A program made the position numbers and the translations under genes. This document shows positions 1 to 64,000 of a stretch of 64,000 nt of DNA, in pieces. How positions within the stretch are numbered: position 1 is the first letter of the stretch; the number at the start of each line of letters is the position of its first letter. Origin of the DNA: Maricaulis sp. (GTDB lineage Bacteria > Pseudomonadota > Alphaproteobacteria > Caulobacterales > Maricaulaceae). The notes below the pieces were generated by a model. It saw only the letters and a program-made list of their open reading frames with translations. It did no database searches and was not told where the DNA came from. The stretch is from positions 129,018 through 193,017 of the forward strand of contig NZMJ01000046.1 in NCBI GenBank assembly GCA_002692855.1. Direction: 5' to 3'.

Positions 1-1
1 C

Positions 2-1528
2 ATGCAGCTGGTCAAGAACCTCCTCCTGACGCCGGAACGCTCGATCCGGCGCAAGGTGCAGGAAATGCGTCTGGCCTGGGCGCTCGAACGCCAGATCCCG
101 AAGACCGAGATTCTCGAACTTTATCTCAACCGCATCTATCTGGGCGCGGGTGCCTATGGCCTCGAGGCCGCTGCGCGGCGTTACTTCGACAAGCCGGCCT
201 CCGAACTGACGCTCGCAGAAGCGGCACTCATCGCTGGTCTGCCGCAGGCGCCCAGCCGTCTTGATCCGCTGCGCAACCTGCCTGACGCCCGCGACCGCGC
301 CACCGAGGTCCTGTTCGCGATGGAGGCGGCGGGTTTCATCACAGAAAGCCAGCGGCACGCTGCCGTTCTGGAACCCGCGACGCCCGTGCGAACCATCGCC
401 GAGGACGCGCCCAGCCCCGAAATCTTCGGCTACACCTTTGATTATGCCCTGCAACTGGCGAACGACCTGTTGCCGGACGCGCCCACGGACCTCGTGATCC
501 GCACCACGATCGACCCCGCCTTGCAGGCAGGTGCCCACAACGCGATCCATGACCTGCTGGCGGCCGAAGGCGAAGCCGAGCGCGCCGGTCAGGCCGCACT
601 GGTCGCACTGGATTCAGACGGATCTGTGCGCGCAATGGTGGGCGGCCGTGATTACGGCGACAGCCAGTTCAACCGCGCCGTTCAGGCGCGCAGGCAGCCG
701 GGTTCTGCATTCAAGCCCATCGTCTTTGCAGCCGCCATCGAGGCCGGCCTGTCACCCTTCACCACCTATATGGACGAACCGATCGACATCGATGGCTGGT
801 CGCCGCGCAATTTCGGCGGCACCTATCGCGGGCGGGTCACGATGCGCGAGGCGCTGCGTCGGTCCATCAATACCGTCGCCGCACAGATCGCCGCCGAGAT
901 TGGTATCGAAGCGGTGGTCGACATGGGTCGCCGTTTGGGGATCGAGAGCGAATTGCCGCCCCTGCCCGCGCTGTCGCTCGGCACGGCCGAGGTCAACCTG
1001 CTGGAACTGACCGGGGCCTATTCGACCATCGCCCATGACGGCGAGCGACGGCGTCCCTTCCTGATCACCGGGATCACCGACACGCGCGGCCACACGCTTT
1101 ACGAACACGAGGCGCGTCCCGGCGTCCGCGAAGTCGACCCGGACGTCGCGCAAACTGTCTCCACCCTGCTCCAGGACGTCGTCCAGAACGGCACCGGCCA
1201 GGCGGCGCGCATGGGCAATCGCCCCGTAGCGGGGAAGACAGGCACCAGCCAGTCTTACCGCGACGCCTGGTTTGTGGGGTTCAGCGCCGACTACACCGCC
1301 GGTGTCTGGGTGGGAAATGACGATGATACGCCGACTGCCGACGTCACTGGCGGCAGCCTGCCGGCGCGCATCTGGCAACGCTTCATGACGGTGGCGCACG
1401 AGGATCTGCCGGTTCGCCCGCTCAGCGCTCCGGCGCCGCGTGACCGGACCGAGCGCGAGGAACGCCAGATTGCCTACTACTCGTCCTTGTCGCGGGCTTT
1501 CGCCGCGGAAGCGTCCCGCATTCCCTGA
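2..1528 (+). CDS. Class A penicillin-binding protein (PBP1A family), 5' end outside the window
   Basis: Bifunctional peptidoglycan glycosyltransferase/transpeptidase that polymerises and crosslinks the cell wall in the periplasm. The visible 508 residues start inside the GT51 glycosyltransferase domain (QLVKNLLL then YLNRIYLG), so the true start and membrane anchor lie left of the window; the ATG at position 2 is an internal Met. The transpeptidase domain follows, with the serine motif SAFK near residue 235, SIN near 288 and KTGTS near 412. It ends about 95 residues after KTGTS, without a long C-terminal extension. Its 3' end overlaps the convergent sodium-channel gene by about 50 bases. The family is secure; the exact paralogue name is not. 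Confidence 0.93.
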   Translation: MQLVKNLLLTPERSIRRKVQEMRLAWALERQIPKTEILELYLNRIYLGAGAYGLEAAARRYFDKPASELTLAEAALIAGLPQAPSRLDPLRNLPDARDRATEVLFAMEAAGFITESQRHAAVLEPATPVRTIAEDAPSPEIFGYTFDYALQLANDLLPDAPTDLVIRTTIDPALQAGAHNAIHDLLAAEGEAERAGQAALVALDSDGSVRAMVGGRDYGDSQFNRAVQARRQPGSAFKPIVFAAAIEAGLSPFTTYMDEPIDIDGWSPRNFGGTYRGRVTMREALRRSINTVAAQIAAEIGIEAVVDMGRRLGIESELPPLPALSLGTAEVNLLELTGAYSTIAHDGERRRPFLITGITDTRGHTLYEHEARPGVREVDPDVAQTVSTLLQDVVQNGTGQAARMGNRPVAGKTGTSQSYRDAWFVGFSADYTAGVWVGNDDDTPTADVTGGSLPARIWQRFMTVAHEDLPVRPLSAPAPRDRTEREERQIAYYSSLSRAFAAEASRIP

Positions 1529-2349
1529 CCGACTTCGCTGCGCAGCGCACTGATGTCGGCCCGGATTGCCGCCAGTTCAGCGCGTAACGCGTCCCGGTCG
1601 GCACGGGCCTCGACCTCCTGGCGGTTCTCGCGCTCTTCTTCCTCATCGAAATGCTTCGCCTGCAACGAATCCACGATGACCGCGATGAACAGGTTCAGGA
1701 TTGCGAAGCTGGTCAGCACAATGAAGACCAGGAAGAATATCCAGGCAAAGCTGACCTCGGCCATGACGGGCCGCGCCACTTCCATCGCCCAGCCCTCGAG
1801 CGTCATCACCTGGAACAGGGTGAAGGCCGATCCGCCCAGGCTGCCGAACAGGTCCGGGTTGGAGATCCCGAACAGCTTGGTTGCCATCACGGCCGAGACG
1901 TAAAACATCAGGCCCAGCACCATGATGATGGCGCCCATGCCCGGAATGGCGCGCATCAGCGCCTCGACCACCTTGCGCATCTCCGGCATGACCGAGAACA
2001 GGCGGAAGACGCGCAGGATGCGCAGCGCCCGAAGAACGGTGAAGGCGCCCGCATCGGGGAAGAGCGAAACGCCGACCACGATCACGTCAAACCAGTTCCA
2101 CCCCGACTTGAAGAAGCGCGGGCCGTAAGCGACCATTTTCAGGAACAATTCCGCCACGAAGATCGACACGATCACCATGTCGATGACGGGCAAGGCCCGG
2201 TCGAACCATTCCGCTTCCAGCGGATAGGTCTCCAGCCCCAGCGTGACGGCGTTGAACAGGATCAGCGCGGTGATGAAATTCAGGAATGCCGGTCGCTCGA
2301 CGAACGTGACCAGCCTGCCTCGCCAGCCTGATTGCGATTCTTCCTGCAT
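1477..2349 (-). CDS. Bacterial voltage-gated sodium channel (NaChBac/BacNav type)
   Basis: One-domain, six-helix inner-membrane cation channel that assembles as a tetramer. In 290 residues one sees S1 near 22-38, S2 and S3 at about 52-98, an S4 sensor with four arginines at three-residue spacing (LRALRILRVFR, about 106-116), a pore loop with FTLFQVMTLEGWAM at about 176-189, S6 at about 203-228, and an acidic, coiled-coil tail (about 234-275) typical of the family's tetramerising C terminus. Known filters read TLESWAS or TLESWSM, so Ser is replaced by Gly here. I chose the ATG at 2349 because GGGGAG lies just upstream and S1 then begins after about 20 residues; the longer ORF to 2388 adds non-conserved sequence. 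Confidence 0.93.
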   Translation of the reverse strand: MQEESQSGWRGRLVTFVERPAFLNFITALILFNAVTLGLETYPLEAEWFDRALPVIDMVIVSIFVAELFLKMVAYGPRFFKSGWNWFDVIVVGVSLFPDAGAFTVLRALRILRVFRLFSVMPEMRKVVEALMRAIPGMGAIIMVLGLMFYVSAVMATKLFGISNPDLFGSLGGSAFTLFQVMTLEGWAMEVARPVMAEVSFAWIFFLVFIVLTSFAILNLFIAVIVDSLQAKHFDEEEERENRQEVEARADRDALRAELAAIRADISALRSEVGQGMRDASAAKARDKDE

Positions 2350-2493
2350 CGTCCGCTCCCCTGCACCGCGCCTCTGGTATCGAACCACCGGGCGGATCGC
2401 AACGGTTTCAGCACTGCATTAACCGCGTCCGGGTACAGTTTTTTTACATGTGACACCTAGACCGGACGGGCGGACAATGAGGGGCGACCGGTC

Positions 2494-3576
2494 ATGGCGG
2501 TAATTTCCAGGCTCAACAATCTCGTCGACCTCGCCAGGGAAAAGTCGAGCGACCGCCGCCGCGACCTGCTCCGCGAGGTCGCCGACCTGTTCTTTGAAGA
2601 ACCGCCCGTCGAGGGCAGCGGCGAGCAATCCGAGTTCGACACGGTGTTGTCGCGCCTTGCCGCCCAGACGGCCACCGAAGCACGCGCCGAGCTGTCGCGC
2701 CGCTTTGCCGATGCCCCCCTAGCACCGCGAAATCTCGTCATGCAGCTGGCCCGGGACGCCATCGAGGTCGCTGCACCCATCTTGCAAAAATCGAACGCCC
2801 TGAATGAAAACGACCTCGTTGCGCTCGCCGAGGAACTGGGTCAGGATCATCTGAACCAGATGTCGGTCCGTGAAACCGTTCCGGAACGTGTTTCGGCAGC
2901 CATCGTGCGCCGCGGCGACGACCGCACGGTCGCGCGCCTGATCAGCAACGAAGGCGCCCGTCTGTCGCGTCAGACCTATGAGGAAGTGACCGAGCGTGCG
3001 GAGACCAACGCCGAGCTGGCCGCCCCTCTGATCCAGCGCAAGGAAACACCGGTCGACCTGTTGAACGACCTCGTGGCCGTCGTCGAAACGCAATTGCGCG
3101 AGCGCATCCTGAAACGCTTCGAGAGCGTTGATCCGGAGGTGCTTGAAGAAGCCATGCAGGCCTCCCACAACCGCCTGGAAGCGCGGATGGCCGCCGATGC
3201 CGAGATCCAGGAAGCCACCCGCTACATCAACAGCATGAAAGTGCGCAAACAGTTCGACGGCGCATTGCTGGCCAAGCTGATGCGCGAGCGTCAGTTCGCA
3301 AAGCTGGCGGTGGGCCTCGCCGACATGTCCGGGCTCGACTACCGCTCGGCACGCATGGCGATCGAACACGAATCCGTCGATCCGTTGTGCCTGATCTGCA
3401 AGGCAGGCGGTCTCGACCGCTCCCTGTTCGTCACAATGGCAGTCCTGCGCAATGCCGGTCGCACCGCAGATGCGCTGCGCGATGCCAAGGAGTACGGCCA
3501 GATCTTCGACTCGATCACGGATCGCGACGCCCAGCGCGCCATGCGCTTCATGATGCTGCGCCGCGACGCCGCCTAG
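2494..3576 (+). CDS. DUF2336 domain-containing protein
   Basis: A 360-residue, almost entirely alpha-helical cytoplasmic protein without signal peptide or membrane segments. It has the repeated helical layout and the LMRERQFAKLAVGLADMS-type stretch that I recognise from alphaproteobacterial DUF2336 proteins, which have no settled biochemical function. Repeated helical units such as RVSAAIVRRGDD and NAELAAPLIQRKE suggest a HEAT-like solenoid (inference). GAGGGG about nine bases upstream supports the ATG. It diverges from the sodium channel, and its stop codon overlaps the stop of the mechanosensitive channel gene (ctag). A second, divergent DUF2336 gene lies at 22.4 kb. Confidence 0.88.
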   Translation: MAVISRLNNLVDLAREKSSDRRRDLLREVADLFFEEPPVEGSGEQSEFDTVLSRLAAQTATEARAELSRRFADAPLAPRNLVMQLARDAIEVAAPILQKSNALNENDLVALAEELGQDHLNQMSVRETVPERVSAAIVRRGDDRTVARLISNEGARLSRQTYEEVTERAETNAELAAPLIQRKETPVDLLNDLVAVVETQLRERILKRFESVDPEVLEEAMQASHNRLEARMAADAEIQEATRYINSMKVRKQFDGALLAKLMRERQFAKLAVGLADMSGLDYRSARMAIEHESVDPLCLICKAGGLDRSLFVTMAVLRNAGRTADALRDAKEYGQIFDSITDRDAQRAMRFMMLRRDAA

Positions 3577-4790
3577 CTTGAACTGCCGCCATCCTCGCCA
3601 CGCGCGCCCGGCAGCAGGGTTTGCTGAACGGGGCGGCCATCTCTCGCCTTTTGCTGCGGCGGCATGAAGGCCTCGGCGCCATCGTCGAAATAGATGGTCT
3701 GGGACGGGAAGGCGAAGCCGGTTCCGGCCCCTTCGACGATATCCTTGATGCGGAAGGCCAGGTCTTCCTTGATCCGCAGCCACTCGCCCCAGTCCCGCGT
3801 GATCGTGAAACAGTAGAGCATGATGTCGATCGAGGACGGCCCAAAGCTGTCGACCCGCACGAATTGCGGCACATCGGGCGGCCCGGCGAACTCTTCATTG
3901 CCGCTCACATAGTCGCTGATCTGCTGGCAGATATGCCGCAGCTGGTCGGCGGTCGTTTTATACTCGACGCCGATCATCCAGTAGATCCGGCGGTGCGACA
4001 TGCGAGAGAAATTGATCACCGCATTGTCGGACAATTCGGCATTCGGGACATAGACCGGTCCCTTGTCGAAGCGGCGCACGACCGTCGACCGGAAATTGAT
4101 CCGCTCGACCGTGCCCTCGACCACCCCGTCGACCTTGATCCAGTCACCCGGCAGGAAGCGGCGCTCCGTCAGGATCAGGATTCCGGCGATCAAATTGCGG
4201 AACAGGTCCTGCGCGCCCAGCCCGACCGCCACCCCGAACAGGCCGAGACCGGCAATGATCGGTCCGACCGGGATATCCCAGATCTGGAGGACGGCCGCCG
4301 CCCCGACGACGACGAAAATCACGCGCAACGACTTTTCGATCCAGTCGAGCATCACCGTGCTGAGGACACGGCGCAGCCCGGCCATCGATCGGAGGACGGG
4401 TTTCACGGCATTGTGCAGCGCCCAGAAGATCACGACGGCGATCAGCGACTGGATCAGCCGCGTTCCGGCCATGAACGGCCCTTCAAACCCGAGAATCTGG
4501 ATGGCGACGAACAGACCGATGATGACCGGGATCAGCTTCAGCGGACCCGACAGGGCATCGAGAACGGCGTTGTCCATCGTCGTCTGGGTCTTGTCGGCTA
4601 TGCCCTTCAGGGCGCCGATGATCCAGCGCGAGATCAGGCCGCGCAGTGCCAGTCCCAACATGAGGACCAGCATCGCCAGGATGCCGTCACCGATGCTCGC
4701 GCCGAGAAAACTCGTCTGCCAGACTTCCGTGACATTGGCCCACAGCGCTGTGGCACCGTCTTCGACCGTTTGCAGGGGTTCCGTCGTCAA
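3573..4790 (-). CDS. Mechanosensitive ion channel, MscS family
   Basis: Inner-membrane tension-gated channel that protects against osmotic downshock. About four hydrophobic segments precede the MscS core: the pore-lining helix is rich in Gly and Ala (IIAGLGLFGVAVGLGAQDLF) and is followed by the beta domain (LPGDWIKVDGVVEGTVERI) and a C-terminal alpha/beta domain. The ORF track starts at 4865, but that overlaps prfC by about 80 bases. A TTG at 4790 overlaps the prfC stop as TTGA and has AAGGAGAG upstream, giving about 405 residues and implying translational coupling. I prefer TTG; start-site data would decide. Confidence 0.86.
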   Translation of the reverse strand: MTTEPLQTVEDGATALWANVTEVWQTSFLGASIGDGILAMLVLMLGLALRGLISRWIIGALKGIADKTQTTMDNAVLDALSGPLKLIPVIIGLFVAIQILGFEGPFMAGTRLIQSLIAVVIFWALHNAVKPVLRSMAGLRRVLSTVMLDWIEKSLRVIFVVVGAAAVLQIWDIPVGPIIAGLGLFGVAVGLGAQDLFRNLIAGILILTERRFLPGDWIKVDGVVEGTVERINFRSTVVRRFDKGPVYVPNAELSDNAVINFSRMSHRRIYWMIGVEYKTTADQLRHICQQISDYVSGNEEFAGPPDVPQFVRVDSFGPSSIDIMLYCFTITRDWGEWLRIKEDLAFRIKDIVEGAGTGFAFPSQTIYFDDGAEAFMPPQQKARDGRPVQQTLLPGARGEDGGSSS

Positions 4791-6391
4791 CTTGCTTGCC
4801 CTCTCTCCTTCGTGCGGTGAAATTTCAGCTTCGGCCACTTCTCTTCCGAATAGCTCACTTCCCAAGTGCTCTTGGCCAGGAAGACGGGGTCACCGTCGAT
4901 GTCTTCCGCGATGGCGCTCTTGTGGCGTTCGCCGAAGCTCTCGATGTCGCTGTCGCTGCCGGATATCCAGCGAGCAGTTTCGTAGGGCGCGGGTTCGAAG
5001 GTGACGTCGAGATTGTATTCCGCAGAGACCCGCTCGCTCATCACTTCGAACTGGAGCTGGCCAACCGCGCCGACGATAAAGTCCCCGCCGATGACGGGAC
5101 GGAACAGCTGGGTGACGCCTTCTTCGGCGAGCGATTCCAGCGCCTTCTTCAGATGCTTCGCTTTCAGCGGGTCTTTCAGGCGCGCGCGGCGGAGCATTTC
5201 CGGCGCGAAATTCGGGAAGCCCGAGAAACGCAGCGCTCCGCTCTCGCTCAGCGAGTCGCCGACACGCAGGACACCGTGGTTCGGCACCCCGATCACATCG
5301 CCCGCATACGCCTCATCAGCAATCTCGCGGTCTTGCGCGAAGAACATCACCGGGGACGAAATCGTGATCGCCTTGCCGGTCTCCGCCTTCAGCTTCATGC
5401 CGCGTTTGAACTCGCCGGATGCCAGGCGCAGGAAGGCGATCCGGTCCCGGTGATTGGGGTCCATGTTGGCCTGCACCTTGAAGATGAAGCCGGATACTTC
5501 GCTCGCCGATGGCTCGATCACGGACGAATTGCCTTTGACGACGACCTTCTCCGGCTGCGGGCCCGGGGCGACTTCGGCCAGCGCGTCAATCAGTTCGCGG
5601 ACGCCATAGCGGCGAAGGGCAGAGCCGAAATAGACCGGCGTCAGATGACCCTCGCGGTAGGACTGGTCGTTGAAGGGCGGGCACACCTCGCGCGCCATTT
5701 CTGCGCCTTCACGCAGCTCGGCCAGTTCGTCGTCGGGCAGTACGTACGAGATGGCGGGGTCGTCCAGGGAGACCCGCTTGGCCCCCTTGCCCGGTTCGAC
5801 ACCCTCGGCGCCGGGAAAGATCAGGAAGTCATTCTTGCGAACATCCATGACACCCTTGAAGCGCCGCCCCGACCCGGACGGCCACTGCATGGGCGCCACG
5901 TCGAGCGCCAGCTTGTCCTGGATGTCGTCTAGCAGCGCCTCGGGCTCCATCGCCTCCCGGTCCATCTTGTTGATGAAGGTCAGGATCGGGATGTCACGCA
6001 GGCGGCAGACCTCGACGAGCTTCAGCGTGCGCGGCTCCACGCCGCGCGCCGCGTCGAGCACCATCACGGCGCTGTCTGCGGCCGTCAGCGTGCGATAGGT
6101 GTCTTCCGAGAAGTCTTCGTGGCCCGGCGTGTCGAGCAGGTTGAAGCGCAGACCCTGGTGCTCGAACGTCATCACCGAAGCCGACACCGAAATGCCCCGG
6201 TCGCGCTCGATCTTCATCCAGTCGGACCGCGTGCGCCGGTTCTCGCCGCGCGCGCGCACCTGTCCGGCCAGGTGAATGGCGCCGGATGCTAGCAGCACGT
6301 TTTCCGTCAGCGTGGTCTTGCCGGCATCAGGGTGGGAGATGATTGCGAATGTACGGCGGCGGGCCCACTCGCCCGTGTTTTCGGTCGACAT
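4787..6391 (-). CDS. prfC: Peptide chain release factor 3
   Basis: Translational GTPase that recycles RF1 and RF2 from the ribosome after termination. The 534 residues match the family length (529 in E. coli). G motifs are in order: SHPDAGKTTL (P-loop, near residue 20), the switch I region ending DRGISVSAS, DTPGHEDF and NKMD. The prfC-type C terminus follows, including GGDFIVGAVGQLQFEV. The ATG at 6391 begins MSTENTGEW, directly before the GTPase domain; the upstream ORF extension is non-homologous. The downstream mscS gene overlaps the stop, so the two genes are probably co-translated. Confidence 0.95.
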   Translation of the reverse strand: MSTENTGEWARRRTFAIISHPDAGKTTLTENVLLASGAIHLAGQVRARGENRRTRSDWMKIERDRGISVSASVMTFEHQGLRFNLLDTPGHEDFSEDTYRTLTAADSAVMVLDAARGVEPRTLKLVEVCRLRDIPILTFINKMDREAMEPEALLDDIQDKLALDVAPMQWPSGSGRRFKGVMDVRKNDFLIFPGAEGVEPGKGAKRVSLDDPAISYVLPDDELAELREGAEMAREVCPPFNDQSYREGHLTPVYFGSALRRYGVRELIDALAEVAPGPQPEKVVVKGNSSVIEPSASEVSGFIFKVQANMDPNHRDRIAFLRLASGEFKRGMKLKAETGKAITISSPVMFFAQDREIADEAYAGDVIGVPNHGVLRVGDSLSESGALRFSGFPNFAPEMLRRARLKDPLKAKHLKKALESLAEEGVTQLFRPVIGGDFIVGAVGQLQFEVMSERVSAEYNLDVTFEPAPYETARWISGSDSDIESFGERHKSAIAEDIDGDPVFLAKSTWEVSYSEEKWPKLKFHRTKERGQAS

Positions 6392-6456
6392 GTGATTATG
6401 GTCCGGTCTGATCTTGCCGCGCGGGGTAAACGCTCCGGCGCGGGCGTGCAAGCGGG

Positions 6457-6789
6457 CTAGCCCTCTTCGACCGGTTCCGTGAGGAAGTGGCGCCCGTGCC
6501 GGTCCTCGATTTCGACAACCCACAGATCAGGGTCCCGGTCCATGGCCCGGCGGATATGCGCATCGGCCTGGGCTTCAGGAACGATCCCGTTGGGCCGCGT
6601 CCAGATACGCTCCCCTTCGAAATTCCGGGCCGGAACAAAGGTCTCGCAGCTGCCGTCCAGCCGCATCACCTTGACCCACACGGCACCGGCATCCCGATCA
6701 CCACGGGCCACGACCATGCCCATCGCCCCGCCCGACTGTGCGCGGCGCAGCAAGGCCTGCACCCAGATTTCTGCTTTCAGCTCGCTCAT
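6457..6789 (-). CDS. DUF1491 family protein
   Basis: A small cytoplasmic protein of 110 residues without membrane segments or signal peptide. Features I recognise from DUF1491 of alphaproteobacteria are the N-terminal KAEIWVQALLRRAQSGG, the central GDRDAGAVWVKV and the C-terminal DPDLWVVEIEDR. No biochemical role is established. The gene lies about 65 bases upstream of prfC on the same strand and could share its promoter. It is divergent from the BcsB-like gene across a 57-base gap. Confidence 0.78.
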   Translation of the reverse strand: MSELKAEIWVQALLRRAQSGGAMGMVVARGDRDAGAVWVKVMRLDGSCETFVPARNFEGERIWTRPNGIVPEAQADAHIRRAMDRDPDLWVVEIEDRHGRHFLTEPVEEG

Positions 6790-6846
6790 AACCGTTGATG
6801 GCCGCCCAATTGCTTAATAAAGTGTAAAGGCGGTGGGGAGCGCATC

Positions 6847-8442
6847 ATGTTTGTAAGGGTATTGAGTGGGGGCTTCGGCCTCATAGTGTTGTTTTTCTTG
6901 GCGTTTGTTGCAAACGCGCAGGAGACGGCAACCAGCGGATCTGAAATCCGGACACTGTCCGATCTTGATCCATCTGCCAATTCCCGGCTCATTTCGGCCG
7001 GATCATCAAGCCAGATTCTCGATTTCCGGCTTCCTCCCAATATTTCTGCACAATCGGCACGGTTGGCACTCGCCGTGCGCGGCACTGCCGCCAGTCAGGG
7101 CGAGTTGTCTGTGACCGTCAACGGTCAACCTGCCGGGCAAATCATCGTTCGGGCCACCGAAAATTCGGTCATCGACATTCCGGGCGACATGCTTCAATCC
7201 GGCGCCAACACGGTCTCGCTCACGGCCAATGCTGCCGACGGCGACTGGCTGGTCGATGGGCGCCGCTCCCGGCTTCAGGTCAATTTTATCCGCGCCCGCC
7301 GCCCCGCTACGCTGGGCGAAGTCGAAGAGGCCCTGGCGGCTGATTTCGGCGCCATTCGCCGCGTCGCGATTGAAGACACGCGCGGCCCGCGCGCGGTCGA
7401 AGCCCTTGCGGCGCAGGCCATAGCCCTGCGCGCCGGACGGGTGCCGTTGTTTACGCATGACCGCTCCGGCGCAGACCTTTACCTGGTATTCGAAAGCGGC
7501 GGTGATCTGGGCCTGACCGGACCGGAAGTCGTCCTCGACGTCACGGACGGGGTCGGCATCCATGTTCGCGGCCGGAATGCGACCGAGACCGAGGCCGCGG
7601 CCCGCCTGTTCGCGGCGCGCTCCTTTCAGGGTCTGGGAACGCGCTTCACCATCGCCGAGGCGCTGGCGGCTCCGCGCCTGCAATCCGATGCTGCGCCTGC
7701 CCTGACGGATGACGGAACGGAATTGTCCCGTTTTGCGCGCCGGTCTTTCCCGTTCGGCGCTGATCACGGTGCGCGCACGGCGGTTGTCCTCGACCAGTTT
7801 GAAGGCGATTCCCGCCTTGCGGCCTTCTCCCTCCTCTCGCGCGTCGTCCTCACCACGGGCGAAGCCTGGCTCTATGCCTCCTATGGCGAGACCACTGCGG
7901 GCGTGTCGAGCGACAGCCACCTGGTGGTGATCGGGCCGGACATCACGGAAGACCGGGCCTTCATGGCGCGGGTGCCTGAGGAAATGCGCGCCGCGCTTCG
8001 CGCCGCGGACCGCGCGGTCGGACGCCGGTCGGGCTTCCGCCTTGCCGCCTCGGCCTATGCCGAAAGCGAAGACGGATCAGCCCCCGAGGGAGATCCGTCA
8101 GGCGTCGTGGCCGTGTTCGAGGATCCCTCGGTCGAGGGCCGCTGGATCGCCGCCTTTACCGCCCCGGACAACACCTCCTTTGCCGATGCCGCCGCAACGC
8201 TGGCACGGTCGGACTTGTGGCTGGCACTCCAGGGACGTGCGGCGCTCTGGACGGCATCGGGGATCACCCCGTTCGACTTCACTCCCGCGCCCGCACCCTC
8301 GCTCGGCCAGCGGGCGAGCAACCTGAATTTCTATCCGCGCGAATTCGCGATGGCGTTCTTCACGCTGGCCCTCCTCTTCGTGATGCGCGGCATGTGGCTG
8401 CGCCGCCGCCGCGTTCACGCGATGTCAAAGGGTTCACGCTAG
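6847..8442 (+). CDS. BcsB-like membrane-anchored periplasmic protein
   Basis: A 531-residue exported protein. An N-terminal signal peptide ends near FVANAQE (about residue 24), beta-rich domains follow (LPPNISAQSARLALAVRG and ELSVTVNGQPAGQI resemble the carbohydrate-binding-like repeat of BcsB), and one C-terminal helix (FAMAFFTLALLFVMRGMW) with an RRRR tail anchors it in the inner membrane. This layout is that of the cellulose synthase subunit BcsB, but canonical BcsB is longer and sits beside bcsA, and no synthase lies in this window. GGGGAG precedes the ATG. The secreted-protein gene 37 bases downstream probably shares its transcript. Superfamily membership is likely; a role in cellulose making is not shown. 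Confidence 0.65.
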   Translation: MFVRVLSGGFGLIVLFFLAFVANAQETATSGSEIRTLSDLDPSANSRLISAGSSSQILDFRLPPNISAQSARLALAVRGTAASQGELSVTVNGQPAGQIIVRATENSVIDIPGDMLQSGANTVSLTANAADGDWLVDGRRSRLQVNFIRARRPATLGEVEEALAADFGAIRRVAIEDTRGPRAVEALAAQAIALRAGRVPLFTHDRSGADLYLVFESGGDLGLTGPEVVLDVTDGVGIHVRGRNATETEAAARLFAARSFQGLGTRFTIAEALAAPRLQSDAAPALTDDGTELSRFARRSFPFGADHGARTAVVLDQFEGDSRLAAFSLLSRVVLTTGEAWLYASYGETTAGVSSDSHLVVIGPDITEDRAFMARVPEEMRAALRAADRAVGRRSGFRLAASAYAESEDGSAPEGDPSGVVAVFEDPSVEGRWIAAFTAPDNTSFADAAATLARSDLWLALQGRAALWTASGITPFDFTPAPAPSLGQRASNLNFYPREFAMAFFTLALLFVMRGMWLRRRRVHAMSKGSR

Positions 8443-8479
8443 CCTCCCGCTCCTTATTGTCGGAGTCGGGGCAGCTCAC

Positions 8480-9352
8480 ATGCGTATCGCAGCGGCACTT
8501 GCCGCAATGGCCATCACTGCGGCACACGCGCAGGCGCAAGATGCCGAAACGGCATTCGATGGCCGTTCGCTGGCAATGGCACTTGATGATCGCTGCGAGC
8601 TTTATGCGGTGTCCGAGCGCAGCGCGCTCGACGCATCCTGGCTTCAGGCGCGCGGCGTCCTGATCCGGTCGGGCTACGAACCGTCTGTCTTGACGACACG
8701 CTATGCGGCCTTGTCGCGCCGCGCCCAGACCATGCCCTGTGACAGTTCCGACGCGCAGGCAATCGCCGCCGATGTCGCGTTCGCCTTTCGTACGCTGGGC
8801 CGCGTGCGCGAGATGGACTTTCCCGGTATCGAGCGGGTGTGGCGGGCCGAACGGCCCTATCCCGAATTTCCCGCCTGGACTCTGGCGCAATACCCTGTCG
8901 CAGGGGATGCCGGACACGTTTTCGGATTCTTCCACGCAGAGGGTGTTCGCAGTCTGGCGCTCGGCCTGCCGGCCACTTCGGTCGCAACGACGGCGCGCAT
9001 CGTGATGCGCGATGCAGAGCTGTCACCAGCGCTGACCGACGCAAGCCTTGGTGGACTGCTGGTGGTGCCGGGGCGTCCCGGCTGGGTGCGCTATGCGCCG
9101 CCCGCTCACGCCGAAGCGGTGATCTGGGCGTCAGCCCGGCAATCCGGCGGCGGGATGCTTCGCTTTGAGTTCCCGCGGCGCGCCGTCGAGGCCCTGATCG
9201 CCCTCGACCCGCGCGAAACCGTCAGGATCGAAACGCTCGACGCCCGCGGACGGGTGACCGACATCCTGTTTATCGAAATCGGGGATTTCGCGGCCGGGGA
9301 GGCTTTCCTGTCCGCCGGTCCGGGCGCGGACTCAGGCGCTGCCGGAGGCTGA
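8480..9352 (+). CDS. Secreted protein of unknown function
   Basis: A 290-residue protein that I do not recognise. An N-terminal signal peptide (AALAAMAITAAHAQAQD, cleavage near residue 20) sends it to the periplasm. The mature part has Cys residues in DDRCELY and TMPCDSSDA that could form a disulfide, an N-terminal helical half and a C-terminal beta-rich half (RIVMRDAELSPAL, RIETLDARGRVTDILF). It starts 37 bases after the BcsB-like gene on the same strand, so it probably acts with it. Its last 21 bases overlap the convergent histidine kinase gene. Confidence 0.75.
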   Translation: MRIAAALAAMAITAAHAQAQDAETAFDGRSLAMALDDRCELYAVSERSALDASWLQARGVLIRSGYEPSVLTTRYAALSRRAQTMPCDSSDAQAIAADVAFAFRTLGRVREMDFPGIERVWRAERPYPEFPAWTLAQYPVAGDAGHVFGFFHAEGVRSLALGLPATSVATTARIVMRDAELSPALTDASLGGLLVVPGRPGWVRYAPPAHAEAVIWASARQSGGGMLRFEFPRRAVEALIALDPRETVRIETLDARGRVTDILFIEIGDFAAGEAFLSAGPGADSGAAGG

Positions 9353-11035
9353 CATCAGCGACCCGCTCGCTTCCTGCGCGCGGCGGATGCGGTCATGCAC
9401 TTCCAGCGGCAGCGGTTCGACTTCCGGTATGGCGAGATCAATCACGGGCATCCGCACCGTGACGGTCGTTCCCTCATTGACCCGGCTTTCGATTTCCATC
9501 GTGCCGCCATGCAGTTCGGCCAGCGACCGGACCAGCGACAGCCCCAGCCCGGAGCCGCGCTCACCGCTCTCGTCCGTGTTGGACGCCTGCTGGAAACGAG
9601 CACCCAGTTCGCGCACTTCGTCCTCGGGAATGCCGACACCACTGTCGCCGACGGCGATGATCAGGTCGTCGCCTTCCCGGCGGGTCATGGCCACCACGGC
9701 ACCGGAAGGCGGCGTGAACTTGATGGCATTGGACAGGAGGTTCAGCAGGATCTGACGCAGCGCCTTGCGGTCAGCCTGCACATTGACGGATGTGTCGGGC
9801 AGGTCAGTGTCCAGCGACACACCTTTTTCTTCGGCCCGCTGGCGCAGCAACTTGGTGCAGATATCCACCACGTCACGGGCATCGAAACCTTCAGGATCAA
9901 GCTCGTAACGCTCGGCCTCGATCTTCGACATGTCCAGGACGTCGCCGATCAGGTCGAGCAGGTGGCGTCCGCTTTCGTGGATCAGGTCGGCATATTCCGC
10001 GTAGCGCGCCGGCAGCGGTCCGAACAGGCGCGCCTTCATCACCTCGGAAAAACCGATGATCGCATTCAGCGGCGTGCGGATCTCGTGACTGACCGAGGCA
10101 AGATACTCGCTCTTGGCGGCGGAATCCGACAGGGCCTCGTCGCGCTCGCGGCGCAGCAGATCGGTATCGGCCGTCTCACGAGTAAAGGCGGCGATTGTCG
10201 TGTCATCGCGCGTCGGCGCACCGGTGACCGTGACCTGTTCAGGAGCGCCTCCGGCGCCTCGAACCCGCGTACGGGTCGCCTCGCCACCGAGGCGGTTGAC
10301 GGCCTGCGCCAGCAATTGCCGTTCTTCCTCGTCGTGTGCCAGCGCGGCGAACGGCAGGCCCTCCAGCGTCTTGGGCAGACCCGGGATCAGGTCCCGCAAC
10401 CCGGCTGACCCGGCGAGGATCTGGCCCTCGTCCAGAACGGCCATCGGCACCGGCGATGCGTCAAAGGCATGACTGCGGACGCGGAAACGCGACGCATCGT
10501 TCTGCGCCTGGTCGAGCGAGCGCACGGCACGCAGCGACGAGATCGCGAAACCCGCCGCGATGAAGGCGGCAGCAACCGGGAATACCGGTGCGAAGATCAG
10601 CGAGGCTCCGGGCGGGGTCACCAGGAATCCGCCCAGTTGCAGCCCGCCGATCGCGATGGCGCTGAAACCCGACAGGGCAGCGGCCTCGACGATATGCCCG
10701 CGATTGCCGCAGGCTGCAGCAGCCGCCGGCGGCAACAGGAAGGCAATCGCGGCCAGACCCGTCACACCGCCACACGCTGCGGCGACCGAGGCCGCCAGCG
10801 CGGTCCACAGCAAGGCCAGCGTCAGGCGCGGCAATTCGCGGCGCGTTTCCTTGCGGAGGATGATCAGGGCGAGGGCCGGGATGGCAGCAATGCCGATGCA
10901 GATTCCCGCGATCAGCGGCGCAAACGACGTCGTGTCGATCACCGAGCGGGCTGTCGCCGCCAGTCCGGCAAGCCAGATCAGCCCGGCAATCAGGGCACCG
11001 GCACGCTGGGAAGGAATGGGCAACCGCTCAATCAC
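9332..11035 (-). CDS. divJ: Sensor histidine kinase, DivJ-like
   Basis: Membrane histidine kinase. About six hydrophobic helices (residues 15-170 of the short form) are followed by a PAS-like segment (AFDASPVPMAVLDEGQ), the dimerisation/phosphoacceptor motif SHEIRTPLNAIIGF, and a catalytic domain with the N box LLNLLSNAIKF, G1 GDSGVGIP and G2 GSGLGL. The stretch FGPLPARYAEYADLIHESG is close to Caulobacter DivJ, which phosphorylates DivK and PleD to control the cell cycle and stalk pole. The symbol rests on this memory match. The ORF track begins at a TTG (11104) without a visible ribosome site; a GTG at 11035, just before the first helix, seems likelier. The tail carries a 40-residue acidic extension. 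Confidence 0.75.
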   Translation of the reverse strand: MIERLPIPSQRAGALIAGLIWLAGLAATARSVIDTTSFAPLIAGICIGIAAIPALALIILRKETRRELPRLTLALLWTALAASVAAACGGVTGLAAIAFLLPPAAAAACGNRGHIVEAAALSGFSAIAIGGLQLGGFLVTPPGASLIFAPVFPVAAAFIAAGFAISSLRAVRSLDQAQNDASRFRVRSHAFDASPVPMAVLDEGQILAGSAGLRDLIPGLPKTLEGLPFAALAHDEEERQLLAQAVNRLGGEATRTRVRGAGGAPEQVTVTGAPTRDDTTIAAFTRETADTDLLRRERDEALSDSAAKSEYLASVSHEIRTPLNAIIGFSEVMKARLFGPLPARYAEYADLIHESGRHLLDLIGDVLDMSKIEAERYELDPEGFDARDVVDICTKLLRQRAEEKGVSLDTDLPDTSVNVQADRKALRQILLNLLSNAIKFTPPSGAVVAMTRREGDDLIIAVGDSGVGIPEDEVRELGARFQQASNTDESGERGSGLGLSLVRSLAELHGGTMEIESRVNEGTTVTVRMPVIDLAIPEVEPLPLEVHDRIRRAQEASGSLMSASGSA

Positions 11036-11097
11036 GGATATTCCGGTTCTTCGTTCCGACTCGGAGAGTGAGCCAAGGGGACTCTTTGCTCGGTTTC

Positions 11098-11116
11098 TTA
11101 ACAAGGTATGAATCGC
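11098..11116 (+). promoter_or_regulatory. Putative regulatory motif TTAACAAGGTATGAATCGC
   Basis: This 19-base stretch in the divergent region between the DivJ-like kinase and the secreted-protein gene matches 17 of 19 bases of a site at 12276, also oriented toward a downstream envelope gene. It starts with TTAAC, the half-site of CtrA boxes, and contains a GANTC (gaatc) CcrM methylation site. A regulatory role is inferred from the repetition and position only. Confidence 0.4.
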
Positions 11117-11235
11117 CTAGGTTGAGCTTTAACGAATCAGGCAGTTTTCTTCCTTCCGGCTGTAATGCCCCTCTGGTGAAGACTTCGTTCTCACGCCAAG
11201 ATAGGGTCAGTCGAGCTGCCGACGGGAGAGTTTCC

Positions 11236-12255
11236 GTGATCCTCGCTTCCTTGATTGCCGCCGTGCTTTTCGTTCAGGACGCCGAGCCTGAAACCACCGA
11301 GCCCCCTGCGACCGGTACGCCGGTGCTGCGTCTGGATGCGGTGCCCCAGCCTGCCGGACAGAACGACATCGTTCTTCAGTCGGCTGGTCAGTACGTTGGA
11401 TATCACCGGGTGATCGGGGATCTGCGGGATTCAACCATCGACTCGGGCGACGACCTCGATGTCGCGATGGACAGCCTGTCTTCCTATCTCGCGGACGAAC
11501 GCCTTGCGCGCGCCTGGCTCGCCTATGCGTCCCTGGTGGCCGAGCAGAACCCGCAATATCTCGATGATGTGCGCGAAGTCGCCGACTATTACGGTGCCGC
11601 CGCCGCGATATCGGGTCTCATGAATGACCCGGCCTACGCCACTGCCTTCCGTCACTCCGACGACGCCAGTGCAACCGTGCTCGGCGTGATCGACGAGGAC
11701 TCCGACGAAATCCGCATGTTGGGCGAACAATATCGCCAGGCGGCCTACGACCTTCAACATGCCGCCTGGGCCCAGCGCGTCGCCCGCGACCGCGAAACCC
11801 GGCTTTCGGCCCTGTCTGCATCGGGCGACCGCCCTCTTGCCCTGTCGATGGACGTGTTCGCCACCTCCTTTGTCGGCGGTGAAGACGGGCTGGGCGCCGC
11901 ATCATCCGAGATTGCGAGCCTGGCGGCCGTCAGCGGCCCGCCGCGCATGCCCTCGACCTCGACCAATCTGGCGATCACGGCAGACCTGCCCTACGAGCCG
12001 GACCGCGTCCGCGTCGGCCGCATCCTGTCGATTGCAGCGCTTCGGGCGATTGGCGACGACAGCACGTATACAGACCAGGCTGTTTCCCAGCTCCTGTCTG
12101 ACCCGCTCGCGCGGCGCTGCCTGTCCTGGGCCCGGATCAACATGGCCCAGTGCGTCGCCGCCGGCCATTTCAAGTATGAAGACTCCTTCTGCATCGCCCA
12201 GCATTTGCTGATCGACGTCAGCGATTGCTTGCAGGCATCGCAATCCCAGCGCTGA
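11236..12255 (+). CDS. Secreted protein of unknown function
   Basis: An exported, mainly helical protein of 339 residues. The ORF track begins at 11068, but a GTG at 11236 with GGGAG upstream starts directly on a signal peptide (ILASLIAAVLFVQD), whereas the longer form adds about 56 non-hydrophobic residues. The mature N terminus is rich in Glu, Pro and Thr (EPETTEPPATG). Cysteines cluster at the C terminus (RRCLSW, AQCVAAG, SFCIAQ, DCLQ) and could form two disulfides. I do not recognise a family. It is divergent from the kinase gene, and the 11098 motif lies about 120 bases upstream. Confidence 0.72.
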   Translation: MILASLIAAVLFVQDAEPETTEPPATGTPVLRLDAVPQPAGQNDIVLQSAGQYVGYHRVIGDLRDSTIDSGDDLDVAMDSLSSYLADERLARAWLAYASLVAEQNPQYLDDVREVADYYGAAAAISGLMNDPAYATAFRHSDDASATVLGVIDEDSDEIRMLGEQYRQAAYDLQHAAWAQRVARDRETRLSALSASGDRPLALSMDVFATSFVGGEDGLGAASSEIASLAAVSGPPRMPSTSTNLAITADLPYEPDRVRVGRILSIAALRAIGDDSTYTDQAVSQLLSDPLARRCLSWARINMAQCVAAGHFKYEDSFCIAQHLLIDVSDCLQASQSQR

Positions 12256-12275
12256 CAGCGAACGGCTGGCAAGCG

Positions 12276-12294
12276 TTAACAAAGTATGTATCGC
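12276..12294 (+). promoter_or_regulatory. Putative regulatory motif TTAACAAAGTATGTATCGC
   Basis: Second copy of the 19-base motif seen at 11098, with two mismatches. It opens a 200-base AT-rich stretch (12276-12473, including AAAATTTTATTTATTAG) that stands out in this GC-rich DNA and probably holds the promoter of the small gene at 12474. The function is inferred. Confidence 0.4.
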
Positions 12295-12473
12295 TTTGAG
12301 ACGTGGTTAGCCGTTCCTTAATCGCACAGTAAAAATTTTATTTATTAGAATTCACGTCAATTGCTTTTAACTTCATTTCGTATCAACTAGCGTTTTTCTG
12401 GAATTGATGGAACGCATCGCATAGCTTGAGACTTGCAGGGATGGTCATATCTCGCAAGGAAGGCTGATCGACG

Positions 12474-12773
12474 ATGTTGTTTCTGTTTCGCGCCGCATTC
12501 TGGATTGCAGTGGTTGCCGCTTTCGCGCCTGCCGGGCTTGCCGGTTTCCAGGTGACCGAACGCGACGATGCCTCGATCGAAAGCGTGCTCGCAGCGGGTC
12601 AGGACATCATGGCCTTCTGTGCCGACATGCCGGCAATCTGCGATGCGGGTCGTGAAGCCACGGTCCTGCTGGGTGGCATGGCCGACGCCACGACCGAAGG
12701 CGTCAATCACTGGCTTGAAACCCGCGAAGAAGCCGAGCCGCGTCAGACTGTCCTCGCCGACTCCGGCGCATAA
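12474..12773 (+). CDS. Small exported or membrane protein, DUF5330-like
   Basis: A 99-residue protein with a single N-terminal hydrophobic segment (FLFRAAFWIAVVAAFAPAGLAG) and a short acidic periplasmic part carrying a Cys pair in AFCADMPAICDAG. The opening and the paired-Cys region resemble alphaproteobacterial DUF5330 proteins (family call from memory, moderate). AAGGAAGG lies upstream of the ATG. The gene sits behind the AT-rich region at 12.3 kb and 38 bases before sufE on the same strand. No function is known. Confidence 0.7.
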   Translation: MLFLFRAAFWIAVVAAFAPAGLAGFQVTERDDASIESVLAAGQDIMAFCADMPAICDAGREATVLLGGMADATTEGVNHWLETREEAEPRQTVLADSGA

Positions 12774-12811
12774 GGCTTGCCAGCCTCGCCTGCCCTGCCT
12801 AGGTGCAGGGC

Positions 12812-13231
12812 ATGAGCCTTCAAACCGACATCGACACCCTCATCGACGAATTCGACCTGCTGGACGATTGGGAACAGCGCTACCGCTATCTCATCGACAT
12901 GGGCAAGGACTTGCCGCCCTTCCCCGAGGATGCCCGCAATGAAGCCCACCGTGTGAAGGGCTGCGTCAGTCAGGTCTGGCTGATCGCGCGGCGCGATGAG
13001 ACCAATCGCGGCATACATGTCTTCGAAGCCGATTCCGACGCCCACATCGTGCGTGGTCTCGCGGCATTGCTGATCCGGATTTATTCGGGGCGGACATCGG
13101 CCGAGATCCGCTCCGTCGACGCGCGCGAGGTGCTTTCCAGGATCGGCCTGGCCGAACACCTGTCGCCCCAGCGATCAAACGGCCTCAACTCGATGATTGC
13201 GCGGATTCAGAGCGAAGCCGCCGAGGGCTGA
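12812..13231 (+). CDS. sufE: Cysteine desulfuration protein SufE
   Basis: Accepts sulfur from the cysteine desulfurase SufS for iron-sulfur cluster assembly. The 139 residues match the family length. The catalytic Cys is in HRVKGCVSQVWL (about residue 51), and the C-terminal helix region LSPQRSNGLNSM is typical. I chose the ATG at 12812 rather than the in-frame GTG at 12803, because family members begin with such a short leader. No other suf gene lies nearby, so SufE is encoded apart from the main suf cluster. Its 3' end overlaps the convergent DUF6456 gene by 25 bases. Confidence 0.92.
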   Translation: MSLQTDIDTLIDEFDLLDDWEQRYRYLIDMGKDLPPFPEDARNEAHRVKGCVSQVWLIARRDETNRGIHVFEADSDAHIVRGLAALLIRIYSGRTSAEIRSVDAREVLSRIGLAEHLSPQRSNGLNSMIARIQSEAAEG

Positions 13232-13971
13232 GCCCGCTTCATTCCGTAATGCACCGCAAGCCGGGTCAGTCCCAGCTTCAGCGCGATCTTCGCAGACCGC
13301 TTCGGCCAGCATTCCTCGCGCTCGATCCGGGTCAGGCCGGTCTCGCGGATGCACGCTGCGAACACGACCCTGTCGAGACCCGGACCCAGGGCGGCCAGCG
13401 CGTCCATGACCCGGTCCTTGGCCGCCAGTACCGCGAGCGGCGAATCTTCCGGTCCGGCGGGGCCCCGGCCGCTACCGCTGCGTGGCGGCGCCGTCCAGTC
13501 CGCGGTCAGGCGCTGGCTCATGGTCGAACGCGCATGGTCAGCCCTCAGCTTTTCCCCGGCCTCATATTCGGCGCGATCAAGCAGCGGCGCGCTGCCATCC
13601 GGTCCCGGCCGAATCCAGCGCGCCAGGGGTGACGCCTCGCTGCGGCGGACCACGGGCATGTCCTTGCCCGCCTCATCGAGCAGGACAGCACGCTCCAGCC
13701 CGCCATGCTGCGCCAGAAAGCCCGCCTCCCCGGCCTGCTCGCGTGCGCTTCGATGCGCCACATCGTGCGACAGCGCAAAACCGTCCTCCACCTCAGACAG
13801 CCATCCATCGGCGCGCGCGGTCAGCACGTCCTTGCGCGGCACGCGCGCCAGCGGCCGGCGGCGTCGATCACCCTTAGGGAAGACGGCAAAGCCGCCCTGG
13901 CCGCCGTCGGGCAACAACAGGGCTCCCGGCGTCTCCAGGCGCCTCAGCCAGCGCGGCATCAATTGCGGCAT
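13207..13971 (-). CDS. DUF6456-type protein
   Basis: A 254-residue cytoplasmic protein without membrane segments. The C-terminal half (YEAGEKLRADHARSTMSQRLTADW, then the serine-rich linker and DRVMDALAALGPGLDRVVFAACI) matches my memory of DUF6456, and ends in a region that could fold as a helix-turn-helix (IALKLGLTRLAVHYG). A role in DNA binding is therefore possible but unproven. The start overlaps the upstream DnaA-domain-IV-like gene by 13 bases, so the two are co-translated; this pairing recurs in alphaproteobacteria as far as I recall. Confidence 0.68.
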   Translation of the reverse strand: MPQLMPRWLRRLETPGALLLPDGGQGGFAVFPKGDRRRRPLARVPRKDVLTARADGWLSEVEDGFALSHDVAHRSAREQAGEAGFLAQHGGLERAVLLDEAGKDMPVVRRSEASPLARWIRPGPDGSAPLLDRAEYEAGEKLRADHARSTMSQRLTADWTAPPRSGSGRGPAGPEDSPLAVLAAKDRVMDALAALGPGLDRVVFAACIRETGLTRIEREECWPKRSAKIALKLGLTRLAVHYGMKRAQPSAASL

Positions 13972-14309
13972 CCGGAAATCTCGGTCGGCAGCGGCGCAGA
14001 CCGCAGGAAAGCCTCAAGCCGGTCGAGCCGGGCATCAAAGTCGGGGTCGTCCCGCCGATCTTCGACCACGTGACAGGCGTGCGACGCCGTGGTCCGGTCG
14101 CGGCGGAAAGCCAACGCGACGCGTGACAGGCTCAGCTCGAACGAGATGTGAGCGAGATACATCGCGACCTGGCGGGCCAGCGCGATGTGGCTCGCACCGC
14201 GCGTCGGCTGGTCAATATCCTCGGGTTCAATGCCGAACGCGTACGCGACAGCCTCCCGCGTCAGCCGGGCGCGAGCCGCATCCATCCGGTCCGGTTCGAT
14301 CATTCTCAT
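13959..14309 (-). CDS. DnaA domain IV-like helix-turn-helix protein
   Basis: A 116-residue protein whose middle, HIALARQVAMYLAHISFELSL and RRDRTTASHACHVV, follows the pattern of the DNA-binding domain IV of DnaA (RQIAMYL...GRDHTTVLHA). It lacks the AAA+ ATPase domain, so it cannot act as an initiator itself; it may bind DnaA-box-like sites or act as a regulator (inference). I placed the start at 14309 because AAGGAG lies eight bases upstream; the ORF track's 14345 start precedes that site. It is followed by the overlapping DUF6456 gene. Confidence 0.8.
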   Translation of the reverse strand: MRMIEPDRMDAARARLTREAVAYAFGIEPEDIDQPTRGASHIALARQVAMYLAHISFELSLSRVALAFRRDRTTASHACHVVEDRRDDPDFDARLDRLEAFLRSAPLPTEISGCRN

Positions 14310-14450
14310 CTGCAAACTCCTTTCGGTCTCGGACGATAGGAACAAAAGCAGATCAGAGGATAACTTTCCTATACGCCTGCGTCACCAAATTCCACAGCTT
14401 GGAATTGCAGTGCGCAAATGCGGGGATTGCGGGTCGGCCGGGCGGCAGAC

Positions 14451-16160
14451 TCAGGCGAGGTAGGCGATCAGCAGGACAATGCCGAGGAGCACGCTGGTCC
14501 AGATCGCCAGCAGGCCGCTCGGTATGTCACGGCTGAACGCGCCGGCCGGACTGAACACATTGAACAGGCGCTGTCCCACACGGCTGCGGAACCGCGCCCG
14601 CACATGATCAAGGGATCCCATCATCCGGTCGAACATCGACCAGCTCCAGCGCACGAAGCTGTCCCCGACCCGGCGATAGAGCCAGTCCGTGTCAAGATTC
14701 ACACTCGGAATCTCGGCTGGATAGAGCTTGAACCGGACGAGGAAGGTGAAAGCGAACAGCGCCGCAAGCAACAGCTGCATCTGCCCGACCACGTGATCGA
14801 ATGTGTACGGGCTGTACTCCACCGGGAAGGGCAGAAGGTTATAGAGATCGCCGTAATTGACCCCCAGATAGATGCACAGGAAGGAGGCCAGCCCCATCGC
14901 CAGCAGCATGTTGGGCGGCGCTTCCTTCACCCGCTTGCCGCTATCGTGCGCGAAGAAGGCGAAATACGGGATCTTGATGCCCGAATGCTCGAGCACGCCG
15001 GCCGAGGCGAAGACCAGGATCAGCCACGGAATGATCGAGCCATGCTCGAGGACTGCGGCAAGGGTCAACGCCTTGGCGACAAATCCCGAGAAGAGCGGGA
15101 AGGCCGAGATCGACATTGCCCCGATGATGCAGAACACCGATGTCAGTGGCATCGACTTGAACAAGCCGCCAAGCTCGGTCGCCTTCACCGTTCCGGTGCG
15201 CAGCAACACCGCGCCCATCGTCATGAACAGCAGCGCCTTGTAGATGATGTGCACGAAGGCGTGCGCGGCGGCGCCGTTGAGTGCGAGCTCGGACCCGACA
15301 CCGATCGCGGCGACCATGAAGCCCAGCTGGTTGTTCAGCGAATAGGCCAGCACCTTGCGCAAATCGTTCTCGATCACGGCATAGAAGACCGGGAAGGCGG
15401 TCATGATTGCCCCGACCCAGATCAGCGGTTCGAGACCGGCAAAGCCGCGCGCCAGCGCATAGATCGCCAGCTTGGTGGTGAAGGCCGACAGGATGACCGC
15501 ACCGGTCGCCGTCGCCTTCGGATAGGAATCCTGCAGCCAGTTGTGCATCAGCGGGAATGCGGCCTTGATGCCGAACGCCATCAGGATCATCAGCCCGCCC
15601 GGCGCATTCACATCGACCTGGTTGAAGGCCCAACTGCCTGAATGGTTGGCGTAAAGGATCGCCCCGGTCAGCAGCAGGACGCCTGACAGGACGTGAATCG
15701 CCAGATAGCGGTGCCCGGCGCGGAAGGCAGCCGGATTGCGGCCCGCCCAGACCAGGAAGACCGACGTGATCGCGGTCAATTCCCAGAAGAAGAACAGGGT
15801 CAGGAAGTCGCCGGCAAACACCGCGCCGATACCGGCGCCGGTATAGAGCAGTGCCGCCACGTCCGACATCCGGTCGCGTTCGTGCAGCGCGTAGATACCG
15901 TTCAGCAACGAGGCCAGGATGAAGACCAGGCCCCAGATACGGGACAGCGGGTCAAACCGGTAGGTTTCAAAGCTGAAGCCCGCCGCTTCGAACACGCCGA
16001 ACACGCCCGTATGCGGGGTCAGGAACCACAGCGCTCCCGCCATGAGCGGCGCGAGGATCATCAGGACCTTGCGCGCATAATGCCAGGGCAGCAGAGCGCA
16101 CAGGACACCGGCGGCCAGGATTGGCCAGGCGGGCGACATGCCGGCGAACATCTCACTCAT
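14451..16160 (-). CDS. Mrp antiporter NuoL/MnhD-type subunit, last gene of the operon
   Basis: A polytopic proton-conducting membrane subunit of 569 residues. It keeps the key charged residues of the antiporter superfamily: Glu in FFWELTAITSVF (helix 5), Lys in GIKAAFPLMHNWLQDSYPKAT (helix 7) and the region IENDLRKVLAYSLNNQLGFM. A C-terminal extension (DTDWLYRRVGDSFVRW plus a final helix) resembles the longer NuoL or MrpA-type subunits, so it may take the place of the missing MrpA N-terminal domain (inference). It overlaps the small upstream gene by eight bases and closes the nine-gene operon. Confidence 0.88.
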   Translation of the reverse strand: MSEMFAGMSPAWPILAAGVLCALLPWHYARKVLMILAPLMAGALWFLTPHTGVFGVFEAAGFSFETYRFDPLSRIWGLVFILASLLNGIYALHERDRMSDVAALLYTGAGIGAVFAGDFLTLFFFWELTAITSVFLVWAGRNPAAFRAGHRYLAIHVLSGVLLLTGAILYANHSGSWAFNQVDVNAPGGLMILMAFGIKAAFPLMHNWLQDSYPKATATGAVILSAFTTKLAIYALARGFAGLEPLIWVGAIMTAFPVFYAVIENDLRKVLAYSLNNQLGFMVAAIGVGSELALNGAAAHAFVHIIYKALLFMTMGAVLLRTGTVKATELGGLFKSMPLTSVFCIIGAMSISAFPLFSGFVAKALTLAAVLEHGSIIPWLILVFASAGVLEHSGIKIPYFAFFAHDSGKRVKEAPPNMLLAMGLASFLCIYLGVNYGDLYNLLPFPVEYSPYTFDHVVGQMQLLLAALFAFTFLVRFKLYPAEIPSVNLDTDWLYRRVGDSFVRWSWSMFDRMMGSLDHVRARFRSRVGQRLFNVFSPAGAFSRDIPSGLLAIWTSVLLGIVLLIAYLA

Positions 16161-16491
16161 CGCGCGCGCCCTTCTCGTAATAATCCTCGTCGCGGCCCAG
16201 CAGCGCTCGCAGCGGCCAGCCCATCAGGACGGCGAGGCAGAATCCGAAAAAGCCCATCGCGGCATAGAAGCCGAAGAATTGGTATTCGAACTCGGCGTGG
16301 AAATGGTGGAAATACTCGCCCACCAGCGTGGCGGCGAGCAGCACCAGGAAAATCCAGAACGGCAGCGTCCGGCCAAGTTTGGAATCGAGAAACAGGAAAG
16401 GACGCGCCAGCGGATGGATCTGGCGCTTCGGGTCTGGCGTCGCTGCACGTTTCGCGCGCGTCGTCTTCGGCTTTGGCGTTTCGTCGGTCAT
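16153..16491 (-). CDS. Small two-helix membrane protein inside the Mrp operon
   Basis: A 112-residue protein with a basic, Lys/Thr-rich cytoplasmic leader (about 35 residues), two hydrophobic helices (LPFWIFLVLLAATLVGEYF and FFGFYAAMGFFGFCLAVLMG) and a short charged tail. It overlaps the flanking antiporter subunit genes by 4 and 8 bases, which implies a fixed stoichiometric partner or assembly factor of the complex. I do not recognise it among the canonical MrpA-G subunits, and no function is established. Confidence 0.8.
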   Translation of the reverse strand: MTDETPKPKTTRAKRAATPDPKRQIHPLARPFLFLDSKLGRTLPFWIFLVLLAATLVGEYFHHFHAEFEYQFFGFYAAMGFFGFCLAVLMGWPLRALLGRDEDYYEKGARDE

Positions 16492-17948
16492 GGCAGATCC
16501 GCTCCCGTCTCGAACACGGGTGACAGGAATTCGGTCAGGGGACCGATCAGGAAGAACAGTACAAGCGTGCCTGCGGCCGTGATTACCGGCGGAAGAATCG
16601 CCAGCACGGGCGGCTTCTTCTTCAGCGGCGCATCGGGCTCATACCCGAAGAAGGCGCGCCCCGGGATCGGCATCAGATAGGCGATGTTCAGGATGGAGGA
16701 GGCAATCAACGCGCCGATCAGCGCCACATGTCCCGCTTCGAGCGACCCCTGCATCAGGAAAAATTTCGGCCAGGTTCCGCCGAAGGGCGGCAGGCCGATG
16801 ATCGAGAACGCACCGACCGCAAACGCGCCAAACGTCCATGGCATCAGCTTGCCAAGGCCGCGCATATCGGAAATCTCGGTCTTCTTGGTCGCGGTGTAGA
16901 TGGCACCGGCACACATGAAGAGCGTGATCTTGCCCCAGGCGTGCATCACGATCTGCAAGGCCGCGCCCATCAAGGCCAGCGGCGAGGCCAGCATCGCGCC
17001 CAGCGTCACATAGGACAGCTGCGACACTGTCGAGAAGGCCAGCCGGGCCTTGAGGTTGTCCTTGGTCAACGCGATGACCGACGCCAGGACGATGGAAATC
17101 GCGGCAATCCAGGCCAGCGGCTCGGATGTCGGCGCCGCTGCGATCACCGCCGGCCCGAAAATGTAGGTCGCGACCTTCAGCACAGCGAACACACCGGCCT
17201 TCACGACGGCCACGGCATGCAGAAGCGCACTGACCGGCGTCGGTGCGACCATCGCATTCGGGAGCCAGGGGTGAACCGGCATCAGCGCAGCCTTGCCGAT
17301 GCCGAATGTGAACATCACCAGCAGAATGCCCGAGATCAGCGGCGCGACATCGCCCAGGATGCCGCCGCGCGTGAACTCGTTCGTTCCGGCGAAATACTGC
17401 GTCGCAATGATTGCCGGCAACAGAAGGCCGATCGACGTGCCCAGCAGGATGCCCAGATAGATGGCCGCGCCCTTGCGGGCCTTGGCATCGCCCTTGTGCG
17501 CAACAAGCGGATAGGTCGACAGGGTCAGCGCCTCGTAGAAGAGGAACATCGTCACCAGGTTAGCCGACAGCGCGACACCCATGGCACTGGCAAGCGCAAT
17601 GGCGAAACAGACATAGAAGCGTGTCTGGTTCTTCTCCTCATTACCGCGCATATAGCCGATGGAATAGAGCGAGTTGACGATCCACAGACCGCTCGCAACG
17701 GCGGCGAACAGGGCTCCGAGCGGTTCCAGGCGGAAGCTTAGCGACAGCCCGTCAGTCACCGGCAGCAGGACGAGTTCCGCGCCCTCACCGGCCACCGAAA
17801 TCAGGTAGCCGACATTGACCGCCAGCAGGACGGCCGTGATCAGGGTCGCGCCCTCTCGGATATTCGGCCAGCGACCGAGCAGGCCGATCATCACGGCACC
17901 GATCGCCGGCAGCGCGATGGCAATCGCCAGAGCGAGTTCGGGGGTCAT
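16488..17948 (-). CDS. Mrp antiporter NuoL/MnhD-type subunit (second copy)
   Basis: A 486-residue polytopic antiporter subunit. Conserved features are FLFYEALTLSTYPLVAHKGD (helix 5 Glu), GIGKAALMPVHPWLPNAMVAPTPVSALLHAVAVVK (helix 7 and 8 region, split here by description) and LTKDNLKARLAFSTVSQLSYV (helix 12 Lys region). The HPWLPNAM...APTPVSALLHA signature is of the NuoL/MrpA kind rather than the MrpD kind, so it could supply the MrpA-like proton path. It overlaps both neighbours by four bases (ATGA). Confidence 0.88.
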   Translation of the reverse strand: MTPELALAIAIALPAIGAVMIGLLGRWPNIREGATLITAVLLAVNVGYLISVAGEGAELVLLPVTDGLSLSFRLEPLGALFAAVASGLWIVNSLYSIGYMRGNEEKNQTRFYVCFAIALASAMGVALSANLVTMFLFYEALTLSTYPLVAHKGDAKARKGAAIYLGILLGTSIGLLLPAIIATQYFAGTNEFTRGGILGDVAPLISGILLVMFTFGIGKAALMPVHPWLPNAMVAPTPVSALLHAVAVVKAGVFAVLKVATYIFGPAVIAAAPTSEPLAWIAAISIVLASVIALTKDNLKARLAFSTVSQLSYVTLGAMLASPLALMGAALQIVMHAWGKITLFMCAGAIYTATKKTEISDMRGLGKLMPWTFGAFAVGAFSIIGLPPFGGTWPKFFLMQGSLEAGHVALIGALIASSILNIAYLMPIPGRAFFGYEPDAPLKKKPPVLAILPPVITAAGTLVLFFLIGPLTEFLSPVFETGADLP

Positions 17949-19474
17949 CGCACACCTCCCGCAATCGCGGCATCGGCTGCCGCGCGGGCGAGCTCATAGA
18001 CCGGCGACAGGTCGAAGAAGAAGAACACGTTGGCGAAGGCCAGCACCCACATCGGTATGGCCATCAGCCAGGGCGCGCGGCTGGAGGCCACCTCGCCATG
18101 ATGGGCACGTGGCTGGCCGACCCAGATGGCTGCCAGCAGACGCGCGACATAAGCCAGCGCCAGCAGGGACGAGATGATCACCGCCGCAGCGGCCCACCAC
18201 CAGCCCTGCTCCAGGGCAGCACTGATCAGATACCATTTCGACCAGAAGCCGACCGTCATCGGGACACCGATCAGGCTGAGCGAGGCGACTGTGAAGGCGA
18301 CAGCGGTCGCGGGCATGGATCGCGCCATGCCGGACAAGTCGCTGATCTGGCGCACGCCGAAACGCAGAGCGAAAATGCCGAGCGCCATGAATAGCGCGCC
18401 CTTCATCATCGCATGGTTCAACAGGTGCAGCACACCCGCCGAGATGCCGGCCGCGGTCCCGATGCCCAGGCCCAGCATCATGTAGCCGACCTGCGCCACC
18501 GACGAGAAGGCCAGCAGCCGCCGGGCGTCATTCTGGAAGATGGCCTGGATCGAACCGACGATCATGCCGACCACGCCCAGCATCGCGAACACCCACAGGA
18601 AGGACACCTGGACGAAGGGGGCGTCGGACGGGAATATGTCGAAGACGAACCGGATCAGCGTGTAGAACGCCATCTTTGTGGCGGTCGACGCCAGGAAGAC
18701 CGTCACGAAATTGGGCGCAAACGCATAGGCGTTCGGCAGCCACAAATGCAGCGGGAACATTGCGGCCTTCAGGCCCAGCCCCACGATGATGAAGGCGAAC
18801 GCCGCCTGGACCACCCGGCTGTCCTGCAGCGCGGGCAGGCGGTCGGCGATATCGGCCATGTTCAGTGTTCCGGTCGCCATGTAGAGGAAGCCGACGCCGA
18901 TCACGAAGAAGGTCGCGCCGATCGTGCCGAGGATCAGGTAATTGTACGCCGCAGTCAGCGCCCGGCGGTCCCGCCCGGCACCCATACCGACCAGCGCATA
19001 GGTCGAGATCGAGGAAATCTCGAGGAAGACGAACAGGTTGAAGGCATCGCCCGTGCTCGTCGCGCCCATGAGGCCGGCAAAGCAGACGAGGAAGGCCGAG
19101 TAGAACAGCGACTGCTTGTTGGGTGCAATTTCGTCGGCGACGCTTGGCAAGGCATAGACCACGCCCAGCACGCCAAGGAAGGACACCAGCAGCAGCACTG
19201 CGGCATTCAGCGCGTCGACCCGGAATTCGATGCCGTGCGGCGGCTCCCAGCCGCCCATCGCATAGCTGACGACGCCGTTCTGGGCGACATCACCCGCCAC
19301 AGACAGGGACAGGATGGCGGCAGCCAGCGTACCGAGCAGCGCCACGATCCAGCCCAGCCGGCCCTGGGGCAGGATGGCGGCGACGGGCGCGAGTGTCAGC
19401 GGAATCGCCACGGCGAGCATGACGGCATGGTCCGCCAGAAGCGGCGGAAGGAATGAGTTCACGAAGTCGATCAC
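17945..19474 (-). CDS. mnhD: Na+/H+ antiporter subunit D (MnhD/MrpD)
   Basis: A 509-residue proton-conducting subunit of the Mrp complex in the inner membrane. It shows FVFLEISSISTYALVGMGAG (helix 5 Glu), GLKAAMFPLHLWLPNAYAFAP (helix 7 Lys, typical MrpD/MbhH sequence) and QNDARRLLAFSSVAQVGYM. A GTG start overlaps the mnhC stop as GTGA, so translation is coupled. It directly follows mnhC, the usual C-D order, which makes it the authentic MrpD of the three related genes. Confidence 0.92.
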   Translation of the reverse strand: MIDFVNSFLPPLLADHAVMLAVAIPLTLAPVAAILPQGRLGWIVALLGTLAAAILSLSVAGDVAQNGVVSYAMGGWEPPHGIEFRVDALNAAVLLLVSFLGVLGVVYALPSVADEIAPNKQSLFYSAFLVCFAGLMGATSTGDAFNLFVFLEISSISTYALVGMGAGRDRRALTAAYNYLILGTIGATFFVIGVGFLYMATGTLNMADIADRLPALQDSRVVQAAFAFIIVGLGLKAAMFPLHLWLPNAYAFAPNFVTVFLASTATKMAFYTLIRFVFDIFPSDAPFVQVSFLWVFAMLGVVGMIVGSIQAIFQNDARRLLAFSSVAQVGYMMLGLGIGTAAGISAGVLHLLNHAMMKGALFMALGIFALRFGVRQISDLSGMARSMPATAVAFTVASLSLIGVPMTVGFWSKWYLISAALEQGWWWAAAAVIISSLLALAYVARLLAAIWVGQPRAHHGEVASSRAPWLMAIPMWVLAFANVFFFFDLSPVYELARAAADAAIAGGVR

Positions 19475-20073
19475 CGGCCGGCCTCCCCGGTGTCCATGGC
19501 ATAGTCGGCGCGGTTGATGGCCTCGTCCTCGATCGTGCCGTAGCTTTCGCGGATCCGGACAACCAGCGCCAGGCCGACGGCAAGCGTTGCCACGCCGACC
19601 ACGATCGCGGTCAGGATCAGGACGTGCGGAAGCGGATTGGAATAGATCACCTCGCCGAGCGCATCGGCACCATCGAGGACGGCGTGGTCCTGCGTGGTCA
19701 TCACCGGCTGCGTCGCCGCATCAGCGGCCTGCTCCAGCACGCTTTCAATGCCGTGCGCGGCGTCTTCAGCGCCGTGGGCTGCTTCCTCGGCACCATGCCC
19801 GGCCTGGACTGCGCCATGCGCCACGTCCCCGGCGGCGTGCGACCCCGGCTCGCTGCCATGCGCACCGTCATCTTCAGGAAGGATAGGCGGTTGGCCGCCG
19901 AAAACCTTGCCCATCGTGATGTAGAGCAGGAAGACCGACGTCTGGAACAATGACAGGCCGACCAGCCGCTTGACCAGGTTTCCGGTCGCGATCACGGCAT
20001 AAAGGCCGGTCATCATCAGCACGATGACGACGATGAAATTGAAGCGTTCGGCGAGCAGTTCGATCATCACCAT
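19471..20073 (-). CDS. mnhC: Na+/H+ antiporter subunit C (MnhC/MrpC) with histidine-heptad loop
   Basis: NuoK-like small membrane subunit. Three helices are visible: about residues 13-30, 34-55 (VKRLVGLSLFQTSVFLLYI, the family signature) and 148-172. Family members are near 110-125 residues; this one has 200 because of a loop of about 70 residues between helices 2 and 3, rich in His, Ala, Gly and acidic residues. Six histidines in it (72, 79, 86, 93, 100, 107 by the ORF numbering) lie exactly seven residues apart. An internal ATG at 20067 would shorten the protein by two residues and overlap the mnhB stop by one base. Confidence 0.9.
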   Translation of the reverse strand: MVMIELLAERFNFIVVIVLMMTGLYAVIATGNLVKRLVGLSLFQTSVFLLYITMGKVFGGQPPILPEDDGAHGSEPGSHAAGDVAHGAVQAGHGAEEAAHGAEDAAHGIESVLEQAADAATQPVMTTQDHAVLDGADALGEVIYSNPLPHVLILTAIVVGVATLAVGLALVVRIRESYGTIEDEAINRADYAMDTGEAGR

Positions 20074-20510
20074 TCCTCTTCCGGAATGTCCGGTGCCCGG
20101 CCCGCAAAAGCATAAAAAATCACGACCATGACGGAGAACACCGTGGTCAGAACACCCAGCTCGACGAGCAGAATTCCCAGGTGCTGGCCGGCGTGGTGCG
20201 TCGATTCCGGGTCGAGAATATCGTAGTCGAGGAAGTTCGCGCCCAGCATCCAGGTCGCAAATCCGGTCCCGGCATACAAAAGGACGCCGACCGCAGCGCC
20301 TGTGCGCACGAACCAGATCGGCACCGCTTCGCGCGCCGCATCCATCCCAAAGATCAAGGCATAAAGCACCACGGCCGCAGCAATGATCACACCAGCCTGG
20401 AAGCCGCCGCCCGGGCTATAATCCCCGTGGAAGTGTACGTAGAAACCGAAAATCACGATGATCGGGATCAGCAGCTTTGAAACGACGCGCAGAACGAGAT
20501 GCGGGTTCAT
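20067..20510 (-). CDS. mnhB: Na+/H+ antiporter subunit B (MnhB/MrpB)
   Basis: A 147-residue membrane subunit of the Mrp complex with four hydrophobic helices. The family motif FYVHFHGDYSPGGGFQAGVI lies near residues 23-42, and HHAGQHLGILLVELGV is in the second half. It overlaps the upstream MbhD/E-like gene by four bases and mnhC by seven. Standard Mrp operons place it just after mrpA, and here it follows the MbhD/E fusion that corresponds to the MrpA C terminus. Confidence 0.93.
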   Translation of the reverse strand: MNPHLVLRVVSKLLIPIIVIFGFYVHFHGDYSPGGGFQAGVIIAAAVVLYALIFGMDAAREAVPIWFVRTGAAVGVLLYAGTGFATWMLGANFLDYDILDPESTHHAGQHLGILLVELGVLTTVFSVMVVIFYAFAGRAPDIPEEEW

Positions 20511-21073
20511 TCCTCGCCCTCCTTCTTCGGCTTGCGGCGGCCAAAACCAAGCAGCAGCATGACCCCCAGACCGGCTGCGAAGATCACGACGGTCTCACCC
20601 AGCGTGTCGAAGCCCCGATAGCTTGCCAGGACAGCCGTCACGACGTTCGGCACGGCGATTTCCTGTGGCGTTCGGATCAGGTAGTCGAAGCCGACATAGG
20701 CATTGGCGGGCGCACTCGCGTCGCCATAGCTCGGCATGTCCCCGATCGCGAAAAACAACGCAGCGCCAGTGGCCGCCACCACGATCAGCGCCGCCCAGTG
20801 CCGGCCGGCTTTCACCGGCTCGGCCTCGCGCGCCGTCAGCAGCATCGCAGCCAGCATCAGGACGGTGGAAATACCGGCGCCGACGGCCGCCTCGGTAAAC
20901 GCCACATCGACTGCGTCGAGCGACACGAACCAGGCCGCGGACACGAGGCTGTACACGCCCATCAGCATGACGGCAGCAAACAGATTGCGCAGGCGGACGA
21001 TGGCAAATCCCACCGCCAGCAGCATCGCCATCAGCGCGTAATCAAGCAGTTGGGTCCAGTCGAAACCGTCCAT
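20507..21073 (-). CDS. MbhD/MbhE-like fusion (MrpA C-terminal domains, DUF4040)
   Basis: A 188-residue membrane protein that corresponds to the C-terminal part of MrpA encoded alone. The first half has the MbhD/DUF4040 pattern VDVAFTEAAVGAGISTVLML (near 55-74), the second the MbhE pattern NVVTAVLASYRGFDTLGET (near 141-159). About five helices are visible. In canonical Mrp these domains are fused behind a NuoL-like domain; in archaeal Mbh they are two separate genes. Here they are fused to each other but not to NuoL. It overlaps mnhG by one base and mnhB by four. Confidence 0.88.
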   Translation of the reverse strand: MDGFDWTQLLDYALMAMLLAVGFAIVRLRNLFAAVMLMGVYSLVSAAWFVSLDAVDVAFTEAAVGAGISTVLMLAAMLLTAREAEPVKAGRHWAALIVVAATGAALFFAIGDMPSYGDASAPANAYVGFDYLIRTPQEIAVPNVVTAVLASYRGFDTLGETVVIFAAGLGVMLLLGFGRRKPKKEGEE

Positions 21074-21435
21074 CAGACCTCTCCCTCACGCTCGCGCGGG
21101 TGCTTGGGATGATGGCGCGACAGGAGCGGCTTCTCGCCAGCGCGGTGCGCCGCGTTCGCCACGGCATGCGTTGCAGTGGGGCTGGTCAGGAACAGGAGGA
21201 AACCGACAAGCAGGAGCTTGGCCGCCAGCAGCGTGAAACCCGCCTGCAGGATCAGGGAAAACACGATAAGTTCGGCGCCCAGCGTGTCGGTCACGCCCGC
21301 GGCGTGCATGCGCGTGAAAAAGTCGGGCAGGCGCAGGACGCCCAGCGCCCCGGCCAGAACAAAGACAAGACCGGTCGCCATCAGGGCGATGCTGGCAATG
21401 TCGCGCACGAGGATGAGGCCGTCGGTCAGGGTCAT
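21073..21435 (-). CDS. mnhG: Na+/H+ antiporter subunit G (MnhG/MrpG)
   Basis: A 120-residue membrane subunit with three hydrophobic helices and the family stretch LGVLRLPDFFTRMHAAGVTDTLG near residues 32-54. The C-terminal 25 residues are basic and His-rich (SRHHPKHPRERE) and probably cytoplasmic. The gene overlaps mnhF by four bases and the MbhD/E-like gene by one, so it belongs to the same transcript. Confidence 0.92.
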   Translation of the reverse strand: MTLTDGLILVRDIASIALMATGLVFVLAGALGVLRLPDFFTRMHAAGVTDTLGAELIVFSLILQAGFTLLAAKLLLVGFLLFLTSPTATHAVANAAHRAGEKPLLSRHHPKHPREREGEV

Positions 21436-21749
21436 TCGTCGTCTCCCCCGATGGCGCGGCGCAGGGACATTTGCGCCAGGGCGATTTCCAGCGACCGGTA
21501 GCGGAAGAATTTGAGGATCGCGATCGTCGCGATGAAGTTGATCAGCGCATAAAGCAGCGCGATATCGACGCCATCGCTTCGCCCGACCATCAGGCTGAAA
21601 ATCAGCAGCAGGAGCACGGTCTTCGTGCCGAAGCTGTTCGCCGCGAGCACGCGGTCATAGAGTGTCGGCCCGACGAAGAGGCGCGCCAGCATTAACGCCA
21701 TCGCGCCGGCCATGCAAAGAGCGGCCGCCAGATTGATCCAGACCATCAT
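21432..21749 (-). CDS. mnhF: Na+/H+ antiporter subunit F (MnhF/MrpF)
   Basis: A 105-residue subunit with three helices. The motif RLFVGPTLYDRVLAANSFGT (near residues 23-42) and the following IALLYALINFIATIAILKF are typical of MrpF. The ORF begins with two Met codons; the first overlaps the mnhE stop by four bases. The C-terminal charged tail contains SLRRAIGGDDE. Confidence 0.93.
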   Translation of the reverse strand: MMVWINLAAALCMAGAMALMLARLFVGPTLYDRVLAANSFGTKTVLLLLIFSLMVGRSDGVDIALLYALINFIATIAILKFFRYRSLEIALAQMSLRRAIGGDDE

Positions 21750-22234
21750 GATTTCGCTCTCCGCCCGTCAGTGGCCCGGTCGGCGCGTGCATTCATTTCG
21801 GCGAATCCGTCCGCGCCGGTGAAGTCGGGGGTCAGGGCATGAACGAGGAAAGCGTCTTCCTCGACCTCCACCGTCACCGTGCCCGGTGTCAGCGTGATCG
21901 AATTGGCGAACACACAGCGGCTGAGATCGGATTCGGCATCGACGGGCACCCGGACCAGGCGCGGCGTGATGTCGATGGAGGGATTCAGCGCTGCCTTCAG
22001 CACGGCGACATTGGACTTGGCGATCTCTCCGCCGAGCCAGCCATAGAAGGGAATCAGCATCGGCAGACGGAAGAAGGGAACGGTCTCGCGGTCGATGATC
22101 CGCATCCGGATCGACAAGAGGAGCGTCACCACCACGCTCGCGCCGCCCAGGGCGAGCAGCAGGGTCTTGTCATAGCCCGATAACACCCACCAGATGACGG
22201 CGAGAATGACGGCCAGTCCGGCGCCGTAAATCAT
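21746..22234 (-). CDS. mnhE: Na+/H+ antiporter subunit E (MnhE/MrpE), first gene of the operon
   Basis: A 162-residue membrane subunit with an N-terminal hydrophobic pair and a cytoplasmic domain ending in the family features SITLTPGTVTVEVEEDAFLVHAL. GGGGAG seven bases before the ATG at 22234 supports this start over the 22327 ORF start. This is the first of nine overlapping genes; the promoter must lie in the 130 bases between it and the DUF2336 gene. Confidence 0.92.
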   Translation of the reverse strand: MIYGAGLAVILAVIWWVLSGYDKTLLLALGGASVVVTLLLSIRMRIIDRETVPFFRLPMLIPFYGWLGGEIAKSNVAVLKAALNPSIDITPRLVRVPVDAESDLSRCVFANSITLTPGTVTVEVEEDAFLVHALTPDFTGADGFAEMNARADRATDGRRAKS

Positions 22235-22363
22235 GCGGTCTCCCCTCAACGATCCCGTCCGGAAACCGGAACGATTGAGGCGGTATTTAACGGTGGGGGC
22301 CGCGCTTGACCAGCATTGGAGCAACAAAACCCGTGGACAGCTGCAGTTCGTCAGACCCGAGCG

Positions 22364-23467
22364 TCAGCCCTGCTGGTTCCGCTTGCCCAGATTGGCCCAG
22401 TCCCAATAGCGCAAAATGGTCTGGGCACGTTCGACCGACAGGCTGTCGTGTACGATCATGCCTTCGGCAAATGCCGGCGCTGTTTCGGGCCTTCCCAGGG
22501 CACGCCACAGCTGGACGAGGCACTCACGGTCCGCACCGGTTGCCTTGACCAGAACAGCCAGCGGCTCGCCGCCCGGATCGTCGAACATGCGCGCCAGCAA
22601 GGGCCGGCTGATGCTGGCAATCTGGCTCGCGGCTTCGATGAGATCCGGCGTCGCGCCCTCACGGGCCATCGTTTCGAACACCTTCTCCAGCGTCCCGTAG
22701 GCGCTTTTCGCCATCGCGTTTCGATCACGCTGGCGCCGGTCGACGAAGACCAGGGCACGCGACACCAGCGGATCGGGTTCTGCCTCATGGGCCGCCATCG
22801 CGAAGACATCATCGACCGCCTCGATCATCAACGTCCGGTCAACGCCGAAGCGCTCCAGGATCGACAGGCGGTCCTTGTGCGGGGCGGACCAGAACAGCCG
22901 CATGGCCGCGCGCGGACGCAGTTCGGCGCGCTTCATGATGAGAGGAACGAAACTCGCCTCGTCTGACGCGGTAGTAACCAGATGATCGAGCGTCGGCGGT
23001 GCGATATGCGCCCCTGCATTGCGCAGGACCGCCGTCACCACGTTGAATTCGCCGTCCTTGATCAGTGACGCTGTGACGACTTCGGAAACGCGATCCCGCT
23101 TGGCTATGGCGATTCGATGTTCCAGCTGACCCGCGCGGATCACCTCCAGCAGGTCGAAATCCGTCAGCGTTTGAGAGCGTTCCAGGATCGGCTCCGCGAC
23201 CTCGAACGTGTCGATCGCCAGCGACCGGACCAGTCCCGACGGTGCGTCGAGGATATCCGCCAGCCGCAACGCGACCCGGCGGCGCAGGCTGACATCGCTG
23301 AACCGCAGGATCTCGTGCAGCAGATCGCCGACGATCCAGCGCTCCTGCGGACCGATCCGGCTCGATGGCAGGCATACGATATCGGCCAGACGCCGCGCCA
23401 GGATGGTGCGGGTGCGTCCGGGAAGCGCCTGCTGCGGCTGAAGGTCGAGCGGTTCTACATAAGCCAT
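22364..23467 (-). CDS. DUF2336 domain-containing protein (second copy)
   Basis: A 367-residue soluble helical protein. RRRVALRLADILDAPSGLVRSLAIDTFEVAEPILERS and RDRVSEVVTASLIKDGEFNVV show the DUF2336 layout, as in the gene at 2494, but the two copies are clearly diverged at sequence level. The second half keeps RSLFV-like positions only weakly. It reads in the same direction as the downstream Mrp operon, with 130 bases between them, so read-through is possible. No function is established. Confidence 0.85.
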   Translation of the reverse strand: MAYVEPLDLQPQQALPGRTRTILARRLADIVCLPSSRIGPQERWIVGDLLHEILRFSDVSLRRRVALRLADILDAPSGLVRSLAIDTFEVAEPILERSQTLTDFDLLEVIRAGQLEHRIAIAKRDRVSEVVTASLIKDGEFNVVTAVLRNAGAHIAPPTLDHLVTTASDEASFVPLIMKRAELRPRAAMRLFWSAPHKDRLSILERFGVDRTLMIEAVDDVFAMAAHEAEPDPLVSRALVFVDRRQRDRNAMAKSAYGTLEKVFETMAREGATPDLIEAASQIASISRPLLARMFDDPGGEPLAVLVKATGADRECLVQLWRALGRPETAPAFAEGMIVHDSLSVERAQTILRYWDWANLGKRNQQG

Positions 23468-23607
23468 GTTGAGTCCGAAAATCCGGTCTGTGATTGTCGC
23501 GCCCGTGCGTTAATGAAGCGTGGCGTTCGCACGCGCCGCGTCACCGCCTTGCGATACGCCCCTGCTCGCCGCAGTCTGCGACTTCCGCCGTGACGTGCCG
23601 GGGCACA

Positions 23608-24849
23608 ATGATCACCTCATCCAATGCCAGACCCTTTGCGGCTTATCTGCTGATCGTCATCGGCTGGTTTTTCAGCTTTGGCCTGCAAACCACGCTCTAC
23701 CCCGGCGTTGTCTATTTCACCCTGGGGGAAAGCCCTGAACGTCTCGGGCTAGCCCAGATGGCGTTGACCCTGCCGATGCTGATCCTCCTGCCGGCAGCGG
23801 GGGTGCTGGCTGAACGGCGCGGACGACGGAAATTGCTGCTAATTTTTTATGCGCTTGCCACCGCCGCAGCGCTGGCTTTGTCGCTGCTGCTGGCGACCGG
23901 CTCGCTGTCCTATCCGATCCTGATCATCTACGCCCTCAGCGTGGGATCGTTCGGCGCATTCGTGCTTCCGGCGCGCGATTCATCCATCAATCCTGTGGTC
24001 GAGATGGCCAATCGCACCGGTCACCCGATCACACTCCAGAAAGCAGTCATCCTGACTACAATCGCCCAGTTCGGCGCCCAGATTGCCGGCATGGCGGCTG
24101 GCTATGCCACCCGCTGGACCGGGCCGGCGATCATGTTCGCGGTGCAGGCGGGCGGCTTTGCGCTCGGGACCACCGCAGCGCTCTGGCTTCCGCGTCTGCG
24201 GACGCTGCGCCATGACAAGCCGCATGCGGTTCAGGATCTGGTCGACGGCATGCGCACCGTTTTCACGTCGCCGATACTGGGGCCGATGACATGGCTGATG
24301 ATCGCGGTCGGCTTTTTTGTGGTCGGCGGCGGCTTCTTTGTCATCATTCCGGTGCTTGTCCGCGACATCTATGGCGGTGGCTATTCGGAATTGTCGAGCT
24401 TGCTAGTCGTCTTCTGGATCGGAGCGCTTCTGGCCAATCTGGTGCTGGCGCGGTTCGGTTCGATCGAACGGCCGGGACGGGTGATCATCTTCGCCCAGGT
24501 TGTCACAGTGCTCAGCCTGGGCCTGTTGGCCCTGCCCATCCCATTCCCCGGCCTCTACCTGCTGGACCTCGGCTGGGGTCTCGGCGCCGGAGTCGCGATC
24601 TCTCTGAGCCGCGCCGTCGTGCAGGAAAACGCCCCGTCGGACATGGTTGCGCGCGTCATGTCCGTCTATCAGCTGGGGCTGTTTGGCGGCATGCCACTGG
24701 GCGCCGCCTTGATGGGGTTCATCGTCGCCGCGCTCGGACCGCGCGAGTCGGCTCTGATCCCGATGGCCGGTCTCGGACTTTTCCTGATCTGGCTGGCTGT
24801 CGCCACCCCCATGTTGAAAGTTCGAAGGGATGCAAAAGCGCGCTCCTGA
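23608..24849 (+). CDS. Major facilitator superfamily transporter
   Basis: A 413-residue inner-membrane secondary transporter with about 12 hydrophobic helices. The short cytoplasmic loop after helix 2 carries the MFS motif-A-like ERRGRRKLLL, and the middle loop (LRTLRHDKPHAVQDLVDGMRT) is as expected between two six-helix halves. ATG 23608 was chosen because helix 1 then begins after about 10 residues; the ORF track's 23494 start adds non-hydrophobic sequence. The substrate cannot be told from sequence. msrB follows after 40 bases. Confidence 0.85.
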   Translation: MITSSNARPFAAYLLIVIGWFFSFGLQTTLYPGVVYFTLGESPERLGLAQMALTLPMLILLPAAGVLAERRGRRKLLLIFYALATAAALALSLLLATGSLSYPILIIYALSVGSFGAFVLPARDSSINPVVEMANRTGHPITLQKAVILTTIAQFGAQIAGMAAGYATRWTGPAIMFAVQAGGFALGTTAALWLPRLRTLRHDKPHAVQDLVDGMRTVFTSPILGPMTWLMIAVGFFVVGGGFFVIIPVLVRDIYGGGYSELSSLLVVFWIGALLANLVLARFGSIERPGRVIIFAQVVTVLSLGLLALPIPFPGLYLLDLGWGLGAGVAISLSRAVVQENAPSDMVARVMSVYQLGLFGGMPLGAALMGFIVAALGPRESALIPMAGLGLFLIWLAVATPMLKVRRDAKARS

Positions 24850-24889
24850 CCCTATCTGGTCAATGGACACCTAGCCCCGGAGACACGCC

Positions 24890-25297
24890 ATGCCCCGTTT
24901 GACCGAAGACGAAATCAGGACGCTGCGCGCCCGGCTGAACCCCGACGAGGACCGGATCGCATTCGGCGAAGGCACCGAGCCGCCCCATTCGCACCCGTTG
25001 AACGTGGAAAAGCGCGACGGCGAGTTTCAGTGCCGGGTCTGCGGCAACGGCCTGTTCAAGTCCGGCACGAAATACGATTCCGGATCGGGTTGGCCGTCCT
25101 TCTACGAGGCGCTCGACCCCGCCGCGGTCGAGACCAAGATGGACTTCAAGCTGTTCGCCCCGCGCAAGGAGATTCATTGCGCCAATTGCGGCGCCCATCT
25201 CGGCCATGTTTTCGACGACGGCCCCCAGCCCACCGGCCAGCGCTTTTGCGTCAATGGTACGGTGCTGGACTTCAAGCCCGCAGGCGGCGACAACTGA
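24890..25297 (+). CDS. msrB: Peptide-methionine (R)-S-oxide reductase MsrB
   Basis: Repairs oxidised methionine (R-sulfoxide) in proteins using thioredoxin. In 135 residues one sees the zinc-binding pairs CRVC (about 49-52) and CANC (about 98-101), the substrate loop SGSGWPSFYEAL and the catalytic Cys in QRFCVNG. The second, resolving Cys seen in some members is absent. There is no signal peptide, so it acts in the cytoplasm. The next gene starts 30 bases later on the same strand. Confidence 0.95.
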   Translation: MPRLTEDEIRTLRARLNPDEDRIAFGEGTEPPHSHPLNVEKRDGEFQCRVCGNGLFKSGTKYDSGSGWPSFYEALDPAAVETKMDFKLFAPRKEIHCANCGAHLGHVFDDGPQPTGQRFCVNGTVLDFKPAGGDN

Positions 25298-25327
25298 CCG
25301 CGAATCTGCTTGGGGAGACACAGATAC

Positions 25328-27625
25328 ATGACCAATTACCGCGTTGCGGCCCGCCGCCTTGGCATTCTTGCCTCGGCCGTCGCCGCCGCTCTGACTGTTG
25401 CCGCGTGCGGCGAGGAGACCACGATGAGTCAGCAACAGGCCGCCACGGCCGACACCGGGGCGGACACCGCCTCGACCGACCTGATTGCACGGGCCCGCGA
25501 GATCGAGGCGCCGGTCGCCGAGCAGCGCCCTGTCGAGATCGAACAACTCGGCCGCACCCGTACCGACGAGTATAGCTGGCTGCGCGACGACAACTGGCAG
25601 GAGGTGATGCGCGACCCGTCCGTACTGCGTCAGGACATCCGCGACCATCTCGACGCCGAGAACGACTATTTTAACGCCGTGATGGAGCCGACCGAAGCGC
25701 TTCAGGAACGCCTCTATCAGGAGATGCGCGGCCGTATCCGCGAGGATGATTCCTCGGTTCCCGATGCCGATGGTGACTATGAATACTTCACCCGCTACCG
25801 CGAAGGCGGCCAATACCCCGTCTATGCCCGCCGTCCGATCGATCCCGAAACGCGCGAGCCGCTGGGCGAGGAAGAAATCGTCCTCGATGGCGACGCCCTC
25901 GCTGAAGGCATCGAGTATCTCGACTTCGGCGATGTCGAGCATTCGCCCGACCATCGCTGGCTCGCCTACGGTGTCGATACGCGCGGTTCGGAATTCTACG
26001 AGGTGCGCATCGTTGACCTCGCCTCGGGCGAGATCGTCGCCACGCTGACCGACGAAAGCACCGGCGACTTCGTCTGGGCCAATGATTCACAAACGCTGTT
26101 CTGGGTCTGGCGGGACGACAACGGCCGCTCCAAGCGCGTCTACCGCCAGATTCGCGGCGAGGACGCCTCGACGCTCGTTTATGAGGAGCCGGATGACGGC
26201 TTCTTCGTGAATGTCGGCAAGACAGATGGCGACAGCTTCGTGGTCATCAACACGTCAGGCCACACCACGTCCGAAGTGCGCCTGATCGACGCCAATGCGC
26301 CGACGGCAGACGCCATCCTGGTTTCCGAACGCGAAGTCGATGTCCAGTATTCCCTGACCGAAGCCGGCGGGCAGTTCTTCATCCTGACGAATGCCAACGG
26401 CGCGGTTGACTTCAAGGTCATGGCCGCCCCGCTCGACGCACCTCAGCGCGCCAACTGGGAAGAAGTGATCGCCCACCGTCCCGGCGTTCTCGTCACCGGC
26501 CTGATGGGTTTCCGCAACTGGCTGGTCCGGATCGAGCGTGAAAACGCCCTGCCCCGGATCGTCGTGCGCAACCTTGAGTCCGGCGAGGAACACGACATTG
26601 CCTTCGAGGAAGAGGCCTATTCGCTCGGCATCGACAGTGGCTACGAATACGTCACCGACATGATGCGCTTCTCCTACGAGTCGCCCACGACGCCGGAAGA
26701 GACCTACGACTACGACATGTCGACGCGCGAGCGCACGCTACGCAAGCGTCAGGACATCCCCTCCGGTCACGATCCGTCGGCCTATGTCGTGCGGCGCATC
26801 ATGGCGACCGGCCATGACGGGGTGCAGATCCCGGTGACGGTCCTTTACCGCGAGGGTACGCCGCTCGACGGCTCCGCGCCGCTGATGCTCTATGGCTATG
26901 GCAGCTACGGGATCACCATTCCCGCAGCCTTCCGCGTCACACCGCTGTCGCTGGTGGATCGGGGCATGATCTATGCGGTCGCGCACATCCGGGGCGGCAT
27001 GGCCAACGGGTATCAGTGGTATCTCGACGGCAAGCTGGAAGGAAAGATCAACACCTTCCGCGACTTCCTGTCGGCGGGTAACGCGCTGGTCGAGGACGGC
27101 TTCACCACGCGCGGCAATATCGTCGCCTATGGCGGTTCTGCGGGCGGCTTGCTCGTGGGCGCGGCCATCAACATGGAGCCCGACCTGTTCGCTGGTGCGA
27201 TCGCGGCAGTGCCCTTCGTCGACGTGCTCAACACCATGAGCGACGAATCCCTGCCGCTGACGCCGCCGGAATGGCCCGAATGGGGCAATCCGCTAACCAG
27301 CGAAACCGACTACGACACCATCCTGGCCTACAGCCCCTACGATCAGGTAACGGCCCAGGATTATCCCCATCTGCTGGCAACGGCCGGTCTGACCGACCCG
27401 CGCGTGACGTATTGGGAGCCGGCCAAGTGGACGGCACGCCTGCGCGCCACCCGCACCGATGACGGCCTGACCCTGATGCGCACCAATATGGGCGCGGGTC
27501 ATGGCGGCGCGTCGGGTCGTTTCGACAGCCTGCGTGAAACGGCGATGAACTACGCCTTCGCGCTGATGGTCACTGGCCTGGCCGACGAGGAAGTCCACCA
27601 GCTGGAACTCGTCGAACAGGAATAG
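25328..27625 (+). CDS. S9A prolyl oligopeptidase family peptidase, oligopeptidase B-like lipoprotein
   Basis: Serine peptidase that cuts short peptides; oligopeptidase B prefers basic residues. An N-terminal beta-propeller (about residues 60-460) is followed by an alpha/beta hydrolase domain with the nucleophile in GGSAGG, Asp in LTDPRV and His in GAGHGG. Unlike cytoplasmic PtrB, it begins with a lipoprotein signal (lipobox TVAAC, Cys at about 27). WYEDGK of PtrB is WYLDGK here, and the E576/E578 pair of E. coli PtrB reads E and P (PEWPEW). The ATG at 25328 has GGGGAG upstream. A strong terminator follows. Confidence 0.88.
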   Translation: MTNYRVAARRLGILASAVAAALTVAACGEETTMSQQQAATADTGADTASTDLIARAREIEAPVAEQRPVEIEQLGRTRTDEYSWLRDDNWQEVMRDPSVLRQDIRDHLDAENDYFNAVMEPTEALQERLYQEMRGRIREDDSSVPDADGDYEYFTRYREGGQYPVYARRPIDPETREPLGEEEIVLDGDALAEGIEYLDFGDVEHSPDHRWLAYGVDTRGSEFYEVRIVDLASGEIVATLTDESTGDFVWANDSQTLFWVWRDDNGRSKRVYRQIRGEDASTLVYEEPDDGFFVNVGKTDGDSFVVINTSGHTTSEVRLIDANAPTADAILVSEREVDVQYSLTEAGGQFFILTNANGAVDFKVMAAPLDAPQRANWEEVIAHRPGVLVTGLMGFRNWLVRIERENALPRIVVRNLESGEEHDIAFEEEAYSLGIDSGYEYVTDMMRFSYESPTTPEETYDYDMSTRERTLRKRQDIPSGHDPSAYVVRRIMATGHDGVQIPVTVLYREGTPLDGSAPLMLYGYGSYGITIPAAFRVTPLSLVDRGMIYAVAHIRGGMANGYQWYLDGKLEGKINTFRDFLSAGNALVEDGFTTRGNIVAYGGSAGGLLVGAAINMEPDLFAGAIAAVPFVDVLNTMSDESLPLTPPEWPEWGNPLTSETDYDTILAYSPYDQVTAQDYPHLLATAGLTDPRVTYWEPAKWTARLRATRTDDGLTLMRTNMGAGHGGASGRFDSLRETAMNYAFALMVTGLADEEVHQLELVEQE

Positions 27626-27649
27626 GCTGAAACTCAGCCTGGACGACAA

Positions 27650-27680
27650 GGGGCGGCTCCCACGGGGGCCGCCCCTTTTT
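27650..27680 (+). terminator. Rho-independent terminator after the peptidase gene
   Basis: Perfect 8-base inverted repeat GGGGCGGC / GCCGCCCC with a 10-base loop, followed by five T on the plus strand. It lies 25 bases after the peptidase stop codon. Confidence 0.88.
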
Positions 27681-27688
27681 CGTGCGCC

Positions 27689-28297
27689 CTAGCCTTCGAT
27701 ACGGAAGTTCAGCGTGGTCTGGCGTCCGCTTCGCGCGACATTCACGCCGTCAACGCGCCGCGGATTGAACCGCCACCGCTCTACGGCACGCTCCGCCGCC
27801 CGGACAAAGCCGCTATTGGTGCAGTTCGCGGCTACATCGAACGGCGTTCCATCCGCCGCGATCCCGTAGGTGACGACGCAATCGCCCTCCACGCCCTGAT
27901 TGAGCAGGCGCGGCGGATAGGTCGGCTCGATCCGCACCACCGGTGTCTCGTCCCGGTTGTCCGGCATGGTGAACGTCGTTGCCCCGAGTTCGAGCCCGCC
28001 AATGTTTGGCAGGGAGGCGATGGATACGGCGACAGGGGCCGCATCGACCGCCGCGGGACTGCTGTCGAGCCTGACCGGAGGAGGAGGCGGCTCGACTGGT
28101 TCTACCGAGTCAAGTTCGTATCCCGGCGGATCAAAGTCGATCTCCGGGACCTGCGGGAAAATGTCGATTTCAACATCGGGCAGAACCGGTTCGGGCAGAT
28201 GTTCGACGCGGATCAGCATCATCATCCCGAGAAACAGAAAGAATGTAATCGTTGCTGCGACAGGCATGCCGCTCGCCATGCGTAATATACGGCTCAT
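27689..28297 (-). CDS. TonB-family energy transducer (orphan copy)
   Basis: Links the inner-membrane proton motive force to outer-membrane receptors. In 202 residues: one N-terminal helix (VAATITFFLFLGMMMLI), a Pro/Glu/Asp-rich periplasmic spacer (EPVEPPPPPVRLD), and a C-terminal TonB domain with IEPTYPPRLLNQGVEGDCVV and AVERWRFNPRRVDG. Closely related to the TonB at 30.1 kb, but no exbB or exbD adjoins it, so it probably shares the partners of that operon. GGGGAGG just upstream supports the ATG at 28297. A palindrome at 28353 may control it. Confidence 0.92.
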   Translation of the reverse strand: MSRILRMASGMPVAATITFFLFLGMMMLIRVEHLPEPVLPDVEIDIFPQVPEIDFDPPGYELDSVEPVEPPPPPVRLDSSPAAVDAAPVAVSIASLPNIGGLELGATTFTMPDNRDETPVVRIEPTYPPRLLNQGVEGDCVVTYGIAADGTPFDVAANCTNSGFVRAAERAVERWRFNPRRVDGVNVARSGRQTTLNFRIEG

Positions 28298-28352
28298 GTG
28301 AACCTCCCCAGTCTTACCGGGAACGGCTCCGCAGCCCCTGCTGCTGGATTGC

Positions 28353-28375
28353 AACCGTTACACGGTAACGGTTAC
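28353..28375 (-). promoter_or_regulatory. Candidate operator palindrome upstream of the orphan tonB
   Basis: AACCGTTAC and GTAACGGTT form a perfect 9-base inverted repeat around ACG, and GTAACGGTTAC inside it is itself an 11-base palindrome. The site lies about 55 bases upstream of the tonB start, where a dimeric repressor or activator would bind. The regulator is unknown; no regulator gene adjoins it. Confidence 0.5.
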
Positions 28376-28435
28376 ACTATCACATTACGAATGTGTCATT
28401 GTCTGGGCGATTTCGCCGTCACGGGACCTGCCAAG

Positions 28436-28465
28436 AAAAAAGGCCCCGGTTTCACCGGGGCCTTT
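28436..28465 (-). terminator. Terminator of the TonB energisation operon
   Basis: AGGCCCCGGT / ACCGGGGCCT is a perfect 10-base inverted repeat with a TTC loop. On the minus strand it is followed by a run of T (AAAAAA on the plus strand), and it lies about 30 bases after the stop of the TPR gene. Confidence 0.9.
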
Positions 28466-28492
28466 CCAATTCACGGATCAAACCTGAAAGCG

Positions 28493-30031
28493 TCAGCCTT
28501 CCTGGTTCTCGCGATCTTCTTCCGCCGCAGCAGCAGAGGCCGCAGCGGGATCCTGTTCGGCCTGGTCGCCGAGCGGGTCACCGAAGCGGTTGTAGTAAGG
28601 CGAGCATTCTTCCGGCAGATCCAGGATCAGACGGCCCGTTTCCGGATCGACATTGCCCAGGAGGACGGAGGTTTCGCGCTGGTCCTCGACCGAGAAACGG
28701 CACGAGTCACGGCGCAGCTGCTCGAGGATACGCGGGCGTTCCTGCTCGAAGCGGATTTCCTCGCGCACGAAGCGGGCCCAGCCCTCGGCGGTGCGGCGCG
28801 ATTCACCGAATTGCGCCCCCCGGTCAAAGGCTTCGATCGCCGACTGGCGCTCGCCCAGCTCGTAGCGGATATTGCCAAGCAGAACCCAGGCATTGCCGGT
28901 CTGGCGCAGACCGCCGCGATTGAGTGCGGACTCGATGGCACTGGTCGCCGCCTGCAATTCACCCTGCTGATAGAGCGCCTCACCCAGCTTCAGATAGTTT
29001 TCGCCGGCATTGGTCATTTCCGCGAGCGTCCGCAGCACCGGAATGGCCCGGTCCCATTCACGGGCCTGGCGCCACATGTTGGCGAGCAGTTCGACATTCG
29101 ACTGCGTACGCTCGACCCGGCCCGCATTCATCTCGCGCTCCAGGATGCTGGCACCGCGATAGGGCAGATCATAGAAGCTGTAATACTGGGCCAGGCGCTC
29201 GATCTCGCGCCCTTCCGTTAGCATCCCGTTGATATACATGATCTTGTTGACTTCGAACGCATCTTCTTCGCGATCGTTCTGGGCCAGCAGGGACGCGTAG
29301 GATGTCCAGATATTCTTCTCGGTCGGCCAGCGCGCAGCCATCTCACCGATGATCCGCATCTGGTCGGCAGTGCGGTCCAGCGACTGGTAGTAGTACAGCA
29401 CCAGGTTGAAGTGACGGCGCTCTTTCGGGTTGGCACCATTATACGCCTGCTCGGCATACCGCAGCCCTTCCGGGAAACGGTCAGCCTGGGCATAGGCCTG
29501 GGCCAGCATCATCGCGAGGCGTTCGTTGATCTCGCCGCCGGCACGGGCCGCCGCCTGGATCTCGTCAATGCCCTCATTGTAGCGCTCATTGGCGATCAGG
29601 AGCTGACCGATATTGATGCGCAGTCCGACGGTTTCGTCCGTGTTCAGGATGCCGGTCGCGATCGCATCACGCCAGTCACGGATCGCCGAGTCGAGACGCT
29701 CGGTCTCGTAATAGGCCCGGCCGCGCAGCTGCAGGGCAATGGCACGCTCGTAGTTGTTGATCCCGGAACGGCCGAGCGCCCGGTCCAGCTGGGTGATCGA
29801 CTCGCCCCACTGGTCGTTCGACTGGAGTTCCTGGGCGCGAAGAACGATTTCACCGATTTCCGCCGAGAAGGTGCGGTCGGCGGCAGCCTCCTCTTCGGAC
29901 TGGGCATCGTTCTGATTGCGCCGCTGCGCGTCGGCATCGGGCGTCATCAGGCCCAACAGACCGGCGCTGCATGCCGCCGCCATGAGAAGACGGAGGGGGA
30001 AACGGCCCGGTGCGTTCGTTGACAGCATCAT
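28493..30031 (-). CDS. Periplasmic TPR-repeat protein, last gene of the TonB operon
   Basis: A 512-residue exported protein. A signal peptide ends near DADAQRRNQ (about residue 36), followed by an acidic linker, then helical repeats of TPR type (AIALQLRGRAYYETERLDSAIRDW, GNAWVLLGNIRYELGERQSAIEAFDRG). The C terminus holds a Cys in RRDSCRFSV, another in LPEECSPYYNRFGDP and an Ala/Glu-rich tail. TPR proteins regularly close operons of the DUF3450/TtpC/TonB2 type; they are thought to assist TonB complexes in the periplasm (established context, mechanism not firm). AGGAG precedes the ATG. Confidence 0.88.
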   Translation of the reverse strand: MMLSTNAPGRFPLRLLMAAACSAGLLGLMTPDADAQRRNQNDAQSEEEAAADRTFSAEIGEIVLRAQELQSNDQWGESITQLDRALGRSGINNYERAIALQLRGRAYYETERLDSAIRDWRDAIATGILNTDETVGLRINIGQLLIANERYNEGIDEIQAAARAGGEINERLAMMLAQAYAQADRFPEGLRYAEQAYNGANPKERRHFNLVLYYYQSLDRTADQMRIIGEMAARWPTEKNIWTSYASLLAQNDREEDAFEVNKIMYINGMLTEGREIERLAQYYSFYDLPYRGASILEREMNAGRVERTQSNVELLANMWRQAREWDRAIPVLRTLAEMTNAGENYLKLGEALYQQGELQAATSAIESALNRGGLRQTGNAWVLLGNIRYELGERQSAIEAFDRGAQFGESRRTAEGWARFVREEIRFEQERPRILEQLRRDSCRFSVEDQRETSVLLGNVDPETGRLILDLPEECSPYYNRFGDPLGDQAEQDPAAASAAAAEEDRENQEG

Positions 30032-30122
30032 TCACGCTCTCCTGCGCGCCCGTTAAGGCGTCTTGATGAGGCATTCCGCCTTACTGTGACTGCCACGCGA
30101 GCGCGGCAGCATCTTCCTGCGA

Positions 30123-30737
30123 TCAGTCAGCCAGCTGGAAGATGAACTGGGTTTCAACGCCGGCACGCGAGACCGGAACACCGTCGACCACCTTCGGATT
30201 GTAGCGCCAGCGTTCGACGGCGCGGCGGGCCGCACTCTCGAACAGCGAGCTCGAACAACGAAGGATCTGGATATTCGTCGGTGTGCCATCCGGCGTCACG
30301 TCGAAGCGCACATTGCAGGTGCCTTCAACGCCCCGCTCGGCCGCGCGCGGCGGATATTGCGGCTCGATCCGCACCAGAGGCTGGGCGTCACGGTCCGAAA
30401 CCGAGAAATTGACGTTCTGCGAGTTCAGCTGGGGGGCTTCGAACCGCGGGATTTCACCCACGATTGTCGACAGGCCCTCGGTCGGCTGCGACGCGCGCTG
30501 ACGCTCGATTTGCGGCGGCGGCGGCGGCGGCGTGACCTGATCCACGTCGCGAATATCGACATTTCGCTGACGCGCCAGTTCCTCGACTTCCGGACGGATG
30601 TCGATCTGGACCTCGGCGATTTCGTCGTCCTCGATTTCGCTGTCGGTGAAGATCAGCGCCTGCATCAACATGAACAGGCCGAAGGTGACGATGGCCGCAA
30701 TCGGAATGCCGATGATCAGTCTGAGAATGCCTGGCAT
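30123..30737 (-). CDS. tonB: TonB-family energy transducer (TonB2 type)
   Basis: A 204-residue TonB: one N-terminal helix (IPIAAIVTFGLFMLMQALIF), a short acidic spacer with a Pro run (VTPPPPPPQIER), and a C-terminal domain with IEPQYPPRAAERGVEGTCNV and AVERWRYNPKVVDG. The spacer is short, as in the TonB2 group of Vibrio. Conserved in position after two exbD genes, it should be energised by the ExbB/ExbD pair encoded upstream. The gene ends 91 bases before the TPR gene, a gap that holds a small imperfect hairpin. Confidence 0.93.
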   Translation of the reverse strand: MPGILRLIIGIPIAAIVTFGLFMLMQALIFTDSEIEDDEIAEVQIDIRPEVEELARQRNVDIRDVDQVTPPPPPPQIERQRASQPTEGLSTIVGEIPRFEAPQLNSQNVNFSVSDRDAQPLVRIEPQYPPRAAERGVEGTCNVRFDVTPDGTPTNIQILRCSSSLFESAARRAVERWRYNPKVVDGVPVSRAGVETQFIFQLAD

Positions 30738-30747
30738 GTCGACCTCC

Positions 30748-31152
30748 CTAGTCGTTCCGCGTCGAAATATTCACCCGGATGCCCATATTGCCAACGATCT
30801 GCTGGACTTCGAGCACGAGGCCGATACTGGCGTCCTGGTCACCCTGGATCATCGCTTCAGCGCGGGGATTTTCCTCGACGAGCTGTTCCACGGCACCGCG
30901 GACACCATTGATGTCGTAGATACGGCGGTTGATCCAGACTTCGTCCTCACCGGTGATCGCGATCAGGATGGAGGGGCGCTGCCGCTCCGTCGTGGCCGCA
31001 TCGGGACGCTCGACCTGAACGCCCGGCTCCTTGATGAAGACCGAGGTCACGATGAAGAAGATCAGAAGGATGAACACCACGTCCAGCATGGGCGTCATGT
31101 TCAGTTCGACTTCTTCTTCCTCAGTGTTTACGCGGCTAGCTCTGCGAGCCAT
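30748..31152 (-). CDS. exbD: Biopolymer transport protein ExbD (second)
   Basis: A 134-residue single-helix protein that forms the proton channel of the TonB motor with ExbB. The helix MTPMLDVVFILLIFFIVTSVF carries the essential Asp (about residue 24), and the periplasmic domain follows (EDEVWINRRIYDINGVRGAVEQL). The leader TEEEEVELN is acidic. It ends 10 bases before tonB. Confidence 0.93.
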   Translation of the reverse strand: MARRASRVNTEEEEVELNMTPMLDVVFILLIFFIVTSVFIKEPGVQVERPDAATTERQRPSILIAITGEDEVWINRRIYDINGVRGAVEQLVEENPRAEAMIQGDQDASIGLVLEVQQIVGNMGIRVNISTRND

Positions 31153-31185
31153 GGCCTAAACTCCATTGCATCAGGCTTGCGCCGA

Positions 31186-31596
31186 TTATTGGTCTGGACG
31201 CTGTGCACCCTGGATCGAAACCGGGATACCGTTCGCCCGCATGTCGTCCCAGATCAGCACCACGATGCCGTGATCGGCTTCGTATTGCGGCGCGATCAGA
31301 ACGGCACTGCGCGGGTTCTCGGCCCGGAAACGCGACACCGCAGCCAGCACACGTTCCGGATCGGTCTGTGTCTGGTTCACGAACACCCGGTTCTGGTCAT
31401 TGACGTCGACCAGGATGACGGGCGCCGGGTTTTGCGGCGTATCTTCCGACGAGGGCGGAGGCTGCATGTTCAGGCCCTCTTCCTGGAGGAAGGTTGCCGT
31501 CACGATGAAGAAGATCAGAAGGATGAAGACGATATCCAGCATCGGGGTCATGTTGACCTCGGCCTGATCGGCTTTCCTGTTGTGTCTGCGTCTCAT
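31186..31596 (-). CDS. exbD: Biopolymer transport protein ExbD (first)
   Basis: A 136-residue paralogue of the neighbouring ExbD. The helix MTPMLDIVFILLIFFIVTATF keeps the essential Asp, while the periplasmic domain differs and begins with a Pro-rich, acidic segment (PPPSSEDTPQNPAP). ATG 31596 was chosen because MRRRHNRK leads directly into the helix; the longer ORF in the track runs through exbB in another frame. Two ExbD genes in a row are usual in DUF3450-type TonB operons. Confidence 0.92.
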   Translation of the reverse strand: MRRRHNRKADQAEVNMTPMLDIVFILLIFFIVTATFLQEEGLNMQPPPSSEDTPQNPAPVILVDVNDQNRVFVNQTQTDPERVLAAVSRFRAENPRSAVLIAPQYEADHGIVVLIWDDMRANGIPVSIQGAQRPDQ

Positions 31597-31600
31597 CCGA

Positions 31601-32119
31601 TTACAGCCCCAGCTCGAGATCGTCGGCCAGTGCAGCGGTACGGTGCTGCGCCATGCGTTCGATCTGGTTTGAGAACAGAAGTCCGGAAAGTGCTGCCACC
31701 ATGCCGGCCATCGTCGGGATCGTCGCGCGTGACACACCGGCCGACATGGCGCGGGCGTCGGACGATCCCAGGATCGCCATCACGTCGAACACCGAGACCA
31801 TCCCCGTCACCGTACCCAGCAGCCCCAGCAGGGGTGCAATGGCGACGAGCGTCTTGATCAGCTCGACATTCTGGTAGTTGCGTTGCTTCACCTCCGAGAT
31901 CAGCTGATCGCGGATCGCATGAGCATGCCAGGACTTGTGGTCCTCGCGTGCCGACCATTGGCGGACGGCGCGCTTGGCATGCCCTTGTTCTGCGAGTCCG
32001 AAATAGACCAGCCGCTCGAGGATGAAGGCCCACATGACGAACGTAGCGATCATGATCACCACGAGCACGGGGCCTCCCCGCTCGAGAAATTCCCGGAGGC
32101 CGTTGATTGCCGCATCCAT
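31601..32119 (-). CDS. exbB: MotA/TolQ/ExbB proton channel family protein (ExbB2)
   Basis: A 172-residue three-helix ExbB. Helix 1 is GGPVLVVIMIATFVMWAFIL; the pair after the cytoplasmic region reads VAIAPLLGLLGTVTGMVSVFDVMA and TIPTMAGMVAALSGLLFSNQI, both family signatures. It is short because the periplasmic and C-terminal extensions of E. coli ExbB are missing. Four bases separate it from the first exbD. Confidence 0.94.
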   Translation of the reverse strand: MDAAINGLREFLERGGPVLVVIMIATFVMWAFILERLVYFGLAEQGHAKRAVRQWSAREDHKSWHAHAIRDQLISEVKQRNYQNVELIKTLVAIAPLLGLLGTVTGMVSVFDVMAILGSSDARAMSAGVSRATIPTMAGMVAALSGLLFSNQIERMAQHRTAALADDLELGL

Positions 32120-32143
32120 ATGCGTGCCTCCTTCAGCTGGCCC

Positions 32144-33520
32144 TTAGGCCGGACGACGTTCTTCAGCGGACCGCGCAACCATGCCGGCAGCCTGTTCTTC
32201 GAGCACCTGCTGGACACCGCGAGCGAAGCTGGCAGCGAAGCTGTGGACGAAGAGCAGCGGAATGGCCGAGACGAGACCGAGAACCGTGGTCACGAGGGCT
32301 TCGGAAATACCGCCCGCCATGATCTTCGGATCGCCGGTGCCGAACAGCGTGATCTGGGTAAAGGTCCGGATCATGCCCGTAACGGTACCCAGAAGGCCGA
32401 GCAGCGGAGCAATACCGGCTGCGAGCTTGAGGAAGTTCAGGCCAAACTCGAGCTTCGGCGTCTCCCGCAGGATGGCCTCGTCGAGCTTCAGCTCGATCGT
32501 CTCGATATCGCGGTCCTTGTATTCCTCATACACACCCATGACACGGCCGAGCGAGTTGCCACGCGACGGCGTGGAACGGCGCTTCTGGGCCGAGACCGCG
32601 GCCGATTCCAGCATCAGCTGGACCAGGCGCAGCAGGCCGAAGGCCAGCGAGACCGCCAGCAGGCCGAGGATGATGTAACCCACGGTACGGCCCTGCTGGA
32701 TACGCTCGGTCAGGTTCGGGACGTCCTTGTAGATGGCCAGAAGACCGCCACGGGACGGATCGACCGGACCCATCACGATTTCATCGCTGCTGGCATTATA
32801 GACCGCATCGGCAGCCGCCGTGATGTTCGACGGGGGCTGGCGCTCAAGCGGAGTGAGGTTGTAACCGGCTTCGCCTTCGTTCCACTGGACGAAGACAACG
32901 CCGCCATCCTGGGCCCAGGCGACAAACGGACCGACGCGGGTCACCGGAACCGGCTGACCGTTGCCAAGACCATTCACCTGGCGCTCCCAGGTCACGACCT
33001 GACCCTGGGCAATCATTTCTTCCAGCATCCGGCGCCAGATCTGGTTCAGCTGCTGAACGCCCGGCAGCGCGCGGCTGTCGGCCAGTTCGGCCAGCTGGGC
33101 CGTCCGGTTCGGGAACTGGGCGGACGTGACCGAGCCATCGATGATGGCTGCGAACTCGCCGGCGGACTGACGTGCAGCACCGAACAGTTCGCCAAACTCG
33201 CCCTGGGCTTCGCGGAGCTGGGCATCCAGCTCGTCGATGCGGGCTTCGTTGGTGTCATACTGCGTCCGGATTCCGGCCGCCTGACCTTCCAGGGCAGCCA
33301 GCTGCGAGCGGGCCTGGGCCAGAAGGGCAGCCTGCTGGCCGCGGGACTCGCGGAATTCCTGCAGGCGGCGCTGGTTTTCTGCGCTCATCTCACGGGCGTC
33401 GGAACGCACGCGGTTGAGCAGTTCGTTGATGGAGGAAGCCGGCTCCTGAGCCATGGCACTTCCTGCGAGCGCTGCGCCGAGCGAGACGGCAGCAGCGAGA
33501 ATCTTGAATGACTTTTTCAT
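32144..33520 (-). CDS. Large ExbB-like protein (TtpC-like)
   Basis: A 458-residue protein with signal peptide (AAAVSLGAALAGSAMAQ), a periplasmic coiled-coil segment (about residues 28-105), a middle domain, then three helices of the MotA/TolQ/ExbB domain with LKLAAGIAPLLGLLGTVTGMI and EALVTTVLGLVSAIPLLFVH. This combination is TtpC, an extra component essential for TonB2 systems in Vibrio. The TtpC name is from architecture and context. It lies between DUF3450 and exbB, as in other known clusters. Confidence 0.9.
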   Translation of the reverse strand: MKKSFKILAAAVSLGAALAGSAMAQEPASSINELLNRVRSDAREMSAENQRRLQEFRESRGQQAALLAQARSQLAALEGQAAGIRTQYDTNEARIDELDAQLREAQGEFGELFGAARQSAGEFAAIIDGSVTSAQFPNRTAQLAELADSRALPGVQQLNQIWRRMLEEMIAQGQVVTWERQVNGLGNGQPVPVTRVGPFVAWAQDGGVVFVQWNEGEAGYNLTPLERQPPSNITAAADAVYNASSDEIVMGPVDPSRGGLLAIYKDVPNLTERIQQGRTVGYIILGLLAVSLAFGLLRLVQLMLESAAVSAQKRRSTPSRGNSLGRVMGVYEEYKDRDIETIELKLDEAILRETPKLEFGLNFLKLAAGIAPLLGLLGTVTGMIRTFTQITLFGTGDPKIMAGGISEALVTTVLGLVSAIPLLFVHSFAASFARGVQQVLEEQAAGMVARSAEERRPA

Positions 33521-33538
33521 CGCGTTGATCTCCTCAGC

Positions 33539-34312
33539 CTATCGAGCGTCTTCCGAGCCCGGCATCGGCGCGGTGAACAGGTCCGGGGTGGTGACTTCCT
33601 GAGCAATACGGAATGCGCCGGTAACGGCGGAATTGCTGGCTCCGGAAACACGTTCCCACTCGGTGTTGTAACGGTGGCGGATGAACAGGTCGCCGTTCGG
33701 CATGTCGCGGATCAGGGCGACCCGGCCAATGCGAAGCGTCGGCACATCCGTCGGAACGCCATCGATGTCGACCGTCTCGTCATACGAGTCGATCTGGCGG
33801 CCATAGGAGGCCTCGATGTCATAGGCGTTCAGGATCAGGCGGTAACGTTCGGCCGCGGAAATTTCCGGATTGTCCAGGTCTTCATAGAGCTGGGCGATGC
33901 GGGTTTCGCGGGCATCGACGTTGAACGGCAGGTCCAGAGCGACGAAGTTTTCGAGGTTCTCGACCATTTCGCGCATCATCGGAAGGATGTCGACGCCGAC
34001 ATTGCCCACCCGTTCGATCTGCGTCTCCAGGGACGTGATCTCGTTCTGCTGTGCCTGGAGGAAGACGCGCTGCTGCTCGATATAGAGCCGCTGGCTTTCC
34101 ACCTGCTGCTGGAGCGCGCGGTACTGCAGCTCCATGTCCGTTGCGTCATCGTCCAGCTCGTCGATCTGCCGCTGGGCCGCCGCGCCATCCTGGGTGGATT
34201 GCTGGGCGGTGCGCAGCACATCGTTGATCTGAGCCTGCGCCACACCACCGACCGTTCCGGTCAGAAGAGCCGCCGCTACGGACGCGCTGAGCCAATACCT
34301 CATCTTCGCCAT
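33539..34312 (-). CDS. DUF3450 family periplasmic coiled-coil protein, first gene of the TonB operon
   Basis: A 257-residue exported protein. Signal peptide (SASVAAALLTGTVGGVAQAQ), then a long coiled coil (about residues 45-100, ESQRLYIEQQRVFLQAQQNEI), then a globular part (ENLENFVALDLPFNVDARETRI is the family signature). DUF3450 regularly precedes ttpC/exbB/exbD/tonB in gamma- and alphaproteobacteria. Start at 34312 gives MAKMRYW directly before the signal peptide. Since the next genes follow with gaps of 4-33 bases, this is the head of a seven-gene operon. Confidence 0.92.
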   Translation of the reverse strand: MAKMRYWLSASVAAALLTGTVGGVAQAQINDVLRTAQQSTQDGAAAQRQIDELDDDATDMELQYRALQQQVESQRLYIEQQRVFLQAQQNEITSLETQIERVGNVGVDILPMMREMVENLENFVALDLPFNVDARETRIAQLYEDLDNPEISAAERYRLILNAYDIEASYGRQIDSYDETVDIDGVPTDVPTLRIGRVALIRDMPNGDLFIRHRYNTEWERVSGASNSAVTGAFRIAQEVTTPDLFTAPMPGSEDAR

Positions 34313-34840
34313 GTCTCGCCTCACAATGATCCGGGCGGGGCTGGCTGCCTCCACCCTGGAATTTCCCCTCGGTGACTTCCCGGCGACAATCGCCAGAAGA
34401 GCCCCAGTTAGAACGGCCGCTGGAATCAGCGGACCTGAGCCCGAACGGAAGTCCGGTTACGCGATTCTCTAAACGAAACTGGAGATAGTGCTGTGAACCC
34501 CTTCCCCTGCGGCAGTTGTTCTGCCGACGTATCGTTCAGAGACGCTTCGCGCCACTCATTGGCGGGCACGCTAGCGTCCCGTTGCCCGCCGATCAATACA
34601 CCCTGCCCATATCCTGCTGTGTTGAACATGGAAATCGTACCGACTTTCTCCTGAGAGGTCTCTGCGCGCCATCCGCGTTCGCCCTGAAGGCGAAACGCAG
34701 CGCAATTCATCCGGTTCCGTTACGATATTACATTTCTGAAATATTTTCCAGCTCACTTTTTCGTGTTGTCTGGAAAGACACGCGGAATCCGCCCGTGGGC
34801 CGGCGCGGAAAGGCTGCAATTCAGTGATGTGAAGGAAGGA
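34313..34840. other. Gene-free stretch: leader region of the TonB operon
   Basis: No protein gene that I can support lies here. The minus strand must hold the promoter and leader of the DUF3450 operon. GGCGGGCA (34561-34568) and TGCCCGCC (34583-34590) form an 8-base inverted repeat, and CGCTAGCG inside the loop is palindromic. An AT-rich part at 34720-34765 (TTACGATATTACATTTCTGAAATATTTTCC) fits a promoter. ORFs of 94-103 residues on both strands lack conserved character. Confidence 0.6.
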
Positions 34841-34915
34841 TGGCTGGGGCGCCAGGATTCGAACCTGGGAATGGCGGTACCAAAAACCGCTGCCTTACCA
34901 CTTGGCCACGCCCCA
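34841..34915 (-). tRNA. tRNA-Gln (anticodon TTG)
   Basis: Complete 75-base cloverleaf on the minus strand. The acceptor stem pairs TGGGGCG with CGCCCCA, the anticodon loop reads TTTTGGT (anticodon TTG), the T arm contains GGTTCGAATCC, and CCA is encoded. It diverges from tRNA-Pro 120 bases away. Confidence 0.96.
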
Positions 34916-35037
34916 ATTCGCGACCGTTTCGACCGCGTGAGCGGGGTAGATAGCGGCAAGCTGCGAAGGATGCAACGGGGCTGCGCGGTATGCGTTGCAC
35001 ACCCCCAATTCAGTCGCTATAAGCCGCGCCTCTGGTT

Positions 35038-35114
35038 CGGAGTATAGCTCAGCCTGGTAGAGCACCGTCTTCGGGAGGCGGGGGTCGCAAGTTCGAATCT
35101 TGCTACTCCGACCA
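35038..35114 (+). tRNA. tRNA-Pro (anticodon CGG)
   Basis: Complete 77-base cloverleaf. CGGAGTA pairs with TACTCCG in the acceptor stem, the anticodon loop reads TTCGGGA (anticodon CGG, codon CCG), the T arm has AGTTCGAATCT, and CCA is encoded. It lies 153 bases upstream of sppA on the same strand. Confidence 0.96.
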
Positions 35115-35267
35115 TTCAATTCCCGGCCCTGTCATTCAATCGAATCCCACCTGACGCGAATCGCCGTCTGCCGGGACTCCTGTGCTGCGCGTCCCCTCGA
35201 CCCGCAGACAGGCCCTCTCTATAGATTCAGTGTCGAAACCCGTTCGCTGGGGACGGGCCGGGAGGGT

Positions 35268-37055
35268 ATGGCCGCCATGAAACAGTTCTGGATCACCGTC
35301 TTCGGTTCCGTCATCGGAGTGATCATCGGTTCGGTGCTGACCATCGTGCTCGGCATTTTCCTGATTGCCGGCCTGATCGCATCAGCGGCCCAGTCTTCTG
35401 ATCCTGCCCCTGTCATCCCGAGCGCCAACGTCGTGCTGGCGCTGGACCTGCGCGAAGCGCGCAACGACCAGCCCAGCCGCTCTCCCTTCGCCTTTGCCGA
35501 CCCCCTGTCGACGGTCGACCTGGTGCGCGCGCTGGAACGCGCCGAGGGCGATTCGCGAGTCGCAGGTGTGTTCATCCGGGCCAATGAATACGGACTGCCG
35601 GCGGCCCAGGCCGAGGAAATCCACCGCGCCATCGCCGCCTTCCGGGAATCCGGGAAATTCGTCCTGGTCCACGCCCAGGGTTTCGAAGGCACTTCGGCGA
35701 CGAATTATTTCGCCGTTTCCGGGGCAGACGAAATCTGGCTGCAGGACACGGCCACCTTCTCCGCGTCGGGCCTTTATGGCGAAGTGCCCTTCTTCGGCGG
35801 CGCACTGGAGCGGTTCGAGGGCGAAGCGGAATTCATCCGGTTCGAGGACTACAAGAACGCCCCCAATTCCTACACCGAAGACGGGTTCACGCCCGAGCAC
35901 CGCGAAGCCACCCTGTCCTACTTCAACGGCATCTACGACACGATCATCGCGGCGACAGCCACGGATCGCGGGCAAACCCAAGCGGCCATGCGCGCCCTGA
36001 TCGAGGATGCGCCCTACTCCGCCGAGGAAGCCATGGAGGCTGGCCTCGTGGATCGCCTCGGCCACCTGGTCGAAGCGCGCCAGGCCGCACTTGATCGTGC
36101 CGGCGCCCGCCAGCTCACCGACATCGCGGACTACGCGGAATCGGCGCTGATGCATCAGTCCGGCCCGGTCATCGCACTGATCGAAGGCCAGGGCGCCATT
36201 GTCACGGGACTTGCCCCGCCCGCCCTGTTTGGCGGCGAGGAAATGATCGGCAGCGACCACATGGCCGAATCGATCCTGATGGCGGCGCGCGATGCCAATG
36301 TCCGCGCCATCGTGCTGCGCATCGATTCGCCAGGCGGTTCGTCGATTGCCTCCGACCAGGTCTGGGACGCGGTGCGCCGTGCCCGCGACGCCGGCAAGCC
36401 GGTCATCGTGTCGATGGGCGGGGCCGCGGCGTCAGGCGGCTATTACATCGCCGCGCCGGCCGACTACATCGTCGCCAACGCCACGACGCTCACCGGGTCG
36501 ATCGGCGTCTATGGCGGCAAGGTGAACCTCCACGACACCTTCGGGCTGATCGGAATCAATATCGAGCCGGTCTCGGTGGGTGGCGAGTTTGCCTCGGCCT
36601 ATTCGGGACAGGCGAACTGGACGGATGAACAGCGCGCCGAGCTCGAATCGCTGCTGGGTGACATCTATGCCGACTTTACCGAGCGCGTGGCCGAAGGCCG
36701 CGAGATCGACATCGACCGCGTGCTCGAAATCGCCCGCGGCCGTGTCTGGACCGGCGCGCAGGCAGTGGAACTGGGCCTGGTCGACGAAATCGGGGGTCTG
36801 CGCGAAGCCATCGCGGCAGCACGGGCACTCGCTGACATCGAGGCCGGCACGCGCATCAATCTTCGCCGCTTCCCGGCTCGTCCGTCGCCGTTTGAGGCGT
36901 TCCAGCAGATGTTCGGGGCGACCGCCGAGTCAGCCGAGACGCTGGCCCGGATCAACGCGCTGATGGAACTGCCCGAAGTGCGTGCCGCCATCGAAGCGCG
37001 CAATGCCGCTTCGCGCGGCAATGAATTGCGCGCCGCTCCGGCGTCGCCGCAATAA
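35268..37055 (+). CDS. sppA: Signal peptide peptidase SppA, 67 kDa type
   Basis: Inner-membrane serine protease that degrades leftover signal peptides. In 595 residues: one N-terminal helix (WITVFGSVIGVIIGSVLTIVLGIFL), an N-terminal domain with the Lys region EDYKNAPNSYTEDGF, and a C-terminal domain with the Ser region MGGAAASGGYYIAAPADYIVA and ATTLTGSIGVYGG. The two-domain length (E. coli 618) is of the long type, with Lys and Ser supplied by different halves. GGGAGG precedes the ATG at 35268; ATG 35277 is an alternative. Confidence 0.94.
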   Translation: MAAMKQFWITVFGSVIGVIIGSVLTIVLGIFLIAGLIASAAQSSDPAPVIPSANVVLALDLREARNDQPSRSPFAFADPLSTVDLVRALERAEGDSRVAGVFIRANEYGLPAAQAEEIHRAIAAFRESGKFVLVHAQGFEGTSATNYFAVSGADEIWLQDTATFSASGLYGEVPFFGGALERFEGEAEFIRFEDYKNAPNSYTEDGFTPEHREATLSYFNGIYDTIIAATATDRGQTQAAMRALIEDAPYSAEEAMEAGLVDRLGHLVEARQAALDRAGARQLTDIADYAESALMHQSGPVIALIEGQGAIVTGLAPPALFGGEEMIGSDHMAESILMAARDANVRAIVLRIDSPGGSSIASDQVWDAVRRARDAGKPVIVSMGGAAASGGYYIAAPADYIVANATTLTGSIGVYGGKVNLHDTFGLIGINIEPVSVGGEFASAYSGQANWTDEQRAELESLLGDIYADFTERVAEGREIDIDRVLEIARGRVWTGAQAVELGLVDEIGGLREAIAAARALADIEAGTRINLRRFPARPSPFEAFQQMFGATAESAETLARINALMELPEVRAAIEARNAASRGNELRAAPASPQ

Positions 37056-37058
37056 GCG

Positions 37059-38222
37059 TCAGGCGAGCAGCACTCCCATCGCGAACAGGATCAGCATCGC
37101 GAAGAGCAGAACAACGAAGTAGAGGATGTCGATCACCACGACGCGCATCAGGGCGAAGAATCGCCCGTGCCCGTAGATCTTCCGGTGCAGCTTGTAGAGA
37201 TAGAAATTGCTCCACACGAAGAAGACCAGAATCCCCCCCGCACCGATCAGCGGGCTCAGCAGGACCAGCGTGGTCATCAGCAGAAACAGGAAAGAGTGGA
37301 AGTGCAGCGATACGACCAGGTGGTCGTAATAGAAGATGCCCCGCCGCCAGAAATGCATCAGCGCCAGCAATAGCGCATAGATCGGGACCAGTGCGAAGAT
37401 GATGCGCGGTGTCCACTCGGCGACCGAGCGCCGCCAGCTTTCCGGTTCCTGGATCACATGCCCGATCCGCTCGGCAAGATAGACGCGCACGGGATAGGGC
37501 AATCCATCCAGCCCGCTGACATCCATACCCTCGGTCGGTTCCGCGTCCGGATAATCCTCCGGCAGCAAGGACTGACGCATGGACAATTCCATTGCGTCAC
37601 GGCCTTCCTGGCGCCTTTGCTCGCGCGTTCTTGAATCCTCGACGTCCTCGCCGTTTTCGGCCGCGTCCTGGTCTGCTTCGACCTGGTTCAGCTGCGCCCG
37701 GACCTGCCCGATTGCGGCTGCGGCTTCGGGATTGTCGACCTGTGCCTCGGCGAGCGCCCGATCCGCCTCAGCCAGCTCTTCGGACCCTGAGCCTGCGCCG
37801 TCCATGAAGCCGCGGGTGAAGTCGTTTGAATCGAGCGAGAAGACGAGAAAGAAGACCAGACTCGCGACGATGAACAGCCGGAAGGGCTGGACATAGCGCG
37901 CACGAACACCGGTCAGGTAATGGCGGGTAACGTGACCGGGGCGAAAGATCAGCGCCGGCAGGGTGCGCCAGAACCGGCCATCGAACGAGAATAGCCCGTC
38001 GAGCACTTCGAGCACCAGCGACCAGACCGGGCGATGGAAGGTGTCAGCCTCTTGCCCGCAGCTGTGGCAGACCGGGCCTTTCAGCGCCGTCTGGCAGTTC
38101 GAGCAATGGCTGGAATCGCCAGCAGGCGGGAAAGCGGAACGCCGCCGCTGATTGCCGGACACCACCGCGTCTGCGGCAATGGCGTCAGTGACTGCGCTGT
38201 CGAGCAGATCATTTCCGGACAT
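37059..38222 (-). CDS. DUF3667 family membrane protein
   Basis: A 387-residue protein with an N-terminal zinc ribbon (CSNCQ then CHSCGQ, about residues 40-56), the DUF3667 stretch FDGRFWRTLPALIFRPGHVTRHYL (about 80-103), one helix at about 114-130, an acidic Gln/Glu/Asp-rich loop of about 100 residues and four C-terminal helices. No function is established. The start codon lies four bases after GGGGGGAGGGA, which is the right arm of a perfect 12-base hairpin. It converges with sppA, with three bases between the stop codons. Confidence 0.85.
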   Translation of the reverse strand: MSGNDLLDSAVTDAIAADAVVSGNQRRRSAFPPAGDSSHCSNCQTALKGPVCHSCGQEADTFHRPVWSLVLEVLDGLFSFDGRFWRTLPALIFRPGHVTRHYLTGVRARYVQPFRLFIVASLVFFLVFSLDSNDFTRGFMDGAGSGSEELAEADRALAEAQVDNPEAAAAIGQVRAQLNQVEADQDAAENGEDVEDSRTREQRRQEGRDAMELSMRQSLLPEDYPDAEPTEGMDVSGLDGLPYPVRVYLAERIGHVIQEPESWRRSVAEWTPRIIFALVPIYALLLALMHFWRRGIFYYDHLVVSLHFHSFLFLLMTTLVLLSPLIGAGGILVFFVWSNFYLYKLHRKIYGHGRFFALMRVVVIDILYFVVLLFAMLILFAMGVLLA

Positions 38223-38225
38223 TGG

Positions 38226-38266
38226 TCCCTCCCCCCGCTCACGCTAACGCGGGTCGGGGGGAGGGA
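38226..38266 (-). promoter_or_regulatory. Hairpin covering the ribosome binding site of the DUF3667 gene
   Basis: TCCCTCCCCCCG (38226-38237) and CGGGGGGAGGGA (38255-38266) are perfectly complementary over 12 bases with a 17-base loop. On the minus-strand transcript the 3' arm is the purine-rich GGGGGGAGGGA directly before the start codon, so the fold would hide the ribosome site. It may instead, or also, end the oppA transcript, though no T run follows. Confidence 0.6.
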
Positions 38267-38289
38267 ACAAGCGAGTTCACGCGGCAGGT

Positions 38290-39954
38290 TTAGTGCGACG
38301 CTCCATCGGCGCCTGCCGGATCGACATCGGCGGAATTCACATCCGCAAAGCACAGCCAGCGCGTCCGGTTGATGCGCAGGATGTTGTCGGTCCAGCCCGT
38401 GACATTCGGATTCACCAGCGCCTTGTTGACGTAGAAGACGATCGGGATCAGCGGCATGTCGTCGAGCAGCATCTGCTCGGCTTCCGCCAGGATGCCCGCG
38501 CGCACTTCCATGTCCTGCTCGCGGTTTCCGGCTGCGACGAGCGCGTCATATTCCGGATTGCGGTAGCGCGAATAATTCATCGGGATGGACTGCGTCTCAC
38601 CCAGATAAAGGAAGCTGTAGGGATCGTTGAAATCCGCGATCCAGCCGCCATCGCCGACCTGGAAGTCAGCCGCGCGAAGGTTTTCATAGTGAATTTGCAG
38701 CTCGATCTGCGTAATCGAGACATTCACCCAATCGGCGATGCTCTCCCAGTCCTGCTGCACGACCGGCGCGATGCGCGGATTATCGGCAGACGAACGGTAG
38801 GTGTATTCAAACTCGAGCGGGTTGTCCGGGCCATATCCCGCTTCCATGAGCAGTTCACGGGCACGCGCACGGCGCGCCTCGATCGGCTCGTCAGCCCAGC
38901 GCACACGCGCGTCATTGGTGTAATTTGCGACGCCCGGCGGCACCAGGGAATAGGCCGGCTCCTGACCCGCGCGATAGATCTCGTCCGCGAGGAAGCGGCG
39001 GTCGATCGCCATGCCCAACGCATTGCGCACGCGCACGTCGGCGAAGGTCTCGTCTTCCAGGTTCAACGCGTAATAGACCGTGCCCATATAGGGAGAGACA
39101 CGCACATAATCGGGCGCTTCCTGGCGCAGCCGGTCGATGTGCTGACCCGCGAACTCGTTGTTCAGGTCGATCTCGTTGTTCAGGACGCGGCGGCCTGCGG
39201 CAACGCTGTCGATGGTCGGGTAGTAGAAGATCTCGTCGATGCACACATCCTCATTCGCGTAGAAGCTCTCATTGCGCTCCAGGTGAATGAAGTTGTTCGT
39301 CGACCACTGGACGAGTCTGTAGGGCCCGTTGACGACAAGGTTGCGCGGCTGGATCCACTGATCGCCATACTCTTCCACAACGTGCCTCGGCACGGGGAAG
39401 GTGGTGTAGTGGGTCAGCAGGCCCGGCAGATAGGGCGCCGGATAATTCAGCTGGATTTCCAGCGTCCGGTCATCGACCGCGCGCACGCCGACATTCTCGG
39501 GCGACAGCTGGCCTGTATTCACTTCTTCCGCATTGACGATCGGGTACAGCAACGACGCGTATTGCGACAGCGTTTCGGGATTGAGAATGCGCTGGAAGGC
39601 GTATTCGAAATCACCTGCCGTGACCGGCGTGCCGTCAGACCAGCTCGCATCACGCAGATGGAAGGTCCAGGTCAGACCATCGTCGCTGAACTCGTAGGTC
39701 TCCGCCATTCCGGGGATCGGCTCGGCATTGATGTCCTCGGTGAACAGACCGATGAACATGTCACCGATGATGTTGTTCTCCCAGGTGCCGCTCGCCTTGT
39801 GCGGGTCAAGCGTCAGGGGCTCGCCGGAATTGCCGCGGTGAATGACGACAGAGTCGGACGCCGCCTCATTCCCGCCGCCGCCGCCACAAGCAGCCAGTAC
39901 CAACGCGGAAGCCCCGATGGTCAGGGCGGCAATCATCGAACGTTTGCGGATCAT
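38290..39954 (-). CDS. oppA: Peptide ABC transporter substrate-binding lipoprotein (OppA type)
   Basis: Captures oligopeptides for an ABC importer. A lipoprotein signal (lipobox LAAC, Cys at about 23) is followed by a polyglycine linker and the SBP family 5 fold: LTLDPHKASGTWENNIIGDMF, GLTWTFHLRDASWSDGTPVTAGDFEYAFQRI, and the C-terminal MLLDDMPLIPIVFY. 554 residues fits OppA. GGGGAGA lies before the ATG. Two secreted-protein genes on the other strand separate it from oppBC, yet the three probably form one importer. Confidence 0.92.
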   Translation of the reverse strand: MIRKRSMIAALTIGASALVLAACGGGGGNEAASDSVVIHRGNSGEPLTLDPHKASGTWENNIIGDMFIGLFTEDINAEPIPGMAETYEFSDDGLTWTFHLRDASWSDGTPVTAGDFEYAFQRILNPETLSQYASLLYPIVNAEEVNTGQLSPENVGVRAVDDRTLEIQLNYPAPYLPGLLTHYTTFPVPRHVVEEYGDQWIQPRNLVVNGPYRLVQWSTNNFIHLERNESFYANEDVCIDEIFYYPTIDSVAAGRRVLNNEIDLNNEFAGQHIDRLRQEAPDYVRVSPYMGTVYYALNLEDETFADVRVRNALGMAIDRRFLADEIYRAGQEPAYSLVPPGVANYTNDARVRWADEPIEARRARARELLMEAGYGPDNPLEFEYTYRSSADNPRIAPVVQQDWESIADWVNVSITQIELQIHYENLRAADFQVGDGGWIADFNDPYSFLYLGETQSIPMNYSRYRNPEYDALVAAGNREQDMEVRAGILAEAEQMLLDDMPLIPIVFYVNKALVNPNVTGWTDNILRINRTRWLCFADVNSADVDPAGADGASH

Positions 39955-40087
39955 CTTCTAAGGTCTCCCCTTGAATTTCAGTGCCGGCCTGGTTTCGACC
40001 GGACGCAGTTAACGGCGCGAAGCGGTCGACAGCCCCCAACCACTCACGCATAGTTCTTTCTCTGGGGCAGATCATGAACGAGTTTCT

Positions 40088-40681
40088 ATGAACACGCGAT
40101 TACCAATTGCTGCTCTCCTGTTGCTCACGCCTGCTGCAGGCGCACAGGACATCAACGAATCCCCGCTGCAATCCCTGTTTGCCTGCCAGGCCATCACCGA
40201 ATCGGTTGAACGGCTGGCCTGCCTGGATCGGGAAGTGGCTGCACTACGGACTGCGGAGACCGAAGGTGGACTCGTCGCGGTCTCGCGGCGCGAAATCGAG
40301 GCGGCCGAGGAAGCGTCCTACGGCCTGTCGATCCCGAACTTCTCCCTTCCCAGCTTGCCCAGGCTTGGCTTTGGCCGCGGAGACGGCGCTGAAACGACCG
40401 TGACGCGCACATCGACGGGCGGCGAAATCCGCCGTGACTCGCAAGGCCGGATCGAAGAAGTCACCGGCGAGCCGATCGTGGCCGTGCGCCGTGATGCCCA
40501 GCGCCGTTATGTCTTCGAACTCGCCAACGGCCAGCACTGGCGCCAGAACGATGCCACCCGCGTCTTCGTCCCGAACAATATCGAGGGGCATACCGCCGAC
40601 ATTCAAAGCGGCACGCTTGGTTCTCACCTCATGCGTATCGACGACTCGAACCGCTGGTTCCGCGCCGTCCGCATCCAGTAA
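40088..40681 (+). CDS. Secreted protein of unknown function (first of a tandem pair)
   Basis: A 197-residue exported protein. The signal peptide ends near AAGAQDI (about residue 19). The mature N terminus has a Cys pair in FACQAITESVERLACLD, the middle is a linker with FSLPSLPRLGFG, and the C-terminal part is beta-rich (RRYVFELANGQHWRQND, GSHLMRIDDSNRWFRAVRI). The gene 20 bases downstream encodes a paralogue with the same plan. I do not recognise a named family. Confidence 0.78.
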   Translation: MNTRLPIAALLLLTPAAGAQDINESPLQSLFACQAITESVERLACLDREVAALRTAETEGGLVAVSRREIEAAEEASYGLSIPNFSLPSLPRLGFGRGDGAETTVTRTSTGGEIRRDSQGRIEEVTGEPIVAVRRDAQRRYVFELANGQHWRQNDATRVFVPNNIEGHTADIQSGTLGSHLMRIDDSNRWFRAVRIQ

Positions 40682-40701
40682 TCCCGATCCGGAGCCCGTA
40701 C

Positions 40702-41409
40702 ATGACTCGACTGATCTCCATTCGCACGCTTCTGATCGCCGGGACGGCCCTCACCGGCCTGACCTCTGCGGCGCACGCCCAGAACGCTGATCCCGTGGAC
40801 GCCGTGATTGCCTGCCGGTCGATTGCCGATCCGTCCGCTCGCCTGGCGTGTTTCGACAATTCCGCGACCGATCTGGCCGACGCGCGCATCGCGGGCGATC
40901 TCGTGACGGTCAGCCGCGCCGACGTGGTCGCGGTCGAACGCGACGGCTTCGGTTTCGACCTGCCCAGCATGCCCCGCATCTCGATGTCGCTCTTCGGCAG
41001 CCGTGAGCCCAATGCGCTCGACCCGAGCGCCATCGCCGCTGCGACCGGTGATCAGCCCGCCGCCATCCCGGCACCCGAGCCCGGTTCACCCGCAGCAACC
41101 CGTCCCGCCGCTCCGCGGCCTGCACCGGCTGCCGCTCCGGCCGACGAAGAGGTGACCATTGTGCGCCGCGACGACGACGGCTCCATCGAGGAAATCTCGA
41201 TGGTGATCGAGCGGGTCCGTGAGTACAATTACAACCAGCACCGCTTCTACATGGAGAACGGTCAGGTCTGGCGCCAGCTCGATACCGAGCGCGTTCGCCT
41301 CAACCGCAACAGCGAAAACACCGCCGTCATCCGCCGCGCGACCATGGGCAGCTACCTGATGCTCATCAATGACCGCGGCACCGCGATCCGCGTTATCCGC
41401 GAGGAATAG
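40702..41409 (+). CDS. Secreted protein of unknown function (second of a tandem pair)
   Basis: A 235-residue exported paralogue of its neighbour. After a signal peptide (ending near SAAHAQN) come the same Cys pair (IACRSIADPSARLACFD), a middle linker longer by an Ala/Pro-rich stretch (PAAPRPAPAAAPA), and the same C-terminal plan (HRFYMENGQVWRQLDTERV, MGSYLMLINDRGTAIRVI). It is followed by a bidirectional terminator. The pair lies between oppA and oppBC, reading against them. Confidence 0.78.
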   Translation: MTRLISIRTLLIAGTALTGLTSAAHAQNADPVDAVIACRSIADPSARLACFDNSATDLADARIAGDLVTVSRADVVAVERDGFGFDLPSMPRISMSLFGSREPNALDPSAIAAATGDQPAAIPAPEPGSPAATRPAAPRPAPAAAPADEEVTIVRRDDDGSIEEISMVIERVREYNYNQHRFYMENGQVWRQLDTERVRLNRNSENTAVIRRATMGSYLMLINDRGTAIRVIREE

Positions 41410-41430
41410 CGGCACCTTCACCGCAAACGA

Positions 41431-41460
41431 AAAAGCCGCCGGGCGACCGGCGGCTTTTTT
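41431..41460. terminator. Bidirectional terminator between the secreted-protein pair and oppC
   Basis: AAAAGCCGCCGG / CCGGCGGCTTTT, a perfect 12-base inverted repeat with a GCGA tetraloop, has T runs on both strands and lies between two convergent stop codons. Confidence 0.92.
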
Positions 41461-41481
41461 GTACTTGGTGCTTGGACGCGG

Positions 41482-42384
41482 TTACCGGTCTTTCGGGTCG
41501 ATCGCGTCGCGCAGGCCGTCGCCGATGAAGTTGAAGCAGAAGAGCGTCAGCATCATCGTCGCGCCCGGGAAGATCAGCGTCCACCAGGCCACTTCCATGT
41601 CCTGCGCCCCATAGGCGATCAGGCGGCCGAGCGAAGTTAGCGGCTCCTGCACACCGAGGCCGAGGAAGCTCAGGAAGCTTTCCGCCAGGATCACGACCGG
41701 GATGGTCAGCGTGGCATAGACCACGACCGGACCCAGCACGTTCGGCACGATGTGCCGGCGGATGATCGACAGGCGGGACACGCCCGCCGCTTCGGCCGCT
41801 TCGACGAATTCCATGCCCCGGAGCGCGATCGTCTGGCCGCGAACGATCCGCGCCATGGTCAGCCATTCGACCGCGCCGATGGCGACGAAGATCAGGATGA
41901 TATTCCGCCCGAACACCACCATCAGGATGATGACGAAGAAGATGAAGGGCAGCGAATAGAGGATATCGACGATCCGCATCATGAACTGGTCGAGGCGACC
42001 GCCGACAAAGCCGGCCGTTGCGCCCCACATGACGCCGATTGCCAGCGACACGCTCGTCGCCACCACGCCCACGGCAAGCGACATGCGCAGACCGATCAGC
42101 ACCCGCGCGAACAAATCGCGGCCCTGCGCGTCGGTCCCGAAGATGTGCAGGTTGTCGAAGGTCGGCGCGAGCCAGACAGCTTCGCGGTAGATCGTTTCGT
42201 GGCTGTGCGGCCAGACCCACGGTCCGACAATTGCCAGGAGCACCATGAGCCCCAGAATCACCATCGAGGTGACGGCGGCGCGGTTGCGCATCAAGCGCGC
42301 GCGCGCATCGTCCCATAGCGAGCGGCCCTTGATGGCGCTCTGTTCGAGAAGCTCGGCGTTGGGATGGGCGTTGGTCGGTGCCAT
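41482..42384 (-). CDS. oppC: Peptide ABC transporter permease OppC
   Basis: A 300-residue inner-membrane permease with about six helices. FGTDAQGRDLFARVLIGLRMSL (about 84-105) and the EAA loop FVEAAEAAGVSRLSIIRRHIVPN (about 193-215) are typical of OppC/DppC. The ATG at 42384 overlaps the oppB stop by one base; a GTG at 42387 would overlap by four. No oppD or oppF ATPase gene follows, because the next genes downstream are the convergent secreted-protein pair. Confidence 0.93.
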   Translation of the reverse strand: MAPTNAHPNAELLEQSAIKGRSLWDDARARLMRNRAAVTSMVILGLMVLLAIVGPWVWPHSHETIYREAVWLAPTFDNLHIFGTDAQGRDLFARVLIGLRMSLAVGVVATSVSLAIGVMWGATAGFVGGRLDQFMMRIVDILYSLPFIFFVIILMVVFGRNIILIFVAIGAVEWLTMARIVRGQTIALRGMEFVEAAEAAGVSRLSIIRRHIVPNVLGPVVVYATLTIPVVILAESFLSFLGLGVQEPLTSLGRLIAYGAQDMEVAWWTLIFPGATMMLTLFCFNFIGDGLRDAIDPKDR

Positions 42385-43316
42385 CACTCATACCTCACTT
42401 TGGGATTGAGAACGCCGTAGAGCAGGTCTGCCAGCAGGTTCAGTGTGATGATCAGCGTGGCATAGAGAATCACCACACCCATCACGACCGTGTAGTCGCG
42501 CTGCAAGGCCGCGGTCACGAACTGGCGGCCGATACCGGGAAGCTGAAACACCTGTTCGATCACGATCGAACCCGTCACCAGCGCGGCCGAGGCCGGCCCG
42601 AGATAGCTGATCAGCGGCAGGATGGCGGCACGCAGGGCGTGACGCGTGATCACCACCCGCGAAGGCAGGCCCTTGGCATGGGCGGTGCGGATATAGTTTG
42701 AACGCAGCACTTCGATCATGCTGGCACGCATCAGGCGCGAGATGATCGCGATCTGCGGCAGGGCCAGTGTGAAGACCGGGAGGATGAGACGGTCAGGCGT
42801 CATGCCCAGGCGCGGATCCAGACCGCCCGTCGGCAGCCAGCCCAGATAGAGGCCCAGCGTCAACGCCAGCACCGGGCCCATCACAAAGGGCGGGATGGTT
42901 ATCCCGACCATTGCGAATCCCATCACTCCGAAGTCGGTTGGCCTGTTTTGCCTGAGCGCGGCAATTGAGCCGAGGATCGAACCCACGAACAACGCCAGCA
43001 GGATGGATAACCCGCCAATCGTCGCACTCACCGGAAAGCCTTCGGTGATGATCTGCGCGACCGTCTTGTCGCGGAATTTCAGCGACGGCCCGAAATCGAA
43101 CCGCGCCAGATCGGCCATGTAATTGAAATACTGCTCGTGCAGGGGGCGGTCGATCCCGAAATGGGCCTCGACATTGCGGCGCACCTCTTCGGGCATCGGC
43201 CGCTCGGTATCGAACGGACTGCCCGGCGCCGCGCGCATCATGAAGAATGCGACGGTGATGATAATCAGTATGGTCGGTATGGCGACCAAAAGCCGCCGAA
43301 TGATGTAGCCGAACAT
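42384..43316 (-). CDS. oppB: Peptide ABC transporter permease OppB
   Basis: A 310-residue permease with N-terminal helix (LLVAIPTILIIITVAFFMMRA), the OppB-type periplasmic segment ending HFGIDRPLHEQYFNYM, and the EAA loop NYIRTAHAKGLPSRVVITRHALRAA that docks the ATPase. It begins the oppBC operon. A small possible gene lies about 50 bases upstream. Confidence 0.93.
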   Translation of the reverse strand: MFGYIIRRLLVAIPTILIIITVAFFMMRAAPGSPFDTERPMPEEVRRNVEAHFGIDRPLHEQYFNYMADLARFDFGPSLKFRDKTVAQIITEGFPVSATIGGLSILLALFVGSILGSIAALRQNRPTDFGVMGFAMVGITIPPFVMGPVLALTLGLYLGWLPTGGLDPRLGMTPDRLILPVFTLALPQIAIISRLMRASMIEVLRSNYIRTAHAKGLPSRVVITRHALRAAILPLISYLGPASAALVTGSIVIEQVFQLPGIGRQFVTAALQRDYTVVMGVVILYATLIITLNLLADLLYGVLNPKVRYE

Positions 43317-43370
43317 GCCGGGGGGGTTCCTGCCCTGTTTTGCTACAGTTTCATGCTGGTGCCGGACTCG

Positions 43371-43553
43371 TCAATCAAGGGCGGGTTGCAGCACATTTGC
43401 ACCGGCGGCATTCGGAATTGCACCGCGGACTGTCGTAAATCGGGGCTCTTCCGGCGCGGATAAGGCTTGCAGGACAGCCACACACAGCAATAGCCAGACC
43501 GCCCGGCGAACGCGCGCCGACGCGAAGTTCAGCAATTTAATCCATGCCGGCAT
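43371..43553 (-). CDS. Possible small membrane protein upstream of oppB
   Basis: A 60-residue reading frame in the 350-base gap 43317-43667, which otherwise holds only the divergent promoters. It starts MPAWIKLLN with AAGGA six bases upstream and has one hydrophobic segment (AVWLLLCVAVLQALSA) after a basic stretch (RVRRA), then a polar tail. Its orientation and position suggest co-expression with oppBC. No homology is recognised and it may be chance. Confidence 0.3.
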   Translation of the reverse strand: MPAWIKLLNFASARVRRAVWLLLCVAVLQALSAPEEPRFTTVRGAIPNAAGANVLQPALD

Positions 43554-43667
43554 GACACGTCCTTCACGGTCTCGGGGCTTCCCTAGCAAGCACCGGACCG
43601 GTAAAGGGTCGGGTGACCGCGACGTGGGGACGTCTGGTAATCAGACTGGCGAGGACGGAAGCCTTTC

Positions 43668-44585
43668 ATGAATTCGAGCACCTTGTGGTGGACCGATTGG
43701 CAATATCGGGACGGCATCGTCTCGGTTCGCAGCACCGGTCAGAAGCTTCCCGTGAAGGGCAAGTTTTTGTGGGTCTGCTTCAACTGGTTCGTCTATTATC
43801 TCTGCATGGAAGCTTGGCGGACCGCGTCCATCGCCCGAAAGGGACCGCGCGTCGCCTTCCTGCCTCATCGACCCCGCCCCTGGTATTTCATCTGGCCGGC
43901 CTTGCATGCTGCCGGGGGCCGGATCGTCTCGGATCCCGAACACGCCGACATCGTCGTCTATTTCGAGGATGCCACCCGCGCCGACGGCCGCGTGGCGCCG
44001 ACCGGTCGCGCCACGTTGAATTTCGGCTGCACCGACGTCACCAAGACCCGCGTCAACACGGTGTTCGAGCAGGTATTTGGCTATCCTCTCCGCGCAGATC
44101 CGGAAACCGGGACCGATCCCGTGGTGGAAAAGTCCGAGATCAATGGCGCGCATGACGGCCGCGTTCGCAATGCGCCCTTCACGCCGGTTGCCGGATCCGT
44201 CTACCAGCGCCTCATCGACAACCGCATCGATGCTGACCGGGTCGAGGATTTCCGCTGCCTCGTCATCGGCGGGAAGATCCCGTTCGGCTTCCTGAAACGC
44301 CGTCCGGTCGAACGCCGCTTCATGAACTTCAACTGCGAAGTCAAACTGACTGAAACCGATGACTGGCTGCTGCCGGGCGAACTCGAAAAGCTCGAGACCT
44401 TTGCTTCGTCGATGAATCTCGATTGGGGGGCGCTCGACGTTCTTCGGGATCGCAATGACGGGCGCATCTATGTCGTGGACGTCAACAAGACCAACATTGA
44501 CCCGCCCATCGCACTGTCGCTGCGTGACAAGCTGTCGGCCACACGGCGCGCGGCCAAGCTGATTCGCGCCATCGCTGACGGCTAA
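43668..44585 (+). CDS. ATP-grasp-like protein of unknown function
   Basis: A 305-residue soluble protein, not recognised as a named family. RKGPRVAFLPHRPRPWYFIW and GGRIVSDPEHADIVVYFED look like a Rossmann-like N-terminal part. The C terminus, LDWGALDVLRDRNDGRIYVVDVNKTN, resembles the metal-binding end of ATP-grasp enzymes, where an Asp and an Asp/Glu-x-Asn hold magnesium. No central glycine-rich ATP loop stands out, so the enzyme class is inferred. It overlaps the convergent DUF1499 gene by four bases. Confidence 0.6.
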   Translation: MNSSTLWWTDWQYRDGIVSVRSTGQKLPVKGKFLWVCFNWFVYYLCMEAWRTASIARKGPRVAFLPHRPRPWYFIWPALHAAGGRIVSDPEHADIVVYFEDATRADGRVAPTGRATLNFGCTDVTKTRVNTVFEQVFGYPLRADPETGTDPVVEKSEINGAHDGRVRNAPFTPVAGSVYQRLIDNRIDADRVEDFRCLVIGGKIPFGFLKRRPVERRFMNFNCEVKLTETDDWLLPGELEKLETFASSMNLDWGALDVLRDRNDGRIYVVDVNKTNIDPPIALSLRDKLSATRRAAKLIRAIADG

Positions 44586-45346
44586 TCCCGCTCGAGCCGG
44601 ACGCGTATCTCGCGTTCCAGCCGGGCCAGGCGGCGTGCATTCCGCCCCCCGTCTCGGACACCCGCACGGGCCGAGGCTCGGTAATCAAGGCGGGAACCGC
44701 CCGCCTGAGTTTCCCGGATTGCGATGACCACGTCATCGGTCTGGGCGTACCAGAAACTTTCGATCGTCAGTTCGACCATCAACCGGTTTCTCGCCACCGT
44801 CCCGACCCGCCAGCGCGCATCGCGTGCGATGCCCAGAACAGCGTCGAACACGGCCTCCGGCGGCGCGTCGAATTGCACGGCCTCGATCATCATGTCCGGG
44901 TGAAAATCACCCTCCGAAACGCGGTGGGCATGAACGCCGCGCCGCAGGATCAGCGCAGATGTGAAGCCAGGCGGCTGTTCGGCGTCGGTCGTGACTTCCG
45001 TGACGGCAGGATGGGCCGACTGCCGGACCCCGCCGAGCAGGGTCAAGGCAAAAGCCAGAAGCGCAACGACCAGGCTGGCCGCCACGACCCAGCTGCCTTG
45101 CGGCCATTCCCGGTCGTATCGGCGGGCCAGGATCAGCAGGACGCCGCTTCCCGCCGCGATTGCCAGAACCAGGATCGACAAGGCCAGCCCCCAGCTCAGG
45201 GTCAGGGTGTCGAGCGCGTAATGCCCTTCCAGCAGGCCCATCTTGGGCCCGATGGCGCATACGGCGAACCAGACGGGCAAGGCGATCAGCCCGGCGAAAC
45301 TCGCCATCGCGCCGATGTCCAAAAGCAGGTGTCGATGTCGTCCCAT
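44582..45346 (-). CDS. DUF1499 family membrane protein
   Basis: A 254-residue protein with three or four N-terminal helices (IGAMASFAGLIALPVWFAVCAIG, LALSILVLAIAAGSGVLLIL, VVAASLVVALLAFALTLL) and a C-terminal DUF1499 domain (AVFDAVLGIARDARWRVG, LMVELTIESFWYAQTDDVVIAIRE, SRLDYRASARAGVRDGGRNARR). The domain lacks an assigned function. ATG 45346 has GGGGG upstream; the ORF-track start at 45355 is a TTG. Confidence 0.8.
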   Translation of the reverse strand: MGRHRHLLLDIGAMASFAGLIALPVWFAVCAIGPKMGLLEGHYALDTLTLSWGLALSILVLAIAAGSGVLLILARRYDREWPQGSWVVAASLVVALLAFALTLLGGVRQSAHPAVTEVTTDAEQPPGFTSALILRRGVHAHRVSEGDFHPDMMIEAVQFDAPPEAVFDAVLGIARDARWRVGTVARNRLMVELTIESFWYAQTDDVVIAIRETQAGGSRLDYRASARAGVRDGGRNARRLARLEREIRVRLERD

Positions 45347-45385
45347 CGTCGGCAACCCCCCGGCCTGCCGCTTCGGTCTGGTCCG

Positions 45386-46054
45386 TCAAGGATACAGTCT
45401 TGTGCGCCTCCAAGGCGAATCCGCGTCTTCGCGTACGAATTTCAGCCGGTCGTGCAGACGAAACGGGCGGTCGCGCCAGAATTCGATCTGGATCGGCACC
45501 ACACGGTATCCGGACCAGTTGGGTGGACGCGGAACTGCGCCCAGGCCGAAACGGGCGGCTTCCCGCGCCACAGCCTTTTCCAGTGCAAACCGACTTTCGA
45601 GCGGCTGCGATTGTTTCGAGGCCCAGGCGCCGATGCGGCTGTCGCGCGCCCGGCTCGCGAAATAGGCGTCTGCCTCGGCCGCACTGACCGCTTCGACCGC
45701 TCCGCGAACACGTACCTGCCGCCGCAATGACTTCCAGTGAAAGCACAAGGCCGCCTGCCCGTTCACCGCCAGTTGAGAGCCCTTGGCGCTGTCGGTGTTT
45801 GTGTAGAAAACGAAGCCGGACGGATCGACGTCCTTCAGAAGCACCATACGCAAATCCGGCAGGCCATTTTCGTCGGCCGTTGCCAGCGCCATGGCGTTGG
45901 GGTCATTTGCTTCCTTTGACCGCGCATCGTTCAGCCATTCGGCAAACAGGTCGAACGGCTCGTCGCGATCAAAGATCTCGGAGGCGTTCGCTGCACTCGT
46001 CTCGGCATAGTCCTGCGCAGACGGGCTTGGCGGGATCAGCGGCTTGTCGGCCAA
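45386..46054 (-). CDS. pdxH: Pyridoxamine 5'-phosphate oxidase
   Basis: FMN enzyme that makes pyridoxal 5'-phosphate (vitamin B6 pathway). The 222 residues show [27 protein letters not shown] (substrate and FMN region), [18 protein letters not shown] and the C-terminal signature [15 protein letters not shown]. The start is a TTG with AGGAG seven bases upstream, an unusual but well-supported choice; no ATG lies near it. It is divergent from the J-domain gene. Confidence 0.95.
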
Positions 46055-46146
46055 GGGCGGGCTCCTGTCGGTTTGATGTCAGCGAATCTAGCACGGATGC
46101 GATTTCGTCAACCATTCCGGAAGGGTCGTCGTTCTAGCGTTCCGGA

Positions 46147-46647
46147 ATGCACGCGAAAACGGATCGCATAGAGGCCGCGTATCGAACGCTGGGCCTGCCA
46201 CCCGGAGCCACTCTCAGGGCGGCCAAGGACGCCTTTCGCGAACGTGTAAAATCCCTGCATCCGGATTGCACCCCGCCCACCGACACAACGTTGAGTGCGT
46301 TGTCCGACGCAATTGCCGCGATGCGCTGCCTTGAAAGCCTGTCGCCTCTGACAATTGACCTTGAAGTGACCGCCTCCGCTGCGCTCCGGGGGGCAACACG
46401 GCTCGTATCGCACGGCCTGCGGCGCGATTTTGTCCGCATTCCTCCCGGCACACAGGATGGCTGTGTGCTCGACGCCGTGGGCGATCGCTCGGCGCGAATC
46501 ACCATCCGTGTGCGCGAAGCTGAGGCCCTGCCGATCGCGAATGGTGAAGCGCCTGTCTCGATCGAAACCTTCGTCCGTGACTTTGCAGCGCCCTCTCCGG
46601 CCGCCCGGTTTGCGCGCTGGATCCGTGGACCGCGTTCAGCCGCGTGA
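46147..46647 (+). CDS. J-domain protein (DnaJ-like), short
   Basis: A 166-residue DnaK co-chaperone candidate. The J domain (about residues 8-70) contains AAYRTLGLPPGATLRAAKDAFRERVKSLHPD with the HPD tripeptide. The C-terminal part DFVRIPPGTQDGCVLDAVGD resembles the beginning of the DnaJ substrate-binding domain (V-x-IPPG), but no Gly/Phe region or zinc-finger cysteines are present. It may direct DnaK to one client (inference). It lies 56 bases before aroC. Confidence 0.8.
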   Translation: MHAKTDRIEAAYRTLGLPPGATLRAAKDAFRERVKSLHPDCTPPTDTTLSALSDAIAAMRCLESLSPLTIDLEVTASAALRGATRLVSHGLRRDFVRIPPGTQDGCVLDAVGDRSARITIRVREAEALPIANGEAPVSIETFVRDFAAPSPAARFARWIRGPRSAA

Positions 46648-46703
46648 CGGGCCGCGCCCCGCCGTCTAGGTTCCTTGCGCCTGCCTTCGATCGGATCTGA
46701 ACG

Positions 46704-47795
46704 ATGTCACACAACACCTTTGGTCATCTTTTTCGCATCACGACCTGGGGCGAAAGCCACGGCCCGGCTCTGGGAGTCGTGATCGACGGCTGCCCGTCCG
46801 GAATTGCCTTGTCGGAAGCCGACATTCAGCCCTGGCTGGACCGCAGGCGTCCCGGGACAAGCCGCCATGTCACACCGCGCAACGAAGCCGACCAGGTTCG
46901 TATCCTCTCGGGTGTATTCGAGGACGACCGCACCGGAGGCCCCGTCACCACCGGCGCTCCGATCTCGATGATCATCGAGAACACGGACGCCCACTCGAAA
47001 GACTATGACGCGATCCGCGATCTCTGGCGGCCCGGACATGCTGATTACACCTACGACGCCAAATATGGCCTGCGCGATTACCGCGGCGGCGGGCGATCGT
47101 CAGCGCGGGAGACTGCCGCACGCGTCGCTGCCGGCGCTGTCGCCCGCAAGATGCTCGGCGATTCCATCACCATTCGCGGTGCGCTGGTCCAGATTGGCGA
47201 TCAGGCCATCGACCGGGGAAACTGGCGCTGGGAGGACACGCTGGACAATCCCTTCTTCTCGCCGGATGCCGCCATCGTCGAGCAGTGGGAAACCCGGCTG
47301 GATGATTTGCGCCGCGCGGGGTCATCGACCGGTGCCATCGTCGAACTCCATGTCAGCGGCCTGCCCGCCGGGCTCGGTGCCCCGGTCTACGGCAAGCTCG
47401 ATGCGGATATGGCCGGAGCGATGATGTCGATCCCGGCGGTCAAGGGCGTCGAAATTGGGTCGGGCTTTGCCAGCGCTGCGATGCGCGGCGAGGACGCCGC
47501 TGACGAAATGCGCATGGGCGAGAATGGTCCGGTCTTCCTGACAAACCACAATGGCGGCGTGCTCGGCGGCATTTCGACGGGGCAGGACCTCGTCATCCGG
47601 TTCGCCGTGAAGCCCACCTCCTCCATCCGGATCGAGCGCCGGACCCTTGACCGGGATTTCGAGGAAACCACGATTTCCACACGGGGTCGCCACGACCCGT
47701 GCGTCGGCATACGCGCAGTCCCGGTTGGCGAAGCGATGGCCGCGCTGGTCATCGCAGACCACTGGTTGCGGCATGCCGGACAGTCCGCTTTTTAG
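46704..47795 (+). CDS. aroC: Chorismate synthase
   Basis: Last step of the shikimate pathway: converts 5-enolpyruvylshikimate 3-phosphate to chorismate using reduced FMN. The 363 residues show the start [46 protein letters not shown] and [11 protein letters not shown], the three family signatures in order. The ATG follows only a weak ribosome site. There is no other aro gene nearby. Confidence 0.97.
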
Positions 47796-47896
47796 GCGAA
47801 CCTGACTGAACCGTTCATCTTGCGCTCATGGCAAGTGCGTTAACCCTTTCGCAAGCTCGCCCGGACTGTGGCGGGACAACGAAGGAGACCAACGCC

Positions 47897-48997
47897 ATGA
47901 AGCAGTCCCCACGGACATTGCTGGCCGCTCTATCGTCAGCCATTCTGGCTTCGGGTTTCGGCGCAATGGTTGCGCCGTCCGCGCTTGCAGCACCCGTTCT
48001 CGACGAAGAAATTTCAACCATCGTCTTCATTCAGGAAGACGGCCGGGGAGGTCGCGGTGGACGCGGCGATCGCGATGCCCGCACACCCGATGAACGACCG
48101 GGCATGACCCGGCATCCGGGGATCGACGACCGGGGCGGCCGCGGCGGGCGTGACGGACGCGGCGATGGCCGCGGTGGTCGTGACGGGCGCGGCGGCAATG
48201 ACGGTCGCGGTGACCATTGGCGTGACGGACGTGGCGGCAATGACGGTCGTGGTGACAATTGGCGCGACAACCGCGGTGGACGCGGCGACCACTGGCGTGA
48301 CAATCGCGGTGGCCGTGGCGATCACTGGCGCGACAATCGCGGTGGACGCGATCCGCGTTACAACAACAACCATCGTCCGGACCCGCGCTTCAACAACCGG
48401 GGCAGCCGCGACTGGCGCAATCGGCATTACACGCCGCCGCGTTACCGAAATCACACCCCGCCGCGTTATCGCAACTACAACCCGCCGCGCTACCGGAACT
48501 ACTCGCCGCCGCGCCGCACGTATTACAATACGCCGCGCAACAACTGGCGCTATCACACGACGTACTACAATCGTGGGTATGACCGTCACAATTACCGCTA
48601 TTACGACGCAGGTTGCGGCGCGAGCGGCGGTGATGTCTTCGCCGGTGCGATTCTCGGCGCCTTGTTCGGTGTCGCCGTGGCCGACGATGACGGAGCCGGC
48701 GCGCTGTTCGGTGGCCTGGTCGGTGCCGGCCTGTCGGCCAGCCTGAACTCGTGCGATCGTGGCCAGTACTACTATGCGGCCAGCTATTCGTTCGATCACA
48801 ACCAGCCCTATTACTGGCACAACCCGCATTCGGGTGTCCGCGGCGTGGTCCATGCCCGTGATTACTACAATTACGGTGGGCGCCGTTGCCGTTGGGGTGA
48901 TGCCGAGATCTTCATGCCCAACGGGGACTACACGACCGACCGCATCCTGATGTGTCAGGACCGCTATGGTCGCTGGGAAGTCGCGCGCCGCCAGTAG
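47897..48997 (+). CDS. Secreted repeat-rich glycine-zipper protein
   Basis: A 366-residue exported protein with AAGGAG before the ATG at 47897. After a signal peptide (ending near SALAAPV) come Arg/Gly-rich repeats of 11-14 residues (GRGDHWRDN units, about 98-150), PPRYRN(Y/H) repeats of eight residues (about 179-206), a Tyr/Asn-rich region, a glycine-zipper segment (AGAILGALFGVAVAD, GGLVGAGLSASL) that may insert in a membrane, and a C-terminal domain with Cys pairs (RRCRWGD, MCQDRYGRW). The protein at 49132 has the same end. Function unknown; an outer-envelope structural role is a guess. Confidence 0.8.
   Translation: MKQSPRTLLAALSSAILASGFGAMVAPSALAAPVLDEEISTIVFIQEDGRGGRGGRGDRDARTPDERPGMTRHPGIDDRGGRGGRDGRGDGRGGRDGRGGNDGRGDHWRDGRGGNDGRGDNWRDNRGGRGDHWRDNRGGRGDHWRDNRGGRDPRYNNNHRPDPRFNNRGSRDWRNRHYTPPRYRNHTPPRYRNYNPPRYRNYSPPRRTYYNTPRNNWRYHTTYYNRGYDRHNYRYYDAGCGASGGDVFAGAILGALFGVAVADDDGAGALFGGLVGAGLSASLNSCDRGQYYYAASYSFDHNQPYYWHNPHSGVRGVVHARDYYNYGGRRCRWGDAEIFMPNGDYTTDRILMCQDRYGRWEVARRQ
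48188..48349 (+). repeat. In-gene tandem repeats encoding RGG(N)DGRGD(H/N)WRD(N/G)
   Basis: Four degenerate units of 33-42 bases encode RGGNDGRGDHWRDG, RGGNDGRGDNWRDN and twice RGGRGDHWRDN. Two units are nearly identical in DNA, which suggests recent copying and possible length variation between strains. Confidence 0.8.
48431..48515 (+). repeat. In-gene tandem repeats encoding PPRYRN(H/Y)
   Basis: Three 24-base units (ccgccgcgttaccg-like) plus a partial fourth encode TPPRYRNH, TPPRYRNY, NPPRYRNY, SPPR. They lie in the same gene as the RGG repeats. Confidence 0.8.
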
Positions 48998-49022
48998 GTT
49001 CGCCAATCCAGCATGAATATTG

Positions 49023-49052
49023 CGAAGCCGGCGGAAACGCCGGCTTCGTTCA
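49023..49052 (+). terminator. Terminator after the repeat-rich protein gene
   Basis: CGAAGCCGGCG / CGCCGGCTTCG is a perfect 11-base inverted repeat with a GAAA tetraloop, about 25 bases after the stop codon. The following TTCATTC is only weakly T-rich. Confidence 0.75.
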
Positions 49053-49131
49053 TTCTGGGCTCATCGCGGTCTGCTATGGTCCTTGCAACGATCCGGCCAG
49101 AAGTGCCGGCGGACCTGAAAGGAGTTCGACC

Positions 49132-49887
49132 ATGAAAATGATCAAGATTGCTCTGCTCGCCGCAGCGTCCGCAGCCGTGCTCACGCCGGCCGCTACTGCG
49201 CAGGCCCAGACCTATCGCAGCGTTCAGGAGTGCGAAGCCGCTCGCCAGAACCGCCAGGTGGCCGGTGCCGTGATCGGTGCCATCATCGGTGGCGTGATCG
49301 CTGCTCAGGTTGAAGATGACATCGACGACCGCGACAATCGCCATTGGCGGGGTCGTGGCCGGGGTCACAACGACTATTACGGACGAGGCCGGGGTCGCGG
49401 ATATGATCGCGGCAATGAGAACGACGTCGCCGTTGCAGCGGGCGCCGGCATCGGCGGTCTGCTGGGCTACGGGGTCGCCAGCGGCCAGCCTTGCGGTCCG
49501 GTCTATCGTGACGATCGCAACGCCAACTATGGCGGCTACGACAATGGCGGATACTACGACAATCGCGCCTATGATGACGGCCGCTACGACAACACCGGCT
49601 ATTACGACGATCAGGGCCGGTATTACGAAGACAACCGCTACACGACGGGCAGCGGCGGCTACACCGGTGACCAGCGCTATTACAACTCGGGTTCGAACTC
49701 GCTCGCAGGCGCCCCGGACAGCTATGTCTATTCGCAGCCGTCGGCAGATGCCCGCGTTTACACAGCCACGTCGAACACGGCGTGCCGCTGGATGGAGACC
49801 CGCCGCGCTGATGGCTATGGCTCGGTGACAACCCAAAGTGTCTACATGTGCCAGGGATCCGATGGCATCTGGCGTCCCGCCAACTAG
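49132..49887 (+). CDS. Secreted glycine-zipper protein, Tyr/Asp/Asn-rich
   Basis: A 251-residue exported protein with AAAGGAG before the ATG. A signal peptide (ALLAAASAAVLTPAATAQAQ) is followed by two glycine-zipper segments (AGAVIGAIIGGVIAA and AAGAGIGGLLGYGVA) separated by an Arg/Gly-rich stretch, then a Tyr/Asp/Asn-rich low-complexity part (GGYDNGGYYDNRAYDD), and a C-terminal Cys domain (CRWMETRR, MCQGSDGIW). The final domain matches that of the gene at 47897, so the two form a family. Glycine zippers and YxD repeats suggest an envelope protein. The ORF track's start at 48952 is too early. Confidence 0.8.
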   Translation: MKMIKIALLAAASAAVLTPAATAQAQTYRSVQECEAARQNRQVAGAVIGAIIGGVIAAQVEDDIDDRDNRHWRGRGRGHNDYYGRGRGRGYDRGNENDVAVAAGAGIGGLLGYGVASGQPCGPVYRDDRNANYGGYDNGGYYDNRAYDDGRYDNTGYYDDQGRYYEDNRYTTGSGGYTGDQRYYNSGSNSLAGAPDSYVYSQPSADARVYTATSNTACRWMETRRADGYGSVTTQSVYMCQGSDGIWRPAN

Positions 49888-49913
49888 CCTGACGATTTCA
49901 TGGGGATGGGAAG

Positions 49914-49940
49914 AGGCTGCCTTTCGGGGCAGCCTTTTTT
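49914..49940 (+). terminator. Terminator after the second glycine-zipper protein gene
   Basis: AGGCTGCC / GGCAGCCT, a perfect 8-base stem with a 6-base loop, runs into TTTTTT on the plus strand. It lies 27 bases after the stop codon. Confidence 0.9.
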
Positions 49941-49941
49941 C

Positions 49942-50682
49942 TTATGAAGTGCGCTTTGCCGCGACGAGGAATTCGCGATTTCCGTCGCTTCCGGTAATGG
50001 GGCTGTCAGTCACGCCGCTGACCCGAAAGTCCGTGCGGGTGTTGAGCCAGATCCGGAAGCGTTCCAGAGCCGCGTGGACGGCCTCGTCATCCTTGACCAC
50101 ACCGCCCTTGCCGATATGGGCGCGGCCGACCTCGAACTGGGGCTTGAAGAGTAGCAGGGCTTCCGCGCCGGAAGCTGCCATCGACAAGGGCCGTTCGATG
50201 ACCTTGGCCAGTCCAATAAAGCTCGCATCGCACACGACCAGGCCAGGCGCGAGGGTGACCTGCTCCGGCGTCAGGGTACGGGCGTCCTGCCCTTCCAGTG
50301 CGGTGACGCGCGGATCGTTCCGCAGTCGGGAGTGCAGCTGCTGACGGCCGACATCGACGGCAAAAACGCGCGCCGCGCCGCGCGACAGCAACACCTCGGT
50401 AAAGCCCCCGGTCGACGAACCGATATCGAGCGCCACCCTGCCCGCCGGGTCGATCCCGAAATGATCCAGGCCTGCCACCAGCTTCAGCGCGGCCCGGCCG
50501 ACCCAAGGGTGTGCGGGCTCCGCGTCGACGGGGGCGCCGGGCTGAACTTTCTGCGACGCCTTGGCAATCACCACGCCGCCGATCCTGACCCGTCCCGCAG
50601 CAATGGCCGCCTGGGCCTGCGCCCGGGTCTCAAATCGCCCCTGTTCGAGAAGGTAAAGGTCCGCCCGCATGCCGCTGGGCAT
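49942..50682 (-). CDS. tlyA: TlyA-family rRNA methyltransferase
   Basis: Predicted 2'-O-ribose methyltransferase of rRNA, also called hemolysin A family. In 246 residues an N-terminal S4 RNA-binding domain (MRADLYLLEQGRFETRAQAQAAI) is followed by an FtsJ-type methyltransferase with the SAM loop ALDIGSSTGGFTEVLL, the motif VVCDASFIGL, and FKPQFEVGR with the Lys. The ATG at 50682 has GGGAGAG upstream. There is no dxs or xseA next to it, unlike in many bacteria, although dxs lies 1.3 kb away. Confidence 0.93.
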   Translation of the reverse strand: MPSGMRADLYLLEQGRFETRAQAQAAIAAGRVRIGGVVIAKASQKVQPGAPVDAEPAHPWVGRAALKLVAGLDHFGIDPAGRVALDIGSSTGGFTEVLLSRGAARVFAVDVGRQQLHSRLRNDPRVTALEGQDARTLTPEQVTLAPGLVVCDASFIGLAKVIERPLSMAASGAEALLLFKPQFEVGRAHIGKGGVVKDDEAVHAALERFRIWLNTRTDFRVSGVTDSPITGSDGNREFLVAAKRTS

Positions 50683-50786
50683 AGTCTCTCCCGTGGCGCG
50701 AGCGCAAGTCGCCTCTGGCGCGAACCTTGCTGCGAAGTCGGTCAAACGGGTCTGGGCCCGGCAAATCGTACCGATGAGGCACAGGC

Positions 50787-51851
50787 ATGTCCGTTTCTGC
50801 GACCACCAAGAACCGTGATCTCAGCATTGATACACTTCGCGGGGTCGCCTGCATCCTGTTGGTTGCGTTGCATGTCATCGGCGAAAACCCTGCCCAGGGA
50901 CTCCGCATTCCCGAAGAACATCCGCTCGCACTTTTCACCCAGCTTGCTTTCCACCTGCGCATGCCGCTCTTCGCGATGCTGTCGGGCTTTGTCTATGCGT
51001 GGCGTCCTGCCGAGCGCGGGCGGCTGGGCAAGTTCTGGCAGGGTAAGGCCCGCCGCCTGATCCTTCCATTCCTGTTCGCAGCGACCGCTTTTGCCGGAAT
51101 CAACACGGTTCTCGGCGGCGGGTTTGCCATGCCGATCGAAGATTTCTGGCAGGTCTATGTTTTCGCCTACGCGCACTTCTGGTTCATCCAGGCGGTCCTG
51201 TTGATCTTCGCCGCCTTCGCGGTCGCGGACTGGCTGTTTCCAAACCGACCGCACGAAGTGGCGCTTGGCATGATGATCCTGTCGATTGTCTTGTTCGTTG
51301 CGCCGGTCGCGCGGGACATCGAATTCCTGTCCATCACGCGCGCCCTCTATCTCTTCCCCTTCTTTGCACTGGGCGTGTTCATGAACCGCTTCGACCCCAA
51401 GCGGTTCGGACCCGCAGCGCAAATCTGGCTGGGCGTCGCAATTCTGCTGTTCTTCCTGCATACGCTGGCGTCATTGGACGATCCGCACCGGACGATCGAG
51501 CGCCGCGCTGTCTTCTCGCTCATGGCGGGGCTGGCTTTCGCTGGTGCGCTCCTGGCGAACCGCTTCTCATTCAAGCCGCTCGCCTGGATCGGTCAGTACA
51601 GCTATTCGATCTACCTCTATCACCTGTTCGCCGTGATGGGCTTGCAGATGATCTACAACTTCACAGGCGAACCGGCCCCGTGGCCGGGCATCGTGATCGG
51701 ACTGTCCATCGGAACGCTGGCCCCGATCGCCGTCGAAGTCGTGACACTGCGGTATTTCGGTTGGGCCGCCCCCTTTGTGGTCGGCATGAAGGGCAGGCCG
51801 CGTCAGCGCGGTGAAACCACCAAGATCGCTCCGGCAAACGCGGCCGTGTGA
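50787..51851 (+). CDS. Acyltransferase 3 family membrane protein
   Basis: A 354-residue integral membrane acyltransferase with about 10 helices. The N-terminal DLSIDTLRGVACILLVALHVIG (Asp-x-x-Arg and the catalytic-type His) and RMPLFAMLSGFVYAWR are typical of the OafA/NodX family, which acetylates or succinylates sugars of the envelope. Here the substrate is unknown. The gene is divergent from tlyA and convergent with dxs. Confidence 0.88.
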   Translation: MSVSATTKNRDLSIDTLRGVACILLVALHVIGENPAQGLRIPEEHPLALFTQLAFHLRMPLFAMLSGFVYAWRPAERGRLGKFWQGKARRLILPFLFAATAFAGINTVLGGGFAMPIEDFWQVYVFAYAHFWFIQAVLLIFAAFAVADWLFPNRPHEVALGMMILSIVLFVAPVARDIEFLSITRALYLFPFFALGVFMNRFDPKRFGPAAQIWLGVAILLFFLHTLASLDDPHRTIERRAVFSLMAGLAFAGALLANRFSFKPLAWIGQYSYSIYLYHLFAVMGLQMIYNFTGEPAPWPGIVIGLSIGTLAPIAVEVVTLRYFGWAAPFVVGMKGRPRQRGETTKIAPANAAV

Positions 51852-51939
51852 GACGCAAATCTCCCCGAGCAGCACGAAGCAATCACACCGGGATGACGGG
51901 ACATTCCTTGCCAGTAGACTGACTTCGCCCCGGCTCCTG

Positions 51940-53850
51940 TCAGGCCAGGAGCGCGGCGGCGGCTTCTTCCTCGCGGCCCAGCGCGTCCAGCACGGCGGCG
52001 GCAATGTGCGGCGCATTGAGACCTGCTTCCGCGTACATCACTTCGGGCTTGTCGTGGTCCTGGAACAGGTCCGGTAAGGTCAGGGTGCGAATCTTCAGAC
52101 CGGCATCCAGCGCGCCGCGTTCAGCCAGCAGGTGCAGGACGAAGGCACCAAAACCACCGCGCGCGCCCTCTTCGACCGTGATCAGTACCTCATGCTCTCG
52201 CGCGAGCCTCAGGATCAGGTCTTCGTCGAGTGGCTTGGCGAAACGGGCATCGGCAACAGTCGCCGTCAGGCCCCGCGCGCCCAGCAAGTCAGCCGCCTTG
52301 AGCGATTCTTCGAGACGCGTTCCCAGTGACAGGATCGCCACCGAATTGCCCTCGCGGACAATCCGCCCCTTGCCGATTTCCAGCGGTTCGATGACGTCCG
52401 GCAGGTCCAGTCCAAGTCCGTTTCCGCGCGGATAACGGAAGGCGGACGGGCCGTCATCGATCAGGCGGGAGGTCGCGACCATGCGCGCCAGTTCCACTTC
52501 GTCCGAAGCCGCCATGATCGTCATGCCGGGCAACTGACCAAGATAGCCCAGGTCAAAAGAACCCGCGTGCGTGGCACCATCGGCACCGACCAGTCCGGCA
52601 CGGTCAATGGCAAACCGGACCGGCAGGCCTTGGATCGCAACATCGTGCACGACGCTGTCATATCCGCGCTGCAGGAAGGTGGAGTAGAGCGCCGCATAGG
52701 GCCGCATTCCCGCCGCTGCGAGACCCGCCGCGAAGGTTACGGCGTGCTGCTCGGCGATACCGACATCAAAGCAGCGGTCGGGGAAACGCTCGGCGAACAG
52801 ATCGAGGCCGGTTCCCCCCGGCATCGCGGCCGTGATCGCGACAACGCGATCGTCCTTCTCGGCCTCGGCAATCAACGCATTGGCGAAGACCTTGGTATAG
52901 CTCGGCGGTCCGGCCTTCGACTTGGCCTGTTCGCCGGTCACCACGTTGAACTTCGACACGCCGTGATACTTGTCGTCTGCGGCCTCGGCGGGCGCATAGC
53001 CCTTGCCCTTCTTGGTCACGACGTGGACGAGCACCGGGCCCTTTTCGAAATCACGAACATTGCGCAGGACCGGAACGAGCTGATCGAGGTCATGCCCGTC
53101 GATGGGGCCGACATAATAGAATCCCAGTTCCTCGAACAGTGTGCCGCCGACCGCCCAGCCGAGCATGTATTCCTCGGCCTTGCGGGCCGTCTTCTCCAGG
53201 CCGACCGCCTTGGCCACGCCCTTGGCGACCTTGCGGAAATTCCGGTAGCCGCGTGAGGAGACGAGCCGGGCCAGGTAATGGCTCATCGCGCCGACAGGCG
53301 GCGCAATCGACATGTCATTGTCGTTGAGAATGACGACGAGTTTCTTCTTCAGCGCGCCGGCGTTGTTCATGGCCTCATAGGCCATGCCGGCACTCATCGA
53401 CCCATCGCCGATCACGGCCACGATATTGTCGTCACGTCCTTCGAGGTCGCGCGCCACGGCAAAGCCGAGCGCTGCAGAGATCGAGGTCGAGGCGTGCGCC
53501 GCACCGAAGGGGTCAAATTCGCTTTCGGAACGCTTGGTAAAACCGCTGAGCCCGCCGCCCTGGCGCAGCGTGCGGATCCGGTCGCGCCGACCGGTCAGGA
53601 TCTTGTGCGGGTAGCATTGGTGACCGACATCCCAGATGAGCTTGTCGGTCGGCGTATCGAAAACGTGATGGATCGCAACAGACAGCTCGACGACGCCCAG
53701 GCCTGCCCCCAGGTGACCGCCCGTGACCGATACGGCGTCAATTGTCTCGGCGCGCAATTCGTCGGCGACACGTCGCAGCGCCTCGATATCAAGATTCTTC
53801 AGATCGGCCGGGGTCTGGATGCGATCGAGATGGGGCGTGTCAGCCTTCAT
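51940..53850 (-). CDS. dxs: 1-deoxy-D-xylulose-5-phosphate synthase
   Basis: First enzyme of the MEP isoprenoid pathway: joins pyruvate and glyceraldehyde 3-phosphate with thiamine diphosphate. In 636 residues one sees [22 protein letters not shown], the ThDP motif [28 protein letters not shown], and the transketolase-like middle domain with [20 protein letters not shown] 53850 has AAGGAA upstream; a GTG at 53871 would overlap the ispA stop. It is the last gene of the xseB-csaA-ispA-dxs unit. Confidence 0.97.
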
Positions 53851-53867
53851 GGTCTTGCTTTCCTTGC

Positions 53868-54755
53868 TCACGCCCGCCGTGTCAGGACATAGTCCGCTGC
53901 CTGACGAAGGGTTTCGGCTCTCTCCCCGAACGGGTCAAGGTGATCCTTGGCTTGCGCGACAAGGCGCCGCGCCTGATCCTTTGCTCCGTCCACCCCCAGA
54001 ATGCCGACGAACGTGGCCTTTCCTTGACCACGGTCCTTGCCGGTCCGCTTTCCGGTTTCCTCGCTGGATCCTTCTGCATCCAGCAGGTCGTCGGTGATCT
54101 GGAAGGCCAGACCCAGATCGTGCGCAAAGCCCTCAAATGACCGCCGGACCGAGGCGTCGCAGTCCGACAGGATCGGCCCGACTTCAGCCGCGAAAGAAAT
54201 CAGAGCGCCTGTCTTCATCCGCTGCATGCGGGTGATCGTGGCAATGTCCCAGCCGCTCTTGTCTGCGGCCATGTCGATCATCTGCCCGCCGACCATGCCA
54301 CGCGCACCGGCCGCCGCCGCAATCCGGGCGATCAGCTCGCAGCGGCGCGCCGAATGCCCGTGAGTATCGGGATGCGCGAGGATTTCGAACGCCAGCGTCA
54401 GCAACGCATCGCCCGCCAGGACGGCGGTCGCTTCGTCATATTCCTTGTGGACGGTCGGACGCCCGCGCCGCACGTCGTCATCGTCCATGCACGGCAGGTC
54501 GTCATGAATCAGCGAGTAGGCGTGAACGCACTCCAGCGCCGCAGCACAGCGCAGCAAGCTGCGCTCCTCGGCATGGACGAGGCGTCCGCACTCGATTGCC
54601 AGGAATGGCCGGATCCGCTTTCCGGGCCCCAGCGCGGCGTAGCGCATGGCTTCAAGCACCTTGGCCTCGGGGCCATCGGAACGGGGCAATAGCGCATCGA
54701 GCGCGACTGTCACGCGGTCGGCGGCCTCTTCGAGCTGAACAAGAAATTCGGTCAT
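53868..54755 (-). CDS. ispA: Farnesyl diphosphate synthase (polyprenyl synthetase)
   Basis: Condenses IPP with DMAPP and GPP to farnesyl diphosphate. In 295 residues: the first Asp-rich motif [14 protein letters not shown] (about 85-98), [30 protein letters not shown] and the second Asp-rich motif ITDDLLD (about 222-228). ATG 54755 overlaps the csaA stop by one base; the ORF track's 54986 start is too early. Its product feeds undecaprenyl and quinone synthesis, which fits the dxs neighbour. Confidence 0.95.
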
Positions 54756-55114
54756 CAGCTCATCCGTGCTCCGTCCGGGACCGGCCGGTCGGTGGTCAAC
54801 AGCGAGACCCGGCCCTGCTCGTCGGTGACGCCGAGCGTCAGGACTTCGGACCGGAAGGGACCAATCTGGCGCGGCGGAAAATTCACCACGGCGAGGACGC
54901 GGCGCCCCATCAGGTCTTCGAGTGTGTAATGGTCGGTCACCTGGGCCGACGTCTTGCGCTGGCCAAGCGGTCCGAAGTCGATCCACAGCTTGAAGGCGGG
55001 CTTGCGCGCCTCCGGAAAGGGTTCGGCCCGAACCACCGTGCCCATCCGGACATCGGCCTTGAAGAAGTCATCGACGCTGATGTCAGGCAGAACAGGGTCG
55101 CCGGGCTGCATCAT
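54755..55114 (-). CDS. csaA: CsaA-like tRNA-binding domain protein
   Basis: A 119-residue protein that matches the B. subtilis CsaA plan: FFKADVRMGTVVRAEPFPEARKPAFKLWIDFG, KTSAQVTDHYTLEDLMGRRVLAVVNFPPRQIG (split description of one OB fold) and PVPDGARMS at the end. The OB-fold domain binds tRNA; CsaA of Bacillus has chaperone-like activity in protein export. The start is one of two ATGs (55114 or 55111), one base after the xseB stop. Confidence 0.9.
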   Translation of the reverse strand: MMQPGDPVLPDISVDDFFKADVRMGTVVRAEPFPEARKPAFKLWIDFGPLGQRKTSAQVTDHYTLEDLMGRRVLAVVNFPPRQIGPFRSEVLTLGVTDEQGRVSLLTTDRPVPDGARMS

Positions 55115-55115
55115 G

Positions 55116-55355
55116 TCAGTCCAGATCGGCCGGCTCGGTGGACACGGCTCCGCCGCTTCCGACCACAATCTTCTCGACCTTCAATTCGGCCTCGCGCAGC
55201 TTCTTCTCGCAATGCGCCTTCAGGGCAGCTCCGCGCTCGTAGATCGCGATCGACTGCTCCAGCTCCACGTCACCCTTTTCGAGTTTGCCGACAATCGATT
55301 CCAGTTCGGCCAGGGCCGCTTCGAAGCTCATCGATTCGATATCAGGCTGGCTCAT
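55116..55355 (-). CDS. xseB: Exodeoxyribonuclease VII small subunit
   Basis: A 79-residue helical subunit of exonuclease VII, which degrades single-stranded DNA. SFEAALAELESIVGKLEKGDVELEQSIAIYERG (about residues 10-42) is the family signature, and the charged C-terminal helix follows. The large subunit gene xseA is not in the window. xseB next to ispA and dxs is a common arrangement in Proteobacteria. Confidence 0.95.
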   Translation of the reverse strand: MSQPDIESMSFEAALAELESIVGKLEKGDVELEQSIAIYERGAALKAHCEKKLREAELKVEKIVVGSGGAVSTEPADLD

Positions 55356-55430
55356 GGATTCTCCTGTGGGTGCCGGATTGCGCCTGCACCATAGAAACGC
55401 CGGGACGCGGCGGCAACGCGTGTACCTGTA

Positions 55431-56027
55431 TTAGCGGTCAGCCCGGAATTCGTAGCGGCGATGGGTCCAGTAAAAGTCACCGCCGTCCCGCACGCAGCGC
55501 CAGCCCAGATTGCGCAGCACCGGACGCATCATGCGGTTGAACCAGCCGTGTGCGCACAGAAGGACCGGACCCGATTGCGCCGCCTCGATCAGACGCGCCG
55601 CGGCCGCCTCGGCGCGCAGTTCGGCCTGGCGTCGGCTTTCCTGTCCGCGCGCCATGCCGCACCACCATGCGGTGCGAGCAAAGACATTCCAGGTATGGGC
55701 CGGATAGAGGCCCGGCAGGGTCGGTGGCGGCAGGGGCGCCTCGACAAAAACAGGGTCGGTAATGATGTCACGGCCCGGCGCAGCAGCGCGGGCGGTTTCG
55801 ATCGCGCGCGGCAAGGTGCTCGCGAACACGACATGGGCTTCCTGTGCCGCAGCGAGAAGCTCGGGCGGTGGCGCCTGTTCGGCTGCCAGACCGGCACGGT
55901 CATACCCCGCCCACCAGTCTTCATAACCCCGCCAGTCGACGCGCGCCTTCCGGTCCGCTTCGGGGCGGCCGTGTCGGGCGATCGTAATGGCGCCCGGCAA
56001 ATCGGTCGTCTGGATTTTGCGTGTCAT
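55431..56027 (-). CDS. Histidine phosphatase family protein
   Basis: A 198-residue phosphatase of the branch with the N-terminal RHG motif (ITIARHGRPEADRK, about residues 14-27), ASTLPRAIETARA and a second catalytic His in LLCAHGWFNRM. The substrate is unknown, and the Trp-rich stretch DWRGYEDWWAGYD is a feature of this subgroup. The ATG at 56027 follows a weak ribosome site. It lies 75 bases upstream of xseB and 47 bases after the deacetylase-family gene on the same strand. Confidence 0.85.
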   Translation of the reverse strand: MTRKIQTTDLPGAITIARHGRPEADRKARVDWRGYEDWWAGYDRAGLAAEQAPPPELLAAAQEAHVVFASTLPRAIETARAAAPGRDIITDPVFVEAPLPPPTLPGLYPAHTWNVFARTAWWCGMARGQESRRQAELRAEAAAARLIEAAQSGPVLLCAHGWFNRMMRPVLRNLGWRCVRDGGDFYWTHRRYEFRADR

Positions 56028-56073
56028 GACCGGATCTGTACGGGTGCGGAAATGACGCCGGTAGTGGCGCCCG

Positions 56074-57006
56074 TCACGCCTCGACCAGCGCTTGCGTAAA
56101 CACGGCGGCGGACCGCCCAAGCGCACCCAAGTCGTAGCCGCCCTCCATCATGCAGACAAGCCGCGCTGCACCGCTTTTCCCCCGGATTTGCGCAAGTTTG
56201 CGTGCCACCCAGTCATAGTCGGCCTCGTCCAGCAACAGGCCGCCCAGCGGATCGGCGGCATGCGCATCAAACCCGGCAGACACGAAGATCATTTCTGGCC
56301 CGAAAGCTGTCAGTGCAGGGATAATATCGCGTTCGAAGGCCTCTCGCCATTCAGCGCCCGTCGTGCCGGCTGGAACCGGTGCATTGACCACATTGCCGTT
56401 GAGCCCCGTTTCCTCCGCGCGTCCCGTTCCGGGGTAGAGCGAGGATTGATGGATCGAGGCAAAGAACAGCCGGGGCTCCCGCTCGGCCAGTTCCTGCCCG
56501 CCATTGCCGTGATGCACGTCGATATCGACGATGGCGACACGCTTAAGTCCGCGCATGTCGAGCGCATACATTGCCGCCACGGCGATATTGTTGAAGAGGC
56601 AGAACCCCATCGGACGGTCGCGCTCGGCATGATGCCCCGGGGGTCGCACGGCACAGAAAACAGCGTCGGCCTGATCATCGAGAACCGCATCGACTGCGGT
56701 CAGCCCGGCACCGGACGCATGCACGGCCGCAGCCCACGAGCCCCGCGACATATAGGTGTCCCAGTCCAGCCCGCTCAGCGAATCGTCATCCGGCTCGCAC
56801 GCCGCGACCCGGTCGACATGGTCCGCCGAATGAACCCGTAACAGGTCGGCGCGGTCGGCGGCGCGTGCCTCTAGGCGTTTCAGCTGGTGCAGCGGCGGCT
56901 CACCGAGTGCATCCTGCACGGCGCGCAGCCTTTGTGGCTGCTCGGCATGGGCGGGCGGGATCCGGTGTTCATGGCCAGTGTCGGACGTCACGATCAAGGT
57001 GCGCAT
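56074..57006 (-). CDS. Histone deacetylase family protein (AcuC/AphA-like)
   Basis: A zinc amidohydrolase of 310 residues that would remove acetyl groups from lysine side chains or polyamines. Motifs are RPPGHHAERDRPMGFCLFNN (about 125-144, the His pair), DIDVHHGNGGQE (zinc-binding Asp and His) and SAGFDAHAADPLGGLLL (second zinc Asp). The N terminus lacks the long loop of polyamine deacetylases, so the substrate is open. It reads in the same direction as the two SET-domain genes just upstream. Confidence 0.93.
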   Translation of the reverse strand: MRTLIVTSDTGHEHRIPPAHAEQPQRLRAVQDALGEPPLHQLKRLEARAADRADLLRVHSADHVDRVAACEPDDDSLSGLDWDTYMSRGSWAAAVHASGAGLTAVDAVLDDQADAVFCAVRPPGHHAERDRPMGFCLFNNIAVAAMYALDMRGLKRVAIVDIDVHHGNGGQELAEREPRLFFASIHQSSLYPGTGRAEETGLNGNVVNAPVPAGTTGAEWREAFERDIIPALTAFGPEMIFVSAGFDAHAADPLGGLLLDEADYDWVARKLAQIRGKSGAARLVCMMEGGYDLGALGRSAAVFTQALVEA

Positions 57007-57058
57007 GGCACAAGCTTAGCGGCTTGGCACGCGCTTTCCAGCCGCCCGCGGCAGCCGG

Positions 57059-57430
57059 TCAGTACAACTCGAACCCGGGGCAGAACGTGCTGTAGTCGCA
57101 TGTGATTTCTTCGCCGACTGCGATGTCGCGAAGGGCGACGGCCACCGGCCACCCGGAAAAGTCCGTGTTGGGCTTGGAGGTATGGTTGAGATACCGGCCT
57201 TCATCACCTTCCAGCACCAGCACGCTGTCATCACCCGGTTTGAAGTAGGAATAGCGGTCGAGATACTCGCGCAGCCGGCCCGTCGCCGCCTCGTAGAATT
57301 CGCGGCTGATTTCCTTGTCGAAGTCGGGATTGAATTCCCAGACCACCTGCCCGGCCTTGACCGGTTCTGCCGCGAAAACGCCGATTCCCTCGATCGGGGA
57401 CTCCTTCAGCTGGGCACGAACGGTCATCAT
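57059..57430 (-). CDS. SET domain-containing protein (downstream copy)
   Basis: A 123-residue single-domain protein of the SET fold, known mostly as eukaryotic lysine methyltransferases. ESPIEGIGVFAAEPVKAGQVVWEF is the N-terminal part, and GRYLNHTSKPNTDFS with GEEITCDYSTFCPG is the catalytic and SAM-binding C-terminal part (NHS-like motif as NHT, and CDY). There is no post-SET cysteine cluster. Its start overlaps the stop of the first copy by four bases. Confidence 0.88.
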   Translation of the reverse strand: MMTVRAQLKESPIEGIGVFAAEPVKAGQVVWEFNPDFDKEISREFYEAATGRLREYLDRYSYFKPGDDSVLVLEGDEGRYLNHTSKPNTDFSGWPVAVALRDIAVGEEITCDYSTFCPGFELY

Positions 57431-57849
57431 TTCGAAGCATCCTTCGGCTTGGCAGATCCGAACTTCTCGGTCAGCGACGGCAGGAATTCATGGCTTGAAT
57501 AGAACTGGCCATAGTCGCACGTCAGTTCCTCGCCTGCCGCGATGTCGCGCACCGCGAAGCCCGCATAACCTTGCGCATAGTCGGTGTTCGGATCGTCGGC
57601 GTGGTTCATGAACCGGCCGTGATCCCCGTCGAGCATGTAGATGGTCCGGTCATCAGGATGCACATAGGCATACCGGTCGAGAAACGCCCGCGCAGCAGGC
57701 GGCAGCGCCTGCACTTCTCCGGCGCGCAAGGCCCGGTCGAGAGTCGGTTCGAACCGCCAGACCTGCGTCCCCTTGGCGACAGGCTGGGCGGCAAAGACGC
57801 CGACGCCTTCAATGGCGCTGGCGTCCACATAGGTCTCGACGAGCAACAT
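57427..57849 (-). CDS. SET domain-containing protein (upstream copy)
   Basis: A 140-residue paralogue of the next gene. ASAIEGVGVFAAQPVAKGTQVWRF, GRFMNHADDPNTDYAQ and GEELTCDYGQFYS show the SET fold with the variant NHA in place of NHS. A 20-residue charged tail follows. ATG 57849 has GGAG about 10 bases upstream, better placed than the TTG at 57858. The SDR gene ends 94 bases upstream on the same strand. Targets are unknown; small bacterial SET proteins may methylate ribosomal or DNA-associated proteins (inference). Confidence 0.88.
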   Translation of the reverse strand: MLLVETYVDASAIEGVGVFAAQPVAKGTQVWRFEPTLDRALRAGEVQALPPAARAFLDRYAYVHPDDRTIYMLDGDHGRFMNHADDPNTDYAQGYAGFAVRDIAAGEELTCDYGQFYSSHEFLPSLTEKFGSAKPKDASK

Positions 57850-57943
57850 GACGTTCAAGCTCCGGTGCAGATACGGCGCGGGCCTATGCGCGCGGTTGAA
57901 ATGCTGCGCAAGTCACATTTTCGATGCGTTTGAAATGAACGCC

Positions 57944-58813
57944 TCAGTGAGACAGCGATATCTTCATGATGTTGACGCCCTGCGGCGCTTCGGGCTCCTC
58001 GGGAACGAAGAAGTCCGGCAACAATTCCTGTGTCGGGTCAACGGCATACTGGTCGAGATCGGTGACCCCTTCCGACACCAGGAAGCTGTCGTCGATCAGG
58101 AAGTTTCCTGTGAAGTCCTTGGACTTGTTCAGGACAAGATAAGCCGTGTCGGCGAGGATTTCGGGCTTGCGGCAATTGCGGAACGCATCTTCCCCGGCGA
58201 GCACATTCGCGATCGCCGCTGTGGCGACTGCCGTTCGTGGCCAGATGGCATTCGCAGCAATCTTGCCGCGGAATTCGCCGGCCCAGCCCAGGATGCACAG
58301 GCTCATTCCGTATTTCGCGCTCGTATAGGCAACATGCGGTTCGAACCACATCTCGCGCATGTCGAGCGGCGGCGACAACGCCAGAATGTGCGGGTTCTCG
58401 GCCTTCTCAAGATACGGCAGGCATTTCTGGGTCACCAGAAACGTTCCGCGCGCATTGACCTGGTGCATCAGGTCGTAGCGCTTCATTGGCGTGTCCGCTG
58501 TACCGCGCGGATAGATGGCCGAAGCGTTGTTGACGACGATGTCGATACCGCCAAAGCGGTCGACGGCAGCCTGCACTGCGGCTTCGACCGACGCTTCGTC
58601 GCGGATGTCGCAAACGACCGGCAGCGCCCGTCCGCCAGCTTTCTCGATAGCCTCCGCTGCCGAGTGAATGGTTCCGGCAAGCTTTGGATTGGGCGAATCG
58701 GTCTTGGCCGCCACCACGATGTTCGCGCCGTCGCGCGCGCAGCGTTCGGCGATGGCGAGGCCGATACCCCGGCTCGCACCGGTGATGAAGATGGTTTTGT
58801 CTTTCAGTGACAT
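57944..58813 (-). CDS. Short-chain dehydrogenase/reductase (HSDL2-like)
   Basis: A 289-residue NAD(P)-dependent oxidoreductase. Nucleotide motif TGASRGIGLAIA (about 11-22), NNASA, and catalytic YTSAKYG (Tyr and Lys). NANSIWPRT-type ANAIWPRTAVATAAI follows. The region AVAAKTDSPNPKL and the C-terminal NFLIDDSFLVSEGVTDLDQYAVDP are as in HSDL2-like SDRs, a subgroup linked to lipid metabolism. GGGAGGACGCC precedes the ATG. Confidence 0.88.
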   Translation of the reverse strand: MSLKDKTIFITGASRGIGLAIAERCARDGANIVVAAKTDSPNPKLAGTIHSAAEAIEKAGGRALPVVCDIRDEASVEAAVQAAVDRFGGIDIVVNNASAIYPRGTADTPMKRYDLMHQVNARGTFLVTQKCLPYLEKAENPHILALSPPLDMREMWFEPHVAYTSAKYGMSLCILGWAGEFRGKIAANAIWPRTAVATAAIANVLAGEDAFRNCRKPEILADTAYLVLNKSKDFTGNFLIDDSFLVSEGVTDLDQYAVDPTQELLPDFFVPEEPEAPQGVNIMKISLSH

Positions 58814-58851
58814 GGCGTCCTCCCGATTCCGGGAGGAAACCTAGCCCGCCC

Positions 58852-59628
58852 TTAGAGCCCGCGCCACACCCGTCCGGTCGGGCAGTAAAGCCCGTCGGAG
58901 TCTCGGCAACGATGGAAGGTGAACATCACCGTCTCGGCGCGGCCCACCACTTCGTCGAGGCGGATATATCCGGGGCCACGGTAAGGCGGAATGCGGCTGT
59001 CGGTCGACCGGTCGCGATTGTCACCCATCACGAAGACATGGCCTTCGGGCACCTGGAACGGACCGGCATTGTCGAGATCAAGCCCGTCGCCGATTTCATA
59101 GATCGGGTGGCTCACGCCATTGGGCAGGATTTCGTTGTAGAAGGCGACTTCGACCATCGGGCCGTCATGCATGCCCTGTCCCTGGGTGCGGTATTCGCGG
59201 GTCTCGACTTCTTCGCGCTCGACGATGTCGCCATTGATGTAGAGACGTCCCTCGCGGACCATGATCGTATCGCCCGGCAAGCCGATCACGCGCTTGATCA
59301 GATTGCGTCGTTGTTCCGGATTGCGAAACACGACCACATCGCCGCGATCGGGCGTCCGCGCCAGGATGCGCGCGTCCCAGCTGTCAGGCAGCCAGTAACC
59401 GATGCCGAGCGGGAGCGAGTGGCGCGAATAGCCATAGGCCCATTTGGAAACCAGCACGCGATCACCCACCTCGAGCGAGGGCTGCATGCTTTCCGACGGG
59501 ATGTGAAAAGGTGCGAAAAGAAAGGTGACGATGACGAACCAGACACCGACGACACCACCGATAAACCGGATTGTTTCAGACACTTCGCCCGCGGCGTTTT
59601 TCGCCATTCTCTCTACGATAGACTTCAT
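58852..59628 (-). CDS. lepB: Signal peptidase I
   Basis: Membrane serine protease that cuts signal peptides of exported proteins. In 258 residues: one N-terminal helix (IGGVVGVWFVIVTFLFAPFHI), the Ser in PSESMQPSL (about residue 46), the Lys in RRNLIKRVIGLPGD, and the motif GHVFVMGDNRDRSTDSR. It is probably required for the many exported proteins of this window. Start ATG 59628 overlaps the ybjQ stop by four bases. No rnc or acpS neighbour is present. Confidence 0.96.
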   Translation of the reverse strand: MKSIVERMAKNAAGEVSETIRFIGGVVGVWFVIVTFLFAPFHIPSESMQPSLEVGDRVLVSKWAYGYSRHSLPLGIGYWLPDSWDARILARTPDRGDVVVFRNPEQRRNLIKRVIGLPGDTIMVREGRLYINGDIVEREEVETREYRTQGQGMHDGPMVEVAFYNEILPNGVSHPIYEIGDGLDLDNAGPFQVPEGHVFVMGDNRDRSTDSRIPPYRGPGYIRLDEVVGRAETVMFTFHRCRDSDGLYCPTGRVWRGL

Positions 59629-59939
59629 TTCAATTTGACCGCGGTCCCATAGGCGAGGATTTCAGCTGTCCCCTCCATAATGGTGGAGGTGGTAAACCGG
59701 AAGCTTACGATTGCATCTGCACCGAGATTTCCGGCATCTGTGACCATTCGGTCAAACGCGGCTTCCCGGGACTGTTCAAGCAGTTCGGAATATTCGGTGA
59801 CTTCACCGCCGACGAGGTTGCGCAGTCCTGCCACGAAATCACGTCCGAAAAAGCGTGCGCGGACAATATTCCCGCGGGCAATTCCGAGGACGTCTCCCAC
59901 TTCGCGCCCGGGAACCTCCGGGCTCATGGTCACGATCAT
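59625..59939 (-). CDS. ybjQ: YbjQ/UPF0145 family protein
   Basis: A 104-residue protein of the YbjQ (DUF74) family. VLGIARGNIVRARFFGRDF, LVGGEVTEYSELLEQSREAAFDRMV and LGADAIVSFRFTTST are family stretches. It forms a small pentameric barrel in solved members; its role is unknown. GGAG lies eight bases before ATG 59939; a second ATG at 59927 is less well placed. It overlaps lepB and the preceding small gene by four bases each. Confidence 0.9.
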   Translation of the reverse strand: MIVTMSPEVPGREVGDVLGIARGNIVRARFFGRDFVAGLRNLVGGEVTEYSELLEQSREAAFDRMVTDAGNLGADAIVSFRFTTSTIMEGTAEILAYGTAVKLK

Positions 59940-60151
59940 TGGCTCGTCTCCTCGTCACGGTTGGCGGTGGCAATCAGGAACAGGAGCGCGACACCCGTGG
60001 CCGGCAGCGCCGCCGCGAGCACCCAGAGAGCGCTGTAGGGATAGGCAATGTTCACGCCGAACAGCATTGTGGCAGCGATCATTCCGGCCCAGAGCAACAG
60101 CCCGGAAAATGTCAGGCCATAGGCCAGACGTGCCAACCACTCGTCGTTCAA
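59936..60151 (-). CDS. Small two-helix membrane protein
   Basis: A 71-residue protein with two hydrophobic helices (LAYGLTFSGLLLWAGMIAATML and WVLAAALPATGVALLFLIATA) and a charged end. It overlaps ybjQ by four bases. The start is uncertain: no ATG is near, and a TTG at 60151 has AGGGGG upstream, whereas the ORF-track start at 60223 is also a TTG without such a site. No family is recognised. Confidence 0.6.
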   Translation of the reverse strand: MNDEWLARLAYGLTFSGLLLWAGMIAATMLFGVNIAYPYSALWVLAAALPATGVALLFLIATANRDEETSQ

Positions 60152-60332
60152 GCTGATGCCCCCTGTTAAGACCGGACAGGCGTCCGACCGCAGTATCGTG
60201 GGGGTCGAAGGCCGCAAATACAAGCTGCACCCGCACGGACGGGGAGGGAAACGAAACCCGCTGATCCGCGTTGCTGAACCACGCCAATCGGGGGATAACC
60301 CTCGGTGAGCCTCAAGGACAGGAGCCCCCAGG

Positions 60333-60710
60333 ATGACCGATTCACCGACTCAGATCCAAACGGCGGACGACCGCGACGACCGCCTGCTGTGCGGGCTCGT
60401 CTACGTCCTCTACCTGCTCGGTCCGGCCAATGGCGTCACGGTCCTGGTCGGGGCATTGATCGCATTCCTTCGCAAGGACAAGGCGTCGCCCTGGCTGGCG
60501 GGACATTACGAATTCCAGATCCGGACCCTGATCTACATGGTTGCCCTGGTGGTGATCGCGATCATCTGCGCGATCACGATCATCCTCCTGCCGATTGCCC
60601 TGCTGATCTGGCTGCTGCTCGGACTGTGGCTGCTGGTGCGGGTCGTCGTCGGACTGGTGCGACTGGTCGACGGTCGCCCGCATCCCGACCCGAAAACCTT
60701 CCTCGTCTAG
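60333..60710 (+). CDS. DUF4870-type small membrane protein
   Basis: A 125-residue protein with three helices (LLCGLVYVLYLLGPANGVTVLVGALIAFL and LIYMVALVVIAIICAITIILLPIALLIWLLLGLWLLVRVVVGL). The loop RKDKASPWLAGHYEFQIRTL between them is the signature of the DUF4870/Tic20-like group. AGGAGCCCCCAGG stands before the ATG. It converges with the acyl-CoA dehydrogenase gene, overlapping by four bases (ctag). Function unknown. Confidence 0.82.
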   Translation: MTDSPTQIQTADDRDDRLLCGLVYVLYLLGPANGVTVLVGALIAFLRKDKASPWLAGHYEFQIRTLIYMVALVVIAIICAITIILLPIALLIWLLLGLWLLVRVVVGLVRLVDGRPHPDPKTFLV

Positions 60711-62488
60711 TTGATCCCCAGCGCGAGGTCGTCCGGCAGGCGTTCATAGCCCAGCCGGATCGAGTCGAGCTGGCCGGGGACTGCCGTCAGGACGGTTTCG
60801 GCGAAGTAGCGCGCGATCTCGATACGGCTCTCGGCGAAGTCGGTATCGCCTTCGCCTTCCTTCAAGCGCCGTTGCGCAGCAACTGCGCCGATACACAACA
60901 GCCAGCCGCCGATCACGTCGCCTGCCAGCGTCTGGAACGCCGTTGCGCCGGTCAGCGCATCGGTCCGGTCCTCGCGTGAGGTCAACCAGTCCGCCGCGTC
61001 CTTCATGGCCCGGGCAGCCGGTTTCAATCGCTTCGCCAGTTCGGGCAGTTCGGGATTGGAGGAAGTCGAACAGTCCTCGACCGTGCGCTGGATGTCTTCG
61101 AGAATCTCTTCAAACGCCTTGCCGCCGTGCAGGCCCAGCTTGCGGCCGACCAGGTCGATCGCCTGAATCCCGTTCGTGCCTTCATAGATCGGGGCGATCC
61201 GCGCATCGCGGTAATGCTGCGCCGCGCCGGTCTCCTCGATGAAGCCCATACCGCCATGCACCTGGATGCCGAGCGACGAGACTTCGACGCCCACATCGGT
61301 TGACCAGGCCTTGGCGATCGGAGTCAGGAATTCCTCGCGGCGTCTGGAGAAGGCGCGATCTTCCTCGCTCTCCTCGTGCTCGGCCTCGTCAGCCGAGACC
61401 GCGCACAGATAGCAGATCGCCCGCGCCGCCTCGATCTTGGCCTTCATGGTCGCCAGCATGCGGCGCACGTCGGGATGTTCGATAATGGCGTGGGGGGCGG
61501 GACCTTCGGCATCCGGGGCGCGCCCCTGCCGGCGCTCCTGCGCATACGCCAGAGCATGCTGGTAGGCGCGCTCGGCGATACCGACCCCCTGGACACCGAC
61601 AGCGAGGCGCGCCGAATTCATCATGATGAACATCGCAGCCATGCCGCCCATTTCGGGACCAATCAGCCAGCCCTTGGCCTTGTCCATCTCCATCACGCAG
61701 GTCGGACTGCCGTGAATGCCCATCTTGTGTTCAAGGCCGATGGCATGAATCGCGTTGCGCTCACCCGGATTGCCGTTCTCGTCAGGCAGGTATTTCGGGA
61801 TCAGGAACAGGGAAATGCCCTTCGTGCCCTCGGGCGCGTCGGGCGTCCGGGCCAGCACCGGGTGAATGATGTTCTCGGCGCAGTCATGCTCGCCCCAGGT
61901 GATGAAGATTTTCTGGCCGGAAATCGACCAGCTGCCATCGCCATTCGGCTCGGCCTTCGACTTCAGCAAGCCGACATCGGACCCGGCCTGCGGCTCGGTC
62001 AGCTGCATCGTCGATGACCATTCGCCGGTGATGATACGCGGCAGGTAGAGCGACTTCTGCTCGTCGGTGCCGTTGACCAAAAGCGCTTCAATCGCCGAAT
62101 TGGTCAGCATCGGTCCCAGGCTGAAGGCCATGTTGGCGGACTGCATCATCTCCATGACCGCCATGCCCAGCACCCGCGGAAGTCCCATGCCGCCAGCTTC
62201 GGCCGGGAATTGCAGCCCCTGCCAGCCGCCCTCGACGTACTTTGCGTAGGCATCGCAAAATCCCTTGGGCGTCGTGACCTTCCCGTCCTCGAGCGTGCAG
62301 CCCTCCATGTCACCCGAGCGATTGAGCGGCGCGAGCACCTCATTGGCGAATTTCGCGGCCTCTTCGAGGATCGCGGTGGTCAGGTCCCCCGACATTTCGG
62401 GAAACGCGCCGGAGGCCTTCAGCCCGTCCATCGCGGCGATCTCGTCAAGCGCGAAGCGGATGTCGGATACGGGCGCGCGATACGTCAT
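60707..62488 (-). CDS. Acyl-CoA dehydrogenase, long DmdC/FadE12-like type
   Basis: A 593-residue FAD enzyme that introduces a double bond into acyl-CoA. It has MQLTEPQAGSDVGLLKSKA and SGQKIFITWGEHD (FAD and substrate region), VQGVGIAERAYQHALAYAQERRQGRA, the Glu-type motif IAPIYEGTNGIQAIDLVGRKL and a C-terminal domain of about 130 residues. The longer form includes DmdC (methylmercaptopropionyl-CoA dehydrogenase), so a sulfur-compound role is possible; the sequence does not decide. ATG 62488 was chosen over the ORF-track start, which adds 25 non-conserved residues. Confidence 0.92.
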   Translation of the reverse strand: MTYRAPVSDIRFALDEIAAMDGLKASGAFPEMSGDLTTAILEEAAKFANEVLAPLNRSGDMEGCTLEDGKVTTPKGFCDAYAKYVEGGWQGLQFPAEAGGMGLPRVLGMAVMEMMQSANMAFSLGPMLTNSAIEALLVNGTDEQKSLYLPRIITGEWSSTMQLTEPQAGSDVGLLKSKAEPNGDGSWSISGQKIFITWGEHDCAENIIHPVLARTPDAPEGTKGISLFLIPKYLPDENGNPGERNAIHAIGLEHKMGIHGSPTCVMEMDKAKGWLIGPEMGGMAAMFIMMNSARLAVGVQGVGIAERAYQHALAYAQERRQGRAPDAEGPAPHAIIEHPDVRRMLATMKAKIEAARAICYLCAVSADEAEHEESEEDRAFSRRREEFLTPIAKAWSTDVGVEVSSLGIQVHGGMGFIEETGAAQHYRDARIAPIYEGTNGIQAIDLVGRKLGLHGGKAFEEILEDIQRTVEDCSTSSNPELPELAKRLKPAARAMKDAADWLTSREDRTDALTGATAFQTLAGDVIGGWLLCIGAVAAQRRLKEGEGDTDFAESRIEIARYFAETVLTAVPGQLDSIRLGYERLPDDLALGIN

Positions 62489-62582
62489 GGGGGCTATTCC
62501 ACTTGGGTCAGAAAGGATCGGAGGGGGAAAATAGCGGTTTCGCGCCGCGCGTCGAGCCATCATCCCGCCACGCCCGCCGCAG

Positions 62583-62671
62583 CGTTGCTGCGCTGCAACG
62601 ACGGATTCCGCTCCCCCGCACCGTTTCCTGCCTGGAAACGGCGATATTCCCGTCCGCCCCGTAGGCGGACG
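62583..62671. other. Three consecutive short hairpins in a divergent intergenic region
   Basis: CGTTGC/GCAACG (62583-62600), CCGTTTCC/GGAAACGG (62621-62641) and CGTCCGCC/GGCGGACG (62651-62671) are perfect inverted repeats within 90 bases between the acyl-CoA dehydrogenase and cytochrome b561 genes. No T run follows any of them. The 264-base gap also holds the promoters of both divergent genes. Confidence 0.45.
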
Positions 62672-62752
62672 CTACAATCATCGCGATGTTGCAAATTGCC
62701 GCTGCGTGACGGCACAGTCTGCCAACATTCAAGGACGGGGAGACAACAGGTC

Positions 62753-63346
62753 ATGGCCGAAACCAACCGCTACACCAGCGTTGCGATCCTGCTTCACTGG
62801 ACGATCGCCATCCTGATCGTGATGCTGATCTTTGTCGGCTGGCGCGCCGGCGACATGGCCGAGGCCCTGCGTGCCGGAAGTACGGAATTCACGATCGACG
62901 ACGTTCGGCTGGTCTTCAACTGGCACAAGACGTTCGGCTTGCTGGTGCTTGCGCTCAGCCTGTTCCGGCTGGTCTGGCGGTTCATGAACCCGGTACCTGC
63001 CATGCCCGAAGGCATGAAGCCGTGGGAAAAAACGGTCGCGCGCCTGACCCATTTTGCCTTCTACGTGTTGATCATCGGCATGCCGATCCTGGGATGGCTG
63101 ACTGCATCCGCCTCGACCGCGCCCAGCTTCCTGTTCAACAATCCCGACCTGCCGATCCCGGAAATCGCGCCCGACAACCAGACCCTGCACGAAGTCACCG
63201 AATTCCTGCACGGCCGCGGAGCCTGGGTGATCATCGTACTGCTGGTGCTGCATGCAGGCGCGGCCATCAAGCACCATGTAATCGACAAGGACGACGTGCT
63301 CGCCCGCATGCTGCCCTTCCTTCGCCGCAAGAACCCCCAGGACTGA
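62753..63346 (+). CDS. Cytochrome b561 family protein
   Basis: A 197-residue four-helix cytochrome b of the CybB type that carries electrons across the inner membrane. Heme-ligand candidates are His in AILLHWTIA (about 15), NWHKTFGLL (about 55), FLHGRGAW and VLHAGAAIKHH. A YceI-family protein follows after one base. The pair is common and thought to work with isoprenoid quinones. GGGGAGACAACAGG precedes the ATG. Confidence 0.92.
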   Translation: MAETNRYTSVAILLHWTIAILIVMLIFVGWRAGDMAEALRAGSTEFTIDDVRLVFNWHKTFGLLVLALSLFRLVWRFMNPVPAMPEGMKPWEKTVARLTHFAFYVLIIGMPILGWLTASASTAPSFLFNNPDLPIPEIAPDNQTLHEVTEFLHGRGAWVIIVLLVLHAGAAIKHHVIDKDDVLARMLPFLRRKNPQD

Positions 63347-63347
63347 C

Positions 63348-63896
63348 ATGAAGATTGCCCTCCTCCCCCTCGCCCTCCTCGTCACCGCCCCGGCAACTGC
63401 GTCGGACTGGACGCTGGACCGGGACGCCAGCAGCGTCACGTTCGAAACGACGGTGCTCGACGCCCCCGTGACCGGGCAGTTTGAAGACTTTGAAGCCGCC
63501 ATCCGGCTCGATCCCGAAAATTTGAGCGAAGCCCACATCGATGCGTCGGTGACGATTGCATCGGGCGGCACCTCGAACCCGTCCTACACCGGCGAGATGC
63601 TCGGCGAGCCGGGATTGGCGCCGCAGGCCCACCCGACCGCGAGTTTCATGTCGCATTCGGTGGCGGCGTCCGAGGAATGCGACACCTGCTATGTCGCCAG
63701 CGGCGATCTGTCGATCCGCGGCGAAACCCGGCCCATCGACCTGCCTTTCACGCTGACGATCGACGCCGACCGCGCCGTGGCGGAGGGGCAGTTCGTTGTG
63801 CGCCGCGCCGATTTTGGGATCGGCGGCTCCAGCTGGGGCAGTTCGGCCCGTGAGGTGACGGTCATCCTGCATATCGAGGCAGACCGGGCGCAGTAG
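63348..63896 (+). CDS. YceI family periplasmic protein
   Basis: A 182-residue exported lipocalin-like barrel that can bind isoprenoid quinones or similar lipids. Signal peptide (LLPLALLVTAPATASD, cleavage about residue 19), then WTLDRDASSVTFETTV and GSLSIRGETR-type GDLSIRGETRPIDLPFTLTID. ADFGIGGSSWGSSAREVTVILHIEA closes the fold. It contains a Cys pair in EECDTCYV, not general for the family. It probably partners the cytochrome b561 upstream. Confidence 0.92.
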   Translation: MKIALLPLALLVTAPATASDWTLDRDASSVTFETTVLDAPVTGQFEDFEAAIRLDPENLSEAHIDASVTIASGGTSNPSYTGEMLGEPGLAPQAHPTASFMSHSVAASEECDTCYVASGDLSIRGETRPIDLPFTLTIDADRAVAEGQFVVRRADFGIGGSSWGSSAREVTVILHIEADRAQ

Positions 63897-63933
63897 GCTT
63901 GCAGCCCCATATTGACTGGGGCTAGGTGCCGGC

Positions 63934-64000
63934 ATGACCGCGCCCCTCCGTCCTGCCGGCGATCCGGCTGCCATCAATGACGCCGCAGACATCCTGCGGC
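63934..64000 (+). CDS. Start of a possible threonylcarbamoyl-AMP synthase (Sua5/YrdC), cut by the window edge
   Basis: Only 22 codons are visible: MTAPLRPAGDPAAINDAADILR. The pattern of Pro-x-Ala-x-x-Ile near the start and a helix with AADIL recalls the N terminus of Sua5/YrdC proteins, which continue with a Gly-Gly-x-Val-Ala-Phe-Pro-Thr stretch. The rest lies beyond the window, so the call is tentative. Confidence 0.4.
   Translation, partial: MTAPLRPAGDPAAINDAADILR

Follow-up and report, generated by a model that had tools for sequence, protein, structure and literature searches.

A repeat-grown, acidic, histidine-rich loop in MnhC of a predicted Maricaulis Mrp antiporter, a candidate proton antenna

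The MnhC subunit of a predicted Na+/H+ antiporter, encoded in the 64,000 nucleotides of Maricaulis DNA analysed here (the window), carries an acidic, histidine-rich loop between transmembrane helices 2 and 3 (TM2 and TM3). Among relatives of the same order, this loop gains and loses short repeat units. Predicted to be mostly disordered and placed by homology at the ion mouth, it would most likely be a carboxylate-histidine 'proton antenna', a reading to which we give a probability of roughly 0.42. The main rival, a tolerated filler, carries almost equal weight; lower probabilities go to metal binding and to a pH sensor in coiled-coil form.

The 200-residue open reading frame at 19471..20073 (minus strand) was assigned by sequence matches as mnhC (mrpC, NuoK-like), a subunit of the predicted antiporter. 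It matched the Pfam family Oxidored_q2 (PF00420) with 73.5 bits and E = 1.2e-20 (cut-off 26.1) and reached the MrpC-level score of NCBIfam NF005624 (124.9 bits, cut-off 95). Its best solved relatives, both by sequence and by fold, were MbsG, MbhG and MrpC. In a PDB fold search with the MnhC model, the top four hits were MrpC, MbsG, MbhG and MrpC (probability 1.00, TMt 0.62–0.77, none at E <= 0.001). The NuoK three-helix fold is shared with MrpC/MnhC of Mrp (CPA3) antiporters (7qru_C, 6z16_C, 7d3u_C), MbsG (6u8y_G) and MbhG (6cfw_G), as are the start of TM3 (NPLPx-LxLTAIV) and an operon with B, D, E, F and G. However, the solved MrpC-type chains (sequence-matched) have 109–117 residues and no His-rich TM2-TM3 insertion, whereas the window loop has 81 residues. 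NuoK/ND4L of complex I shares Oxidored_q2 and the fold, but it matches weakly in sequence (E about 0.3), has about 100 residues and lacks the loop.

The genes are tightly packed on the minus strand in the order E-F-G-(MbhD/MbhE)-B-C-D-D, and mnhC is thus encoded together with MnhB, D, E, F and G. They are mnhE (21746..22327, PF01899), mnhF (21432..21749, PF04066), mnhG (21073..21435, PF03334), the gene of an MbhD/MbhE-like subunit, equivalent to the C-terminal domain of MrpA (20507..21073, PF13244 and PF20501), mnhB (20067..20510, PF04039), mnhC, mnhD for the first antiporter-like subunit (17945..19474, PF00361 at 3.1e-66) and a second MnhD-like antiporter subunit (16488..17948, PF00361 at 2.9e-54; NF006236 499 bits, below the cut-off of 663). 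The run extends past the second D gene (14451-16491, minus) with a small open reading frame of 112 residues, with hydrophobic stretches and without NCBIfam match (16153-16491, minus), and a third MnhD-like one of 569 residues (14451-16160, minus; NF009310 674.9 bits, cut-off 564), making three antiporter-like subunits together with a split MrpA. The window assembly has 4.07 Mb, with 5.89% contamination, and same-genus genomes have 2.2–2.8 Mb; part of the assembly may be foreign.

The extra loop occupies residues 65–145 of MnhC (19639..19881, minus) and contains 7 His and 16 Asp+Glu, with no Lys or Arg. The 'about 70 extra residues' noticed in the first-pass annotation were borne out, as the loop from PI to NPLPHV has 81 residues versus 9–12 in relatives outside the order. 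Also confirmed, from the coordinates of the reading frame, was the spacing of exactly seven between the histidines at 72, 79, 86, 93, 100 and 107 (minus-strand codons 19858-19860, 19837-39, 19816-18, 19795-97, 19774-76 and 19753-55). They belong to six heptads, DGAHGSE, PGSHAAG, DVAHGAV, QAGHGAE, EAAHGAE and DAAHGIE, at residues 69–110 (19744..19869, minus). Two further histidines are at 130, in the loop and out of register, and at 150, within the conserved NPLPHV. Chance spacing was ruled out by loop shuffles, in which runs of six His, counted for every spacing between 2 and 14, appeared in 4 of 200,000, and by a contig control, in which MnhC alone among 398 open reading frames had a heptad His run above 3. 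MnhC also held the richest A/G/D/E/H 40-mer of this control (34/40; the next had 28). The control comprised 453 kb of the same contig, about 11% of the genome, with a mechanical list of reading frames, antisense ones included. At the DNA level, TRF run on the window found no 21-bp tandem repeat at score 30, and a recent tandem repeat was discarded as undetectable there. The repeat escapes detection because the heptad units have diverged (pS 0.71, pN 0.32).

Concerning its location, the window loop links TM2 to TM3 and adjoins the N-terminus of TM3, which spans residues 146–177 (19543..19638, minus) with the invariant start NPLPH-VLxLT-IVV. In MrpC, this helix forms part of the lining of the Na+ exit on the periplasmic side (PMC7419157, PMC9568556). 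In an alignment to solved MrpC chains, MnhC T155 corresponds to T75 of Anoxybacillus flavithermus MrpC, which faces MrpA E796 at that exit (PMC7419157), and H150 to Q70 of Bacillus pseudofirmus MrpC, whose mutation Q70A impairs assembly of the complex, with a phenotype matching that of MrpA-P683G (PMC5703873). Since the loop ends at S145, it would therefore be attached at most about 10 residues from the proposed Na+ exit, on the periplasmic side. So, the earlier suggestion that the loop is near the ion path agrees with its attachment to the N-terminus of TM3 and with the T155–T75 match. The homologues point to a loop close to the ion exit and, together with the charge, to a probably periplasmic one: the TM2-TM3 loop combines 16 acidic residues with a lack of Lys and Arg, whereas the TM1-TM2 loop bears K35 and R36. 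As separate observations on the same subunit, H150 (19624-19626, minus), the His of NPLPHV, is invariant in an alignment of 79 sequences, where solved MrpC and MBH/MBS have Gln; in the places of T45 and F48 (19930-19941, minus), A. flavithermus MrpC has H37 and H40, two TM2 histidines described as conserved in Mrp proteins; and F43 and Q44 are invariant in the window clade (same 79-sequence alignment).

The loop was compared in 139 non-redundant relatives from the window's order, sampled as three families (f1, f2 and f5) that include Hyphobacterium, Maricaulis, Woodsholea and Parvularcula, and in 29 relatives from other alphaproteobacterial families. Within the order its length was 15–165 residues (median 48), and 100 of the 122 loops with at least 30 residues had at least three His; outside the order it was 9–12 residues, with a single His in one of the 29. 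The repeat units differ among the loops of the order, being 4–7 residues long. The first-pass annotation had proposed an alignment of relatives as the check on a conserved His period, to be refuted by random loop lengths and the lack of a kept period in close relatives. For the exact array this refutation applies: the lengths of same-genus loops spanned 15 to 81 residues and their His counts 0 to 7 (for example 71 residues with 6 His, 55 with 2, 48 with 1, 47 with 0 and 15 with 0), and the exact array was not kept. Hyphobacterium indicum (L037/L024), of the same genus as the window, has one loop His. Because several genus mates have 0–2 loop His, the genus neither conserves the heptad array nor can depend on it. 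Other periods occur elsewhere, such as HADTG-like fives (L008) and HGDG-like fours (L049). The exact heptad array is therefore a lineage-specific state; what evolution seems to retain is no more than a loop of this type.

When the relatives were placed on a tree built from MnhB and the MnhC core, a long loop proved general in the order, with scattered losses, the loop being lost or without His in one genus of f1 (f1.g5) and in L053, L042 and L027. Runs of at least four heptad His lay on approximately four branches (the window, L007, L013/L022 and L112/L113), counts that are approximate because the tree, made with FastTree, had many poorly supported forks and its outgroup was not monophyletic. 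A scan of L041 and L042 (out-of-frame reading frames included) gave no clear case of another His-rich subunit offsetting a short MnhC loop. A phylum-wide pattern scan for AHGAE-type heptads had no match, but its pattern was so strict that even the window escaped it, and the result carries no weight. Outside the order, an Acidobacteriota metagenome-assembled genome (L038, MnhC at 2971-3435) showed on a long branch a 34-residue loop with three spaced His, which may reflect a separate origin, a transfer or a misbinned contig.

Whole repeats were directly seen to come and go, as unit-sized length differences between close relatives. L113 and L122, with identical MnhB and MnhC cores, have loops of 61 versus 54 residues, i.e., one heptad apart, and the loop lengths of L112/L137 and of L138/L139 likewise differ by seven. 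Pooled over 37 close pairs, the loop had a pN/pS of 0.39, against 0.06 for the core; in the closest pairs the loop value was near 0.1–0.2, and most of these pairs had a loop pN of 0.02–0.07 with pS about 0.3. These substitution rates indicate purifying selection on the loop. The DAAHGAA units of one genus (f2.g25) gave pS 0.88–1.0, so silent changes were saturated, with pN 0–0.13, the six heptads of the window being looser. In that genus (L112, L113, L122 and L137), identical DAAHGAA peptides are encoded by fully diverged codons, and the copy number of the repeat differs by one between genes with identical cores. These heptads are a fine natural example of a repeat under selection at the peptide level. 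In ungapped pairs (n = 14), His sites were kept in 62 of 68 cases and other sites in 448 of 531, so the excess conservation of His is small, with a 95% interval of the difference (0.002–0.142) that barely excludes zero. Over the 37 pairs, under an alignment scoring that favours His, its retention was 0.80 of aligned residues, and it was among the best-kept ones.

The loops of the order are made of 21.6% Ala, 14.8% Gly, 8.8% Asp, 8.3% His and 7.9% Glu, with 0.5% Arg and practically no Cys. The His content compares with 4.2% expected from the codon-position base frequencies of the loops and with 2.5% in the reading frames of the contig; relative to the same expectation, Gln was at 0.8x, though sharing the CAN codon box with His, and Arg at 0.12x. 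The net charge was negative in every tested loop of at least 30 residues (median -7). Composition, rather than sequence, appears to be conserved.

These results bear on the main rival, namely that the loop is a near-neutral, low-complexity insertion that is tolerated as filler, expands and contracts by tandem duplication and carries its histidines along in the units. This is a serious possibility, only a little less probable than the antenna. It is favoured by the unit-sized indels between near-identical genes, by several lineages that have lost the loop or its His, by a pN/pS sixfold higher in the loop than in the core and by the mostly disordered state predicted by AlphaFold2. On the other hand, it does not account well for a loop pN/pS well below 1, and near 0.1 in the closest pairs, for a DAAHGAA peptide unchanged despite saturated silent change, for His at twice the base-composition expectation and among the best-kept residues, or for the net negative charge of all tested loops.

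With respect to spacing, His pairs at i+2 and i+3 were seen 2 and 4 times in the 122 loops, with about 57 expected, an avoidance that persisted under dipeptide-preserving shuffles. Together with an excess of His at lag 4, it was stable in every version of the test; His at lag 1 was below expectation. The avoidance at lags 2 and 3 may come from growth by units of at least four residues with one His each, or from selection against chelating spacing. A general heptad rule was considered and rejected: lag 7 reached z 4.3 in one representative set, but only 1.3–2.0 with dipeptide-preserving shuffles and other representatives, and the signal was gone without the window and two genera.

Chelating His-rich loops usually have His at i+2 and i+3. 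Those of zinc transporters and zinc-binding proteins (ZIP, CDF, ZnuA) are low-complexity, His-rich and variable in length, with abundant HxH runs; the MnhC loop is similar in the first three respects, but HxH and HxxH are almost absent from it, and clusters of HxH, HxxH or HH do not mark the loops of the order. It is thus unlikely that the histidines serve in the periplasm as ligands of Zn2+, Cu2+ or Ni2+, either to control the antiporter or as a metal buffer. Metal binding had been raised in the first-pass annotation, and a His-rich, acidic and probably periplasmic loop with i+4 pairs in excess speaks for it; against it stand the scarcity of HxH and HxxH, a number and spacing of His that are not conserved and the lack of any metal gene among the operon reading frames.

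An AlphaFold2 model of the window MnhC, built with 79 sequences, gave confident transmembrane helices at residues 2–29, 33–57 and 148–178, in a three-helix fold like that of solved MrpC. The loop was mostly disordered, with the heptad region as coil at pLDDT about 44–56. Its best-predicted piece was a short helix after the heptads, at residues 108–121 (19711..19752, minus; pLDDT about 72). In L113, which has the most regular heptads, a helix over residues 98–115 was predicted with low confidence.

Long acidic disordered arms often serve as tethers or docking arms, and the short helix after the heptads would suit an arm that engages a periplasmic partner or links the two protomers of an Mrp dimer; with no conserved motif except the fixed ends, a length from 15 to 165 residues and no partner seen, we regard this as improbable, somewhat more so than metal binding. 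Least probable of all is the earlier reading of the heptads as a helix or coiled coil with a pH-sensing stripe of His, for which the exact heptads in about four lineages and the low-confidence helix in the last repeats of L113 could be adduced, and which is contradicted by the coil prediction for the window array, by units of Ala, Gly, His and acidic residues without hydrophobic a/d positions and with Gly after most His, by a lag-7 excess that stems from a few lineages and vanishes without them, and by same-genus relatives devoid of the array; so, the model lends no support to a coiled coil, a transient helix being possible.

It seems reasonable to interpret the loop as follows. MnhC of the order carries an insertion in the TM2-TM3 loop, probably on the periplasmic side, which gains and loses whole short units of 4–7 residues; growth and shrinkage by such units make length and period differ between close relatives, and the exact His heptad of the window is the present repeat phase of its lineage. 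The loop is held to a make-up, namely an Ala/Gly spacer, Asp/Glu and one His per approximately 4–7 residues, net negative, with almost no Arg and no Cys. Most likely it would act as an unstructured brush of titratable groups where Mrp opens to the periplasm, holding protons and/or cations near the H+ entry and the Na+ exit.

The antenna is rated likeliest because surface clusters of carboxylates and His can retain protons and pass them on (PMC8203321) and because Mrp in alkaline seawater must presumably capture scarce protons. In its clustered acidic and His groups, and in a place that by homology would be near a proton path, the loop resembles the antennas of bacteriorhodopsin, cytochrome c oxidase and PsbO (PMC8203321), but those are protein-surface clusters whose role was measured or proposed, whereas the MnhC loop is disordered and fast-changing, and perhaps an antenna by analogy. 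Several points speak against this function. The loop or its His was lost in some lineages, so its function would be dispensable or replaceable, and other alphaproteobacterial families manage without the loop. The avoidance of Arg/Lys and Cys follows in part from periplasmic exposure. In the A. flavithermus structure, the small subunits present a positive charge towards the periplasm, and protons are taken to enter chiefly through MrpA instead of MrpC (PMC7419157). No description of a His-rich MrpC loop was found in the literature searched.

As a broader proposition, which we hold as doubtful, a largely marine alphaproteobacterial order would have a disordered acidic-His brush at the ion mouth of its Mrp complex, on the periplasmic side, selected for bulk composition and tuned by single-unit gain and loss, as a fast-evolving proton/cation antenna added to a conserved antiporter. 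The MnhC loop is a clear case of a membrane-protein loop in which composition, not sequence, is apparently conserved. Mrp and respiratory complex I have their antiporter core in common, and the routes by which protons and Na+ enter and leave it are debated. The natural MnhC series, with nearly the same cores and with loops of 15 to 165 residues, with or without His and sometimes one unit apart, provides a ready-made test set for whether a titratable surface brush alters proton capture or Na+ release.

Follow-up and report, generated by a model that had tools for sequence, protein, structure and literature searches.

The TonB2 and TonB3 systems of Vibrio combine core Ton proteins with three accessory proteins. 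In Vibrio vulnificus, the tonB2 operon has the order ttpB2-ttpC2-exbB2-exbD2-tonB2-ttpD2, in which TtpB2 is a DUF3450 protein and TtpD2 a TPR protein (PMC6957404). TtpB2, TtpC2 and TtpD2 are each required in Vibrio; V. vulnificus cannot use siderophores through TonB2 if it lacks TtpB2 or TtpD2 (PMC6957404). Xanthomonas campestris carries a tandem exbD pair in one Ton cluster, tonB-exbB-exbD1-exbD2, where the pectate response, but not iron uptake, depends on exbD2 (PMC3551730). Periplasmic extensions of ExbB have also been described: the HasB-linked long ExbB of Serratia and Alphaproteobacteria has one at its N-terminus (PMC9008036), and a 2025 study had already listed DUF3450 as one of the domains appended N-terminally to ExbB-type proteins (PMC12505986).

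It has long been asked why a Ton motor contains two ExbDs and whether both act alike. Cryo-EM has seen ExbD asymmetry in the membrane and has not revealed the role of each periplasmic domain (reviewed in PMC12905483). The stretch of ExbD spanning residues 92-121 reportedly plays a part in contacts between ExbDs and between ExbD and TonB (PMC11658791).

A TonB2/TonB3-type operon with one inserted exbD

The window analysed here, a stretch of 64,000 nucleotides from the genome of a marine alphaproteobacterium (Maricaulis sp.), holds seven genes on the minus strand, running from 34312 to 28493 in the order ttpB (DUF3450)-ttpC-exbB-exbD-exbD-tonB-ttpD (TPR). The order and span given in an earlier note on this DNA are borne out. 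The features of the region are as follows:

33539..34312, minus strand: ttpB, a secreted DUF3450 protein with a helix of ~100 residues and a C-terminal beta domain (PF11932, 2.6e-66; predicted fold; counterpart of V. vulnificus TtpB2, PMC6957404)
32144..33520, minus strand: ttpC, in which a DUF3450-like periplasmic domain is joined to a channel domain of the ExbB/TolQ type (MotA_ExbB, 1.5e-28; weak DUF3450 match; hhalign to TtpB; C-terminal half matching ExbB/TolQ in fold)
31601..32119, minus strand: exbB, a short ExbB (MotA_ExbB, 1e-21; channel threonines retained)
31186..31596, minus strand: exbD-A, the first ExbD, with the transmembrane (TM) Asp kept, Q at the D107 position, D120 kept and a Pro-rich linker after the TM helix (PF02472, 2.3e-29; clade A; residues)
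30748..31152, minus strand: exbD-B, the second ExbD, with the TM Asp and D107 kept and Q at the D120 position (PF02472, 1.1e-23; clade B, nearer single ExbDs; residues)
30123..30737, minus strand: tonB, the main TonB (TonB_C, 4.2e-22)
28493..30031, minus strand: ttpD, a TPR protein with an N-terminal signal-like sequence (TPR families, best 2.2e-12; same place as V. vulnificus TtpD2, PMC6957404)
28437..28467, minus strand: intrinsic terminator hairpin closing the operon just 3' of the TPR gene (-24.3 kcal/mol, z -4.66, then a T run)
27689..28297, minus strand: second tonB, a separate unit beyond the terminator that shares 38% identity with the main TonB (TonB_C, 2.4e-11; sequence and trees)
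27648..27677, minus strand: hairpin after the second tonB, a possible terminator with no long T run (-26.7 kcal/mol, z -2.23)

Gaps of only 4-91 nt separate the seven genes and suggest a single transcript for all of them. The hairpin at 28437-28467 was shown by direct folding, the terminator scan having missed it, and a promoter scan returned nothing above chance. The second tonB at 27689-28297, absent from the gene list of the earlier note, lies near the operon in many relatives as well; its membership of the operon was rejected because the terminator hairpin lies between. On the other side, tRNA-Gln (minus, 34841-34915) and tRNA-Pro (plus, 35038-35114) stand between the operon and a plus-strand sppA-like gene. 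On the plus strand, opposite ttpC, a 542-aa open frame at 31883-33511 of the window looks like a high-GC artefact.

The identical gene order was found in dozens of further genomes and is therefore not due to chance; the closest named loci are those of Oceanicaulis and Glycocaulis (Maricaulaceae). As the earlier note had proposed in describing a TonB2-type system with TtpC-like and DUF3450 parts, the operon has the same families in the same order as Vibrio TonB2/TonB3, with TtpB first and TtpD last. Unlike the Vibrio systems, it encodes two ExbDs rather than one, is followed downstream by a separate extra tonB and has no TonB1-type system beside it. A single ExbD is usual, if not strictly defining, for the TonB2/TonB3 type. 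The exact six-gene order occurs in 49/80 named loci, largely Gammaproteobacteria, and in 49/60 loci of a phylum-wide sample; with the V. vulnificus operon (PMC6957404), this makes six genes with one ExbD the usual form, and the description of the seven genes as the complete version of TonB2 does not hold. The operon is a Vibrio TonB2/TonB3-type energiser plus one inserted exbD. It resembles the X. campestris cluster in its tandem exbD pair, whereas that cluster as described comprises core Ton genes only and lacks ttpB, ttpC and ttpD (PMC3551730). The channel threonines, ExbD Asp25 and the ExbD periplasmic fold are common to the E. coli ExbB5-ExbD2-TonB motor, which differs in its homodimeric ExbD and in having no TtpB, TtpC or TtpD.

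Outside the operon, the MotA_ExbB genes of the genome are only tolQ on contig C8 and one gene on C84, which we guess to be MotA-type, and the sole other ExbD-family gene is the tolR adjoining that tolQ; these genome-wide counts rest on an assembly of 173 contigs with 5.9% contamination. A Tol-Pal identity for the operon was rejected, as it has no tolB or tol-pal linkage and the tolQ/tolR/TolB cluster sits on the separate contig C8. The genome also gave 17 receptor-barrel matches, equivalent to about 16 genes for TonB-dependent receptors. With no other Ton-type exbB or exbD found, the operon is most likely the sole energiser for all ~16 receptors. Two more tandem TonB_C genes lie elsewhere in the genome (L081, G000:C65), and no exbB or exbD was detected nearby. 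At 4.07 Mb, the assembly (G000) is larger than those of two congeners (2.7-2.8 Mb) and contains equal-scoring matches on different contigs (e.g. C135/C155 and C99/C114); it probably holds duplicated or foreign contigs.

TtpB, TtpC and the two channel proteins

TtpC consists of a MotA_ExbB channel domain behind a 250-residue periplasmic N-terminus. In Pfam, this N-terminus gives a weak full-length match to DUF3450 (0.0013). It aligns with TtpB in hhalign over 247 columns, the C-terminal strand motif among them, at a probability of 96 and an E of 1.2e-9, a value that applies to one comparison and a match that is partly coiled coil. The predicted folds of TtpB and of the TtpC N-terminus (pLDDT ~90) have the same order of elements, namely a helix of 90-100 residues, shorter helices, five strands, a helix and a strand; the prediction took the neighbouring genes as a single chain, a modelling tether that implies no real fusion, and gave good domain folds with no usable interface. 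The periplasmic half of TtpC is thus itself DUF3450-like. The earlier note had treated the TtpC coiled coil and DUF3450 as separate puzzles; by Pfam, hhalign and predicted fold, they are two copies of one domain. Since DUF3450 is already listed among ExbB appendages (PMC12505986), this is a refinement. In a Foldseek comparison with the PDB, matches for TtpC were confined to its ExbB/TolQ/MotA half, and no solved relative of DUF3450 was found. The HasB-linked long ExbB is alike in its periplasmic extension, but that extension averages ~50 residues, is Ala/Pro-rich in Serratia and is not DUF3450, and it belongs to a single ExbB (PMC9008036).

The domain common to both proteins suggests a stalk in which TtpB and TtpC pack together, and its presence in TtpC offers a concrete model for the pair. 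The roles of the DUF3450 and TPR proteins are not wholly open, since TtpB2 and TtpD2 are known to be essential in V. vulnificus; the same result supplies, for that species, the deletion test by which the earlier note could have been refuted (PMC6957404). Accessory genes vary in number among relatives. Seven loci of the same family (L086, L087, L093, L094, L095, L111 and L116) have ttpC preceded by a tandem pair of DUF3450 (ttpB-like) genes, of which the first is the more divergent, and at L087, L091, L093, L110, L131, L140 and L178 a further TPR (ttpD-like) gene, complete or split, adjoins the operon.

The operon encodes two ExbB-family proteins. Channel residues were numbered on an E. coli ExbB sequence that we take to be the correct reference; the alignment is unambiguous. 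T148 is kept in 129/129 and T181 in 128/129 TtpC proteins, both are kept in 126/126 short ExbBs, and the channel glycines, like the threonines, are retained almost without exception in TtpC and ExbB alike. By these residues, both proteins look channel-competent. They differ in the third TM helix, where positions 178 (L or T) and 180 (T or P) separate TtpC from ExbB with no exception among the aligned residues. Differences as fully diagnostic as these would suit a TtpC that is no part of the proton channel and serves as scaffold or regulator, with ExbB alone forming the ring, or TtpC and ExbB in two separate rings. At two gammaproteobacterial loci (L171 and L186), a full operon is followed downstream by a second block, ttpB-ttpC-exbD, and a short exbB was not detected in that block; from these, TtpC may need no ExbB in its ring. 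However, the channel glycines and both threonines are almost always kept in the two proteins, and both are present in every complete operon, so that a TtpC outside the channel or in its own ring is possible but doubtful.

Distribution and divergence of the two ExbDs

As a rule, the sampled alphaproteobacterial relatives carry the second ExbD, and some gammaproteobacteria have it too. Within the taxonomic order to which the Maricaulis genome belongs, all complete operons fetched contain an adjacent pair of exbD genes, and wherever a locus with two ExbDs was examined the two genes were neighbours. The earlier note's remark that the two ExbD periplasmic domains differ is supported: in the window, ExbD-A and ExbD-B are 28% identical in their periplasmic domains and 72% in the TM region. 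Alphaproteobacterial copies fall into a group A (support 63-80, depending on the tree) and a group B (92-94), a grouping that allows for swapped gene order in L065, L066 and L068; all single ExbDs fall outside A. Between the clades, the periplasmic domains average 22% identity, while the TM core and Asp25 are invariant and both copies have the ExbD/TolR periplasmic domain. Clade A has a proline-rich linker at the place of the ExbD intermolecular strand (strand described in PMC10771500), and no clade-A ExbD standing alone was found among the loci sampled.

Gammaproteobacterial pairs, except that of L136, fall among gammaproteobacterial singles and away from clade A (SH-aLRT 98), and the second copy of L319 nests with single ExbDs at 99. 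In a tree with more gammaproteobacterial pairs, A is recovered at 98 with one gammaproteobacterial copy (L136) inside it, and B is less tight. AU tests against a shared origin of the ExbD pairs gave p 0.229 and 0.063; independent origin of the gammaproteobacterial pairs is therefore likely but not established, and the repeats described below are perhaps not all independent. At L318 (G1221:C2), an adjacent, near-identical exbD pair that keeps both Asp in both copies marks a very recent duplication. The mirror-tree correlation of the two ExbDs is 0.75; it is confounded by shared ancestry and is not counted as evidence.

Two aspartates divided between two ExbDs

The copies differ at D107 and D120, both within residues 92-121. 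They are numbered on what we take to be the E. coli ExbD sequence, against which D25 and Y112 align where expected. Single ExbDs have D107 in 70/71 and D120 in 68/71 cases, and in further sets both Asp are found in 56/57 and then 58/59, the single-ExbD sets overlapping in a few genomes. At 52 alphaproteobacterial two-ExbD loci (about 47 distinct, some genomes having been fetched twice), copy A has D107 in 11/52 and D120 in 50/52, and copy B has D107 in 52/52 and D120 in 13/52. The window itself has Q107/D120 in ExbD-A and D107/Q120 in ExbD-B. Among gammaproteobacteria, first copies keep D107 in 6/19 and D120 in 19/19, and second copies keep D107 in 19/19 and D120 in 11/19. All 71 two-ExbD loci retain at least one D107 and at least one D120, and D107 is never lost from copy B or the second copy. 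This pattern was noticed after looking at the alignment, and the gammaproteobacterial order was chosen afterwards as a check that repeated it. The replacement of D120 is mostly by E, a mild change. L094 is the reverse of its nearest relatives at position 120, with E in copy A and D in copy B, and some two-ExbD loci have both Asp in both copies (e.g. L065, L068, L136, L226, L320 and L328).

This distribution suggests that the two ExbDs share the work done by a single ExbD elsewhere. An A2 or a B2 homodimer would each be without a residue that single ExbDs hardly ever lose, whereas an A:B pair keeps both, which favours an obligate, functionally split ExbD-A:ExbD-B pair. On this comparative evidence, such a pair is the most likely reading and probably the correct one, and the mixed dimer proposed in the earlier note is the arrangement best supported by the complementary loss of Asp. 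Counted against it are the both-Asp loci, the mildness of the D120 to E change and the dispensability of Xanthomonas exbD2 for iron uptake (PMC3551730). A fused-chain model of the two ExbDs gave good domain folds at a pTM of 0.56, with no interface seen.

The main rival holds that ExbD-A and ExbD-B form homodimers in two specialised motors with different substrates or TonBs, as proposed for exbD1 and exbD2 of Xanthomonas. That X. campestris requires exbD2 in the pectate response and not in iron uptake (PMC3551730) fits specialised ExbDs rather than an obligate pair; the second TonB gene near the operon and the TM Asp kept in both ExbDs agree with separate motors as well. Yet homodimers of either kind would be entirely without one Asp that 96-99% of single ExbDs retain, the losses in the two copies complement each other, with no locus in which either residue is lost from both copies, and the two exbD genes are adjacent wherever two were examined. 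We consider two specialised motors unlikely. Still less credible is a second ExbD kept for dosage, or as a redundant duplicate that drifts while its Asp losses remain neutral. Very recent duplicates do exist, such as the near-identical copies of L318, and ExbD periplasmic domains evolve fast, but in several alphaproteobacterial families both copies have been kept and their TM cores do not vary, and the losses are consistent by copy, D107 going from A or the first copy and D120 nearly always from B or the second. Neutral drift is disfavoured by this pattern and appears very improbable.

With an obligate pair as the preferred reading, the operon would work as follows. Protons flowing through a ring built of TtpC, of ExbB or of both would drive the ExbD pair, which would act on TonB, and TonB in turn would open the many TonB-dependent transporters that the genome encodes for the outer membrane. 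With one long-helix-plus-beta domain in common, TtpB and the TtpC periplasmic half would probably pack as a stalk from the ring into the periplasm, with TtpD probably serving as the periplasmic TPR adaptor of the stalk assembly. The ExbDs would form an obligate unlike pair, presumably a physical heterodimer, to which each brings a TM Asp; ExbD-B would supply the D107 function and ExbD-A the D120 function, both roles being filled elsewhere by a single ExbD as a homodimer.

While the system itself is known, the DUF3450-like half of TtpC, the channel threonines in both ExbB-like proteins, the distribution of the two-ExbD form and the split Asp residues are new here. No description of a two-ExbD form with split Asp residues, or of an ExbD heterodimer, was found in the open-licence literature, a coverage that most subscription papers fall outside. 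Such a division of labour between D107 and D120 predicts that ExbD dimers are functionally asymmetric. Tentatively, and at somewhat less than even chances, this asymmetry may hold for the ExbD dimers of Ton motors in general, one protomer needing D107 and the other D120, with tandem-exbD lineages having fixed it in two genes more than once to give an obligate heterodimer. If true, these lineages would constitute a natural residue-level map of ExbD asymmetry, showing which protomer does what.
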